DNA of 64,000 nucleotides from Calliopum simillimum. Lineage: Eukaryota; Arthropoda; Insecta; Diptera; Lauxaniidae. Position 1 is the stretch's first letter. Each line of letters begins with the position of its first letter. The stretch covers positions 51,331,061-51,395,060 of the forward strand of contig OX638369.1 of assembly GCA_951812925.1 (NCBI GenBank). Reading direction: 5' to 3'. A program made the translations under genes and the position numbers. The notes under the pieces were generated by a model. It had not been told where the DNA came from. It worked only from the letters and a program-made list of their open reading frames with translations, and made no database searches. Positions 1 to 64,000 of this stretch are shown piece by piece.

Positions 1-604
1 TGATGAGAGCAAAAATGTTTATTAATTAACATAAATATGAGTATTTTTGTATGGGAGCACCCCTAGGGGGTGTAGATAGGGGGTAAGTATGTGGGGGTAA
101 GTCATACTTTTGAACAATGTAGGGGCAGCCTGGGGGTGGTGGAGGTCGATTTTATAAAAATGTCATGAAAATTAAGGCTTATATGGGAGCGACCCTAAGG
201 GGTGAAGATAGGAGGTAAGTATGTTCGGTGAAAATGTTGAGGTGAAAAATTTAATAGGGGTTGGTCATACATTTTACGCCTGTAAGTACAACTGGTTGGC
301 AGTAAGGAGCTTTTTTCAAAATTTTACCCCCGAAATTCGAACTTTGACTCAAATCTGGCAAGGGTTAGACCCACCCCACCCCCTCCAAATTTTGGCCCAC
401 TTACTTTTTCATCGAACCTCACATAAAAAACCACCGCAGGGTATAAAAATCGAAAAATTGTTATTAAGCCCATAGCTACTGTACATGAAAAAAACAAAAA
501 TAACGCATTCTTGCGTTAAATCGATGTATTTAACTATATGATCCTTATTTCGAAAATACATTATTTTTGGGAACTAATTTTTATTATATACATATGTATA
601 CGTA
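1..604. repeat. Dispersed AT-rich repeat, no gene
   Basis: No supported gene. Around 41-100 and 181-230 two related blocks repeat a 'tatgggagc...ccc' motif followed by a purine-rich 'gataggaggtaagtatg' stretch, so this looks like a degenerate tandem or dispersed repeat. Bases 481-550 closely resemble the arms of the foldback element nested in the LINE near 50963-51030 and 51930, so a fragment of that family is also present here. Open frames in this stretch show no recognisable protein. Confidence 0.45.
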
Positions 605-921
605 CAGTAGGTCCAAGCCAAAGTCGTACACCAAACAAACTATTTTTCAATGCCCCAAAACTAAGTACGCAAAAATAATTTAAGAAATTTGAAGTACATT
701 TTTAAATAGCATATTTAATCCTTCAATTCTAACAAAAAACCAAACTTGAAATGTTCCGTTATTTTTGAAAATAAATAAAAAGTTACAGAAATCAAGCATA
801 TTCAGTACCAAGGCCAAAGTCGTACACCTTAACAAAATTATAATTTTTACATTAGTTCAGTAATTATTGTACATTATTTTGTTTTTATTTGTCATGTTTA
901 GTCCCTTTGGCATCCTTTGAA

Positions 922-1074
922 TTAGTTTTTCACAATAGCTCTGATAAATTTTTTCCCATTTTCCATGAATACCCTTTTCAGTTCAGTTTTTGAACAAATA
1001 TTGTGCTGGCGAACTTTTGCGTCCAGATAATTCCACAAGATTTTAATAGCATTTATATCTGGACCCTGCGCCAT
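922..1074 (-). pseudogene. Tc1-like transposase C-terminal fragment
   Basis: The minus-strand frame from 1074 to a stop at 922 reads QGPDINAIKILWNYLD and continues to a basic C-terminus ending in KN and a stop. This matches the segment around the third catalytic position of Tc1-like transposases, where a PDxNxIExLW block is usual. Here the glutamate is lysine (PDINAIKILW), so the DDE triad is broken. The fragment lies in the left half of the head-to-head element. The assignment rests on motif recognition; there is no in-frame N-terminal part. Confidence 0.6.
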
Positions 1075-1424
1075 TGTTACGAATATATTTGGACAGTTCT
1101 ATTGAATCCATGATCTAATATTATAAGGAATATGTTTTCTTGGTAAATTACATATCACTAAATTGACCAAGTTTATCCTTCAATTGCAGTAAATTTAGTC
1201 TCAAAATGTTCAAATAAATCTTATGATCTTTACTTCCATCAACAAAATGGATTATTTTAGGCCCAGCTGCTGAAAAGAGCTCCAAACCATTAGTGAACCA
1301 CCTTCATGTTTTATATTTGGTAAAACGTTTTTCTTTAATAAAGAAGAAGCATCAAGAGGCTCGGTTGCTGTTTGGTAAAACTCACTGACATAAAGATTTT
1401 TTCTTTTGGAAAAATGTCCTCTTC

Positions 1425-1637
1425 TTGAATGAAAGTAAGATTAATACTTTTGGATCAGACGGCAGACCATACATATGGAGAAAACCAACTGAAGCACCTT
1501 GTTCGAAAAACCTTAAGCCATATGTAAAACTTGACGGTGGTTCACTAATGGTTTGGGGCTCTATTTCAGCAGCTGGGCCTGGAATACTCCATTTTGTTGA
1601 TAGTAGTAAGGATCATAAGATGTATTTGAACATTTAG
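1425..1637 (+). pseudogene. Tc1-like transposase central fragment
   Basis: About 70 residues read NESKINTFGSDG, then a VWRKP-type block (IWRKP), then GGSLMVWGSISAAGPG. These are the central DDE-domain blocks of Tc1-like transposases (ESKxNxFGSDG, GGGSxMVWG). The first catalytic aspartate should lie just before 'ESK', where the frame here has asparagine. The frame ends in TAG shortly after the block, and no N-terminal DNA-binding domain is joined to it. It is the plus-strand counterpart of the fragment at 922-1074. Confidence 0.65.
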
Positions 1638-1978
1638 AGACTAAATTTATTGCAATATAAGGATAAACTTTGTCAATGTAGTAATAGGTACTTTTAATAA
1701 GATAACGAAACAATTTTCTTATAATATGAGATCATGGATTCAATACAACTGTTCCAATGTATTCGTAACACTGGAGCAGGTGTTAAGGATTTCTATAACT
1801 TTTTATTTATTTACAAAAATAACGGAAAATTTCAAGTTTGGTTTTTTCTTAAAATTGAAAGATTAAGTAGGCTATTTAAAAATGCACTTCAAATTTCTTA
1901 AATTATTTTTGCGTACTTAGTTTTGGGGCATTGAAAAATAGTTTGTTTGGTGTACGACTTTGGCTTGGACCTACTGTA

Positions 1979-2224
1979 TATGAAAAAGATTTTTAAACTT
2001 TTGTTTTAAAAGTTATTTTAAGTATAAGATTTTTTTTAACTTTTTGAAATTCAGACTAGAGAACTTTAAACCTTTATTGTCTAAAGAAAAAGTTTATGTA
2101 CACGAAGGGACGTTTCAAGTCCACGAAATGGGAATAAGGAGTGGAAAAAAACATACAAATTTAATTTCCTCTTCAATATATTTTTTCTGCTACCCTAATA
2201 TAATTTTCATTTAATTTTCGAGCA
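1979..2224. other. No gene seen
   Basis: AT-rich sequence between the Tc1-like element and a short minisatellite. I see no coding or structural feature. Confidence 0.3.
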
Positions 2225-2330
2225 AGCGATAACTAGCTTCACGCGATAACGAGCGACAAGCGATAACGAGCGACAAGCGATAACGAGCGACAAGCGATAG
2301 CAAGCAACGTCAAGCCATCGCGAGCGACAA
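2225..2330. repeat. 17-bp minisatellite (GATAACGAGCGACAAGC)n
   Basis: About five or six tandem, partly degenerate copies of a 17-bp unit, GATAACGAGCGACAAGC, run from about 2225 to 2330. It is GC-richer than its surroundings. An open frame across it on the minus strand is a product of the repeat and is not taken as a gene. Confidence 0.75.
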
Positions 2331-3650
2331 TAATCTGCAACCAAAATGTTTTGACTTTATTTAAATCGCGCGTAAACGTCATGTAAGAACATTGAAATAT
2401 TCCATAAAAAACCTGGAGACCTACCCCTGCTCGCTCGACAATCTGATCTGATAATTTTAATCGTTGTTTTTTACTCATAGCTATTTTTTGTGATGGAATT
2501 CATATCTTGCCGCCTCCAATTTTCATGCTTTCAAAATAATAAATTTACCTTAGGACTCTTACTTTCCCAGTTATGATCCTTTGAAGAGAAGGTATATCAG
2601 CCCCCCATACAAAGGAGGAAATATTTTGGGTGCGTGGCATCGCCCATTTGTCATTCCCTTTAATGGCACTAACACCCTGCCATATTTTAACTCATTTTGA
2701 GTGTATTTTGGCTATAAATCGGTTTCTCGATACTAATACCATTTCATCCATTGTATGGGGCTGAAATACCTTATCTTCAAAGGATCATAACTCGGAAAAT
2801 AAGAGTCACATTGGAAAAATCTGAAAGAATATTTTGAGAAGGAGGAGTGTGGCTATTTGATGCCATTAATAAAAAAGAGTTTCATCTTTCCTGTAGCTGT
2901 GCTATACGACTGAACACAGTATTTTCTTCCACTTCAAGCAAGGATATTTGGAAATTCTGCAGATATAATGACAATGCTGGTGATAAAGACAGATTCAGCG
3001 TCGAGAAGGACATAAGACTGCACATAAAAAAAAAAGTTCATTCCCTTTTCTTTGTACCTGAGTAATTAACCAAAATTTTTACTTATGTAGAAAAGTGGGC
3101 GTGGCAATTATTGAACAACGACTACTTTTCGTTATGCTTTAGATACTCATGAACCTGACCCGCATACCAAATTACGAGTTTTACTTGTATGGGGGGTTCC
3201 ACGCCCACCGGCGATATTTCATCCACTTTCAATTTGTAGGAGCCTAATAGCAAGTAGACTCCTTACATTTTAATTTAGAAAGATTGCTTTGGTGGTTTCC
3301 TTTTTATAGGTGCCACGCCCTTCAGCGAGTTTTCCAAGTATAACGGAACAACACATCCTTGTTTCTAGTAGAAACATCTCCTTAATTTTTATTAAAATTG
3401 TTGGAGCTGTTTTTAAGTAATATTAAAGCACAATTTTCAATGGTTAAAAAGTGGAAAGTGGAAAGTATTGACCTAAAGCGTTGTAATTCTGACTGCCGCT
3501 TTTTCGTCAGTCATCAGTCAGCGGCCATATTTTTCTTTTTGACTGATAGTGTGACGTCACAACGAAAATGGGTGTTTGAACTTAAAACATAAATTAGGGT
3601 TTGACCGCTACAAACAATTTTTCAAAACGAACCGGATTGATGGTGTGCAC
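2331..3650. other. Degenerate dispersed repeat region
   Basis: No gene supported. Phrases such as 'ccttatcttcaaaggatcataactcgg' (as sense or inverted variants near 2575-2600 and 2770-2800) and 'gccacgccc' recur here and again near 26440-26960, which indicates an old dispersed repeat family. Short open frames (for example 2847-3065) lack any recognisable motif. Confidence 0.35.
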
Positions 3651-4740
3651 TTGCTGTCATATTCTCATCAGTCACTTTGCAGTAAACTTCTTAGCCCCCC
3701 ATTCCTATTGGGATAGTGGACAGCATTAAAAAAGTGTGTTAGTAATTCTATGCATATGTTTGTGTATCTTCTGACTGTGAGTGTGTAAGTATGCGTATTT
3801 GTGCATCGATGTATGTGTGTGCGTGATTGACAGGTTTTTCCTTCAACAATCAACGTATGTAAAGCAAAAATGAAAACAGAAAAAAAAATTCTTGTTTAAA
3901 TTGAAATTGTCAACATGACAAATGCAGCCAAAGGACTTGGACATTTTTTTTTCTTCGTTTCCAGCTTTATGTTATTGTTGGGCATTAAAAAAAAGTAAAA
4001 AGCACCAGCAAAGGCAACAGAAGAAGAAGCTGCAGAGTCACTGAAATCAACCATAAAAATAACAACAGCAAATAAAATTGCTCTGGTCGATAAACCAAAT
4101 AAATATTTGTTTGTCTTGTCCATGCGGCGGCAGCAGCAACAGCCTGCGCATCAGTAAGGATTCAGGATTTAAGCAAGGATATACGGATTAAGAAAACAAA
4201 AAAGTTGGACAACAACAACAACAACACCAACAACAACAACAGTAACAGCAATTGGTTGAAAAACATTTAAATGCCTTTTGGCGAGGATGCAAACGTTTAA
4301 GGATTTGATTTCTTTAGATTCTCAGTAGCAATAAGGATTTGGTTTGGCTTTTTATTATTTGAATTTGAAATCGTGACTCAATTTAAATAAATAAAATATT
4401 GAAATTGTTTATGTTACGGGTTTGTTTTTTGTTATTATTGTTGTTGCTGTTTTGGCACAACTTTTACTGCAGGCATCATATGACATTTAAATTCTTAAGC
4501 TTTTTAATTCGACTTTTTTTGTTGTTGTTGTTGTCGTTATTTATAATGGTGCAACTTTAGTATTTAATGTGCAAAATTGTTAACCCATTTTTGACTGCAG
4601 TTGCTTTAGATGTTCCATAATATTTTCGAACATATAGAAGAACTGCTGCTATTGTGGTAAAGCTAATGTTTAGGTGGAATTTGAAAGATAACCTTTAAAT
4701 CAATTTCAGCCAATTTTTTTGTATGATAATCATTGAAGTA
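3651..4740. other. Low-copy-looking noncoding DNA with CAA and GT microsatellites
   Basis: This stretch lacks the repeat signatures seen elsewhere. It contains a GT-rich tract about 3760-3830 and a CAA/CAG-type trinucleotide tract about 4205-4250, with a complementary GTT tract about 4520-4535. Such tracts are common in fly introns and intergenic regulatory DNA. No splice-linked coding exon could be recognised, so it may be intergenic or intronic DNA of an unseen gene. Confidence 0.35.
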
Positions 4741-6547
4741 TTGGCTACAAAATATATTTCAATAAAATGTGTGCAATTTCATTACAAAAAGTTATTAAGC
4801 AAAATCTGAAAAAAGTCAAAAAAGCTGTTTTCAAAAGTTGGGAGGTAATGTGGTATATATGGTGGCACAATGTGGTATATATACTGATCAGTACATGTAA
4901 AGTGGGCTGGTAATGTGGTACATATAAGTGGGGTAATGTGGTATACTTAACCATACAACCAAATATAAGGTTTGAATGGCTTGAAATAAGTTCATAATAA
5001 CATTTACATTGGTTCTCAAGCTCATAGTTTTTATAAAACGTAAACAGCAATCAAATAATGTTAAAAATAACAAGAAATGTTCATATACCCATTAGCGAAT
5101 CCCGACTATACCACACTGGCCAATTTTTAGAAATTACAAAATTCTAAAAATAAAATGGGAAACTTTGTGAATTTACATAGTTAAACACATATTTCGCAAT
5201 ACTTAGCACTTACCTTTATTGAATATAAATAAAACTTCACCAAAAAGCAACTTTTTGTTAACAAAATTTTTGCAAAAAATCCGGAAAAAAAATCACCGGA
5301 AAAATTTTGTTTGGTGCATGACAGCAACACATCCCTGGTTTTTCATGTTTTCTAATAGGATAAAAGCAGTGACGTTCGCATGTTCTTTCCCAATTCGGAG
5401 ATTTGCGACCATAGCACATTGAAAAACTATACCACAATAGCATCAGTTCCCCTAGTAACTTTTTAGCAAGGTATCGACAATTTTTTTTAAAAAATTCCAT
5501 TAAAACTTAAAACATTTTTTTATATTTTTTAATTAACAAAATACTGGGTGAAAAAGAATAAAAATTCCTAGTTATCGGGAGAAGGAAAAAATGTTCACCG
5601 ACCATCATTTTTAATCCTCAACATTTTTTTTCGAACATGTTACCCCTTTTTTCAATAAATTTAGTAGTATTTCACACAAAATAAGAAATTTTTGTTGAAA
5701 AAATATGGGTCGGACGTTCGATAGAAATGTTGTTTTTACTTAATTAATATGTTGAAGGAAAAAGTAACTAAAATCCCAAAAAAATTAAGAAATCGATATG
5801 ATTTGAATTAGTTTGTAAAGAAAGCTATTAGAACTTTCAATTACTTCATTAAATTATACGGATGAACGTTCTGTTTTCTAGTTATGTTGCTTCAAAAAAT
5901 AGCAAAAACAAAATATTTTTTGCTTTTTTTGATTAGGATATCTCAAAAACTATTTGAGATAGAGCAATTATAAAGCCAAACTCAAATTCAGCATAGCAAA
6001 CACATCGAAAATTACTATTTTTATTTTTTTTATTGTATTTTTTACATTTTTTTTATATAGTTATATATATGAGTAATGTTTTTTCCAAAATATGGTCAGC
6101 TATGTTTTCGGGTTTTGCATTTTTTGAACTTAAAATGAGTACCTATCGACAAACACAACTCCGGAAATCGATTTTTGCTGTTTTTACATCACAACTAATG
6201 GCTCTTCAAGACAGCCGTGTTGGATAGCCATAATCTCCTCTAACAAACTTTCCCTTGAAACTTTTTTAATTGGACCTTAACTCTCTCCTTTTTAAGCTTT
6301 TAAATAAAAGAACTCGACCGCCACACAGTGCGTTGAGCCCATACAAGCAATGGTCAAAAATAGAAGGAGTGGTTGGATATCGATGAAATTTGGTACTATA
6401 AGTAATTTGGGGTCGTTGAGCTCAAAAATGATCTCAGATTTGTTGTAAACTTTATAGTTTTGCTAAAAACCAGGTATTTAGGACGATTTTCTTAAGGTCC
6501 ATATATAACGATGATGAAAAAGTAATGTTTAATGTCAACAAATGAAA
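4741..6547. other. AT-rich intergenic DNA with a short tandem motif
   Basis: Between about 4845 and 4945 a 'ggtaatgtggtatatat' motif recurs about four times with variable spacing, and 5105-5115 and 5424-5440 hold related 'accaca' fragments, so a small degenerate tandem repeat is present. The rest is AT-rich with no recognisable coding region. Open frames at 4745-5050, 5219-5500 and 6033-6227 are compositionally random. Confidence 0.35.
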
Positions 6548-7656
6548 TGTCCCAGTGTGCCAAACGGACTCGTTTCGGATCCGTAACGGGTTCACATTTT
6601 CGTTCTTTTTATCCGTTACGGAATCCGTTACGTATCCGTTGCTGATCCGTTTGCGGGAAGGATTCCTAAAAAAAAAACGAATCGTTTTTTCTTCTTTTAT
6701 GGATCCGTTTCGAACCTGTAACGTACATCAAAAACGAATTCAAAACGGATTCGCTTTTAATAATGTTAATGCTGCTTATAAAAAAAAAGAAAACAGGGTG
6801 AAGCGCTTATTTTTAATTAAAAAAAACAAAATAACAAAAAAAAAAAAAAAAATTACTAGCCCGGCCGGGAGTCGAACGCAGGCTCCCGGGGTATTACTCT
6901 TTCATACACGAGACGTTAGACAACTAGGCTATTGGCCGATATAATGTTTGCTTAACTGATGTAGAGTTATTTGATGTTGAGATTTAAAGTTTGTATATTA
7001 AACAAATTTCTGTTGTTTTTTTATAAGTATTCTGTGTTGTTTTTCTTCCCTTCTTTTGATAAAAAATGTTATATGCTCAAATTTGGAATCAAAAACATTT
7101 TTTCAAACAGAGTTTAAAAAGTTTACAAAAAATCAACGCAATAAAATAAAAAGAAAAAAAAAAACAAATCAAAAAAATTTTTTTTATCATAAAAATTGAA
7201 TAAAGCTAATCCGTTTTGAGTTCGTATTTGAAGTATTTACGGAATCGAAACGGATTTGCCCAGGTTCGAATCCTACCAGAGGTGGATTTTTACCCATTAT
7301 TTTTCTTCCATTTTTTCTTTTTATTATTTTTTAATTGCTAATAGGCGCATCAAAACGGTTTTTTTCTGTAAATATACAGCATTAACATATTTAAAAGCAA
7401 ATCCGTTTTGAATTCGTTTTTACATAAGTTTCGGATTCGAAACGGGCCCGCACTGCGGAATTTAATTTTTTTTTATTCGCTAATAAGCGCTTCAAAATGT
7501 TTTTTTTTTTTTTTATCTAAACAAAGCGTTTTGAATTCGTTTTTGATGTACGTTACGGGTTCGAAATGGATCCGTTACCGCGGATTACGTTTTTTATACC
7601 TTTATGAACTCGTAATGGATTCGAAACGGATCCTCATCCGTTTTTGTGCACATTGG
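6548..7656. mobile_element. Foldback element A (GGATCCGTT-rich arms)
   Basis: The ends are inverted (TCCCAGTGTGC at the left, GCACATTGGGG at the right), and both arms are built from repeated variants of a 'cggatccgttacgggttcg' unit in opposite orientation. The middle is A/T homopolymer-rich and holds two segments with RNA polymerase III B-box-like sequence (about 6857-6938 minus, 7255-7290 plus). It encodes no transposase. The architecture, long inverted repeats made of short internal repeats, is that of foldback (FB) type DNA transposons. No clear target duplication was found. Confidence 0.65.
6857..6938 (-). ncRNA. tRNA-like sequence with A and B boxes (SINE-head type)
   Basis: On the minus strand the segment contains an A-box-like TAGCCTAGTTG and a B box GCGTTCGACTCCC, about 45 nt apart as in tRNA genes. 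TAGCC near the 5' side can pair with GGCTA at the 3' side, but a full cloverleaf does not form convincingly. A tRNA-derived element inside foldback element A is more likely than a functional tRNA gene. Confidence 0.4.
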
Positions 7657-8117
7657 GGTACGTAGTAGAAATAATGGTTTTTGTACTTGTGAGACTATTT
7701 GTGTTAATAAAAACAAAAACAAAATTTTCAACATAAATTTTATATTTCATACAAATTTTTCGTTTTAAGCATATTTTAAAAAAAGAAAAAAATATTTGTA
7801 GGACGAAGTAGGAAAAGTTATTTGCAGTTCTTGATTATACAGAATTCGAACTCGTAGATTAAGAAAAAAACGGCACTTATTTTTATAAGATTTGTTTTTT
7901 TTTTTCATCGAAATTTGTCAATTTCTGAAGTTTTTCATTTGATAATATCGTGTATTAAAATCACTACAATATATGAGGAATTCTCAAAAATTGTGGAATT
8001 CTGCAGTTTTTGAGGCACATTCACCAAACTTGGTGGAGAGGTCACTTTTTATATAAGAATCAAAAATTGGAAGGGTGCTTGTCAAAAAAAAAAAGTAAAA
8101 AAAGTTACGCATATAAA
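7657..8117. other. No gene seen
   Basis: AT-rich sequence between foldback elements; no coding or structural feature recognised. Confidence 0.3.
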
Positions 8118-8640
8118 TATGAAGCAAAACACGTCAAGTGTACCAGCTGAAAATTTTTTTGTCTCCGATTTCGCTCAAATTTGGCAATATAGTAGTCCTG
8201 ATATACAAAAACAATATTCCGGGAGGATTTGGTCCTAGTACCATTAATTGTTAAAATACAGGGTGTTGAAGTTGGCGTTTTTAGTGATTTTCATGAAAAG
8301 GTGTTTTTTCAAAAATTTAGAGCTTACACCAAAGTTTGTAAAGTAACTTGTCCCATTCATTTTTAAATGTTCTTTTTATAAAAAAATATTACATGGTGAA
8401 AAAAATTTTTTTTCACCGAAATATTTTAAACTTAAAAATACTTTTGAATTTTTTTTAAAAAAAACCCCTCTTAAATTTTTTTTAAAAGTACTTCAAATTA
8501 AAGCATAATTTAAAAGCTTTAAAATGATGTGTGACTCACGATGGTATTCGGTCGTTGGATGAGAGTTTTTGGCTTTTAAACGCCCACAGCAGGCAAAACT
8601 CTTTGTTTACTCAAGAGGAAGGCATCTTACGAAAAAAAAA
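8118..8640 (+). repeat. Solo arm of foldback family C
   Basis: This stretch matches the left arm of foldback element C (11371 onward), including the terminal 'caagtgtacc', the 'ctccgatttcgctcaaat' block and the 'gaggatttggtcct' block. It runs on through 'gcccacagcaggcaaaac' to 'ggaaggcatcttac', which is also found near 11775-11823. Only one orientation is present here, so it is a single arm or a truncated copy. Confidence 0.7.
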
Positions 8641-9006
8641 AATTTTCTAGTTTTATTTATTTACTCAAATATTATTTATAATAAAAAACTTTACTTCGCT
8701 TAGTTTAATCCAAAGACAAATTTTTGATAATTATTTGTTTAAGAGAACCCAAAACGAAGTGAATAAAACATGATTTTTTTGAAAAATATCTCAACTTTGA
8801 AGTTTCACAGCGTAGCCAAAACTGAGTTTTTCCCCTAAATATTTTGTTTTTATTTTATTGATGCAATTACCTGTCGATTGATACCAATATTATTAGGTTT
8901 CGAGTCACAAAAAATTTTGATTTTTGCCCACTAGCCAACGCAGTGTGCGCCATACAAAGAACTACATTATATTTGTAGCTGAATACCGTTTTAAAGCCAA
9001 GTAATA
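8641..9006. other. No gene seen
   Basis: AT-rich spacer between the solo foldback arm and foldback element B. Nothing recognisable. Confidence 0.3.
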
Positions 9007-10919
9007 CACGGTGGTTTTTAAAAAATTTCAACTTTTTGAAATACCACCCGCGATTTTTTTCGGGGATAGTGTTGGGGGACCCTTCTAGTATCAGAATCCG
9101 AGAACCGCGAAATCGAACGTCCAGCCGTTTTTTTTTTTTGACATTTTAGTTTTTTTAACGATTTTTGAGAATGTCTCGGATTTATATACATATTATGTAC
9201 ACATATATATGTATGTACGTACATATATATACTTGTATATGTATATATGTGTAATATATATACATGTATATATATATACATACATGCATACATACATATA
9301 AAAGGTATCGTTTCCGCACCATTTATTTTAAAAAAAAATCGGTTTTTTCGTATATAAAAAAACACAAACAAAAACCGGAAACGAAAATAGTCCTTCCAGA
9401 TGTGATTTTTGATGCTTAATCCGAATCCGGTCTTAGAATTGCTCTATTACTTCTGGACTTTGAGATATCCCTACATATATGTATAAAGGACACCACTTTT
9501 TTTCCTATTTTTGAAGTTATATAACAAGATAAGATAATATTATGCCGTTAAATCTGGTATGACAGTTAATAGCCCTAGTTTTTTTCTTGAAAACTCAATT
9601 AAACCGATAACGATATCTTTTTTTTTGTCGGAGATATCTTTACCTAAAAAGTTAAAAAAGTGCAAAAACGCGATTTTTGGCTATATTGGATGTTATATGC
9701 AGGACACACAAAATTCTTCTGTGAATTTCTATTACCAGAAACATTTAGTACTTTTTTTTGGCTTTCAATTGAGCTATTAAATGTTCATCTGCAATATTCC
9801 TCTACAAAGTTATGACCATTTAAAAATTACATTATGTAGTGCAAACTCACAGGGGTGCCACTAAAATATAGTGTACGAGTATTTCTTATATACGTATTGC
9901 TGCAACATGTCGTCTTAAAATAGTCATAACTTTTAAGAAAACTATTACAAGAGACCACTTGTTAGCTCATTTTGAAGATAAAGAATGGTTTTAAATATGT
10001 CGGTTAGTAAAAAAGAGCAGACGAGTTTCGTCCGTACTGTATACAACCTCAAATATAGCCGAAAACCGAGATTTTTCACTTTGAGTTTCATGGTGTGATT
10101 TTAAAGTTAACATAACTTTGCAGAGAAATATTGCAGATAAACATTTAATAGCTCAATTGAAAGCCAAAAGAAAGTACTAAATGCTTCTGGTAATAGAAAT
10201 TCACAGAAGAATTTTGTGTTTCCTGCATATAACATCCAATATAGCCAAAAATCGTGTTTTACCACTTTTTTAACATTTTAGGTAAAGATATCTCCGACAA
10301 AAAAAAAAAGATATCGTTATCGGTTTGATTGAGTTTTCAAGAAAAAAACTAGAGCTATTAACTGTCATACCAGATTTTACGGCATAATATTATCTTATCT
10401 TGTTATATAACTTCAAAAATAGGAAAAAAAGTGGTGTCCTTTATACATATATGTAAGGATATCTCAAAGTCCAGAAGTAATAGAGCAATTCTAAGACCGG
10501 ATTCGGATTAAGCATCAAAAATCACATCTGGAAGGACTATTTTCGTTTCCGGTTTTTGTTTGTGTTTTTCTTAAATACGAAAAAACCGATTTTTTTAAAA
10601 AATAAATGGTGCGGAAACGATACCTTTTATATGTATGTATGTATGTATGTATATATATATCCATATATATATAATACACATATATATACATACAAGTATA
10701 TATATGTACGTACATACATATATATGTGTACATAATATGTATATAAATCCGAGACATTCTCAAAAATGGTTAAAAAAACTAAAATGTCGAAAAAAAAACG
10801 GCTGGACGTTCGATTTCGCGGTTCCCGGATTCTGATACTAGAAGGGTCCCCCAACACTATCCCCGAAAAAAATCGCGGGTGGTATTTCAAAAAGTTGAAA
10901 TTTTTTAAAAACCACCGTG
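9007..10919. mobile_element. Foldback element B, arms about 820 bp
   Basis: The ends are inverted: CACGGTGGTTTTTA at 9007 and TAAAAACCACCGTG ending at 10919. The reverse-complement match continues through the arms (about 9007-9830 against about 10094-10919), including a TATA/CATA microsatellite in both arms (about 9178-9300 and 10640-10745). About 260 bp of unpaired sequence lies in the middle. Open frames in the arms are mirror images and contain no transposase motifs. It is probably a non-autonomous foldback or MITE-like DNA transposon. No obvious target duplication is seen. Confidence 0.75.
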
Positions 10920-11370
10920 AACACATACAAATTGTATGCCTTTACTTCAAAGGAACACGAAAAAAAAAGCACGTACTACTTTATATCTAATAAATTTTAC
11001 CAGAATTTTAGGTCAAAATAGTGGCAACTCCTCACTGGTGTAAATTTTACCTTTCTGATTTAGTCAATTCAGAATTTGCGAATGACCTTTGACCTTATTG
11101 TAAAGTTTAAGCAAAAAAAAAAAAAAAAATTAACCATAAAAAAATTATAAACTGCAAAAAAACAAACTGACCGCACTAAGATTCGAACCGTGGTTCGTCC
11201 GTATGATGGATAGAAACTACTGGCCCATATGATGAAAAGGTATAAAATTTGTATATAAAGCAAATGTCTGAAGAAACATAAATATTTTTACTAGAATTTT
11301 AATGTTAAATTGTAGATATATTTTTATGATATTTAGCTCACTGTTGAATTTAAATATTTAAATATTATGT
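10920..11370. other. Spacer with a tRNA-like segment
   Basis: AT-rich spacer between foldback elements B and C. Apart from the tRNA-like segment at 11160-11228 (own entry) nothing is recognised. Confidence 0.35.
11160..11228 (-). ncRNA. tRNA-like sequence with B box
   Basis: The minus strand carries an A-box-like TGGGCCAGTAG and a clear B box, GGTTCGAATCTTA. A full cloverleaf is not convincing and a long poly-A/T tract follows, as in tRNA-derived SINE heads. Confidence 0.4.
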
Positions 11371-12477
11371 ATATGAAGCACTCCACGCCAAGTGTACCAA
11401 AAAAAATTTTTTTTTTCTCCGATTTCGCTCAAATTTGGCAATATGGTAGATCCGATGTGCAAGAACAACAATCCGGGAAGATTTGGTCCTATTACCATTT
11501 GTTGTTAAAACATAGGGTGTTGAAAATGACGTTTTTGGTCATTTTCATGAAAAGGGTGTTTTTTAAAAAATTTATAGCTTACACTAAAGTTTGTAAATTT
11601 ATAAATCTAAGTTAATGGTCCCATTTATTTTTAAGTGTTCTTTTTATAAAAAAATATTTTTTGTTGAAAAAATTTTTTTTTCACCAAAATTTTTTACACT
11701 TAAAAATACTTTTGAATTTTTTTTAAAAAAAGCTCCCTTCGATTTTTTTTAAATGGGAGTTTATGGCTTTTGCACGCCCGCGGCAGGCAAAAATCTTTTT
11801 TTACTCGAGAGGAAAGCATCTTACATAAAAAGTGTACCAGGCAAAAAATCCTTAGAATCGTCTAAGGAATACGAGTGAGTTTTTTTGGAATTTTTTAAAA
11901 CTTTTATTTTTTTTGAATAATTTTTGAAAAATTTTCGCAAAAATTAGGTTTTGAAAGGAAAAAAAATTTTTTTTTTAACTTTTCAAAAAGTTCCAAAAAA
12001 AACCAAAAACCAAACTCCCATATGGCGTCCAAATCCCATCTTGAGTCATACATCATTTTAAAGCTTACAAATTATGCTTTAATTTTAAGTACTTTTAAAA
12101 AAATCGAAGGGGGCTTTTTTAAAAAAAAATTCAAAAATAATTTTTAATTGTAAAAAATTTTGGTGAAAAAATATTTTTTTCACCAAGAAATATTTTTTTG
12201 TAAAAAGAACACTTAAAAATAAATGGGACCATTAACTTAGATTTATCAATATACAAACTTTAGTGTAAGCTACAAATTTTTGAAAAAACACCCTTTTCAT
12301 GAAAATGACCAAAAACATCATTTTCAACACCCTATATTTTAACAACAAATGGTACTAGGACCAAATCCTCCCGGATTGTTGTTCTTGCACACCTGATCTA
12401 TCATATTGCCAAATTTTAGCGAAATCGGAGAAAAAAAAATTTTTTCTTTGGTATACTTGGCGTGGAGTTCTTCATAT
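11371..12477. mobile_element. Foldback element C
   Basis: Inverted ends (ATATGAAGCACTCCACGCC at left, GGCGTGGAGTTCTTCATAT at right) are followed by arms of about 400 bp that are reverse complements, including the block 'gatttcgctcaaatttggc' on the left and its complement near 12405-12430. The centre (about 11770-12000) is A/T homopolymer-rich and includes a small hairpin 'ccttagaatcgtctaagg' at about 11850. A related solo arm lies at 8118-8640. No coding capacity. Confidence 0.75.
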
Positions 12478-13540
12478 ATTTTTTATATCTGCCACGCCTT
12501 CTTCTCTCGAAAATTTCGGATATTATGAATCGGCTTTGAAATTTTTTTTACTCTGATTTTATAGGCAATAAAAATACCTTTCATGCGGATTTCGAAAAAT
12601 GGAACTAAGATAACGTGTTTAGAATTGTCCCAGAAATCTCATATATTTTCCGGTCTTCTACCGATCCCCGCTCACCCTGCTTAAGGTAAGGTAATTTATG
12701 TTTGAAATTAAGTGTTAGTTGCTTTAATTTTTTACTACCCGAGTGAAGTAAAAATTATGACGTAGAGTTTCTCCGTGAATATATCTAGGAAAGTGTCTGG
12801 TCGTGAAAGTTTAGAGGTAAAGCTTAAGGAATATTTAGGCTACGCCGTTGAAAAAATTTAATTACACCTTATCATAAACCTGATATAAACGTTTTCTGCA
12901 ACTTCAAGCAAGGATATCTAAAAACTCTGCTGATATATGAGCAGCTCTGATCTCGGATTCGGATTCAGCATCAAAAAGAATGTACATATGTATTTCTAGT
13001 CAAAATTTCATTCCATGTTTTTAATTTGTTTGGTTGTGTTATGGAATAATGAGCAAGCCCAATAGTGTCTAGTTTGGCATGTAAACCCTCGGCTTAAAAC
13101 TGAATGAATTATATTGTGTGTCTGGCTTTTAGGGACTCGGAAAGTATACAAGCAATTTTTATTAAATTTTTGCAATATGTTAGTACTGCTTAGGGGAGGT
13201 TTCGGTGTGATAAAGTGAGCAGGCACCACGCCCAACAAAAAGACATTATTCATCATAACACCAAAACTCTTTGAAAAATATATAAAAGGCATAGAGATAA
13301 ATCGATGCATCATACGAAAGTAGGATGGTTTATTTGTCATAAGCAAAAAGTAGGATTTCTGAAAATTTAATTGAAAAGCTGTATGTTTTTCGATGACTTT
13401 GAAGAAATTTAGGATGTTTTAAATTTTTTAATGAAAAAAGTCTTCCCACTTTTCGTAAATTGCATCAACATGTCCTATTCTTCGTCCAAAAATAGAAAGA
13501 TGTATATATTTCGTCTAAGCATAAAAATTTAAAAAATCCT
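12478..13540. other. No supported gene
   Basis: AT-rich sequence with no convincing coding region. A minus-strand open frame at 13008-13346 (112 codons) has no motif that I can recognise and no splice or start context that supports it. Confidence 0.3.
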
Positions 13541-13945
13541 ACACAGTAAAAATTTTATTTTATTTTAAAACCAAAAAAAGTTTTTATATAGAACAATGCC
13601 AAAAAAAATTTGATTCTAAACTATTTTGGAGTAAAATTAAAAAAAAAAAAAAAAAAAAATCATTTTAATTTTAAATTATAATTGGAAAAAAAAAACAAAC
13701 AATCCATACTGAGATTCGAACCCAGGGTACAACATCTTATACTTATATAGATGAATTACGAAGTCTTTAGCTCATTCGGCTATTAATCTTATTGACGTAG
13801 TTGTGTGAGGTTTTTAAGCCATTTTGGTATTAAAAAATTGAAAAAACTTAATGGTTTAAAAGCAATTATTTTTTGTGATGAAATTAAAACCTTCCGGAAT
13901 AAATTTCAACCTCAATCAAAAGTAAACTATCATTTTTTACTGTGT
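13541..13945. mobile_element. MITE- or SINE-like element with ACACAGTAAAAA ends
   Basis: Short inverted ends, ACACAGTAAAAAT at 13541 and ATTTTTTACTGTGT ending at 13945, bracket a 405-bp AT-rich element. Its middle holds a tRNA-like segment on the minus strand (about 13697-13786) with B box GGTTCGAATCTC and an A-box-like TAGCCGAATGAG. It could be a tRNA-derived SINE inside a MITE or a single composite element. No protein is encoded. Confidence 0.5.
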
Positions 13946-15318
13946 ACTTTTCGTTATATATAATGAAACACCTTAGCTTTCATCAAAAACATGACGAAAT
14001 ATCGTACTTTTCGGCGCAAGCATCAACAACAACCCGTACGACAAATGAATCATCCTACTTTTCGACATAACATCTCCTAAAGGTGGTGCAATAATAGCTC
14101 ATATAAAAAAAAATTTGAAAATGTTGAATGCAGATGTATGATATTTGGAACGTATGTAATCGGCATCGTGACAAATGAGTCGCTCAGAAGCCAATGAGGT
14201 TTAGTCAAAAAATATAAATCAAGAAAATTTATATATTTGATTATACACATTTTTAAAATTCTACTGAAATTATATATATGTACAATTATTCAGAAGCTAT
14301 CAATAAAAGCGCTATTTGACCTAGAAAAAAAGAAGAAATTAGTAAATCCCTTAATAACCAAGAAGAATAATATTTATTCGGCTAAAATTTGCAAAAATTA
14401 CAATAGAAAACATCCAAAACTTTTACTTATCCGCATTGGTTTCTGAGCGACTGTATCCAAAAGTACTTCAAAAAACAAAATTAAAACATACACGTTTTCT
14501 TTCTTAAAGTTGCGTTAATATGCATGTCAGGTAATAAATATCAAATTTATTAAAAAAAAGTTAAAACTTACACTTTTCCCATATAAGTAAACAACGGGTT
14601 AAAAAACACTCACCGGCGCTGATGCATACATACATTATTTGTGATATTATTTCAAAATGCTGGTTATATCAGTGATTTCGGTTTTTATTTTGGGTTTAGT
14701 TTTAATTGTAATCAAACAGAATTTCATATGTTATACTCCTACGTAGTGTAGGGTATTTAATTTTTGGAAATGTCAAAGATAACACCCTTGCTATCCACAT
14801 GCTTTTAGTTTTAACATAAATTTGATATGCCCCTCATGTATTCGCATGATTTATCACAAAGTATTGTTTTTATGTGATTTTTTTATTTTTTTCTTTTGTC
14901 TTTTTATTGCTTGTTCTCAGCAAGTTGACAAGTTAATTTAGTCAATTCTACAACTACTGTGCGGGAAAAACCTGAATGACCAGTTGTTTAATAAAAAAAT
15001 GTTTATAATGAATTGCGATACTGAAGTGAAGAACCTTCGTTGTAATTCATTTTTGGGATTTGATTGTTACTGTCGACTGTGTCATCATCAATTTTGTTGC
15101 AGTTGCATTACAATTCAAATGCATTTTTATCGAAAGGTCATTAAAAACAAAATACAGTGACGGTGCTTGAAATAAGTAAAGTTTCTTCAAATTTTGAATA
15201 ATTATTTTTTTTTAAATTTTACCATTTTGTTTTGTCTAATAAGACGTACAGAATTCCCGATTCTTTGTCCTGAAGAACAACCTGAAACCTTTTACAAATT
15301 GTTAGCATAAATTTTTAA
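13946..15318. other. No supported gene
   Basis: AT-rich intergenic sequence. The open frame at 14237-14446 is lysine/isoleucine-rich and looks like compositional noise. Confidence 0.3.
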
Positions 15319-16472
15319 GTGCATCAAGTAAGCCATACAAGCGTGACGAATTTCGATGTTTTTTGGTTGGGAATTTCGAGCTATTTGCGAGCTTTTCAAC
15401 AGTAATTTCGAGCTGTCTGGGAAATTTTCCATTTTCCGGAAAAGCGGAAAAATTGTTCTGTATGGCTTATTTTTTTTTTTTCAGCCAGACGAATCCGCGA
15501 GAAGAGTTAACGATGAAATCTTTTAACGCAGGAGTTTTGAGCTAATTTTGAGCTAAAAGCATTTTCCGGAAAACTCCCAATTTTCTCGGAAAATCCCAAA
15601 AAACTTTTTTTTAATTAACTTTATTTTTTTCAGCCATACGAATCCGCGGGAAGAATAAGCGATGAAATCTTTTAATGCAGAAATTTCGAGCTAGTTTCGA
15701 GCTGACCTTGAATGAAGTGCTTTCCAGAAAACATTAAATTTCCCCGAAAAATCCAAAAAAAATGTTGAAAGGCTTGTTTTATTTTTTCAGTCAGACGAAC
15801 CCATGGGAATATTTGGCGATCATATCATTTGGCACATCAATTTCGAGCTAGTTTCGAGCTCATCAAAAAAGAAAAGTGTTTTCCGGAAAACCCCAAACTT
15901 TCCCGGAAAATCCAAAAAACCATTTTAAATGGCGGTGCCATGACATAATCTCCACGGACATAATCCTCAATTCGAATTATATCTGTGGGGGTTATGTCAT
16001 GCCACCGCCATAAAAAAGGTTTTTCGGGGTTTTCCTGGAAAGTTTGGGGTTTTCCGGAAAACACTTTTCGTTTTTGGTAAGATTGATACTAGCTCGAAAT
16101 TCGTGTGTCAAATGATATGATCGCCAAATATTCTCATTTGTTCGTCTGGCTGAAAAAATAAAACAAGCCCTAAATAAATTTTTTGGGATTTTCTGGGGAA
16201 ATTTAAGGTTTTCCGGAAAATACTTCATTCAAGGTCAGCTCGAAACTAGCTCGAAATTTCTGCGTTAAAAGATTTCATCGCTTACTCTTCCCGCGGATTC
16301 GTCTGGCTGAAAAAAATAAAGTAAGCCATACAGAACAATTTTTCCGCTTTTCCGGAAAATGGAAAATTTCCCAGACAGCGCGAAATGACTGTTGAAAAGC
16401 TCGAAATTAGCTCGAAACTCCCAACCAAAAAACATCGAAATTCGTCGCACATGTATGGCTCACTTTATGCAC
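15319..16472. mobile_element. Foldback element D, with a second palindrome at its centre
   Basis: The left end (tgcatcaagtaagccata) is repeated inverted at the right (tatggctcactttatgca). The arms share 'gaatttcgagct' and 'ttttccggaaaa' blocks in opposite orientation. The centre (about 15925-16010) is itself palindromic and is made of 'ggacataatcctc' and its complement. That motif is also the core repeat of foldback element F (31807-32721), so an F-type sequence appears to be embedded in D. No coding capacity. Confidence 0.7.
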
Positions 16473-17200
16473 CTGATATTTTTCTATACCATTCGATACT
16501 TTCCGATTTTTTTCTTATTATTATTCTCATCGGTAGGTTTATTATTTTGAAAGCATTAAAAATGGAGGAGAAATTATACGATTTTCATCACAAAAAATAG
16601 CAATGAATAAAAACATCGACTTAAATAATAAGATCAGATTGTTGACCGAGCATGAAATGAAGTATAGAGATAAAAACCATCGCAAAGGATCGTGAAAAAT
16701 AAAGACGTTTGATTCTGACCCTATGCTTCCCCTAAGGGTCTAGCATACTGTATGTACCGCCACTGCTAGTGACATCATCTTTGTTTAATTGTTTTTATCC
16801 CATTTTGTTCAGAAAGTCACGAAACTGTTTTATTGTGCATATCGGGTTTTTTTTTATCGCATAAGCAGAACATTATAATTGCTCCGTATGAAAAAAAAAA
16901 AAAAAACAATAGCGAACTTAACGTGCGTTCCGTTTTAATGCCAAGTACGGGGAAACAGTAACAAAATAACAAAAACAACAATAGTCGGAATAATAAAACC
17001 ACAATCACAATCATAACAGTGCGACTTTATCAGTCAGTCATTGACTGAAGCTCGCAACTTTATCAAAATTCCGCTCAAGTCGTCAATGCCTTCGCTGTTG
17101 TAGCTTAAAGCATACGAATGAGTTTTCAACAGCTTAGTAGTTCCATGCTGTGAAGAGGCAGTTGCAATTCAACCATTAAAGACGATACAACGCGTCAAAA
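16473..17200 (+). other. Upstream and 5' UTR region of the esterase-like gene
   Basis: The sequence loses its repeat character after about 16750 and leads into the start codon at 17201. An initiator-like TCAGTCAGTCA occurs at 17030-17040, which would give a 5' UTR of about 165 nt; no TATA box is obvious upstream of it. The promoter position is an inference. Confidence 0.35.
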
Positions 17201-18103
17201 ATGCTAAGAGTTTCCGCAAGCAGAATATCACTGCTGTTAGTGATAATATTGACCGTGACCGTGACATTGTGTCATGCTGATGCATCGCACCGCCGCATTA
17301 AACGCATCGTTGGCGGACAAAAATCCAAGGCACCACCACCTGATGATCCGGTTGTTTTTACGCGCGTTTACAATCGCGATGCACGCGTCGAAGGCTTTCG
17401 CAATGTACGCACCGGCATTTATAGTTTCCTTGGGATGTACTACGCTGAAGCACCAGTGCGCGAATTGCGTTATACACGTCCGGTCTTCAAACGTCTTGCC
17501 GGTGATGTGAATGCTACGCTACAGGGACCGCCATGCATACAACCGGATCCATATTATCCACAGCGTGTTATTGGTGATGAGAATTGTTTGCTCCTTAACA
17601 TCTATACACCACAAATGCCAGATGAAAGTACGGGCTTACCCGTTTATGTTTGGTTGCATCCGGGTGGTTTTCGTTATGGTTCTGCTGCACAATATGATGC
17701 CACACCGATCGCACAGCAGGGTGTCATCGTTGTCACGCCGCAATATCGTCTAGGATCATTGGGCATTATTGGTGATGGCACTAAACAGTTCGATGGTAAT
17801 TTAGCCATCTTCGATATGGCATCGGCGATACGTTGGGTCAATGAATATATATCGCATTTTGGTGGTGATCCAAAACAGGTTAAGGTCATTGGTCATGGTT
17901 CAGGTGCAGCTAGCGCAATGTACCTATCAATGTCACGTTCGGCTCGCAGTGCTGGTGAAATAAATGGCGTGGTTGCTATGTCCGGTACGGCACTATCGCA
18001 ATATGCAACTGATAAGGAACCGGTGCAGAGTGTGGAGGAGGTGGCAAAAATTAACGGATGTCCGACAACGAATGAATTGACAATTGTGAAATGTATGAGA
18101 GCG
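17201..18103 (+). CDS. Cholinesterase-like secreted protein, exon 1 (catalytically altered)
   Basis: First coding exon, residues 1-301 of a 697-residue protein of the carboxylesterase/cholinesterase fold. The start is the first ATG of the frame in an AAAATG context and is followed by a signal peptide (hydrophobic core about 9-25, cleavage probably after CHA). Family landmarks are clear: ENCLLLNIYTP (127-137) for the usual EDCLxLNVYxP, WLHPGGF (151-157) for the oxyanion-hole HGGGF, and GDPKQVKVIGHGSGAAS (222-238) for the nucleophile elbow. In that elbow the usual GESAG serine position is glycine (GHGSG, 231-235) and the oxyanion HGG is HPG, so hydrolysis is unlikely. This resembles the non-enzymatic adhesion members of the family (glutactin, neurotactin, neuroligin). 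The exon ends at a GTAAGT donor, phase 0. A KR site at 34-35 could be a processing site. Confidence 0.85.
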
Positions 18104-19559
18104 GTAAGTTTTTGTTGAGAGTGGGATGTAGGCGTTAGGAAATAACGTCCAATGAAATAACGCCAAAAAAAAAAAAAAAACGAAATTACGCCTAAAAAAT
18201 GATATGACATGATAACTCCTAAAATAAAAGCGAAAAAACGCCCAAAAAATATGAAATAACGCCCGAAAATACAAATAAAATAACGCTCAAATTATTTTCA
18301 GCGTTTGGAAATAACGCCCAAAAACAAAAACGAAATAACGCCCAAATTATTTTCATATAAATTTGGGCGATAATCATTTTGGAAATAACGCCAAAAAATT
18401 TGGTCTTTATTTGATTTTTTTGGGCGTTATTCCGTTTTATTTTTAAAAAATTAAATAATGCCCAAAAAAAAAAAACGCCCAAAAAATAAAATGAAGTAAT
18501 AATGCCCAATATAAAAACGAAATAATGCCCACAAAACTATGAAATAACACCCAAAAACAAAAACGAAATAACGCGCAAACTATTTTCATATAAATTTAGG
18601 CGATAATCATTTTGGAAATAACACCCAAAATTTATTTGTATGAAAATTATTTGGGCGTTAATTCGTTTTTTGTTTTTGGGCGTTATTTCTTTTTTTTTAT
18701 TTTAAACGAAATAATTTTGAGCCCAAATTTATACGAAAATATTTAGGGCGTTATTTGGTTTTTTTTGGGCGTTATTTAATTTTTTTTTAGCGATATAATG
18801 CCCAAAAACAAAAACAAAATAACGCCCAAATTATTTTCAAATAAATAAATTTTGGACGTTATTTCCAAAATGATTATCGCCCAAATTTATGTAAAAATAA
18901 TTTGGGCGTTGTTTCGTTTTTATTTTTGGGCGTTATTTCATATTTTTGGGCGTTATTTCATTTTTATTTTGGCCGCTATTGCGTCATTTTATTTTTTGAG
19001 CTTTATTTCGTTTTTTTTGGGCGTTATTTCGTTAAAAAAAAAAACGAAATAAAGCCCAAATTTTTTGTGCATTGTTTCCAAAATGATTATCGCCCTAATT
19101 TATATGAAAATAATTTGGGCATTGTTTCGCATTTATTCTTGGGCGTTATTTCCAAACGCCGATGTATACCAGGGACTGACACCATGAAAAAGTTGGGTAC
19201 TGGTTCGGAATGAACAATATAAAAAATTCAGCGTTGGGTTTGTTCAGAGTTTCAATTAGGAACTGAAGACCAGAAAAAGTCGTTTTATACTAGTCAAAAT
19301 AAAAAGTTCAGGGTCGTTGGTTTAAAGAACGGAGAACGTTTGGGATCAGTTTCAGTCCCTGGTTTATTCCAAAAAATAAGTAAGGTATTCAAAGTGACTT
19401 GGTAAAATCCCGCTGTGGGCAGTGAGATCACTCAAGGGTTCTCTTCAATGAATATTTCTTGAGAGCCGTGTAGAAAATATGAATATTGGACCTAATGTCA
19501 AGATACTCCAAATACCAAAACTACAGTTTAATATTACTGAAATTTCTCTTTCTTCGCAG
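18104..19559 (+). other. Intron of the esterase-like gene
   Basis: A 1456-bp intron with donor GCG|GTAAGT at 18104 and a pyrimidine-rich acceptor TTCTTCGCAG ending at 19559. Joining phase 0 to phase 0 keeps the frame open and gives a family-typical sequence across the junction. Most of the intron is foldback element E. The last 400 bp are AT-rich and unremarkable. Confidence 0.8.
18131..19163. mobile_element. Foldback element E: inverted array of AAATAACGCCCAAA units
   Basis: About 1 kb made of many variants of 'aaataacgcccaaaaa' in the left half and of the complement 'tttttgggcgttattt' in the right half, so the two halves can pair. It starts with GGCGTTAGGAAATAACG and ends with the inverse (CGTTATTTCCAAACGCC). 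The same GGCGTTAGGAAATA occurs at 32486 in foldback F. A 'gataatcattttggaaa' sub-block recurs in both halves. It lies wholly inside the intron of the esterase-like gene, so the pre-mRNA should contain a long hairpin. Open frames here are repeat artefacts. Confidence 0.75.
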
Positions 19560-20750
19560 AAATCCGCTGAAGAAATCATACTAAATGATTCGCAGGTACA
19601 AACCGAACGTCTGGCAGGTCGCGCTATGGTACAGGGCCTTTCAGGTAATGTTGGCTTTCGACCGCATATAGAAGGTGCAGACGATGGACGTGCGCTGCCC
19701 AGCCTATTGGTTGGTGAACCCGAACAGCAACTGCGTGCGGGTAACTTTACACCAGTTCCGCTATTAACCGGCACAACTAAACACGAAACGGCGAATGCTT
19801 TTACAATCGATGCTATCAATAAAGTATTTGGTTCAGCGGAACAATTCCTTGGCTCATTGACAGAAGTACTTGGGGATCTGACAGGCTTATTGCGTGTTGA
19901 TCAGCTGACGGGTGAGATTACAAAACCTGTGTTACCAGGCCTTACAGGTGCTCTCACCCCCACTCTCAATGAAGTGCTTAAAATACCAGAGACCCTCAAC
20001 TTAGATCAAATCATTTCGAAAGTTATCGGCGCTACCACAGATATACTATTCAATTTACCTGCAGTGCTATCAGCACAGGTATGGTCACAGCTGGCACCAG
20101 CCTTCATGTACAGTTTCGAATACAATGGTACCAAATCAAAGGGTAAGAACTTTTTACGTGGCTTGCCCATTGTTGCGCTCGAAGAAAATCCAGATCCCGA
20201 GATTGTAGCACATGGTGATGAACTTGGTTATATGTTTGATGTGAACGACATCTTTGGCAATCCCGTGGAAGGTACACGCTTAACAGATCCTGCAGACTTG
20301 AAGGTACGAAAAAATTTCATTGGCATGTTGGTGAAATTTGCAAAAACTTTCAAAGAGGACACTAAAGCGAACAGTCTAAAGGATTCATTGTTTCGTAGTG
20401 TCACAGGAGGTGGTGGTCTACCCTTCATTAAGATTGATACAGAGGTGAAAACTGAAAGTGATTTTCGTTTTTGTGAGCTTTCAGTCTTGGGTGCTCCATT
20501 GCAGCCGCTTACGAAAATGAGCTGTGCAGGCTTGAGCTCTTTGCTCAATCCAGTTGGTGGTGTTTTAGGTGGTGTTGGCGGTACATTGGGTGGTTTGACA
20601 GGTGGTGCGCTCGGTGGAAATACTGGTGGCAGCGGTAGTGGCGGTGGACTTATTGGTGGGCTAGTGCCGAAGCAACCACCACGGAGAGGTACCCCTGGAG
20701 CTGGTGGTGGTGGTTTGGGTTTGGTAGGCAATGGTGGTCTCTTAGGATAA
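19560..20750 (+). CDS. Cholinesterase-like secreted protein, exon 2
   Basis: Second coding exon, residues 302-697. It begins in phase 0 after the acceptor at 19559, not at the upstream ATG (19479), which lies in the intron. It supplies the C-terminal half of the esterase fold. GTTKHET (372-378) matches the region of the catalytic acidic residue, and AHGDELGYMF (518-527) matches the conserved HGDEL-type block with the catalytic histidine (H519). The acid and histidine are therefore kept while the serine is lost. The C-terminus from about 632 is glycine-rich (GGVLGGVGG..., then GGSGSGGG) and ends NGGLLG, an extension not seen in enzymes of the family. An insert-like, leucine/proline-rich segment occupies about 395-470. 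Polyadenylation signal AATAAA is at 20809. Orthology to fly glutactin-like genes is an inference; I give no symbol. Confidence 0.85.
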   Translation, partial: KSAEEIILNDSQVQTERLAGRAMVQGLSGNVGFRPHIEGADDGRALPSLLVGEPEQQLRAGNFTPVPLLTGTTKHETANAFTIDAINKVFGSAEQFLGSLTEVLGDLTGLLRVDQLTGEITKPVLPGLTGALTPTLNEVLKIPETLNLDQIISKVIGATTDILFNLPAVLSAQVWSQLAPAFMYSFEYNGTKSKGKNFLRGLPIVALEENPDPEIVAHGDELGYMFDVNDIFGNPVEGTRLTDPADLKVRKNFIGMLVKFAKTFKEDTKANSLKDSLFRSVTGGGGLPFIKIDTEVKTESDFRFCELSVLGAPLQPLTKMSCAGLSSLLNPVGGVLGGVGGTLGGLTGGALGGNTGGSGSGGGLIGGLVPKQPPRRGTPGAGGGGLGLVGNGGLLG

Positions 20751-20808
20751 AAAATGTGATTTGTGTTTTGCTTAATTTTTTGAATATAATTTTAGCTTTT
20801 CTACGATT

Positions 20809-20814
20809 AATAAA
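20809..20814 (+). terminator. Polyadenylation signal AATAAA
   Basis: AATAAA 59 nt downstream of the stop codon of the esterase-like gene, in a T-rich context. It is the first such hexamer after the coding region and the probable 3' end signal. Confidence 0.6.
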
Positions 20815-21335
20815 AGTATTTTATCATACATAAGTATTTATTTTTTTTTTTAAACTAAGTCACAAGAAGAATCCCAATCGTTAGATGTAGAAAGTAGTGT
20901 TTGAACTTAAAGTATACTCAAAAACTTGTCAAGAAATAAGTTTCCAGTGAAAAATCATGACACAGTGCTAATATAGTAATGCTCTTAAATATAACAAAAT
21001 TCATGGAACTTGTCGGTTTTCCTTAGCTACTGCAATAAACGAAACAATAAGGTCAAAATGTTGCACAATTTTTAACTCTATTCGATTTTATAATCCACTT
21101 CATATAATTGTCTTATGTTGTGTGCTAATGTTATTAAACAATTGCATGGATTTCTAGCATATCGATTACATTAGAAAAAGATATGAGATTTCAATTTACC
21201 AACATTGCCACAATGAACTTTTCTCGCACTAGATTTTTCCCGTCTCTGTGTGTAAGAGGTAAAATAGGATACATATGCCCATTTGTTGAAGTATTTCTGC
21301 AAAAGAAAAATTTGATATGAATGGTAACTATTTAT
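20815..21335. other. No gene seen
   Basis: AT-rich intergenic sequence downstream of the esterase-like gene; nothing recognised. Confidence 0.3.
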
Positions 21336-21501
21336 TAAGAATTTTTAAGTGTGTTACTTAATGATATTTATATATTGAAAATTGATTTTTTAATTGAACT
21401 TTTAGTCATATATTTGCAAAGTTCGATTTACATATAAATCTATCAATGCATTTTCTAACACATAATTATGACAAATCAAGGAACGGATTAAAAACACGGC
21501 T

Positions 21502-21548
21502 ATAGTGGCATATGTTTCGTCTTTGGCCACAAAGACTCATCAGACTAT
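21502..21548 (-). ncRNA. Hammerhead ribozyme-like motif, probably inactive
   Basis: On the minus strand: stem I strand AUAGU, then CUGAUGA, stem II GUCUUUG/CAAAGAC with loop UGGC, then GAAAC, a mini stem III, and the stem I partner ACUAU. All core bases are present. The stem III closing position is C where a U is required (…AUAUGCC… for …AUAUGUC…), so the A15.1-U16.1 pair and the GUC cleavage triplet are lost. This copy probably does not cleave. Confidence 0.7.
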
Positions 21549-21641
21549 TTTTGTTGTAATTATAATTATATTCATTTCACTAAATTAATTATAATTGAAA
21601 AATTACAAGTTTGAAAACTTTTTGTGTTTTTGCCTGGGCGG

Positions 21642-21715
21642 GAGTTGAACCAAGGACCTGCCGGTTGGTAGCAGAAGTCGTTACCACTGCACCAGCCTTG
21701 CCTGGCTGCGAAGTC
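21642..21715 (-). ncRNA. tRNA-like head with consensus A and B boxes
   Basis: The minus-strand segment has TGGTGCAGTGG (A box) and GGTTCAACTCC (B box). A CTGC/GCAG stem sits where an anticodon arm would be. The acceptor and T stems do not pair well, so this is a tRNA-derived promoter, not a tRNA gene. Confidence 0.55.
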
Positions 21716-21725
21716 GACTTTTGCC

Positions 21726-22470
21726 AGTTTTGTTTGTATGTTAATACGTATTGATATATCATAATTGTTGTTTGTGTTATTTATTGATATTTGGTATAGT
21801 TGTTCCTTTGGAACAAATTTAATACCGACTGCAGGTGTTGTTGGTAACTATTTTTATAACTCTCTTTCTATTTGAATCTTTTGTAATAACTTTAATAAAA
21901 ACACTAATATACTGATATCCTAGCTATTGGAAAGTGTTTCGGACTGTTTCTATGATAGACCATTGAAGAATAATTTGTTTGAATTGAAATCCCAGTCGCC
22001 TTTTTTCTCGCGATATGTATTGCATTTTAAGTGTATCTCTTCCAAAATGGTTCCAAGTTTGAAAAAAATAGAACTAGAAAAAATCGTCAATAAAGTTTAG
22101 CGCGCAAAAAATTTAGAATTTTGTTTCCAATAATTTCTTACAATATGTTTAAGTTTAAATAAGTGTACCTTAGAAACTAAATGATTCTACCTTTTAAAAA
22201 GTAATGGACAACATTTTGAGAGTGGGGTGGGTCGCTTACCGTTCAAGCTATCACAAAGTCATGGATTTCAGGCCAGAAAAAATTTATAAACACAGCTTTG
22301 GTTTTCATTCGAATCAAAAGTTTTAAATATGTTAAAAGTATAAAAATGCCGTCGGATAAAAATTTTGAGGCGTTTAATGAGTCGGACACGCCGAATATGC
22401 CAAAATTACGACACAAAAAAATGTATTACCACAGAGTCAAGTTTTGCAGAATTGGTCAATAAAAATATTC
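21726..22470. other. No supported gene
   Basis: AT-rich intergenic sequence with no recognisable coding or repeat structure. Confidence 0.3.
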
Positions 22471-23210
22471 AAAATCAAGTGGTAACATTGTTGGACAGAA
22501 ATATTGGATCATAACAATAGTCGAACAAAAATGTCATTTTAATTAAAACTAGTAAGAGTGTAACTTTTGGCCTGTCCAAAAAATAAATTCCATACACTGC
22601 AATATTTTGAAAATTTTGCTTGTATGGAATGTGCCACGCCCTCTTGTCCGAGTTCACCCAGTTTTTGCTCAGAGCTTGCATTTATAGTTCTTAGTGTCTG
22701 AGGGAAATTTAGTTGGATTATCTCAAAAAACGTTTCCAGTAAAGCGTTTTGAAACTTTTGCATATATGGGAGGTTCTACGGCCTCTTGTCCGTGTTCGTC
22801 TAGTTTTAGTTTAGAGCGTGCATTTATAGTCTTTAGTATTTGAGTGAAATTTTGTTGGATTTTCTTAAAAAACTCTTTCAGTATAGCATTTTGAAATGTA
22901 TGCTTATATGGAAGGTGCCACGCCCTTTAGTCTGAATTTACCTAGTTTTTGAATATATTTTGAATATATTTTTTGTATGAGCGGTAGGTAGGCGTTTTCA
23001 ATCCCTCGAGCTAGCTTTTACGACAAAATTAGTTTTACCGTAAAAAATATTTCCACAGACGGACAGCCAGCCAGACATAGCTATATCGACTCAGGAGGTG
23101 ACGCTGATCAAGAATATATATACTTTTCTATACCTACCACACTTTCTATGCGTTACAAGCGTAAGAACAAAGGTAATATACCCTGGGTGTATACGTAGGG
23201 TATAAAAAGA
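22471..23210. repeat. Dispersed fly repeat with about three tandem 145-bp units
   Basis: Between about 22610 and 22950 a unit of about 145 bp recurs three times. Each copy has 'tatggaaggtgccacgccctcttgtc', 'agagcttgcatttatag' and 'tttgttggattttctcaaaaaac' blocks. It is followed by a conserved segment (about 23050-23205) with 'cggacagccagccagacat', 'atcaagaatatatatact' and 'aatataccctgggtgta'. That segment recurs at 33848-34015 and, split by an insertion, around 38636-38692/39756-39775. It is a multi-copy dispersed element without coding capacity here. Confidence 0.6.
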
Positions 23211-23851
23211 TGATTCAAAGAAAACAAAAGACAAAATTTAAACAATGGGGAACAATCAGTTAAAGTAAAAACTTTTATATGGCACACACAAGCAGCGTGA
23301 AAATAAAAATATAATTTTGTTAAGATTTTAACAGCACTTCATACAAACATTGTAAATATAACATTTTAGCAAAAATCAGTAAATATCTCACAAAAATAGT
23401 GTAAAAGCTTAAACGAATTTAATGCGAAAATTAGTATGAAATCAAATTTTCTGGAACGAAAATTACAGTTCACAATTAAATGAGGTGCGGATTTATAGTT
23501 TTTCTTTTCTTAATAACTTTGAGTTAAGCCTCCTAGATTGTGAATGATTATGATTGGATATGGCTTAGTGCGAATTATCCTCGTTACAGTATTGAGCCAT
23601 AAAATTATAAATGAAAAGAAAATTTTACTAAAAACAAAGAAATAAAACAGATAATTTTAAAAAAATAAAGATAATCGGTAAATACTACAAAGTGGTTAAT
23701 TTTCACAATTTAATGGGTGAATGGTGTAAAATAACTTTTTTGCTTCTATGTCCGCCAAGTTACAAATCAGTCTCTATATTACAAGCTTTAAGGTTAAACG
23801 AACAATATTTTTTTTTTATTATACAATTGGTATTTTTCTAAAATATCAAAA
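23211..23851 (+). other. Upstream region of the glycosyltransferase gene
   Basis: AT-rich sequence without repeats, probably holding promoter and 5' UTR of the gene that starts at 23852. No TATA box or initiator stands out. Confidence 0.3.
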
Positions 23852-24177
23852 ATGCGCAGAAGGATTTTGAAATTATTGATCGTGATGATCGTGATCTTTG
23901 CAATCTTAATATTATTTCGGAACCCAGAAATTCTGAACGAACTTAATCAAAAACATACTATGAAGGAACAACCAGCAAGAAAAGATTGGCATGATTTGTA
24001 TGCCATGCACATGGACAGCCAACGTGTTGGGCTGGGGGAACAGGGCGAAGCAGCCACGTTGGGCAACAACATAGATCGTGTATTGGAAGCAAGATTGCTT
24101 AAGCAACATGGACTTAATGCACTTTTATCCGATGCCATATCTGTCAATCGATCAGTGCCAGATGCACGTGTTAAAGG
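23852..24177 (+). CDS. Polypeptide N-acetylgalactosaminyltransferase, exon 1
   Basis: Encodes the N-terminus (about 108 residues plus two bases) of a type II Golgi membrane enzyme that starts mucin-type O-glycosylation by adding GalNAc from UDP-GalNAc to serine/threonine. The start ATG gives a short basic cytoplasmic tail (MRRR), a membrane anchor (about residues 5-22) and a stem region. It runs into the family-typical segment before the catalytic domain, here [13 protein letters not shown], where a DR(S/A)xPDxRxxxC block is usual. The exon ends at AAAGG|GTAACA; the 65-bp intron (24178-24242) ends CTTCCAG. The split glycine codon joins to [16 protein letters not shown], as the family requires. 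Confidence 0.85.
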
Positions 24178-24242
24178 GTAACAATATCGCGTCTTTTAAC
24201 TCTTTCATTGATTAAGTATACTAAAACTTCTAAAACTTCCAG

Positions 24243-25003
24243 TTGTTTACATAAAAAATATCTCAGCAAATTGCCCACAGTCAGTATTGTTATATCGTTC
24301 TATAATGAGTTGCTTAGCACATTTGCGCGCACATTGCATAGTCTGATCAATCGGACACCACCAGAGTTACTCAAGGAAATCATACTCGTCGATGATTTGT
24401 GACTTGGAGTTTTTCCAACGGCTTGAAAAATACGTTACAGCGCATTTCACTAAAGTACGATTTGTGCGTTTGCCCAAGCGCATGGGTCTAATTCGTGGTC
24501 GCATGGCCGGTATACGTAATATGACAGCAGAAGTACTGGTAATCTTAGATGCACATATCGAAGTCGGTTACAATTGGTTGCCACCATTATTAGAGCTTAT
24601 AGCGCTTAATAAACGCACTCTTGTTTCCCCATTAGTCGATGCGATTAAGCCTGAAAACTTGGCTTACGAAGCTTTACAACCGACACAAGGAGGTTTCGAT
24701 TGGACTCTTTGGTATATACAAACACCGATTTTACAAAAGGATTTAAGGAATAGTACAGAACCTTATAATAATCCAGTTATGCTGGGTTGCTGTTTTGCAA
24801 TGTCTCGTGATTATTTTTGGGAACTTGGTGGCTACGATGAAGGTCTTCAGATATGGGGTGGAGAACAATTTGAATTAAGTTTCAAGGTTTGGATGTGCGG
24901 CGGTGGTCAGTTACTAAATGTGCCTTGTTCAAGGGTAGGACATCATTTTAGAGGAGATCTAAATAAAGGATTAAATGCGAAAGATCCAGATTTCTTGACT
25001 AAG
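24243..25003 (+). pseudogene. Polypeptide N-acetylgalactosaminyltransferase, exon 2 (frame broken once)
   Basis: This exon encodes the catalytic domain. The first part reads [13 protein letters not shown] and EIILVDD (GT1 motif), then hits TGA at 24400. The rest continues in the next frame from about 24398 ([13 protein letters not shown]), with GLIRGRMAGIRN, the metal-binding DxH as ILDAH, NPVMLGCCF, and the Gal/GalNAc-T motif YDEGLQIWGGEQFELSFKVW. The break therefore falls exactly at the VDD(F)SD-type block, where two bases seem to be missing (or one extra). No GT-AG pair could bridge it. Everything else is intact, so a sequencing or assembly error is as likely as a true mutation. The exon ends ACTAAG|GTAATT and the next intron is 50 bp. 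The usual AGG of the (P)xxAGGxF block is LGCC, a divergence that puts it outside the well-studied members. Confidence 0.8.
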
Positions 25004-25053
25004 GTAATTTGTAGCAAAATTTTACATAAAATCTTTAAATGTCTTTTATTCAG

Positions 25054-25707
25054 AACCAAATACGTGTTGTTAAAGTATGGCTGGATGACTACAAGAAATA
25101 CTTTTATGAACGGCATTCAAATAAAATTCAGAGAATATATGTCGGAGACTTAACAAAACAGACAGCATTACGTAAGAAATTGCATTGTAAAACATTCGAT
25201 TGGTACATGAACGAAATTGCTGTCAATGTACTCAATGACTATCCTCCAGTTCAGCCGCCACATTATGCTGTTGGTGCTATTCAAAGTGCTAGATTACCAT
25301 ACTTATGCATCGATGTTAGGTCTTTAAAACCAGCTTTAAATAAATGCTCTAAAAATCTTCAAAAGCCCAATGATAGGCAAATGTTTCTATTGAGATGGAA
25401 TCAAGATCTACAATGGGGTGGCTCTGATCGTTGTTTGGATGTTCCAGAGTTGCACGAAAATGCTCCAGTGATTATGTTTGTTTGTCACAATCAAGGCGGA
25501 AATCAATTTTGGTATTATGATCGAAGTAATAAATGGCTGGTTAATCGCCCATATGGTAAATCTTGCCTGGAGATTTTTCCGCGAAATATGACATTGGTCG
25601 TTAACATCTGCGATAAAAAGAATTTAAATATGAAATGGAACTTTGGCATGATTAATGAAACAGCACTTGATAGATTTTATGAAAATATAAGCAGAATAAA
25701 ACTCTAA
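25054..25707 (+). CDS. Polypeptide N-acetylgalactosaminyltransferase, exon 3 (lectin domain)
   Basis: Starts after the acceptor TTTATTCAG (25045-25053) in phase 0 and reads NQIRVVKVWLDDYKKYFY, the conserved end of the catalytic domain. Then comes a ricin-B type lectin domain of about 130 residues with CIDVR, CLDVPEL and GGNQFWYYD (QxW motif) landmarks and paired cysteines. It ends at TAA 25705-25707. With the other exons the protein would be about 580 residues, a normal length for the family. The lectin domain binds GalNAc on prior-glycosylated substrates in known members; whether this copy does is inference. No AATAAA is seen close behind the stop. Confidence 0.85.
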   Translation, partial: NQIRVVKVWLDDYKKYFYERHSNKIQRIYVGDLTKQTALRKKLHCKTFDWYMNEIAVNVLNDYPPVQPPHYAVGAIQSARLPYLCIDVRSLKPALNKCSKNLQKPNDRQMFLLRWNQDLQWGGSDRCLDVPELHENAPVIMFVCHNQGGNQFWYYDRSNKWLVNRPYGKSCLEIFPRNMTLVVNICDKKNLNMKWNFGMINETALDRFYENISRIKL

Positions 25708-25979
25708 ATCAAAATTCGGTAATAATTAACATACAATATATTTGATATAGGTGAATTGAGCAATCTTATTGGTTCAATAGTATATTTGTTAATAATTACC
25801 AAATATGTATTTGAATCTAAAGACCTGTATTATTTTTTATTTAGAACTTTATTATAATTAATATTTTTATTAATTATTGTAGAAACTTACATGGCAATAT
25901 TTGCTAAGATCACGGCGATATCATAAAATATAATATATGTTGTTGGTCTATAACTTAATTCGTGCTTTTTTCAAAATTT
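25708..25979. other. 3' flank of the glycosyltransferase gene
   Basis: AT-rich sequence, no feature recognised; short enough to contain only the 3' UTR and spacer. Confidence 0.3.
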
Positions 25980-26420
25980 TAACGTTTATTTAAGAAAAAC
26001 ATGTACAATAGTATTATTCAAAGTATTATACTTACATTGTTAGCCATTACTTTTTCCCATCTTTCTGGTATTATATGGATTCTGCGCCAATAGAACTGCT
26101 GCGGTTTTGAGGCCAAAAATGAATCAAGCCAATTTCTGATACCCTGTTCTGAAGTGAAGCGTATCCCAGTGAGAGCGTTTTGCATAGACCGAAATAAATG
26201 ATAGTCGAACGGGGCAAGGTCCGGGCTATAAAGAGGGAGAGCCAAAACTTTCCATCCAATATTTTCCAAATAGTTTTTTAACCTGTCATCCAACATGTGG
26301 CCGACCGTTGTCATGATGAAAAGTTATGGCTTCGTGTCTGGTCGCATATTCCGGTCGTTTCTCGGCTATGGCTCTATTTAAACGGATCAATTGTGTCGGA
26401 AAAAAAATGTCATTTTGATC
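25980..26420 (-). pseudogene. Mariner transposase C-terminal remnant
   Basis: The minus strand from about 26330 encodes [14 protein letters not shown] sequence, a frameshift, then [15 protein letters not shown], the third-aspartate block of mariner DD34D transposases ([14 protein letters not shown]), and ends with [18 protein letters not shown], the usual mariner C-terminus. The N-terminal DNA-binding part is missing. Frames are shifted at about 26260-26310, so no functional enzyme is made. Confidence 0.75.
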
Positions 26421-28340
26421 AACAAAAAAGTAAGTGAACGAGCACTTAAATATTCTTCATTGCCAAGAGAGGAAAAAAATGTTGACTGACCCCCACTAAA
26501 CCTACCTATCCAATATTTCTTTCAAACATACTTCCCCCTTTTTGCCACCCTTTAAGGGGGCTCCCATACAAAATGTTGATAAAAAAAAAGAAAAAATTCC
26601 TTATTGCTGGGAGAGGAAAAGAATGTTCACAAACCGCCATTAATTTTTCCTCCTCAACATTTTTTTCAAAAATAATAGCAACAATCGAATTGAATCTATT
26701 TCTACAGATATCCTTACTTAAAGTTTCGATAATAGCTATTTTGAGGCATATTTGAAGTTATATCCTACTTACAGTAAACAGCATGAATAATTTTTGATAA
26801 TGGCATCGGATAGCTATATCCCTCCTCATTACACTTGACCCTTTAATTTGTCCAACTAGATCCTTATTTTCCGAGTTATCATCCATAGAAGTAGTGGTAT
26901 CTCAACTCCATATAAAAAATAATTGAACCAGTCTTTTTTAAAGGGGATATGTGATAAAATTTTTACTTGTGACAAAGTTAAGAAAAACTCTCCCAAGTTT
27001 GGTAAATCTTATTTTAGTGTGATTTTAGTGATGGTGGTTAGAAAAACAATGGACCAACGACCACCATCGCCATGACGGCAAAAAAGCAAAAGAATTTAAT
27101 GATGAAAGCTATGGCTCTTCAATGACATGACCAAAAATTAATTACACTGTTTACTTTAAGTATTGCACTGCTTCAATTATGACTCAAAACAGCTATTTTT
27201 GCAGTTTTAAGTAAAGATATCTGAAGAACAAGAGACAATCTTTACAAAAAAAAAAAAAAAAAATATACTCTAGGTATCGGATGACCTTAGTGAATCTGGA
27301 TTAACTCACAAAACTTAGGCCGCAGAAAAAATCTGTTTTGTCGCCATGTGTTTTCAGCACAACCAAGATATCAAGCTGAACCGTCTGTATAAAAGTCTGA
27401 CGCGCTCGAGTAAGTCCAAATGGCGTTTTATTTTTTATTTTCGAAAGGTCGCCACGAGCTTGCGTCGTCTCCGAGTTGTCAGTCTTTTGAATAGGAGCTT
27501 CGTTTGGGATGACTAGGCATCCTCTCTGAATATCTGACGCTCTCGAGTAAATCCATTTTTTCCGATTTTTAACCCATCAGTACAGCGTCTCCCACCATCC
27601 AAACCGGCAAAATAATATACTTTTTTTTACGTTTTACCATATAATCTTGAAAATCCAACAGGTCCCACTACGCTCGAGTATATCTACATTTAACATCGTG
27701 GGCTCCCCTACTACCCTACGCAACCGACACGATTTCAGATATCTGTCTTTTGATACAAATCGATAACTCGCGTACATACGCATTTTTCCTTCAAATTTCA
27801 TAAATCTAAAAAGTACCATTACGAAGTTATAGCAAAGCAGTTTTGAATTTTGCACTACAATGTATGCGAAAAAATTCAAAAAATGCTTCTACTGTAAAAT
27901 TTGTTTTTTGTCGGTTACGTTTTTTTTGGCAGTTAGGGCTCGATATAACGTTGCAACTTAACTTTTAGCCACAATTCTTGTTTTGAAAGAACTATTATTA
28001 TTTCCTTTTAAAATTTTTTTTGAAATTATATCGATATCTATCTTTTCCACCAAAATGTTTCTGCAGAAATAACCGTAATTGAGATAATTGCACAGAAAGG
28101 ATTTTACTGACCTTTGATATTGGGATCTATCAAAAACTTAAGATTTTCCGTCAAATAAATCTTGAATACGGAAAGTTCCCAGAAATTAATTCTGAAGAAA
28201 CGCGAAGGTAATCGGATTTTGAATAAAATTGTATTTAAGTCGAGATGTGACTCAACCTTTTATTAAAAATTTTAAATAATTCTATTACGATTTCAGACAC
28301 AGCACCTAACTACCCAACATTCCCCTAACTACGTCGTTTT
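26421..28340. other. Intergenic DNA with dispersed-repeat fragments
   Basis: Fragments at about 26440-26960 ('ggctcccatacaaaatg', 'ccttattttccgagttatc') resemble the repeat at 2570-2830 and 41-230. A 17-18 bp poly-A run lies at 27247-27263. The rest shows no recognisable coding region. The 27634-27879 minus frame has no motif. Confidence 0.3.
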
Positions 28341-29550
28341 TTTCGTTAACAGCATCATTGTCAAGACAACCAGTAGTACAACACACATCCCATCATCATC
28401 GGCGATGCGACAACGGCTGGCTGACTGGCTGGCTGTTGCTATTGATATTGGGGCCCGAGGATGAAAATTTTTGTGTTCTGCGTTTGTTTGCATTATGGAT
28501 TTCGTGGCGGCTTAAAGTGGCTTCGCGCGCTTTCGTTTATTTAACAAACTCGCACTCTTTTCTCCGCTCCTGTTCATTTTTTCCTCAAGATGTGTACTCT
28601 ATAAAAGGAAACCAACAGTTTGCTAAGGAACAACACTATGAAAGTGTCGAAGGATGAGAGTATCCTTTTGTTTGAACTTTAAGCTGAAAATTGCTTAGCC
28701 ACGCGTTTTGCTATGCTATTCTTGTTGTATGTGTGTGTATGTAGTAGTTGTAGAAGTTGTTATTGCTATTGTTGCTGTTTGCATATTGCTTAAGCAATTC
28801 TTATCATTATATTGGTGTAATGATTTTAATTGAGGGTAAAAAGGCGCGTGCACCACTGACTTACAATTTTGGCCTTGATGGTGATCCTTTTCTATCGCTC
28901 TTTTTGTCGGTTCACATTGTCTTACTAGGCGAATTTGTCGGTAGGCAGTTATCATACATGTCGATGATATAAGTTTAAGGATTTTGTCAACTGGATTAGT
29001 AATGAAATAATTTGCCAGGATTTTCTATAACTTGTGAATTTGTTTAGTTCTTAGTTAAGACTTTTAACAAAGTAGCTGTTAATTTTGTAACATCATTGTT
29101 GATTGCGTCGTTTATTGCGTAAGTTTTGGAAATTACTGTGATTGAGAAAATTCTTGGGGCAGATTAGTAGTTTTTCGTTTTTAAAAGATATAAATTAAGT
29201 TAACTTCTAATTTCAATTTAATAATACTAGAATCGCCCAATGGTCAAAATTTGACCACAAATATAGTAAATATTTTTGGTACTTTTTGGATATTTTTAGT
29301 AATTTTTTTGCTATTTGGTACAAAATAGAAAAGCTCCATTTATCATCACTGATACAATGACAAATGTGAAACGAAAGGAAAAAAAAAATCAATCAGCTTT
29401 TTGGCTTTCTCTTTGTGCTGCATCCTCTTTTCAGCTCTGTGTGACTGCGTATTTTGTCGTTGTTAATAATGAAAAATTTTTATTAAGTTTTACCTGGCTT
29501 GGTTGCAAAACATTAAAATAATTTTAACTTAATGCATATTGACACACAAA
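28341..29550. other. Less AT-rich intergenic DNA with a TATA-like box
   Basis: About 28350-28660 is markedly less AT-rich than its surroundings and lacks repeat signatures. A strong TATA-like CTATAAAAGG occurs at about 28599-28608. It could be an unrecognised promoter or a conserved regulatory segment. The open frame across 28358-28657 has no ATG start and no protein motif, so no gene is called. Downstream to 29550 nothing is recognised. Confidence 0.3.
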
Positions 29551-30320
29551 TACCTTTCTAATGGTGTATAATTCAAAGTCGTGCTTCATTTCTAACATAG
29601 GAAAAAAAGTAGGACAAATTTTTGACTTTGGTATTAATATATAGATTCTTAACGGAGTACAGAAAAATAACAATCAACAAAATCTAATACTAAATGCAAA
29701 GATTTTGAAATGTGAACCCTTACGAAATAACGACGATAGTTCAAAAACCAAATTTCGTAACAATGTCAATTCTTTCGGTTCCATATCGCTTTTATTTCAA
29801 AACTAGTTTTGCCTAACACGCTTCGAATGAAATAGTTTGCCTAGGAAGTAAAAAAACCGTTGAAATTTCTCCTTATTTTAAGACTAGCTTGGATCAAAAC
29901 TCTTTGAATGAACTAGTTTGGCCTAGAAAGAACTTGTTTTGCTATATTTCGTAACAATATAAATTTGTTCAATCTCTCCCTAATATCAAAACTTGTTTGG
30001 CCTAACATGTTTCGAATAAACTAGTTTGGTCCTTTAAGTTTTCCCTGAAATTTTAAATTATTTTGAACTTCAACTTCTGTTAAACTTCAACCCATTTCAT
30101 AAAAATAAGAATTTTTCAGTTCTCTTTTCATTTTAAAATATTTTGGCTTATAAACTTCGAACGAACTAGCGAATCCTTGGCTTTATTTTGAGGCAGTAAT
30201 TATTTTTTTTAATTTCCTCTGAATTTTACTATTTTTTTTTTAAATGAACTAGTTTGGCATAGGAATAACTATTGTTCGATTAAACAAACCTCTGCCCTAA
30301 TTTCTTAACAACATCGATAT
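29551..30320 (+). repeat. Imperfect tandem repeat (aactagtttggcctaa units), left part
   Basis: A unit of roughly 140 bp recurs with much variation. Each has 'aaactagtttggcctaacacg', 'ttcgaatgaactagtttggcctaggaag' and 'tttcgtaacaatatcaatt' blocks. The array is interrupted at 30321 by the hAT-like element and resumes at 33431-33850 with the same units, which proves that the element inserted into it. Confidence 0.6.
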
Positions 30321-30555
30321 TAGGGTGGAGCGAAATTTGTTTTTTGCGATTTTCGAAATGGCTTACATGCGAAAAGATGCTCCATAATATTCTTAAAAAA
30401 AATGTTATATGGTACTTTTTGATATTTTAATATTTTACTGAAGTTTTGAAAAAAAAAAAAAAAAATACTACGTTGAGTTTATTTGTATGGGATAAAGTCA
30501 ATAAAAGAGCTGAAACGTGTCCAAATTGTGGTTTTTATTATAATATTAATATATT

Positions 30556-30759
30556 TTAAACAAATTTGAACTCCTTTTTAGTATTAGAAACAGGCATTGT
30601 CCTTCGTGATTCCAGCCTTGTTTTGATGAGACCATCTCTTCTTTCTGAATCACATACCGCATCAGCAGCTTCACTAACAATTTTGAAATAATTTCTGTCG
30701 ATATTTGTTTTAATAAAGGCTGCTCTGAGAACACGCCAAATATGTGCAACTGGCAACAC
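30556..30759 (-). other. Unassigned open frame in the hAT-like element
   Basis: A minus-strand frame of 67 codons reads in part AAFIKTNIDRNYFKIVSEAADAV. Its composition is protein-like compared with the surrounding noise, and it may be an exon or fragment of a transposase or captured gene, but I do not recognise a family. The duplicated unit starting at 30727 begins inside it. Confidence 0.25.
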
Positions 30760-30902
30760 TTGTCAGTCACATAATATAACGGTATTGATTCTCAGCCAAT
30801 GGCTGAGCCTTACCAAACAAACACAACATGAATGATGACAAAGGAGTATAGAGAATGAAACCACGCTACATGCATATAGGCACTTAAGCTACCAATTTTT
30901 CC

Positions 30903-30983
30903 GAGGGCACACAGCGCAGTCCGTTGATAAATGCGCTATGTAGAGAGATTGATTTCGAAAGGTTCATAGATCGATCCCGGCCT
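30903..30983 (+). ncRNA. tRNA-like segment with A and B boxes (copy 1)
   Basis: An A-box-like CAGCGCAGTCCG and a B-box-like GATCGATCCC about 50 nt apart. A weaker match than the head at 21642-21715 but in the same position relative to the hammerhead (about 80 nt upstream). It is repeated at about 31435-31515 in copy 2. Confidence 0.4.
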
Positions 30984-31055
30984 CAGACAAAAAGTTCAAA
31001 AAATTTTTCAATTGTTATTTCATTTAATTTAAAATAAATTAAATAAAACATAAAT

Positions 31056-31101
31056 TGGTCTGATGATGGTTACGTGGCGGTAACCGAAACATATGTCACC
31101 A
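31056..31101 (+). ncRNA. Hammerhead ribozyme, minimal type I (copy 1)
   Basis: Order of elements: stem I strand UGGU (31056-31059), core CUGAUGA (31060-31066), an extra U, stem II GGUUAC/GUAACC with loop GUGGCG, core GAAA, mini stem III AC-AUAU-GU (31089-31096), cleavage-site C (31097, a GUC triplet), stem I partner ACCA (31098-31101). All invariant hammerhead bases are present. The two-base-pair stem III is the kind seen in hammerheads of Penelope-like elements and retrozymes. The U between A9 and stem II departs from the common CUGAUGAG form. Confidence 0.8.
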
Positions 31102-31258
31102 TAGCCATGTTCAGTAGTTTTTTCTCTTCTCCTAATTGTCATAATATTCTAAGTTGGAAAATGCATGGAATTTTCGATTCTTGCAAAAACATTGACTAAA
31201 GTTCATAAAATTAGTATAATTTTCATATAGTCAACATAAACCATTTTAAGTAATCATG

Positions 31259-31780
31259 GAGAACACGCCAAATATGTGCAACTGGCAACACTTGTCAGTC
31301 ACATAATATAACGGTATTGATTCTCAGCCAATGGCTGAGCCTTACCAAACAAACACAACATGAATGATGACAAAGGAGTATAGAGAATGAAACCACGCTA
31401 CATGCATATAGGCACTTAAGCTACCAATTTTTCCGAGGGCACACAGCGCAGTCCGTTGATAAATGCGCTATGTAGAGAGATTGATTTCGAAAGGTTCATA
31501 GATCGATCCCGGCCTCAGACAAAAAGTTCAAAAAATTTTTCAATTGTTATTTCATTTAATTTAAAATAAATTAAATAAAACATAAATTGGTCTGATGATG
31601 GTTACGTGGCGGTAACCGAAACATATGTCACCATAGCCATGTTCAGTAGTTTTTTCTCTTCTCCTAATTGTCATAATATTCTAAGTTGGAAAATGCATGG
31701 AATTTTCGATTCTTGCAAAAACATTGACTAAAGTTCATAAAATTAGTATAATTTTCATATAGTCGACATAAACCATTTTA
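31259..31780 (+). repeat. 522-bp direct repeat, copy 2
   Basis: Second copy of the 30727-31248 unit, separated from it by 10 bp. The only difference noticed is 'agtcaacat' against 'agtcgacat' near the end. Cleavage at both hammerheads would release a 532-nt RNA monomer. Confidence 0.9.
31588..31633 (+). ncRNA. Hammerhead ribozyme, minimal type I (copy 2)
   Basis: Identical to the motif at 31056-31101, 532 bp further on: UGGU / CUGAUGA / stem II / GAAAC / AUAU / GUC / ACCA. Predicted cleavage follows base 31629. Confidence 0.8.
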
Positions 31781-31806
31781 TATATATGTTCCATGAACAC
31801 TTCTCT

Positions 31807-32721
31807 ATATAAGCATTTCTCAGAACCTTTTAAGCTATAGTTGCCGTCAAGTTTTGATGTCAAACACCTTAGATGCATTTAATTCAAATAGTAATGATTT
31901 TTTGTGAATTTTTTGTGAATGCACATACTTGTGAATGTTTGAACAATATGTCCGCGGGACAATATTCACAAAAAATCATAACTATTTGAATTAAATGCAT
32001 CTAAGGTGTTTGAAATGACACGTGTTTGACGGTTACCGGACATAATCCCAACGGACATAATCTCTACTTCGTAAATGAGGATTATGTCCGAAAATTTTTC
32101 GTTCATAATCCCCATTTTGGTCATGGGGGTTATGTCTGTTAATTTTTCGGATATAATCCCAATAGGGGATATATCCGAAAAATTTAATTAAGATTGAACA
32201 ACATTTTTTCAATAATCCATTTAAAAAATTTATATAGTGTTGGATGTAGTAGACTGATCCGCGGCCGAAGGCCGACGCGAAGCCGGTTTTAGATTTTTGG
32301 GAGTTTTAAATCCTGAGCTGCGGCTGCAGTCCGCCCATTTAACCCTACTCTTATGTAAAATTACTGTGGCTAGCAAACTAGGTGTTGGATATAATATAGA
32401 CTGATTCATGGCCGAAGGCCGTCGCGAAGACTGTATTGGATTTTTGGGAGTTTTAAATCCTGAGCTGCTGTCAATAACAAAATAGGGCGTTAGGAAATAT
32501 CGTTATGGGGATTATGTTCATTTTTTCCTGGGGATTATGTCCGAAACACTTGCGGACATAATCCCCATTTTAGAAATTGGGACTATGTCCGAATTATTGG
32601 CGGACATAATCCCCATTTCGTGAATGGGGATTATGTCCGTGGTGACTATGTCACGGCACCGCGTTTGGCATCAAAATTTGACGACAACTATAGGTTAAAA
32701 GTTTCTGAGAAATGCCCATAT
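31807..32721. mobile_element. Foldback element F (GGACATAATCCCC units)
   Basis: The left end 'tatataagcatttctcagaa' is mirrored at the right by 'ctgagaaatgcccatata'. The inverted match continues through 'ttgccgtcaagttttgatg' and its complement. Inside, a perfect-looking hairpin (about 31859-32015, 'caccttagatgcatttaatt') is followed by repeated 'cggacataatcccc' units in both orientations (about 32035-32660). A duplicated 'gccgaaggccg...gagttttaaatcctgagctg' block lies at about 32245-32320 and 32390-32470. The motif GGCGTTAGGAAATA (32486) is shared with foldback E. No coding capacity. Confidence 0.7.
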
Positions 32722-32794
32722 ACTTACCCGAAAATAAACAACTGTGAACTTGGTTATTGCGAGTTGAAAGTTGTATGTTTTATTCAAACTTTTA

Positions 32795-33260
32795 GGGGCA
32801 AAAAGGGACTTAAAGCCGGTTTATTCGCAAGAAGGAGTTGTTTTGATTCACTTCTTCACCTTATCCCACTCACAAGAAGTTAACAAACAAAACCTCATCA
32901 AAAATTTTCAGTGGCAACATTTGGGGGTCGATTTAATATTAATAATTTAAAAATACCAAGAAAAAAAGCGCTTAAGCTCGGCTTATTCGCAATACGGAAT
33001 TGTTCCATTAAATTTTCTTATTTTCCAACTCTGGACAAATTAACGAACAGGCTTGATCAAAACATTTTAATTTCCAAGACTTCGAGGTAACTATAACATA
33101 TGTAATTTAAACATGCCTCGAAAAAAGTAGCTTAAGCCCAGTTTATTCGCAAGAAGGAAAAGTCTGGATTTTGATTTTCATATTTTCCAACTCAGGAAAA
33201 GTGGACGAACAAAACCTCATCAAAAATACTTCAGTGTTCCAACTTTGAGTTTTTCCCTAT
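32795..33260 (+). repeat. Subterminal tandem repeat in the hAT-like element
   Basis: About three imperfect copies of a unit of roughly 150-190 bp with 'gcttaagctcggcttattcgc', 'aagaaggagttg', 'ccaactcaggaaaagtggac' and 'cctcatcaaaaattttcagtg' blocks. Lying near the right end of a hAT-like element, they could be transposase-binding subterminal repeats, which is inference. Confidence 0.5.
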
Positions 33261-33430
33261 ATTCCCAGGATGTGTTTAAGGTTTGATTGACTTGTGGCAG
33301 TACTAAAACTCAAAATTTTGAAAAAATATTTATACACCTCTAAAAGGCGATTGACGGAGCACCTTTTCCGCACTGAGCCGTTTAGAATATGCAAAACTAA
33401 AAAATTTCCATAGAGCAGCGCTCCACCCTA

Positions 33431-33850
33431 ATCGATATTGACTTAACATGCTACGAATGAACTAAGTAGTTTGACCTAGGAAGAGAAATATCTTTAGTTT
33501 CCCCTTAATAACAAATTATGTAAATGAACTTAGGAAGAGAAATTCGTAAAAATTTCCCTTTAATTATTTTAGAATTTGCTTATCCAAAAATATACTTTAA
33601 CTCATTTCATAAAAATGTTTTCCCTTCATAAACCTCTGCCCTAATTTAGTAACAACATCGATATTTAAATTTTCACTTCATTTTAAAACTAGTTTGACTT
33701 AACACGCTTCGAATAAAGTAGTTTGGCCTAGGAAGAACTATTTTTTCATCAAATACCTTGACCTCACTATTGTTACAAAAAGAATTTGTTCAATGTCTCT
33801 TTAATTTCAAAACTATTTTGGTTCTTCTAATGAACTAGGAAAAACTTGTT
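33431..33850 (+). repeat. Imperfect tandem repeat, right part
   Basis: Continuation of the 29551-30320 array, with the same 'aaactagtttgacttaacacgcttcgaat' and 'tttggcctaggaagaac' blocks, after the hAT-like insertion. Confidence 0.55.
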
Positions 33851-34015
33851 TCCACAGACGGGCAGCCTGCCAGACAGACGGACATGGCTATATCGACTAA
33901 AGCGGCGACGCTGATGAAGAATATATATACTTTGCTATACCTGCCACGTCTCCTTCTATGCGTTACAAACGGAAGGACAAAGTGAATATACCCTGGGTGT
34001 AGGGTATAAAAAAAT
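33851..34015 (+). repeat. Dispersed fly repeat segment
   Basis: Closely matches 23050-23205: 'ccacagacgg', 'gacatggctatatcgact', 'gaagaatatatatacttt', 'ctatgcgttacaaacgg', 'gaatataccctgggtgta', 'gggtataaaaa'. It is an ancient-looking, multi-copy segment without coding capacity. Confidence 0.65.
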
Positions 34016-35689
34016 GATCATGTGAAATTTTGAAAGACAAAACGAACCCTAATTTTAATGCTTCATCGATTTCAGAAAATGCATGAAGAAATATAGTTGA
34101 TTGATCCAAATCGATGCCATTAAAACAAATTTTAATTCTCTTGTACTAAAGTAAATTTCCACATCCCCAGCCAAAAAACGAATCAAACTCATAAATCGCA
34201 TGTCACTGAAAAAAAAAAAACATATCTCATTGAGCTTGAGTTTCATAGTCAAATCAATGTGTTTACTACTAAATCCCGTTGATAAACATTTGTAATGCTT
34301 CTCAGAAGCAACAACAACAACAACAATAAATAGTAGCAAATTCATACAATTTACTACATATAAATGCTTGCTGCTGCTGCTTTTACGATTGCTATTGCTG
34401 CTGCTGCAGTAACAAATATTTATATTGCTTTCCCTCGATTCAAATAAATTGCAGAGTCATTGACGCTGGTGTCCTCATTCCAAATTGTCATAGTTAAATG
34501 TGTTACGAGGATTGCAATAAATGTGAATGTGGTAGTAAATTGTAATGGTTCATACACACACACATACATTGTAAAGACATGTGTGCATCAGTTTACTTGT
34601 CAGTTGAGTTGTGTTTGTTCTTGATATTGATTTTGCCAAGTCAGTTTTGTGAATAAATACGAGCATCCGCAGCATCATCAATATCAACAACATTTCCTCT
34701 AAAGAGTCAACAATTTAAGTTGTCAAATTTTATAGCAACTTTCGTCTACTGTCTATCAGTTGCTTGCTAATGATGTCTGGTAGATTGGACGTTATTAGTG
34801 ATTTTATTCTAAAAAAAAAATATCAAAGCTCTCATGCGATTATGTTTTTTAATGGAAAAAGCCTATTGTCAAATGTCTAAATTTTATTTTAGAGAGCACG
34901 CTTATCGAGTAAAAACCAACAAAACCTGTGCATATGCGATTTTACCCATTTTTTCACTTCGAATATGTATGTACTTATATGGTAAAATCATCATAATGCC
35001 CCAGACAGACGGCAGCTCCAATGCACATTGCAGAGCTTTAGGCTTTTTTAAATACATATTTCATAGACATTGATTAAAAGAAAATTTCCCATTTCAGGGT
35101 CCAAAAAATTCTAAAACATCAAAAACAAGATTAATTGTGAGTTAAGCATTAGAAAAGCTAATTAGAATTTTTTGGATCCTGAATTAGGAAATTTTCTTTT
35201 AGTCAATGTTTATGAAATTTATATTTAAAAAATGGTTAAAATCATGCAATAAAAAGTTTCACATTATTGCGTCTGTAATGTGCATTAAAGCTGCCATCTG
35301 GGGCATAAAGTCAAACAATTTTTAACGCACAATGGTATTTTTGCAAATTTTCCACTCGAAAAATAATGGAAAAAAAGGTTTTATTTTTCTGGAATTAAGT
35401 TTCCTGGCATTTTAAATCAAATTTTCTATTTTTTAGTGTTATGGTAAAGCGAAGACTACACGGTAAAGCAAAAACAGTGTTATCTTTTGCTTTTAGGTGA
35501 GGATATCTCAAAAACCGTACAAATAATGTAAAATAAGAAAAAAATCACTTCTTGAAAGTTCAAATATCACGAAAAATTACCAAAATTTTAAGTTTATAAT
35601 GCTGTTGAACAGAGCAGGCAAAAGGTAAAGTATACTCAATTGTTAACTGCCGTCCAGTCAAGTGTTTTATGAAGTGATACTTGTACGAG
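34016..35689. other. Noncoding DNA with CAA and GCT microsatellites
   Basis: Holds a CAA tract (about 34306-34325), GCT-rich tracts (about 34366-34410) and a CA tract (about 34552-34565), and otherwise lacks repeat signatures until about 35000. A degenerate inverted pair around 35000-35310 ('catcataatgccccagac...gcagctccaatgcacattgcagagcttt' against 'taatgtgcattaaagctgccatctggggcat') suggests another small foldback or MITE there. No gene recognised. Confidence 0.35.
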
Positions 35690-36530
35690 GGGCACTCTTA
35701 TATTTCGGGAACAGGCAACACTAATGTCAATAGCTAAAATCTGGCAACACCATAATAAAGTTTGACATTTTCTAGCATAAACGTACTGGCAACGTTTTGT
35801 TGTACAAGTGCTATTTGCTTTGTTTCCAGTGAGTTGAGAAAATCAATTTGGCCAAAAAATGGAAATTTCAAGAAAAGGTTTTCGTTGGATGATTTTTTAC
35901 TACTTTCGACGTTGATTATGTCAAAAAGAATGTGTCGATGAACTCAGTTCTTTGTATGGCGATAAAGCACCATAAAAAACCACAGTATATGATTGGTATA
36001 GTGAATTCAATTTTGGCCGGAGTTCGGTCACCGACGAATTCCGTGAAGGTCGTTCAAAATCGGTTGTTGTGCCACAAAACATCGATTCAGTGCATAAACT
36101 GATAATAAAAGATCGTCATGTGGTATATTTTGCACATTAGTTCCATTCCACTACATACGATTTTGCATGAAAACCTAGTTCTAAAAAACGTTTGTTCTCG
36201 TTGGAAACCCCATAATTTGTTGAGCGATTGATTGAAGAAGGCTCGCATCGTTTGGTGAAAGGAAATAATTAAAAAATTCGACCGTTTTGCTTCAAATGAC
36301 GTGTATAAAATTTTGGCAGGTGACGAATCATGGATATATGCGTATGAGCTGGAAACAAAATATCAATCGACCGTGTGGGTATTCCAAGACGAGCAAAATC
36401 CAACAAAAGTTGAGTGGTACACGACCATTTGTTTGCCGGCCACAAAAGTCGAAAAAATGGAAAAAAATTAAAATATCAACTTTAAAGGTCCAAAACTTTG
36501 CGAAATCTTTTAAAGTCCTATAGATATAAT
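35690..36530 (+). pseudogene. Mariner transposase remnant, heavily mutated
   Basis: Reading across several frames from about 35859 gives KGFRWMIFYYF, SSLYGDKAP, TTVYDWYSEFNFGRSSVTDEFREGRSKSVVVPQNID, DESWIYAYE-like (DESWIYAYELETKYQSTVW across a frame change) and VFQDEQNPTKV-like blocks. These are the N-terminal helix-turn-helix and first catalytic-aspartate region of mariner transposases. In-frame stops and indels are frequent. An upstream 'aggggcactcttatatttcggg' around 35697 may be the inverted terminus. The C-terminal half (third aspartate) is absent. Confidence 0.75.
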
Positions 36531-36594
36531 ACAATCTCAGAAATCTCTTAAAGTTAGCAAAATATTATTTGCAAAAAAGTTTTCTCCAAAACTT

Positions 36595-36835
36595 TAAGAA
36601 TTTTTAAGTGTTTTACTTAATGACATTTTACATATAGAAAATTGATTTTTTAATTGAACTTTTAGTCATATATTTTGCAAAGATCGATTTACATATAAAT
36701 CTATCAATGCATTTTCTAACACATAATTATGACAAATCAAGGAACGGATTAAAAACACGGCTATAGTGACATATGTTTCGTCTTTCGCCACAAAGACTCA
36801 TCAGACTATTTTTGTTGTAATTATAATTATATTTA
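36595..36835 (-). mobile_element. Hammerhead-bearing repeat, headless copy
   Basis: Nearly identical to 21336-21560 in the ribozyme and tail, on the minus strand. The tRNA-like head is missing. Instead a TATAATTATAAATA-type microsatellite (about 36815-36925) abuts the ribozyme's 5' side. Confidence 0.75.
36763..36809 (-). ncRNA. Hammerhead ribozyme, minimal type I, apparently intact
   Basis: On the minus strand: AUAGU (stem I), CUGAUGA, stem II GUCUUU...AAAGAC with loop GUGGCG, GAA, mini stem III AC-AUAU-GU, cleavage-site C (GUC), ACUAU (stem I partner). Unlike the copy at 21502-21548 it keeps the required A15.1-U16.1 pair. Stem II begins with G directly after A9, as in the canonical CUGAUGAG form. 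Predicted cleavage lies between 36768 and 36767 (minus-strand order). Confidence 0.8.
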
Positions 36836-36925
36836 TTTATATAATTATAATTATATTTATTTATATAATTATAATTATATTTATTTATATAATTATTTAT
36901 ATAATAAATATAATTATAATTACAG
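36815..36925. repeat. TATAATTATAAATA microsatellite
   Basis: Tandem 'ataattataattatatttattt' units run across about 110 bp, adjoining the hammerhead repeat. Confidence 0.8.
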
Positions 36926-37799
36926 CAAAAATAGTTATATAATCAGTTTTAACCCTATAACTCCTCAGGAGTAAATTTCCGACCTCCTCCTCAGGAGAAA
37001 TTTTTTGTTAGTCTAGGCCTCCTCTATCGCCTTGCAGTAGCTTCGTAACCTTATGCGATACACCATATATGTAGGAGAAGAGTGCCGCCAGCGGGCATGG
37101 TTCGGTTGTGGGTACCCTCCGTAACTTTTGACAGGAAACAAATATAGCTGTTCTGACAAATGATAAAAGCGTGCTACGACAGCACAAAGTTTTTCATGCG
37201 TATACCGGAGAAAACAGACGATTTGCTTTGTGCTGAGAAAAAAATAATTTTTGAATAAGAGAAAGTCAACACAAAAGTTTTTTTCAATTATTTTTCAAGT
37301 GCGATAAATCGAAGTGAATCAATCGGAGAGCTGAATGCAATCTAAATTTATGCAGTAAATTTATTATATTTTGTGATTCAAAACCGATTGCAACCAAAAT
37401 TTTCACAAAACACAATTTGCTCGTTGCTTTTCAAAGTGGCTGTCAAAGTCGAGTGTGGGCCTCGAATTGGTTCGGGTGTGGGCACCCCTCTATTTTATTT
37501 AAATCGTGTGTTTTACTAAAATATTGTCTTGGAAGCCAGAATTACTAATTTAAATGGTGCTTTTGTACCTTTTTACGCTTTATTAGTGGAAAGGAAAGAA
37601 CCAATGGGCCCCTTAAAGGTATCGCAGTAAAAAAAATAGTTGTCATTAAGTTTGTAAGTTGTAAGGTGGCATACCACTTTGCAAAAATCTCAGTATTGAG
37701 TTTCCAGACAAGTGGACCGAGGAGCAGATGTTGGGTATGGATCGGTAAAAAAATCCATGCTTGGCAAAAGAGCAATATCAACAAGTGCTAGAAATTACG
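36926..37799. other. Intergenic, possibly outer parts of a decayed DNA transposon
   Basis: A hyphenated 'ctcctcaggag' inverted motif occurs twice at about 36961-36996. Frames around 37555-37700 on the plus strand may belong to the same decayed transposase as 37800-37975 but are not clear enough to call. Confidence 0.3.
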
Positions 37800-37975
37800 T
37801 CACCTTGCCGGCTTAGTCTGCAAAACAATTGATCTGGCATTGGCGCCGAAGACAATCAAGTCTGGTTTCAGGGCAACATGCATGATGCCATTCGATCCAG
37901 ACGTTTTCAGTAACGCTGATTTTGTTGAAGCCGTTGAGCAGAATTTGTTGAATTTGTGTGAGTCAATGTTTCCAA
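37800..37975 (+). pseudogene. Pogo/Tigger-like (DDE_1) transposase C-terminal fragment
   Basis: The plus strand reads LAGLVCKTIDLALAPKT, then IKSGFRATCMMPFDPDVF, SNADFVEAVEQ. The GFRATGxxPFDPxxF-type block with following acidic/aromatic residues is characteristic of the C-terminal end of pogo/Tigger/jerky-type DDE_1 transposases. Frame continuity upstream is poor. Called on one motif. Confidence 0.5.
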
Positions 37976-38692
37976 AATAAATCAATTTTTGCTTTCTTCT
38001 CCATTTGATTGCATTTTACTTCTTATTTTCGCATTTTTAGCTCATTTTCTAAGGGTGCCCACAACCGAACCAAAAATTCTTTTTGTCAAAAATGATTTTT
38101 GACTTTTTTTTATATATAATTTTTCCAACGGACAAAATTAATTTACTCTCTTCACCAGAAGTGAGCTAAGGTCTCTAGCTATCCATTGATATTTATATGT
38201 CTGCCTAATATACATTTGGTCAAAAGTTATGAGTCGAAAACAAAAAGGTGCCCACACATTTTCTGACTCCGGTGCACTTGTTTTGTTTTTATTTTCTTTT
38301 CTTTTCTGACGGTTTGAACTTTTTGACCCTTTCCCTCGTCGTGTACCAAATTTTTCTGAATTTTGCTGGAAAATTTTCAAAAAGGTGCCCCACAACATAC
38401 TTCTAAAATGAGTGCTCTCCCGTATTTTACCGGAAATCTAGTTTTTTCCAAAATTTTCAAGTTAAACGAACTCCTGATCTCATACTGTCAAAATTTTCTT
38501 GTTCATCTATAGGGAATTTAATTTTATACGTCTAGAAATATATTCTGCCACATTTGGTTTTAGAATATGAAAAATAAATTTTTCTGAAAACCTGGGTCAA
38601 ATAAAGAAAGATTATTTTCGGATAAACTTCTCCATACTTACCACAACTCCATCTCTGTGTAACAAAAGGAAGAACAAAGTGAATAGTGAAAA
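37976..38692. other. Intergenic, ending in a dispersed-repeat fragment
   Basis: No gene recognised. The last 60 bp ('ccacaactccatctctgtgt', 'ggaagaacaaagtgaata') are the left part of the dispersed fly repeat that the next element interrupts. Confidence 0.35.
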
Positions 38693-39755
38693 TGCCCCAG
38701 AAAAATTTGATACTTTGTTTTTCATCAATAAAAAAATACACAATGAATTTTTTTTAAATATTGTTTTTTTATTTATTAATGAGTAGCCTAACGAACATAA
38801 ATAGCCTTACACTATTAACAAATATTTATTTTATATAAAAATATTTGACTTTTTTCTTAAGACCCTTCATTAAGTTTTGTACAGTTGTTTCGTCGACAGT
38901 ATCGTACGACCTTCGCCACTTATTTTTGAAATCTTTTAAATTTTATGCAGCACTTTTACTCTTCCAAAGATCTGATTTCATTACAGCCCAATATCTCTCA
39001 ATAGGTCAAAGCTCTGGGCAATTAGGTGGATTCGCATTTTTTTGGTACATAATTTACATTATTGCTATTGTCACATTCTACGGTTGCTCTAGAGTAGTGA
39101 GAGGTTGCTAAATTAGGCCAGAACATTACAGTACCCCGTGCTTACGAATAAATGGCAAAAGACGGTTTTCAAGGCATTCATTCATCAATATAAATTTTTG
39201 AGTTAATTGTGCCCTGTGTTACAAAAAAACTGCTCCTCAGACCGCAAGTGCATATTAAAATTTAGTCAGGTAATCGACATATAACATTCGAGCTCGCTTT
39301 TGAGCCTCTAACTGCTTTTCATGGAAACGGTCTGGTACTTTTTGAGCTCTGTAGGTCTTTAGCTTAAGTTTTTACTTTAGAAGATTTTGAGGTTCCGGCT
39401 CTGGCAGCCATATCTAGTTCTGAAGAACTTTGGGTCTGTACTGGCTTTTCTACCTGAACCCTTTTTCCGCGTAATAAGTTGACCCTTTCAATAACTCGAA
39501 ATAACCCTTTGGACAGTAATTTTTGATGCACCTGTTTTTTTAGCTATGGCTGAATATTTTAATCCTGGTTTTTGCAGTTTGAGCTTTTTTTCTTGATTGC
39601 TAGACATCTTTATCGTTTGAAGTTCGTTTACCAAGTGTTATATATTTTTGCAATCGTCATATTATATAAAAAATACTGCACCCATATTTCGACCTGCACG
39701 ATCATCAGGTAAATCATAATCTTAAGAAATAAAAGTATCAAATTTTTCTGGGGCA
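38693..39755 (-). mobile_element. Tc1/mariner element, D37E-like, decayed
   Basis: Inverted ends TGCCCCAGAAAAATTTGATAC (38693) and its complement ending at 39755. The flanks together reconstitute the dispersed fly repeat (…agtgaata | …tatggtataaaaag), which supports the insertion. The minus strand encodes a broken transposase (own entry). Confidence 0.7.
38840..39606 (-). pseudogene. D37E-type Tc1/mariner transposase, broken
   Basis: Starts with ATG at about 39606 (MSSNQEKKLKLQKPG). A helix-turn-helix with IAKKTGASKITVQRVIS follows, then several stops. Further on are ILICTCGLRSSFFVTQGTINSKIYIDECLENRLLPFI and MFWPNLATSHYS, which match the catalytic domain of D37E-type (ITmD37E-like) transposases, where the second aspartate is in an FWPDLAxxHY block. 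Here it is N (FWPNL), so catalysis is lost as well. The C-terminal catalytic glutamate region is shifted in frame. Confidence 0.65.
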
Positions 39756-41291
39756 GTCCTTATATGGTATAAAAAGATGACATCTTTATGCAGTAGAGTA
39801 CTCGGCACAACACTGTCGTCATTATAATATCAACCAAATTAATGCTGGGATAAGTGTTAGTGGAATGCACAAGGTATCAGTAAGAATAGGCAGAAGAGTT
39901 AAAACAGCAAGTTGATTTCTAGAACGGACAAAGTGAATATACGTATTAATTTAGATTTAAAACTAAAAAGTTATCTTTACGATTTTTTGAACATTAAAAA
40001 ACACGAAACTAACCCCACAAAACTCAAAAAATAGTCCAATATTTGGAAGTTTTTGAACCGATTTTGCAAAGATTAATATTTGTATAACATTTCAATATCT
40101 TTCCAAAGATGGTCTGAAAATCAGATAAGAAATGTCTAAAACTTTGTTTTGCCTTTTTTTATTGGATGTGGATTGAAATGAAATCGTGTAGCAAATTTCA
40201 GGAGGGGTGAGATGAAGTCAATTCTTTGACAGTCATTATTTAATAAAGTTTTATCGCCAGATGAATTGTTGGCCAATTATGAATACGTTTTTTCCTTGTC
40301 TGTAACGAAGTCCCCAGATGAATCTTCTACTACAATAATTTGGATTTTGATTTGCATGATTCACTCATACGTGTATGAATAGATTAATCACACAATATGT
40401 TATTGGTTACTACAATTTCTTTTATTTTCCGCTTTTTTTTCTCAAATTTTAAATTAAATTTCCTTTAAATTGAACTTTACTCAAATTGTTATCATCAATT
40501 CTTTCTAAAGCGAAATAAACTACCCTCAAACTTGCGCATCCCTTAAAGCTGGCGCGCTTTGAAATATGCAATGCTCAACCATAATCGTTAATCATTTGTG
40601 GATTATTAATTTTGAAGTGAAGTTATCGTTTTGCATCATTAATATCACCAGCTGACGCAAACTGATTAACGTCATTAGCTGAAATTGCAGGAGAAAAAAT
40701 ACAAAACACAAAAAAATTCAACATTTTCACAAAATGTGAAAGCTGCAAGCCGGAGCAGGAAGCCATCATTGGCAGTTAAATGGAGAACTCAGCATAAGGA
40801 GCAGTTAATTTTGAATTATCCAAATGCAAATGAGCATAATCATTAACAATGTCAGTAGTTTTTGGCCAATTGTAATATTTGAGCTAAGGGCGACTCCTTA
40901 AGGAAATCATCTTAATTAATGTTTGGCAATTATACGTTTACATCGCTTATACTGATAGCGTTTGAGCTACAAAAGTAAGGAGTATTAAATAAAAAAAATG
41001 TATTCAATGTTTGAAAATGTGTTTATGAAAACTATCAAAGTACAGTAAGGATTCGTGGCTGATCCACATGGTGGGCTATAGGGGTTAAAGTCCCATCCAT
41101 AAGCTCAAAGTTGTGACCAGATATAATAGGAAAATTATCAATAAAATCTCAAAATCGACATTAACCCAATAGTCGAATCCTGAATCCGCCACTGGTAAGA
41201 ATATCAAAACGATAAAATGAGTCACTTTTCAAAAAATGTACTTAATGGAAGCAAATTATGCTTTTAATACTATGGTTCCACCGGAGATTTA
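39756..41291. other. Intergenic DNA, mostly low-copy in appearance
   Basis: 39756-39780 completes the interrupted dispersed repeat. 40400-40950 lacks repeat signatures and may be unique intergenic or intronic DNA. No coding region recognised. Confidence 0.3.
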
Positions 41292-41642
41292 GCAGTGCAC
41301 AGTGCGAAATTTTCAGAGTCTAGCGAAACTTAATTCATATCTCAGCACATATAGCAGTTATAGTTATGAAACTTAATACTTGGATATATATTTAATTGTC
41401 AAAACACCATTCAAAAATTAACGGGGATCAGACAAGGGGTTATTATACCCCCCATATAAGGAAATGCTTAAAACGTTGTATTTCTGATCCCATACCAGAT
41501 ATCGCAATGAAACTTGATAGATATAACCATTTTCTTATCAAAACACCATAAAAAATGAAGGGGGTAACCAAAGGGGTATTTGCTGTTTCTTGCATTTTTA
41601 TTCAGAAATGCTTCTAAATTTTGAGGAGATTCCCTCTACTTA

Positions 41643-42954
41643 CAGGGTGGCTGATTCGAAGTGTTACCAATTCAAAAGACTATATTTTTAGTTTCCATGC
41701 ACAGATTTTATTGATCAAACGCCATAATTGTTGGGAAATGTTCAAATTTTAAGAATCTACTTGAGATTTTTGATATGGTCACCTTTGGCCTTAACTATGG
41801 CCCGTAGACGGTCGAAGAACGAGTCGCATGCTGCACGAATTTGATTTTGTGGAAGTTTGCGCCATTCTCGTTGAAGGGCCACTTTTGGCGCATCAACGCT
41901 CTGGTATTTTTTAGTCAAGACCTTCCTGTTCAACATACCCCAGATTGAGAAATCCAGCGGATTCGCATCAGGCGAATTTGAGAGCCATTGTTGAGCAGAA
42001 ATGAAGCTAGGAACGTTTTTTCTAACCATTCTTGATTCACACGAGCTTTGTGTGACGGTGCCGAGTCTTGTTGGAATGTCCATGGCTTGCGACCGAAATG
42101 TTTGCGTGCCCACGGTAGTAAAGCACCCTCCAACTCTGACTGACGATACACCTGGGCGTTTACTTTGACGCCAGCGGCCAAAAAAACGAGTGGTGAGCGC
42201 CCATCAGCAGTCACTGCAGCCCAAACCATCACATGCAGTGGTGCCTGCGTCCTGGTGGCCAAACGAACATTCAAATTTTCGTAGGACCTCTCTGTCAAGT
42301 AAGCCCGATCATTTTGTTTGTTTACATATTGCTGGATACAGTAATTTTTCTCATCAGAGAAGACAATTTGTGACAGATTTCCGGCGGCATGCAAGCGCAA
42401 CAACTCCTTGGCTCTATCGAGCCTAACTTTTTTTTGAGCAGGAGTGAGATCATGCGCCTTTTGAAACTTGAGGGCCTTTAGTCCGAGCTTGTTTGACAAT
42501 ATGTGTTGCATTCGTTCACGCGATATTTTCAGCTCGGCAGCCATTTGTCTGCCACTGCGTCTCGGATTTCGCTCAATTCTGGCCTTCACCTTTCGAACCA
42601 TTTCTGGTGATGTTGAAGTTATTTTCCGACCACCACCATGTCGTTTGGCAACGCTGCCGGTACCATTGTAACGTGTTATGGTCCGATACACAAACATTTT
42701 ATTCACTTTTAAATGTTTCAGCTCACGAACAATTGCTGGTTTCGATTTTCCAGCCAAATAAAGAGCAATCACACTATTACGTTTGAATTCCATTTCGAAA
42801 ATTTTTTATTTTCAATAAATTGACGCGCAAATGCTTTTGGTTACTTGTTGACAATACAATGAACTAACATCATGCCAATTTTTAGACATCTGTAATGTTC
42901 CATCTGTCAGATAAGTCTATCTGAAGTTGGTAACAGTTCGAATCAGCCACCCTG
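41643..42954 (-). mobile_element. maT-type (DD37D) mariner-like element, nearly complete
   Basis: A 1312-bp element with inverted ends CAGGGTGGCTGATTCGAA (41643) and TTCGAATCAGCCACCCTG (ending 42954), flanked by TA on both sides. The transposase gene lies on the minus strand. It is nested in the hAT-like element 41292-43659, so it is the younger insertion. Confidence 0.9.
41757..42793 (-). pseudogene. maT (DD37D) transposase with a single frameshift
   Basis: About 345 residues. The N-terminus (MEFKRNSVIALYLAGKS) begins a paired HTH DNA-binding region. Catalytic landmarks follow: VFSDEKNY (first D), WTFQQDSAPSHKA (second D), SPDANPLDFSIWG (third D). Counting from the second D to the D of LDFS gives 37 intervening residues, the DD37D spacing of maT elements. 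The frame is open from 42793 to about 42020, then continues in another frame to the stop at 41757. The break coincides with a run of six A (plus-strand T 42016-42021) where seven would restore the frame, so it is a single-base deletion in a homopolymer or a sequencing error. Otherwise the enzyme looks intact, which indicates recent activity. Confidence 0.9.
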
Positions 42955-43659
42955 TATTTTGTATATTATAAACTAGCGTACGAATAGTTACCTTAAAACT
43001 GTAGAGAGTGTCAGATGTTAGTGTTGGTGAGCCTATTTTTTCCAAAACAAAACCAACGATGGCGTCCGATGTCGATTTCGGTGTTATATGAAATTTCCAA
43101 AAACATTCTGGAAAAGGCTTAGTTTAAAAGAGGATCGCAAAATATCGCAGAAGATGTTTTGTGTTTCCAGTAGAGGATAAACCTACCTTTTAAATTTTGT
43201 AAGTTTCAAAATGGCAATTTGTGGTAACACCTTTTAAAGTATCCAATGAGGTTGAAAATGTAAATCTTATGAACTTCTTAAAAAGCACAATTTTCATAAA
43301 CAAATCCGACACGAGTAAGAAAAGATTCTGCAATTATTTAAATGCCAGTAAGTGACAATTTTATTAAAAAATAAATGAAAAAATTTTCGCGTCCTACCGA
43401 CTTACCGTTTGTATGTACCAATCTATAAACTAAAACAAATCGAAAAGCTTTCTATAGTCAAAAAGTATGAACGAATAAGTAATGCAAGTTTCAGGTGCAT
43501 TTTGCAGTTGTTTCGCAGGGTTATTCACCAAACTGAGTATGAGGTTTTTGAGGTCTGATATTAAGCTACCGAAATTACTAATAATCTGATGCGTTTTATG
43601 TATTTCAAAAATTGAATAAAGTTCCGCTAAACCTCCCAAATTTCGCACTGTGCAGTGGC

Positions 43660-44598
43660 GAGATTTATTCATCTCGCTTTTAAATCTTATTCGTTTCCAA
43701 TGGCCGAAAGAGATTAATTTTTAACAGTATTCCTTTTTTTCTTAATATTTTTTCCATTTTTTTTTTTTTGTCATAATAAAGGACGTGTCGAAAAAAATGT
43801 ATGTACACTTTTTCAGCCATAACTTATCCGGTGTCTAGCGAATAATTTTTTTTTGTTTTGAATCACGTTAGCTAGCGGTCCCGGCAAACGTTGTTCTGCC
43901 CTTTTTCTGCAGGTGGCGTGATGAGTTCGATTTGAACGAAAGCTGCTATAGATGCAGAAATTTATCATTTAAACAAATTTTTTTTTGTATAGCGTGCGCA
44001 ACAACCTCATGTCCTATTCTTGAAATTTTTTGCAAGGCTAGTTGACACTATTTATATTTATGTACCAAGTCTTATAACAAAAGCTGCTATTCCTACAGAG
44101 ATGTAGAATTGAAAGTAATTTTTTTGTATGGCGGATGCAACACTCCCTTAGTCAATCCACTCCAATTTTTAAACGGTGATTGGTATTAAAAATATCTATC
44201 CACGTACCATGTTTTATAACAAAATTTGGTATACGTGCGGAGATATAGCATTTGAAGTGTTTTTTTGTATGGTGGCTACAACTCCCCCGCACTAAATGCC
44301 CCTTTAGCACAGCTATAAACCACCTGCAGTAAAAAACAAATACGTAGTGCGGAAATGGTGACGATCGGTTAAGCGGTTTCAAAGTTATAAAGGGACAAAC
44401 GCACGCACACTATGATTTATTATTTACTAGCTGTTTTACCTGGCGTTGCACGGGTTTTCATAAAAAGCCAGGAACTAAAAAGCTAATTACGAAAACTTTT
44501 TTATTTTTTAAAACAATGTGCCACAAACAGATGCTCCGATGTATTTATTTTATCGGCAAAATTCCAAAAGTATGGCAAAATATTAAAATATACATTGG
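43660..44598. repeat. Dispersed repeat with 'gctgttttacctggcgttgc' ends
   Basis: The segment between about 43870 ('ggtcccggcaaacgttgttctgcc') and 44455 ('agctgttttacctggcgttgcacggg') has sub-blocks repeated two or three times ('tttgtatggcggatgcaacactccc', 'gctgctattcctacagagat'). It looks like a degenerate multi-copy element common in insects. No protein-coding capacity. Confidence 0.45.
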
Positions 44599-45700
44599 GT
44601 ACAAACCATGTGTAAACGATCAAGAAATTTGTTCATGGCATCCGATTTGGCTATAAATTGGTATAAGTAATAGTTGCATAGTAGAAAAAATTACTACCAC
44701 ATATTTTTTCAAAATTTAAAAAAATGGCGGAGATATGGGACTTTGAAAATTTTAGGTTAGTTTTTTTTGAGAAGCTATAACTTCGGTTGCATTTATCCAA
44801 TTTTCAATTTTATGGTGTTAAATGATTTGTTTTAAAACAGGCTTTAAAATAAAAACTAGCAAACATTATTTTTTTTTTTATATATATAGTTTACACTGGA
44901 AAAAAAAATTTAAATTGAGTTTCCCAAAATATGTCCTTTTTAATATTTTTTATTTTTCTTGTAAAAAAAGCTATAAGTGTAACTTACCAGTCCTGCAAAA
45001 ATTGGAGTGGGCCTGCCAGTGGTTCTCCAGAAAAACAATAAAATGTGGCTTCAACCGCAATGTTTCAGTACATTTTTTTAATTTAAAATTTTTATTAAAA
45101 AAAATTTTTAAATGCTGAAAATAGTTTATTGACTGTTTTTTTGCTTGTATAGTACTAACATAAGTACTAACGCACTTTTTTCAAATTCAAATTAACGTTT
45201 AATTAAAAATTTCAAATTCAAAAAAATTGTACTGAAAAATTGCGGCAAAAGCTACATTTTATTGTTTTTCTGGAGAACCACTGGGAGGCCCACTCCAATT
45301 TTTGGAGGACTGGTAAGTTACACTTGTAGCTTTTTTTACAAGAAAAATAAAAAATATTAAAAAGGACGTATTTTGGGAAACTCAATTTAAATTTTTTTTT
45401 TTCAGTGTAAACTATATAAAAAAAAAAAAAAAATGTTTGCTAGTTTTTATTTTAAAGCCTGTTTTAAAACAAATCATTTAACACCATAAAATTGAAAATT
45501 GGATAAATGCAACCGAAGTTATAGCTTCTCAAAAAAAACTAACCTAAAATTTTCAAAGTCCCATATCTCCGCCATTTTTTTAAATTTTGAAAAAATATTT
45601 GGTAGTAATTTTTTCCACTATGCAACTATTACTTATGCCAATTTATAGCCAAATCGGATGCCATAAAAAAAATCTTGATCGTTTTGAAATGGTTTGTACC
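44599..45700. mobile_element. Foldback element G, arms about 460 bp
   Basis: The left end GGTACAAACC (44599) is mirrored by GGTTTGTACC ending at 45700. The arms (about 44599-45065 and 45240-45700) are reverse complements with few differences, including the 'gccagtggttctccagaaaa' and 'cggcggagatatgggactttg'-type blocks. Flanks show ATTG on both sides, a possible 4-bp target duplication. No coding capacity; open frames in the arms are mirror shadows. Confidence 0.8.
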
Positions 45701-46560
45701 ATTGAAGAAATCGGTAAGAGTCCAAGTTTATGGAAAAATGTCCAAAATATCGGTAAATGTCCAAAAGTATCGAAATACACCGAAGAAATCGGTAAAAACC
45801 CAATTGTATCGAAAAACATTTAAAATATCGGCAAAAGTCAAAAAGTATAGAAGAACATCTAAAGTATAGGTAAAAGTCCAAACATAACGAAAACATCCAA
45901 AATATAGGTAAAAGTCCAAAAGTTTCGAAAAATATTGAAAAACATTTAAAATATCGGTAAAGGTCCAAAAATGTCGAAAAACATCCTACATATCGGTAAA
46001 AGCCCAAAATTATTGGAAAACATTGAAGAAATCGGTGAAAGTTCAAATACATATATCGAAAAATATTCAATGTATCGAAAAGGGTCCAAAAGTTTCGGAA
46101 AATATTGAAACACAACTGAGAAATTGGTAAAGTCCAAGTTTATAGAAAAACACCCAAAATATCGCAAAAAATTCCACAAATGTCGAAAAACATCCTTTAT
46201 ATCGGTAAAAGTTCGAAAGTTTTGAAAAATATTGAAACACATAGAAAAAATCGGCAAAAGTCTAAGTTTATTGAAAAACATCCAAATTATCGGTAAAATT
46301 ACAAAAAAGAAATCGAAAAACCAAAAGCCCAAAAGTTTTGAAAAATATTGAAACACATTGAAGAAATCGGTGAAAGTCTAAAAACAAAACATCCACTATA
46401 TCGAAACAAAATCAAAAGTTACGAAAAATAATGAAATATGTACATCGAAGAAATCGGTCAAAGTCCAAGTGTTTCGAAAACATCCAAAATATCGAAAAAA
46501 GTCAAAAAGAATTGAAAAATATTGAGAAACATGTAAAACATAGTTCAAAGTCCAAAAATA
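45701..46560 (+). repeat. Minisatellite, units of about 36-45 bp (tatcggtaaaagtccaaaag)
   Basis: Some 20 degenerate tandem copies of a unit like 'aatatcggtaaaagtccaaa' + 'agtatcgaaaaacat' begin directly at the right end of foldback G. Long open frames on both strands arise because the unit has few stops; the encoded peptides are simply the repeat. Confidence 0.75.
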
Positions 46561-46966
46561 TTGAATATATTGAGTTGGCATCACTGACGAAATCACTCTC
46601 ATTTTTGCTCTCATCAACAACACAACATCAAGAATAAAAAAAAAAACAATAAATGAAAGAGACGGAAAAGACAACAACAGCACATAACTCATGGCGCAGC
46701 AAGCTATAGCGACTGAAATGCAAACGATCATTTTTATGCAAGCATTGAATTTTTTTTTCAACAACTTCATACTAAAAAAAAAAGGTTTATATTATAAAAA
46801 CCAAGAAAATAAGTATACATTCCCGTTCCTTTTTACCCGTAGAACGTTTTTAAAAAAAAATTATTAAAATCGGTTCGGTATATTTTGCACCAAATCGTTA
46901 CATAGGGTTTTCATATAAGCAATTTTATATAAATAGTATAGATTTTAAATTGTTATTTCTTTCAAA
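46561..46966. other. No gene seen
   Basis: AT-rich spacer between the minisatellite and a Tc1/mariner remnant. Confidence 0.3.
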
Positions 46967-47570
46967 ATGGACAGCGAAATAAAACTACGTGAAAAAATAA
47001 TTAAAACTTTTCAAAAAATATTTCGATGACTTCCAAAAAAATAGCAACAGATCTAAAAGTTCAACGTCACACTGTTTCAAAAGCCATTAAACAGTATAAA
47101 GAAGACTTAAACATTGCACGAAAACCTGGATCAGGAAGAAAAAAAGGTCCAACATATATTGGTAAGGCAAAAGATTTCGAACAGCTCTATCAGAAAAGCA
47201 GCTCGTGTAGTTAAATGCTCTGATTCTTTTGCGTGCAGAACCAAAGCTAATGCTGGGCTGAAGTCATATAAAGTTCAGATAGTTCCAGATCGCAATGCGG
47301 TAGAGAATTTAGAAACAAAAAAACTGGCTGAAAAATTGAGGTCTAATTTTATAAAAAAATCTACGTGCTGTGTGATAGATGATGAAACCTACATATGTTC
47401 TGACAGACTTTTCACAATTTCCGGGTCAGTAGGGTATATTTATGCGTTTGGGGACACGCCGACAGAGGCCCCTGGCAGAATTTTGCGCCTTTCTAGTACA
47501 TCGCGGCAGAACTGCCCCTTTCCTATACGGAGAAGAATACGCATCATAATTTTTACTCCACTCGGCTAGT
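46967..47570 (+). pseudogene. D37E-type Tc1/mariner transposase, N-terminal half, broken
   Basis: ATG at 46967 (MDSEIKLREKIIKTF), a frame change, then MTSKKIATDLKVQRHTVSKAI (helix-turn-helix) and a KPGSGRKKGP hinge. After another frame change come SIRKAARVVKCS, YKVQIVPDRNAVENLETKK and CCVIDDETYI. The last holds the first catalytic aspartate in the IMDDETY-type block of D37E-type transposases. The part beyond about 47410 no longer matches the family and looks replaced. It is related to the remnant at 38840-39606 but is not the same copy. Confidence 0.7.
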
Positions 47571-47870
47571 CGAAAAATTAAAGTAATCAACACTTAATTT
47601 CAAGTATAATTTACCTTACGTAAGAACTATTTGATGGATCCCTAACGTCATATTTACAAATAAAATGTAGTTAAATAATAAAGGAATATTTACTACAAAT
47701 TTTCTACAATTGACTTTATGTAAAGTAATTTATACTTTCAGAATAAAAAGGTAAATATCAAAAAAATATAAAATCATTTTGACTTTTATAATTTAGTAAA
47801 AATTTCAATTTTTGGACGGACATTTTCTTTATATAAAATTTTTTTTGCTTCTACATCACATGCGTAAGCA
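47571..47870. other. No gene seen
   Basis: AT-rich sequence with no recognisable feature. Confidence 0.3.
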
Positions 47871-47871
47871 G

Positions 47872-47951
47872 CGCAGAGGATATGTATCTGATTATCATAC
47901 GGAAGGGCCAGGGTTCGTACCCCGGCGCCGGTAAGTTAATTTTTTTTTTTT
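47872..47951 (+). ncRNA. tRNA-like segment with B box and T-run terminator
   Basis: An A-box-like CAGCGCAGAGGATATG and a B box GGGTTCGTACCCC, followed by an oligo-T run (47940-47951) that could terminate RNA polymerase III. A T-arm (GGG TTCGTAC CCC) can form, but no acceptor stem is present, so this is a tRNA-derived element rather than a tRNA gene. It lies about 170 bp upstream of the LINE ORF1. Confidence 0.45.
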
Positions 47952-48122
47952 GGTTTGAACTTTACAGTAAGGTAAATATCACGCAAATTTTTTCAAAAAA
48001 ATTACTAGCAAACAAACGTTCATTCTCTGTCTCGCACTTGTTGAGAACGTATGTAATTTTTATTGTGCTCTCATTTGAAATTTTGCTTGAAGTTTTAAAT
48101 TTTGCTTAAATTGCTGGTTTCC

Positions 48123-49413
48123 ATGGAGTCATCTTGCAGAAAATGTGGAAAAAGTTTTTCGCGAAATGAATTATCTAAGGTTCCGTGCAAGGGTTTTTGC
48201 GGCAAGGTTTTTCATGCAGGTTGCTGTGAACAGAAGCTGACGGACTATGAAGTGCAGCTACTTGAACGAAATCGCCATTTAGTTTATTATTGCGTAAAGT
48301 GCGTTGATGTTCCTGCAAATATGGCTCTAAGTCATGCTGAGTTGTTAACTGCTGTGAAAGCCGAATTGGAAAATTTCAATTTAACTGCTGTTAAAGTTGA
48401 GTTGGATGATTTAAAAAATGTTTGAATCTAAGTTCAAAGTCCTTGATGTGAAGCTTAGCTGTATAAGTGATCATCGTGATAGAAAGGGTAAAGAAAAAGT
48501 AATAGAAAAAGAGACGATCCTAAACGAGACAGCTGATGGGGTTTCCCTTATATCTGCATACGATGAGTCACTCTTAAACTCTTCTCTTTCTTTTACGGCT
48601 TGATTACAGTTACCCAATAATTGTGCTACAAAATGAGCAACAACAACAACAAGATTGGCAAACCAACGAAAGAAGCTGAAGTCATAAACATTGATGCTAC
48701 ACATTCTAATGTTGAAGTGACCACTGTGTCTACTGCTCTGCCTGTGTTTTCTCTTCCTTCTTCATCTTCATATGTGAATTATACTGCTGCTTTAACTTCG
48801 TATGCTGCTGCCGCTGCTGCAGCTACTGCTGTTGATGAGGTTGTTGTTGGGGATGCAGTTTTACCTTCTCATTTGCCTATGATGCCAAGTGCGAATGTTG
48901 TTGGAAGTTCTGCTAATGCTGTTAATTTTGTTTCTGCGCATGGTGCTGTTGCTGTTGATGGTGTTGATGCTGTCTCTTTAGATGTCTCGCAATCTAACAC
49001 TTTGGGATTGTCTAATGGTAATTGGAATGTAGTAAGCAATCAAAGGAAATCGAAAAAACTACCTATTGCTGTTGTTGGTCGTAAAGAGAGTAGTGATCTC
49101 GATGTAGTGGTGAGAATGAAATTCGTGCGTTTATCATATTTTAAACCGAATGTTACAGTAGATCAAATAATTAATTATATAAATAGTAAGTAGTCTAACA
49201 TTGATAAGTCTCATTTTGTATGTTATAAGCTGGTTAAGAGTGATGTTAATGTCGATGATTTAAAGAGTATAAGTTTTAAACTTGGTGTTTCGGAAAAATT
49301 TTATAATTATATTTTAAGTCCTTCTTTATGGCAAGAATATATTATGGTTCATCCGTTCAATAAATTTTCGGAATTTGGGGGCGAAAGCGACGAATCACTA
49401 GTTTTGAGTTGAC
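48123..49413 (+). pseudogene. LINE ORF1 (PHD-like finger protein), frame-broken
   Basis: The first ATG (48123) gives MESSCRKCGKSFSRNELSK and a C4HC3-type pattern (CRKC, CKGFC, FHAGC, YYCVKC) like the PHD finger of CR1-type ORF1 proteins. The frame breaks at about 48425 and continues in neighbouring frames: a charged linker (48418-48603), then an alanine/valine/serine-rich low-complexity region (48621-49060). The C-terminal part holds KFVRLSYFKPNVTVDQIINYI and, after a stop, FVCYKLVKSD and FKLGVSEKFYNYILSPSLWQE, the conserved C-terminal domain of these ORF1 proteins. It presumably bound element RNA as a chaperone. Confidence 0.7.
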
Positions 49414-49424
49414 CTAAATATGGT

Positions 49425-50201
49425 AAAAAGTGTAGTTTATATTTTCATAATTTGTCTGGGATGAGGACAAAATCCAATTCTATTTTCAATTGGACTTCTC
49501 AATCGGATTATGATGTTATTGTTTTTGTTGAAACGTGGCTTAATTCGGATTTTTCTGATGGTGAAGTTTTTGATCAAAATATTTATTTTGTTTATCGTAA
49601 AGAAAGGGATAGTTTCAAAACTGGTCTCACGCGGGGTGGTGGGGTATTGATTACAGTTAAACGTAACTTGTGTTCAGCAGTTTATAATTTGAAGATTTGT
49701 GACACTCTGCTGGACCAACTGTGTGTTGTCATAAAGGACTCCAAAGGTGCTATTTATATACTTATGTGCATCGTATATTACCCCCAATAGCTCTGATGAT
49801 TTATATGCTGCTCATGTTGACAATATTGTTAACTTAGCTGCATTAAGCAATGCGGATAATCAGCTCTGCATATTGGATGACTTCAATATCAGTAAAATTG
49901 TTTGGACTTTTCTTGCCAATGAGTTGATCCCTTCAAATGTAAATCATTCTTATGAGATTAATTTTATAGATAGTTTACTCAGCATAGATTTAATTCAATT
50001 AAATTCATTTTTTAATAAATTAAATAAATTGTTAGATCTCATTTTTGTAACTAATAATTTTAAGGTTCAGGTATTTGAATGCTTATGTCCCGTTTCCCCA
50101 TCGGACTTGCATCATATACCACTTGTTCTAGAGTTTGAGTTTTATGAGTTTTTGCAATATTCACATTCTAGAAATGCATTTAATTTTAAATTATGTGATT
50201 A
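49425..50201 (+). pseudogene. LINE ORF2 endonuclease domain, frame-broken
   Basis: It begins with YFHNLSGMRTKSN, the QNxxGLRTK-type start of the apurinic endonuclease, then VIVFVETWLN (catalytic glutamate region), RGGGVLI, a frame change near 49785, then CILDDFNIS (GDFN block with G changed to D), and LDLIFVTNN and SPSDLHHIPLVLEF (SDHxPL-type block). The frame is open to a stop created by the following insertion at about 50201. Confidence 0.75.
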
Positions 50202-50640
50202 ATTAATTTTTTCAACAAAAATTTAAAAAATAATTTGTGTTTTCCATGAAAATCGAAATGGTCTTATTTCACTAAAACCTTAATAACTTTTTAAAAAATG
50301 ATCCGATTATGCTAAAATTGAACTCCAAATAATTGCAATTAAATACACTATTGAACTAAAATATAAAAATTTTATATATGTATAAGCTACTGGCAAAAAA
50401 ACCGTGTTAAATTTGGCTTAAACACGAAAAAGTGTAAAAAACTACTTGCTCGTTGCTATAACTCAGCCAATTTGAATCGGATCTTAGATATTGGTACACT
50501 TGTTGAAAGTTTAAGAATTTTTCTCTATAATAGTGTAAAAACATACTCGATCGAAAATGGGTTTCTCAATATATGTTCGAAAAAATGGAGCTATAACCTC
50601 AAAAATCGAAAAGGTCGCTTATCTCGAGAACGGAGTGAGC
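50202..50640. mobile_element. Small AT-rich insertion in the LINE
   Basis: The LINE reading frame is interrupted between the end of the endonuclease domain (…NAFNFKLCD) and FLNRDVAACFEFFKDKIF, with about 440 bp of unrelated AT-rich sequence in between. Terminal repeats were not recognised. The boundaries are estimated from the loss and return of LINE-like protein sequence. Confidence 0.4.
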
Positions 50641-50837
50641 TATTTTTAAATAGAGATGTTGCAGCGTGTTTTGAGTTTTTTAAAGATAAAATTTTTCCTA
50701 TATGCAGGGATAATATTCCAATTTCGCAACCAAGTGTGTTCAAGTTACCTTGTTACACTAAAGGTCTAAAAAAGTTAAAAAATCTACGTAGTAAATATAT
50801 TAAGTTATATAATTCCACAAATGATAACACCGTTCGA

Positions 50838-52131
50838 CACAAAAAAAAAAAATCCAAAAAATTCTTAAAGTAGACGTTAAAAAAAAATACCCGTGTCTCG
50901 TGGTTTTTCTCCAGCACGTCACATTTTTTTTTAATCGATTTTTGAAGTTTTTTTTTCCACTGTATATGAAAAAAACAAAAATACCGCATTCTTGTGTTAA
51001 ATCGATGAATTTAACTATATGATCCTTACATCTGAGGTGTATCATGTGTTCAGCAAACTTATGCAGGATATTGCGGGGAATATTTATGTAGAAAATTTTA
51101 ACCCTGCACAACCTCCACATGTGGGTCATTTTTGCCCTTTTCTTAAAATGGTACAAAAATGATACCTAAAACAGGGGAATATTGAGTCAGTATGTGCTAC
51201 AGAAATATTTGCTATTCAATTTCACTACTAGTTGCTGAACACTAAAAAAGCAAAATTTTATCCCGAAAGCAAAAAAAACGTTGAAATCAGTAAGCAGTTC
51301 TAGCAATAAATATTTTCCAAATTTCACCCCACTGTAAAACTCTAAAACTACATTTTAAACAAAACTCGTTCTCACAAGATCTTAACGAAATCACACAAGG
51401 ATCATTTGCCTAGAACACATTAACCCATTATATCCTGTTTTAATGGGTATTTTTGACCCATTTGCCTAGAACACATTAACCCATTATATCCTGTTTTAAT
51501 GGGTATTTTTGACCTCTTTTTCTAAAACTGAGCCACAATGGGTTAAAAATTTTTGCAAAAGTATCCTACAAAAAATTCCACTAAGAGTTGCCAAAGTCGA
51601 AAAATTCGTAAAACTTAAGGTAAGCGCGTCAGGGATGTAATTAAAATGCAATGTGAAAAGTCCTAATTGATTTTAACGATTTTTTTTGGTTTCGGGCTCA
51701 AATTTCGACCTTTACGTGTTTCAAAACTAGTAATGAAATTTTATAGCAAATATTTCTGTAGAACATGCTGACTCAATATTTCCCTTTTTTGGGTGTCATT
51801 TTTGTACCTTTTTAAGAAAAGGGCAAAAATGACCCACATGTGGGGGTCAAACAGGGTTAAAATTTTCTACAACAATATTTCCCGCAATATCCTGCATAAG
51901 TTTGCTCAACACATGATACGCCTCAGATGTAAGGATCATATAGTTAAATTCATCGATTTAACACAAGAATGCGGTATTTTTGGTTTTTTCATATACATAC
52001 AGTGGATAAAAAACTTCAAAAATCGATTAAAAAAAAATGTGACGTGCTGGAGAAAAACCACGAGACACGGGTATTTTTTTTTAACGTCTACTTTAAGAAT
52101 TTTTCGGATTTTCCCATGTGTTTTAAAAAAA
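50838..52131. mobile_element. Foldback element H nested in the LINE
   Basis: Arms of about 330-350 bp mirror each other: 'ttcttaaagtagacgttaaa' at about 50862 and its complement near 52080, 'acccgtgtctcgtggttttt' and its complement, and 'gatccttacatctgagg' and its complement. The sequence GTTCGA occurs on both sides (50832-50837 and 52132-52137), a likely target duplication. The LINE frame before (…NSTNDNT) and after (KYCHYMREFNFLTKF) is continuous when the insert is removed. A tandem duplication of 'gcctagaacacattaaccca' units lies in the middle (about 51408-51510). A related fragment lies at 481-550. Confidence 0.8.
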
Positions 52132-52165
52132 GTTCGAAATTGTTCCACAGTGTAATCAGTATCGA

Positions 52166-53871
52166 TTGAAATATTGTCATTATATGAGGGAATTTAACTT
52201 TTTAACTAAATTTCTTTATAAACAATACATCTTGCGTTCAGAAAAAAATTTAAAACAAAATCCTAAGTCGTTTTGGAACTTTATTCAATCGAAGAGAGAT
52301 GGTTCTTGCATTCCAACAGCCATGTCTTATAATGGTAGCTTTTCAGTTACAATTGAAGACACTGCTAATTTGTTTGCTAACTATTTTAAATCGAATAATG
52401 ATACTGATAGACCTTGGTTTAATGAAGCAATTTTAAGTAGTATTGACTCTTTTTTGGATTTGGGCTCTTTAGTGCTTTCCGAGACTGATATTTTTAATGC
52501 TTTTATTTCTATGAAAAGTTATGTTAAAGTAGATATTGATGGTTCTCATCTGTCTTGCTTATTAAATGTGCTCACGCTTTATCTGGGCCTCTGTGTGATA
52601 TTTTTAATAAATCACTCTCCAATGGCTTATTTATTGATGCCTGGAAAATAGCTTCCATAACACCAGTTTTTAAAAATGGTAATAAAAATGATGTTTCTAA
52701 CTACAGACCAATCTCTAAGCTCTCGAATATCTCTAAGTTATTTGAAAGTATTGTAAGGAATACGTTATTCTTTTTAGTAAAGCGTCATATTTGTCCTGAG
52801 CAGCATGGCTTTGTAGCTGGTAGGTCAACGGTGACAAACTTGTCTATTTTTTCAAAATATTGTATTTCCTCATTTGAACAAGGAAATCAAGTTGATGCAA
52901 TCTATACGGATTTTTCTAAAGCCTTTGATAAGGTGTATCATAATGCTTTTATTGCAAAATTGGCTAAAATGGGTTGCCACTCTGCTTTTTTGGATTGGAT
53001 TAAATCTTACCTTAAAAATAGAAATTGTTTTGTGAAAATTAATAATGTTAAATCTTTTAAATTTGTGGCATCATCAGGTGTAACGCAAGGTAGCATTCTT
53101 GGCCCTCTATTTTTCATTTTATTTATTGATGATGTAAGTAAATATATACAAGTAGCTAAATTTTTACTTTATGCTGATGACTTGAAGTTATTCAGTAAAG
53201 TATCTGGTGGTGGGTGTGCTGTCTCACAGAGTGATCTTAATAATGTGTTTTTATGGAGTAAACAGAATTATTTACCATTGAATATTAATAAATGTTTTTC
53301 CTTGTCATTCTCTAAGCGTAGAAATTGCTTGAGCTCTATCTATTTTCTGTCTGATGTTCCTTTGCAGGTTGTTAATTCAATTCGTGATCTTGGTGTGATT
53401 TTTGACTCTAAGTTCACCTTTGTTGACCATTTAAATTATATAATTCCTAAAGGATATTCTTTACTGGCTTTTGTGCGCAGGAATAGCTCTGACTTTTCAG
53501 ATCCCCATACCTTGTTGTGCCTTTATAGCGCGTTTGTTAGGTCAAGGTTGGAGTATGCTTTATTTATATGGAATCCTTCCTATAATTGTCATTCCTCTAG
53601 ATTGGAACGAATTCAAAAATCGTTCACTAGATTTGCACTTAGGTCTCTAAATTTCGAGGTATCTTTGCCTTTTTATAATGCAAGATGTATGCTTCTCGGT
53701 TCGCAATCCCTTGAATCGAGGAGAAAGATAAGTTCCATTGTCTTTATTCATGACATTATTTCAGGTAAAATTGATTGTACTCCATTATTACAATTAGTTG
53801 AATTCAATATTACGTCAAGAACGTTGCGACATTTCAATTTATTTTATACTCAACTGCATAGAACTCAATAA
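52166..53871 (+). pseudogene. LINE ORF2 reverse transcriptase domain
   Basis: First NPKSFWNFIQSKR and SGLSDTDIFNAF-like linker sequence (52166-52560). Then, after one frame change near 52560, comes a long frame to 53871. RT blocks in order: WKIASITPVFKNGNKNDVSNYRPIS, FVAGRSTVTNL, AIYTDFSKAFDKV (first catalytic D), SGVTQGSILGPLFFILFIDDV, FLLYADDLKLF (YADD, 53170-53181), NKCFSLSFSK and LGVIFDSKFTF. The frame ends near LFYTQLHRTQ and a TAA. The RT core itself is uninterrupted, so the damage is mostly upstream. Confidence 0.85.
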
Positions 53872-54060
53872 TGTATTATGAACTATCTATTGTCAACAAT
53901 TTAGATTTTGCTTTAACTAAACTTAATTTTAAGAAATTTGTTGGCAGTTTATTTATTGTGTAATTTATCAGTAAGGTGAAATTTATTTCGGTGTAAAGTT
54001 GTCACTATTCTGACTTGAAATTCTGGTAAAATTAATGAGAAATAAAGTAGCGAGTACTAT

Positions 54061-54748
54061 TTTTTTTCTCCGTGTAGTACATAGTGGCAGAAGGTGCCCT
54101 GTAGGAGCCCCTTCTTAGTGAATCTTGGCAGAATCGTCCCTGTAGGAGCCCTTTCCTAGGACATCTTGGCGGAATTCCCTTGTAAGAGCCCCTTCCTAGT
54201 ACATTGTGGCAGGATAGCCCCTGGGAGAATATCTTCTTACTAGTACACCTTGACAGAATTGCTCCTCTAGGAGACAGAATTTTTTTTCCTAGTTGAATTT
54301 TTTAAAGATATTTTTATAGGTTATTTTTTTGTTGTTGTTTCTTTTGTTATTATTTTGTCAGTTATATTTTTTTTCCTAATTGTATTTTTTTGAGATATTT
54401 TTTTAGGTCAGTTTCGTTATTGTTTATTCTTTTGTTGTTATTTAGTCATTTTTTTTTTTTTGTTGTTAACATTATGCTTTCTGGTGAATATACGAATTTT
54501 CTTGTTTTTATATGTAAAAATAAATTATGTATATTACTTACACTTAGTATTATATACTTACAATATTTTTTCGATCAACTGTTATAGGATCCTTGACAAT
54601 CCAACAAAGGTCAAGATGATCAAATTCATATCCACGCCCCCTCCCAGAGACTAGAACTTTCAATATGAAATTGAAATTAATGTATCAGGTTATCGAAACT
54701 TCAGACTGGGTGAAAATCTTAAAATTTATTATGATTACAAGTCTTATT
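54061..54748 (+). repeat. Tandem repeats of about 42 bp and about 105 bp
   Basis: From about 54075 to 54278 a unit like 'ccctgtaggagccccttcctag'+'acatcttggcagaat' recurs four to five times. From about 54290 to 54460 a T-rich unit of about 105 bp ('tttttcctagttgaatttttt...attttgtcag') recurs twice. They may be 3' UTR repeats of the LINE or an independent array. No gene. Confidence 0.6.
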
Positions 54749-54752
54749 TGTA

Positions 54753-54945
54753 CTGTAGTGCATCACCCTGTATAATATAATATAACATACTTTAACATAT
54801 ATAATCTAACTTCTATATGGTTAACTGTATTTAAATATTATATGTATTATATGAAAGTTAGGCTAAGCTATCAACTTAATAAATATAAGCAGTTAGTCTG
54901 CACTGAATACTGAATCTGTCCGCGTGTTACTTTAAAACCCTTACA
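54753..54945 (+). repeat. 5' LTR
   Basis: 193 bp, TG...CA ends (TGTAGTGCATCACC ... CCCTTACA), with AATAAA inside (in 'cttaataaatata'). Matches the 3' LTR apart from one extra T around 54781. Confidence 0.95.
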
Positions 54946-54960
54946 TGGCGACCGTGACTA
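54946..54960 (+). promoter_or_regulatory. Primer-binding site, arginine-tRNA type
   Basis: TGGCGACCGTGAC follows the 5' LTR directly. TGG matches the complement of the universal CCA tail, and the rest resembles the complement of a fly tRNA-Arg 3' end with at least one mismatch. The tRNA assignment is from memory of related elements. Confidence 0.7.
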
Positions 54961-55870
54961 AAAAAAAAACGAAAAAAACTTTAATATGAGTGCCAGTCGT
55001 TTGAAAAGTTTCATTAAAAAATAAAATAAAGTTATTGTAAGACAATTAAAATAAAATTTAAAAAAAAAAAAAATAAAAAATTAACATTTTTGAACGAGTA
55101 CATTATATGAAATTACAAAAGTTTAATAAATACTTAGTGCTGAAAAAAAATAAATGCACTTAACTAAAAAAAAAAATAAAGTTGCATACAATCATCTTTA
55201 ATTTCATTTGCATTAATATTATAAAATGCATCGATGCCAGCGTTAATAATAAGAAGCAACTGAAAAACCGAGAACGTCTTTCTGCTGATGGTACTTTTGC
55301 TGATGGAATTTTTGCTGAAGAAATTTTTGCAGACAAAATGCCTTCTGATGTCTTCCCGAATTCTTTACGTTGGAACAATATAAGGCCACCATATACGCAT
55401 AAGTATAACATAACCGAGTATATTATGAAGGATTAAAAAAAAAAAAAAAAAATAATAAAAATTTTTTACAAAAAAAAAAAAAAAAATATTTTTAAAAAAA
55501 AAAAGAATTAAAATATAAGTTTTGAAAAACATTATTGAGAAATATTTTTAGTAATAATAACTATAAATTAAGAACACTAAATTTAAAAAAAAAAAAATTA
55601 AGAAAAAAAATTCTTTAAGTTGTAGTTTTTACTTTTGTTTTTAAAATTAATTCAATTAAATTTCTATTATGCTACATATGTATACTTTCATATTCCTATC
55701 TAATTACTTAGTATTTAAGTTTAAACATAATTTTAGAAATTTAATTTAGAAAAATATGAATTTGATCTGCAAATGAGATAAATGTGAGTATTAGAAAAAA
55801 AAAGTCTAAAGAGAAAAAAAAATTAAAAAAAAAACTCATTAAATTTTTATATTAAATAAAATTGAATCAA
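54961..55870 (+). other. A-rich untranslated leader of the LTR element
   Basis: About 900 nt with many A runs. A TTG-started frame at 55182-55436 encodes short repeated ADGTFADGIF-like units but has no usable ATG, so it is not called as a gene. The leader would hold the packaging signal. Confidence 0.6.
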
Positions 55871-57187
55871 ATGTCAAATTTTGATCAAGAAGAATTTAAT
55901 GGATTAGTAACAGAATTTTATAAAATTAAAAAGCGAATTTTGCAAAATCGCCCTATTTCCACTGAAAAAACAAAAATATCAGAATACGTAGAGTTGCTTA
56001 TTGAAACATATAACGCGATTTTGTTATACATAAGTTTGCATACTGAAGATTTGTCTACAGCTACAAAAACAACAATATTCAATCGTATAACACATTGCAG
56101 AGAACTTTTAGTGAAATGTTTTGGCAAATTAAACTGTAAAATTAGAGTACCCCATGATATAGAGTTATGTACATTAATTGAGAGAGAAGTTTTGACAGAG
56201 ACAGACAATGATTCCGAATTTTATAAATCTGGAGACGAATGCGACAGTAAAACGGATCAAGAAAATAATACTACTGATTTAAGAGTTGAATCTAAACACA
56301 ACATGACTGATATTGAGAAAAAAAGAAATTTTATTAGCACTTGTGCTTCAATTATAAGAGAGAATTACGATGGAAATCCACTTGCTCTTGAATCATTTCT
56401 TGACAAAATCGATTTAGTTAGCGAATTAACCGAAGCAGCTTTTAACTCAACTCTTATAGCATTTGTTAAATCTAGACTAGAGGGAAAAGCACGCGAAGCA
56501 CTACCTGAAGATGTTAGTACAATTAATGAAATTAAAATTGCTTTAAGAAATAGGATTAAACCGGATAATTCGAAGGTAGTCGCTGGAAAGATTGCAGCAT
56601 TGCAAATAAAAAATAATAATTATGTAGATTTTGCAAAGCAAGCAGAAGAGCTTGCTGATGCTCTTGAGAGATCATTAGTAATCGAAGGAATTACAAAAAC
56701 TAAAGCTCACGAAATGGCAGTCGAGCAAACAATTAGTATTTGTCGATTGAATACAAAGTCGGATTTAGTAAAAGCCATTCTTGCATCTACTGCATTTACC
56801 GATCCAAAAGACGTAATAGCTAAACTAGTAGTAGAGCAAACGAATGAGTCCAAAGAAAAACAAATTCTAGCCTTTCATTCGCGCAGCTTTAATTCTAATA
56901 ACGGAAATGATTTTAACCAGTTTAGAAATGGTAATAGGTTTTATCGAGGAAACAGTTTTAACCGTGGTAATAATTTTAATCGAGGAAGAAGTTACAACCG
57001 TGGTTATAGTTATAACCGAAGTTTTACCAACAACCCACGAGGTAATCATAATAATAATTTTAGCCGTGGTAAAAATAGATCACACTATAATGGTGTAAAC
57101 AATTCAAATACTGGAAATTCAAGTGTTATGGCTTTAAACGTAGAAGCCCCTCAGCAGGCTCTGTTGGGGGAAGCAAATCAAAATTAG
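55871..57187 (+). CDS. gag, capsid/nucleocapsid polyprotein
   Basis: 438 codons from the first ATG at 55871 (MSNFDQEEFNG). The frame extends 9 nt upstream only by a TTG. The middle is helical and acidic. A capsid-like segment follows (SIIRENYDGNPLALESFLDKIDLV; SRLEGKARE). The C-terminus (about 350-420) is an RG/NR-rich low-complexity region (repeated FNRG, YNRG) that replaces the CCHC zinc knuckle of many Gag proteins and presumably binds RNA. The -1 slippery site lies near the end, at codons 421-423. Complete and intact. Confidence 0.9.
   Translation: MSNFDQEEFNGLVTEFYKIKKRILQNRPISTEKTKISEYVELLIETYNAILLYISLHTEDLSTATKTTIFNRITHCRELLVKCFGKLNCKIRVPHDIELCTLIEREVLTETDNDSEFYKSGDECDSKTDQENNTTDLRVESKHNMTDIEKKRNFISTCASIIRENYDGNPLALESFLDKIDLVSELTEAAFNSTLIAFVKSRLEGKAREALPEDVSTINEIKIALRNRIKPDNSKVVAGKIAALQIKNNNYVDFAKQAEELADALERSLVIEGITKTKAHEMAVEQTISICRLNTKSDLVKAILASTAFTDPKDVIAKLVVEQTNESKEKQILAFHSRSFNSNNGNDFNQFRNGNRFYRGNSFNRGNNFNRGRSYNRGYSYNRSFTNNPRGNHNNNFSRGKNRSHYNGVNNSNTGNSSVMALNVEAPQQALLGEANQN
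57133..57170 (+). promoter_or_regulatory. -1 programmed ribosomal frameshift signal between gag and pol
   Basis: The heptamer T TTA AAC (57133-57139) lies in the exact gag phase required for tandem slippage (X XXY YYZ). A 7-nt spacer (57140-57146) follows, then a stem: CCCC (57147-57150), one bulged U, CAGCAG (57152-57157), loop GCU, CUGUUG (57161-57166), GGGG (57167-57170); ten base pairs, one of them G-U. Slipping back by one puts ribosomes into the pol frame, open from 57091. All standard elements of a -1 frameshift signal are present. Confidence 0.85.
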
Positions 57188-60100
57188 AAACCAAAAATAG
57201 TAGTCAATCGATATATAGCCTCAATTTAAACTATGCCGATTTCATTAGTTTAAATTGTACAGAAACAATTAAAACAAATACTTTTCTGGTCGACTCACAA
57301 GCCGATATATCGATAATTAAAAATTCATGTTTAATGGCAGGAGTTGAAATAAATGAAAATAACAAAATAAATATTACTGGCGTTACAAATAGCACTATTT
57401 TGACTTTAGGCACCATATGTACTAATTTATCTATTCAAAATTTTTTAATTCCACAAAATTTCCATGTTGTTGACGATAATTTTAATATTCCTTCTGACGG
57501 TATACTTGGCAAAGACTTTTTAAAATCAAATAAATGTCTTATTAATTACGAAAGCATGTCAATTTCATTTTGGCTTTCTAATTGCAAAATTATAATTCCT
57601 ATCTCGTATGGCATAAGTTATAATACTTGCTTTATACCGCCAAGGTGTGAAGTTTTTAGAGTTTTTCAATTGAAAAATATTACGGAACCTATATTTATAG
57701 ATTCGCAAGAAGTTTCTGATGGGATATTTATTGGGAAATGCATTGTTGATTCAAACACACCAATGTTACGTGTTGTTAATACAACCAACGAAACTAAATG
57801 CATCAAAAATTGTAATATTAAAATCGAAAAATTACAAAACTATAACATATACTCCATTAATGATGTCAAATTAAAGAACGAACGCGTATCAAAGTTAAAA
57901 AATGCCTTAGAGAATCAAATGCCAGACGATGTAAGAGAAGAATTATTGCAACTATGCGAACAATATGCTGACGTTTTTGCTTTGAAAGATGACAAAATGA
58001 CCATCAACAATTTTTATGAGCAAAAACTGAGACTAAATGATTCTTCACCAGTTTACATCAAAAACTATAGGTTGCCCCATACACAAAAAACCGAAATTAA
58101 CAGACAAGTTCAAAACCTCTTGCAAAATGACATGATTGAGCCGAGCAGTTCGAACTACAATAGTCCTTTAATCTTAGTCCCAAAGAAGAGCGTTAATGAT
58201 AAAACATCTTACCGAATGTGTGTCGATTTTAGGGCGGTAAATAAAAAACTTGTGGCAGATAAATTTCCACTTCCACGTATTGACGATATCCTAGACAATC
58301 TTGGAAGGGCAAAATACTTTTCGGTAATTGATCTATTTTCGGGCTTTCATCAAATTCCTTTGCATTCACACTCACGAGATATTACATCTTTTAGTACAGA
58401 CCGAGGCGCTTTTCGCTGGAAAGTCTTACCATTTGGGTTAAACATTGCTCCGAATTCGTTTTCTAGAATGATGAGCATTGCATTTTCTGGACTTGCTCCA
58501 AATCAGGCATTCTTATACGTTGATGATATAATTGTTATAGGCTGTAGTAAAAAACATCACTTTAAAAATTTAACAAACGTATTTGATGTTTTCCGGAAAT
58601 ATAATTTAAAAATTAATCCATATAAATGCAATTTCTTTCGACCTGAAGTTACATTTTTGGGTCATAAGTGCACTTCAAATGGTCTCTTACCTGATGATTC
58701 TAAGATCAAAGCTATACAAAATTACAATATTCCAAACGATAAAGATGCAGTTAAGCGATTTGTAGCATTTGCGAATTATTACCGAAGATTTATACCTAAC
58801 TTTGCTACGTTAGCAGCACCATTGAATTTTTTAACTCGTAAAAACGCAAAATTTAATTGGAATGAAAATTGCCAAGAGTCCTTTGAAATACTTAAATCAA
58901 ACCTAGTTTCTCCGAAATTATTGCAATTTCCAAATTTTGACAAAAAATTTATAATTACAGTAGATGCATCCAAAACTGGATGTGGTGCAGTTTTAAGTCA
59001 GGATTTTAACGGAAATGATTTACCTATATATTTTGCATCTAAATCTTTTAACAAATCAGAACAGAAAAAACCGATCATTGAATTAGAGTTACTGGCTATA
59101 CATTACGCAATCAAACAATTTCGACCGTACGTATACGGAACTGAATTTACTGTTAGGTCAGATCACCGACCATTAGTATACTTATTTAATATCAAAGACC
59201 CTTCGTCAAAGCTAACGAGGATTCGATTAGAACTTTCAGAATATAATTTCTCAATAGAATACATCAAAGGCAAAAATAATGTTGCCGCTGATGCGCTATC
59301 ACGGATTTCAATTGACGAATTGAAAAAAGTGAACCAAAAACTTATTGCAGTGACAACTCGAGCAATGTCTAAGCAAAATTCTGAACAAACTGAGACAGTA
59401 AATTTACCCAACCAAGATATAAGCATAGATAAAGTTCCCATATATGACAAATTCTCTCATGAGTTTAACAAGAAAATTTCTAGAATCAGATCTGAATTAT
59501 TTTATTCAAATGATAAATTAACTAATATGCGCATTAATATTATTAATAAATTTAAAATTATACTAAAAGTGAATATTATGATTGTTAACAAAACATTAAA
59601 TTTAGAGGACATGCTTTTGAGGCTACAATTAGAAGCCAACAATCATAACATTCATGTTTTAGAATGGCCAAAAAATGATATATTTTTTACAATTTGTACG
59701 ATACAAAATCTTAAAGAACGTGGTAATAAAACACTAAAAAATTTGGAAATTATTTTAACTGATCCTATAGAGACAGTACTAGATGTAAACAAAAGACATA
59801 CACTTATGGAAATTTATCACAATGATCCAATCTTAGGAGGACATTGTGGACGTAAAAGATTATACGCAAAAATAAGGACTAAATACTATTGGAAGAATAT
59901 GACGAAAGATATAGCCTCTTTTATTAAAAATTGCGAAAAATGTACTTTAAATAAAGTAAAAGCCGGAACTAAAGAAGAAATGATATTGACTCCAACACCA
60001 GTCAAGCCTTTTGACGTTGTTGTATTAGACACTATTGGTCCATTCCAGGAATCTAACTGTGGGAATAAGTATGCGTTAACTTTAATTTGTGACTTCACAA

Positions 60101-60828
60101 AATATCTGGTAACAATATCCATACCGGATAAAAGCGCCAATACTGTTGCTCGTGCAATTTTTGAAAATTTCATTTTAGTATACGGTATGATAAAGTCAAT
60201 AAAATCGGATTTAGGAACTGAATTTAAAAACCAAGTCTTAAATGAGCTTTGCAAATTTCTCCATATAGACCAAAACTTTTCAACTGCTTTTCATCATGAA
60301 ACTGTTGGAACAGTTGAACGCAATCATAGAGTATTCAATGAATACCTAAGAGCGTTTGCCAATGAAAATCTACTCGATTGGGATATTTATCTTAAATATT
60401 TCACATTTTTTCACAATACATCATCAAATACAGCTTTTGCGAATAAATTTACTCCTTTTGAACTAGTATTTGGAAAAAATGCAACTTTGCACCATGATAT
60501 AAAACAGCAATCAATAGATCCAATTTATAATATAGAAAATTACAGTAAAGAAGTTAAATACCGACTACAAAAAACACATATTTTAGCGAAAGATTTGATT
60601 GAGAAAGAAAAATTAAGGAACAAAGATTTATATGATAAATTTGCAAAACCTCTTTCATTGAAACTTAATGATAATGTTTTAATACAAAAACAACCCTATG
60701 ATAAGCACAAAAGTATTTACGAGGGACCATATGTTGTAAAAAGCATTGACGGTGTTAATGTTACAGTTTACGACAAAACTTCAAACAAAGAAAAAACCAT
60801 TCATAAAAATAGAATACGAATAGCTTGA
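57139..60828 (+). CDS. pol, protease-reverse transcriptase-RNase H-integrase
   Basis: Open from 57091 through 60828; expressed from the slip site as a Gag-Pol fusion (first pol codon 57139). The first internal ATG (57334) lies inside the protease and is not the natural start. Domains: aspartic protease with VDSQAD (57289-57306) in place of DTGA; reverse transcriptase with YRMCVDFRAVNK, VIDLFSGFHQIPL and the YVDD box (58516-58527); RNase H with TVDASKTGCGA (D at 58963) and SDHRPL; integrase with an HHCC finger (H 59818, H 59842, C 59932, C 59941) and catalytic D (60028), D (60208), E (60316), spacing D59D35E; a GPYxV module near the end (YEGPYVV). No stop or frameshift is seen. Confidence 0.92.
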   Translation, partial: RRSPSAGSVGGSKSKLETKNSSQSIYSLNLNYADFISLNCTETIKTNTFLVDSQADISIIKNSCLMAGVEINENNKINITGVTNSTILTLGTICTNLSIQNFLIPQNFHVVDDNFNIPSDGILGKDFLKSNKCLINYESMSISFWLSNCKIIIPISYGISYNTCFIPPRCEVFRVFQLKNITEPIFIDSQEVSDGIFIGKCIVDSNTPMLRVVNTTNETKCIKNCNIKIEKLQNYNIYSINDVKLKNERVSKLKNALENQMPDDVREELLQLCEQYADVFALKDDKMTINNFYEQKLRLNDSSPVYIKNYRLPHTQKTEINRQVQNLLQNDMIEPSSSNYNSPLILVPKKSVNDKTSYRMCVDFRAVNKKLVADKFPLPRIDDILDNLGRAKYFSVIDLFSGFHQIPLHSHSRDITSFSTDRGAFRWKVLPFGLNIAPNSFSRMMSIAFSGLAPNQAFLYVDDIIVIGCSKKHHFKNLTNVFDVFRKYNLKINPYKCNFFRPEVTFLGHKCTSNGLLPDDSKIKAIQNYNIPNDKDAVKRFVAFANYYRRFIPNFATLAAPLNFLTRKNAKFNWNENCQESFEILKSNLVSPKLLQFPNFDKKFIITVDASKTGCGAVLSQDFNGNDLPIYFASKSFNKSEQKKPIIELELLAIHYAIKQFRPYVYGTEFTVRSDHRPLVYLFNIKDPSSKLTRIRLELSEYNFSIEYIKGKNNVAADALSRISIDELKKVNQKLIAVTTRAMSKQNSEQTETVNLPNQDISIDKVPIYDKFSHEFNKKISRIRSELFYSNDKLTNMRINIINKFKIILKVNIMIVNKTLNLEDMLLRLQLEANNHNIHVLEWPKNDIFFTICTIQNLKERGNKTLKNLEIILTDPIETVLDVNKRHTLMEIYHNDPILGGHCGRKRLYAKIRTKYYWKNMTKDIASFIKNCEKCTLNKVKAGTKEEMILTPTPVKPFDVVVLDTIGPFQESNCGNKYALTLICDFTKYLVTISIPDKSANTVARAIFENFILVYGMIKSIKSDLGTEFKNQVLNELCKFLHIDQNFSTAFHHETVGTVERNHRVFNEYLRAFANENLLDWDIYLKYFTFFHNTSSNTAFANKFTPFELVFGKNATLHHDIKQQSIDPIYNIENYSKEVKYRLQKTHILAKDLIEKEKLRNKDLYDKFAKPLSLKLNDNVLIQKQPYDKHKSIYEGPYVVKSIDGVNVTVYDKTSNKEKTIHKNRIRIA

Positions 60829-61091
60829 TAGAAATTATTAGATATCCATTAAGTTTTTCTACAATATTTAAATAAATTGCTTTGTCTAAATATTTTCAAA
60901 TATGGAATACGTATTATACTATTGTAATAAGATACATATTTAAAAGAAAAAAATATGCATATGATTTTAAACCTATTTATCTCTATCTTTGTAAAAAAAA
61001 AAAAAAATTATAAATTATAAATATTTTTATTCTTAAAAAAGGTGAATTAAACAAGTCTGATCACCTTGTTTACTTCATCCTTTTTTTTTAT
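60829..61091 (+). other. 3' noncoding region of the LTR element
   Basis: AT-rich, no env-like frame between pol and the polypurine tract. Confidence 0.6.
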
Positions 61092-61102
61092 AAAAAGGGA
61101 GG
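61092..61102 (+). promoter_or_regulatory. Polypurine tract
   Basis: AAAAAGGGAGG immediately before the 3' LTR, preceded by a T run; it primes plus-strand DNA synthesis in LTR elements. Confidence 0.85.
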
Positions 61103-61294
61103 TGTAGTGCATCACCCTGTATAATATAATATAACATACTTTAACATATATAATCTAACTTCTATATGGTTAACTGTATTTAAATATTATATGTATTATA
61201 TGAAAGTTAGGCTAAGCTATCAACTTAATAAATATAAGCAGTTAGTCTGCACTGAATACTGAATCTGTCCGCGTGTTACTTTAAAACCCTTACA
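61103..61294 (+). repeat. 3' LTR
   Basis: 192 bp, near-identical to the 5' LTR; followed by the target duplication GTAC (61295-61298). Confidence 0.95.
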
Positions 61295-61349
61295 GTACAT
61301 CTCAGTGGATCACATATTTTATGTGTCCACCAATTTTCGGTATGCAACT

Positions 61350-61660
61350 ACTTATGTATGTGTGTGTGTGTGTTTGTACGTCGTATGCTGCGATTTGTTT
61401 ATTGATCAAGTTTCAAGTTTTCAATTTGAAAAAGTTTGAAGTTTCAAATTTTCAATTGTTTGAAAAGTTATAAAAGTTGAAGTTTCAAGTTTTCAATTTG
61501 AAAAAGTTTGAAAATTTTGAAGTTTCAAGTTTCTATTTGAAAAAGTTTGAACTTTCAAATTTTCAAATGTTTGAAAAAGTTTGAAGGTTAAAGTTTTCAA
61601 TTTAAAAAAGTTTGAAAAAGTTTGAAGTTTCAAATGTTTGTAAAAGTTTGAAAAAGTATT
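61350..61660. repeat. GT microsatellite and AAGTTTGAAGTTTCAA-type tandem array
   Basis: A GT tract at about 61357-61373 is followed (about 61405-61655) by tandem, variable copies of 'gtttcaagttttcaatttgaaaaagtttgaa', a unit that is itself partly palindromic (TTTGAAAA... TTTTCAAA). Confidence 0.7.
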
Positions 61661-61720
61661 TAAAGGTAGCAAGAAAGATTTCAATATCAGTATACTTTTT
61701 ACCTTCAATTGTATAACATC

Positions 61721-62485
61721 ATGAATCCAAAAATTTTGAAAGATCTTATCAAAACACGAAATATTTCAAAGAAGAAATACAAGCAAATAAAATTGAAGGA
61801 AACAGCAAATGATGATTGCTTAGAGAAAACTTTTAAGCCAATAACAAAACCATTAAAAGAAAGTTTGGAAACAACTTTAATCGAGATATTGATGGGGATT
61901 ATTATGATGATAATGCTTGGAGTTCACCAACTAGAAGAGTAAACTAGATTTTGAGAAATTTGACAACAAGAAACAAGAAAACAGTTCATCTAATGAAGAC
62001 GTTCCGATATCTAAGGAAGATATTGATGAAGATGTCGAAAGTGAAAACAGTAAAGCCTTCAAAAGTCAAAGTAGTGAAGATTTTGACAGTAAAAATAGTG
62101 AAGCCTTTGAAAGCGGAAATAGTATGGAGTTTGAAAGAGAAAATTATTGCATTTTAAAGGATTTGATGTGTTTGATAAAAAGTCAACTGATTTCGACCTA
62201 AAAAACAATTGGACGGAAATTGGAAATTAGGAAACATTAATTGTACATTAAATAATGAGAAAATTATATTACCTAATCACAAAAGTTGGTTGCCAAACCC
62301 TGGACTACATCAATTATTATTTTTAAAGAAGCCTTATCCAAATCTCTATAATGATGATGATAAAAAAATATATAAGGCCATTTTAGAACAATCAAATATA
62401 CATAAAGTTCGATTTGCACCTAATGGTCTTATTAGGGGTCCAAATTCATATAAGTATAGAACAATAATTAAATATTTATTTACTT
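61721..62485 (+). pseudogene. Polinton/adintovirus-like small gene (DUF8207-like), broken
   Basis: The ATG at 61721 begins MNPKILKDLIKTRNISKKKY and reaches CLEKTFKPITKPLKESLE. A frame change follows, with an acidic serine/glutamate-rich linker (61960-62150), another break, and a C-terminal domain SWLPNPGLHQLLFLKKPY...YNDDDKKIYKAILEQSNIHK ending YRTIIKYLF (62209-62485). Both ends resemble a family of uncharacterised proteins found in animal genomes beside Polinton/Maverick-type elements (DUF8207 as I remember the name). The function is unknown. At least two frameshifts or stops make it a pseudogene. The assignment is from pattern memory, without a search. Confidence 0.5.
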
Positions 62486-63269
62486 AAAACCCAAGATCTA
62501 GTAATAAATATGGAGGCAACGTACTAATACTAATTGGTGATCGAATAATATCGGGCTTTTCTGATTTAACACCGCGTTCGATTTTGAGAAAAGTAATGGA
62601 AAATGCTCCGAAAAGAGCACGTCAGGTCGAAGCAAACAATGGGAGATTTGAGAGATATTTTTTTTGTAAAACTTAATGTGAACATATTTCCAAAATCTAA
62701 ACTTTAATAAATGCTTAAATAAAATCAAAAAGAAGCATGTTATTAATCCAAAACATCTTAAAGTTATTTATGCGCCACCCTGTACAACGTATCTGAACTT
62801 TCGGACAATATTTGCAAGACTACTGAATAAACGGAGAAATAAATTCCATATTCGAGTTAGGCGGTTAAAAATCCATATAAACAGTTGAACAGTTTTAGTT
62901 CTAAAATAAATTTTTTTTTCCGATATTTGGGAACACTTTTCGGTTTTGAAAATGGATTCGGGTTCATCAAATGTTCTCTGAAATGATGCAAATTTTTTAT
63001 CAAAATTAAACTTTTGGTGCTCGGGGTATGAAATTCCGAGCAAATAAAACTTTTGAAGCAGACTAATGATAATGTCGCAGGGATTCGTAGCTCATACATA
63101 CATATTTATTTTTTTGGATTCACAATAGACGAAAAGCACTTCGTATCGACAAAATTAATTTGTCCATCAATTGAAAACTTGAGGATTGAAGAAAAACTAT
63201 TTGGTATGATTAATTCGCGTTACCGAGAAATAAAAATCAAATCTGGAGTACTATTCGATGAATTTAATA
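62486..63269. other. Intergenic with a possible Tc1/mariner end
   Basis: At 62557-62675 a frame reads GFSDLTPRSILRKVMENAPKR and could be a transposase C-terminus. About 100 bp later lies 'gcgccaccctgtaca' (62771-62785), which looks like an ACAGGGTGGC-type inverted end of a Tc1/mariner element. The left end was not found. The 63053-63310 frame has no known motif. Confidence 0.3.
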
Positions 63270-63358
63270 TTAAAAAATATAAATTAAATAAAAATTCAAA
63301 ATATATTTAAAGAGTTTAGTTCTCTTTTACATCGAACAAAAATTTTTTATTTATTATT

Positions 63359-63399
63359 GCAAAACGCGTTTCGAACGTCATGCGTTCATCATCAGTTGC
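63359..63399 (-). ncRNA. Hammerhead ribozyme, minimal type I (left arm)
   Basis: Minus strand: GCAA (stem I), CUGAUGA, extra U, stem II GAACG/CGUUC with loop CAUGA, GAA, mini stem III AC-GC-GU, cleavage-site U, UUGC (stem I partner). Core intact, with a GUU triplet instead of GUC. Confidence 0.75.
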
Positions 63400-63595
63400 T
63401 ACACAAAAACTAAAAATTTGAAAATATTGTAACAAAACAAAGAGCAATAAATATTAACATATTTTGTCATTTCATACATATAAATATTTAAGTATAAGAG
63501 AATTTAAATATTTATATGTATGAAATGACAAAATATGTTAATATTTATTGCTCTTTGTTTTGTTACAATATTTTCAAATTTTTAGTTTTTGTGTA

Positions 63596-63636
63596 GCAAC
63601 TGATGATGAACGCATGACGTTCGAAACGCGTTTTGC
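63596..63636 (+). ncRNA. Hammerhead ribozyme, minimal type I (right arm)
   Basis: Plus-strand mirror of the left-arm motif: GCAA (63596-63599), CUGAUGA (63600-63606), stem II, GAAA (63623-63626), ACGCGU, U (63632), UUGC (63633-63636). The two-base-pair, two-nucleotide-loop stem III is extremely short and would need dimerisation or a loop contact to be stable. Confidence 0.75.
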
Positions 63637-63725
63637 AATAATAAATAAAAAATTTTTGTTCGATGTAAAAGAGAACTAAACTCTTTAAATATATTTTGAA
63701 TTTTTATTTAATTTATATTTTTTAA

Positions 63726-64000
63726 GAAGAAAAACTATGTCTGAACTCAGAACTGGACAGACTATGCTGGGAGTTGACATGTAATGAAAAATGTGGCCTC
63801 AGGAGCCAAATTTAGCAAAAATGTAGAAAGATAAACGATACATACTGCTAAATTATTTAAACCTCTAGTTTCGACCAAGAAATAACATAATATTAATAAT
63901 AATTCCGAAAGCTATAAACCTAATTAAATCAACTGACATATTTTCAGAAATATTAACTTTTGCAACATTTAATTTTATCCAAGCAATTAATTATAAAATT
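63726..64000. other. No gene seen
   Basis: AT-rich sequence to the window end; nothing recognised. Confidence 0.3.

Follow-up and report, generated by a model that had tools for sequence, protein, structure and literature searches.

The 64,000-nt stretch of the Calliopum simillimum genome analysed here (the window) contains a 532-nt unit repeated in tandem, with a predicted hammerhead ribozyme and a tRNA-like stretch in each copy. Two questions arise from this arrangement: what kind of element the dimer represents, and by what mechanism it came to be inserted. An earlier note on this DNA had proposed a retrozyme, or a SINE carrying a ribozyme and transcribed from a tRNA-type head.

Organisation of the tandem array

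The array occupies positions 30727-31780 and comprises 1.98 copies of the unit with one mismatch between them. Its direct copies (30727-31248 and 31259-31780) are offset by 532 nt, and the mismatch lies at 31233/31765, in agreement with the duplication at this offset and the roughly one difference first reported. The interval originally given, 30903-31780, does hold the tandem duplication; its start is misplaced, leaving out the first 176 nt of the array. There is no reading frame of 150 aa in the array, and the unit is mostly 530-533 nt long across the genome copies listed. As a closed RNA of 532 nt, it is predicted to be more folded than 60 shuffled sequences (z -4.7). The pairing of the hairpin at 31313-31346 is kept through three compensatory changes between dimer and relative, a weak signal, since 65 of 500 shuffles equal it; the 86-nt pieces that hold the hairpin have folding z-scores of -2.5 and -2.6.

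As for its surroundings, the dimer adjoins MITE-like fold-back inverted repeats at 31857-32016 and 32030-32722, which give matches to plant miRNAs under the Rfam cut-offs. By eye, the window also holds a LINE-like frame (49735-53871), a Gypsy-like frame (55856-60828) and a mariner-like frame (41930-42805). In a protein search, the relatives with a named source came mostly from insects, at 44-48% identity, and closer ones reached 82%.

Table 1. Positions of the array, its parts and its relatives in the window.
Feature	Position	Strand	Remarks
Retrozyme array	30727..31780	+	1.98 units, single arm, ends at the fixed 3' end of the family
Complete unit	31249..31780	+	Numbered q1-q532
Predicted type I hammerhead, copy 1	31047..31111	+	Cut expected between 31097 and 31098
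Predicted type I hammerhead, copy 2	31579..31643	+	Cut expected between 31629 and 31630
Degenerate tRNA-like stretch	30903..30985 (copy 2: 31435-31517)	+	A-box-like 30912, B-box-like 30969, by eye
T5 run between B box and hammerhead	31004..31008	+	
Two hairpins	31282..31346 (copy 1: 30750-30814)	+	Just downstream of the reverse transcriptase (RT) start on the circle
Second RT start zone	31745..31755 (q497-507)	+	Here the arm without a tail has its outer end in 27 of the 28 two-arm insertions
Tail, ending at the sharp RT start q532	31756..31780	+	Each of the 28 two-arm insertions has it on one arm and not on the other
Related single-unit element	21334..21841	-	12-bp target duplications 21322-21333 / 21842-21853
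Hammerhead of the 21 kb relative	21493..21555	-	Cut-site GUC now GCC
tRNA-like stretch of the 21 kb relative	21630..21698	-	ARAGORN, relaxed threshold: tRNA-Leu-like, imperfect arms
5'-truncated relative, lacking the 5' part	36594..36858	-	
Hammerhead of the 36 kb relative	36754..36816	-	Core intact; RF00163 below cut-off

The hammerhead and its conservation

Each unit holds the predicted parts of a hammerhead, namely CUGAUGA, a six-pair stem II with the loop GUGGCG, GAAA, a minimal stem III and GUC, and the cuts that had been expected after 31097 and 31629 agree with the predicted ribozymes. A strict pattern places the cores at 31060 and 31592 (two matches, against 0.01 expected), and a generic hammerhead descriptor gives three matches in the window, against 0.017 per shuffled window (60 Markov-1 windows). 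For the dimer copy the predicted fold is the hammerhead, at an ordinary energy (z -1.1; 30 of 200 shuffles equally good); for two relatives in the window the minimum-energy fold differs from it.

In the dimer hammerhead, CUGAUGA is followed by an additional U, and stem III is very short. An extra nucleotide in this place is reminiscent of a viroid hammerhead. Stem III, ACAUAUGU, is self-complementary, and is computed to gain no stability as a hairpin and -7.0 kcal/mol as a duplex between two units. It is similar to that of amphibian retrozymes, for which a weak stem III with a palindromic loop, and dimeric cleavage, have been reported (PMC7229834, in part). In addition, the GGC of loop II could pair with the GCC on the 3' side of the stem I loop, as modelled here; both triplets are invariant among the copies compared.

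The two relatives lie on the minus strand, at 21334-21841 and approximately 36594-36858; over the part they share, their similarity is about 68-69%. The fold is kept in both through five compensatory pair changes, four in stem II and one in stem I, and 98.4% of the cells in the hammerhead alignment pair, against 28-50% with the partners slid, where the structure was named from the dimer copy and the result amounts to a single comparison between two lineages. Because its cut-site GUC has become GCC, the hammerhead of the 21 kb relative is probably dead, to judge by its sequence. Elsewhere in the genome, tandem copies resembling the 21 kb element, spaced at about 471 nt, lie next to a GIY-YIG frame (L072, G000:C118). 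The core is intact in 128 of 131 genome copies of the family.

The whole window gave no Rfam match at the gathering score, and the dimer copy matched no Rfam hammerhead family even at E<=10. The covariance-model check called for in the earlier note thus left the dimer copy unmatched, and found a relative only below threshold: the 36 kb element scores 21.5 bits with RF00163 (cut-off 34; E 0.0024 in 101 nt). The R1 covariance model matched the four known copies in the window and nothing else at E<0.3. Scans of viral contigs gave no match, and a scan of genome contigs gave 15 prokaryotic loci, all of which have at most three contiguous stem II pairs and at most two stem I pairs by the core; beside the core, the window relatives have six stem II pairs and 4-5 stem I pairs.

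The tRNA-like stretch

The A- and B-box-like sequence that had been noticed upstream of the hammerhead is indeed present, at a distance of about 80-135 nt, and is degenerate in the dimer copy. No tRNA was found by default ARAGORN anywhere in the window; at the relaxed threshold a plausible cloverleaf was returned for the 21 kb relative only, and none in the dimer copy. The stretch nevertheless occupies the same place in both, which are diverged members of the family. Together with the 12 bp of target DNA duplicated around the 21 kb relative, and the precedent of the tRNA-Gln-like SINEs of schistosomes (PMC2770079, in part), this shared position would suit a Pol III-transcribed, tRNA-derived SINE with a hammerhead, akin to Sm-alpha and mobilised by a LINE.

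Runs of T are known to stop Pol III. Such runs lie between the B box and the hammerhead both in the dimer (Table 1) and in the 21 kb relative (T4 at 21617, T5 at 21602), so that a Pol III transcript is expected to be short and to end before the ribozyme. Moreover, the tRNA-like stretch is internal to the unit and not at its 5' end, and the two-arm insertions described below, with one arm tailed, fit products of the Penelope-like kind and not of the LINE kind. A SINE origin is therefore very improbable, and the idea of a tRNA-type head from which Pol III reads through both copies is not supported: the stretch is internal and degenerate, and the T runs precede the hammerhead. As far as its sequence indicates, the tRNA-like part is not a classical SINE head, and a role in the RNA itself is favoured.

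Copy number and insertion footprint

In the assembly (690,472,685 bases in 334 contigs were searched), the family is present at high copy number, the genome count proposed at the outset amounting to at least 203 matching stretches from the best 40 of 1379 candidates. Among the matches listed, most are 98-100% identical and a few short ones 93-97%. The window and 38 other loci among these matches were taken as a sample, giving 39 loci and 40 insertions, two of them contributed by L025; L024, a complex locus in which a second element is nested, was set aside, leaving 39 insertions to be counted, and was kept in the means of unit differences and in the count of hammerhead cores. The second "arm" of L054, a stray match of 20 nt, was dropped from the two-arm set.

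Two arms are present in 28 of the 39 insertions and one arm in 11, for a total of 67 arms. The layout of the two-arm insertions is the same in 28/28: the minus arm is on the left and the plus arm on the right, with the 5'-truncated ends meeting and the 3' ends facing outward. One arm always ends at q531-532 and its partner at q472-507, the partner falling within q497-507 in 27 insertions and at q472 in the other. The tail is 25-35 nt long in 27 of the 28, and the tailed arm is the left one in 14 and the right one in 14. The 3' end of the family is thereby fixed and its 5' end free: around the circle, the arms have uniformly distributed inner ends (67 arms; KS p=0.46), only one of which lies within 5 nt of the ribozyme cut.

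Of the 39 insertions, 29 lie between target duplications of 10 bp or more (all 28 with two arms and one of the 11 with one arm), against 4 of 400 mispaired flanks in the control. Where present, they are 11-17 bp long, mostly 13-15 bp, with a mode of 14. The ten one-arm insertions without a duplication are the dimer in the window, both insertions of L025, and L026, L047, L052, L058, L054, L056 and L060, the last three of which border N runs. The flanks of the insertions contain 25% GC, against about 0.32 in the window. Overlap with the duplication averages 3.7 nt at the tail-less end and 0.75 nt at the tailed end (Wilcoxon p 1.5e-4); the second RT start therefore seems to be set by pairing with the target, and the first not. 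Insertion into AT-rich targets, priming from both ends and two internal RT starts, one for each target end, are the features that mark Penelope-type insertion, and all were found here.

At the central junctions, 22 of the 28 two-arm insertions show an overlap of 1-8 bp, two show none and four hold 1-18 unexplained nt. These overlaps are consistent with microhomology joining, and those of 1-2 bp may be due to chance. Self-primed snap-back, as proposed for Penelope (PMC3846280, in part), was rejected: the arms end at different unit positions in 28/28, so there is no long palindromic centre. An LTR retrozyme or TRIM was likewise rejected, given duplications of 11-17 bp and not 4-5 bp, and continuous tandem units in place of an LTR-internal-LTR arrangement.

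Homogeneous tandem units might also be expected of plain satellite DNA, generated by unequal crossing-over or by DNA rolling circles. One locus of the sample does record a later DNA duplication, as the same retrozyme insertion occurs twice at L025, 4.66 kb apart and with shared flanks, indicative of a segmental duplication. However, target duplications at 29 of 39 insertions, a single fixed 3' end and inverted arms all speak against such an origin, which is the least probable of those considered here, and crossing-over as the source of a satellite was rejected in view of the precision of the target duplications.

Penelope-like machinery

The genome holds candidates for the machinery that such a footprint would call for, with at least 51 GIY-YIG matches from the best 150 of 209 candidates. 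One frame of 841 aa combines RVT_1 and GIY-YIG, and a hammerhead core follows 149 nt past its end. Among the Penelope-type loci sampled, 6 of 30 have a descriptor hammerhead bearing the same extra U, with none in the shuffled control. Penelope-type frames followed by extra-U hammerheads were seen at L092:838-3679 (G000:C5), L074, L076, L081 and L088-L090, and stem III is very short or palindromic in these ribozymes. None of the 30 sampled loci, nor L092, carries the 3' end of the retrozyme family (R0).

Where GIY-YIG matches (among the at least 51) are neighbours within 5 kb, four pairs are head-to-head, two in tandem and none tail-to-tail. The two head-to-head pairs examined of these four, L082+L083 and L084+L085 (G000:C2), have duplications of 13 and 15 bp, and both have a tail of 34-35 nt on one arm, a length that holds once the duplication is set aside (24-25 nt by raw BLAST ends). 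Similarly, Penelope copies from Adineta form head-to-head inverted repeats with duplications and a 31-bp tail on one copy (PMC3846280, in part).

The purified Penelope-like enzyme of Anolis acts at AT-rich DNA, where it cuts both strands and extends them, and uses two internal start sites on its RNA with a "tail" between them (PMC11167929). In that system the starts are alike on both strands, and the start has no homology to the cut DNA, whereas the retrozyme insertions show one start per side, the second overlapping the target. The Anolis enzyme worked mainly on uncut RNA and did not require the hammerhead, and its mRNA is presumed to contain several copies (PMC11167929).

The template of each insertion

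Of the 67 arms, 60 run through the ribozyme cut. More than one unit is present in 44 and more than two in 17, and the longest measures 8.06 units. With all pieces oriented to the sense strand, mismatch at eight informative sites (two of them A-run length variants) was 0.9% within arms (9/982), 1.9% between the arms of one insertion (8/418) and 23.5% between loci (12750/54266). Of 39 groups, 34 had no informative mismatch within arms, and of the 27 two-arm loci that could be compared, 22 had none between arms; 0 of 2000 permutations of the partner arm matched the observed likeness. Mean unit differences, also sense-oriented, follow the same order: 0.96 within an arm, 2.0 between arms and 4.1 between loci. 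Since each insertion carries one variant and the cut is crossed, the template was one RNA sequence joined across the cut, either a closed circle or a multimer whose identical units had not been cut apart. Arms that cross the cut suggest that this RNA was probably circular.

The behaviour of the Anolis enzyme, for which uncut RNA suffices, means that an uncut linear multimer from an existing array could have served as the template, with mobilisation still of Penelope type and the hammerhead dispensable for copying. Source arrays are homogeneous, and homogeneous new arrays would be expected from them on this account, to which the multi-copy mRNA inferred for Anolis lends further weight (PMC11167929). 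Yet arms that cross the cut so regularly, and for up to eight units, would demand a hammerhead that fails to cut despite its nearly universal intact core. An unsystematic look also noticed no flank of a source array at the junctions, four of 28 of which hold the unexplained nucleotides mentioned above. A linear multimer is thus unlikely to have been the template, though less so than either the SINE or the satellite origin.

The designation "retrozyme" made in the earlier note gains from several observations: the units are in tandem, the hammerhead core is intact, the copy number is high, target duplications are present and arms extend across the cut. That the family of the dimer is a retrozyme family is therefore well supported.

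A model for insertion

Taken as a whole, we consider it probable that the dimer is an animal retrozyme insertion made by a Penelope-like enzyme, likely from circular RNA, with priming from both target ends. The dimer would represent one insertion of a non-autonomous retrozyme family, whose hammerhead would cut the RNA, which would then close into a 532-nt circle. A Penelope-like reverse transcriptase/GIY-YIG endonuclease, suggested by the insertion footprint, would break AT-rich DNA with a stagger of about 14 nt. One end of the target would prime cDNA at a fixed internal position of the RNA, q532, while the other, through a few pairing bases, would prime some 25-35 nt further upstream, on an RNA identical in sequence. 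Each enzyme would travel over 0.1 to 8 units of RNA, yielding tandem copies, and could stop anywhere, after which the two cDNA ends would be joined head to head. At 1.98 units, the dimer would be a product with a single arm, which accounts for the 10-nt "spacer" between its direct copies. The hairpins at 31282-31346 are a candidate RT-binding site.

Relation to known elements

Animal non-LTR retrozymes resemble this family in several respects: their hammerhead is of type I, its stem III being very short and the loop palindromic, their tandem units are small, their GC content is low, their target duplications exceed 4 bp, and they coexist with Penelope-like elements (PMC7229834, in part). Their units are about 170-400 nt, as against 532 nt with a tRNA-like stretch here (PMC7229834, in part), although ribozyme circles of 150 to more than 1000 nt appear in the 2020 discussion of that paper (PMC7229834, in part). 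Insect retrozyme-like repeats and the Penelope hypothesis have been published already (PMC7229834, in part). An insertion footprint of two arms, one tail and one template was not met with there (PMC7229834, in part), and the words "inverted" and "head-to-head" are absent from the main text of that paper. Among the titles and openings of abstracts listed in literature searches, none mentions two-armed single-template retrozyme insertions or an insect retrozyme with a tRNA-like stretch, which is not proof of novelty.

The resemblance to Penelope-like elements is close: the family has in common with them the hammerhead, head-to-head arms, a tail on one arm, an internal RT start and AT-rich targets (PMC11167929; PMC3846280, the latter in part); it differs in lacking a protein frame, in its far shorter unit and in having up to 8 units per arm. 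The strict use of one start per side and the target overlap of the second start are features of this family, undescribed for the Anolis enzyme (PMC11167929). The schistosome elements Sm-alpha and Sj-alpha also combine a tRNA-like stretch with a type I hammerhead at high copy number and are described as SINE-like (PMC2770079, in part). Helenus, a tRNA-like TRIM, likewise carries its tRNA-like stretch within a direct repeat and is a non-autonomous retroelement (PMC10886601, in part). It is, however, an LTR element with PBS and PPT and with 4-bp duplications in animals, unlike the retrozyme, with its ribozyme and duplications mostly of 13-15 bp (PMC10886601, in part).

Implications for retrozyme biology

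A broader reading, whose chances we put somewhat below even, is that animal retrozymes are parasites of Penelope-like elements: a single ribozyme circle would be copied in rolling-circle fashion by target-primed reverse transcription, from both ends of a staggered cut and at two starts, the conserved hairpins just past the start would mimic the Penelope binding site, and the tRNA-like module would serve the circle, for instance by aiding ligation or the recruitment of RT and not by directing Pol III transcription. Both the mobiliser of animal retrozymes and the use of the circle as template have so far been a proposal (PMC7229834; PMC7761336, each in part), and the later steps by which Penelope-like enzymes use both DNA ends have yet to be validated (PMC11167929). 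The insertions described here record the steps of the process base by base, from the identity of the template and its start sites to the number of turns and the joining of the ends, and they provide dozens of natural products with which the use of both DNA ends by Penelope-like enzymes can be tested.
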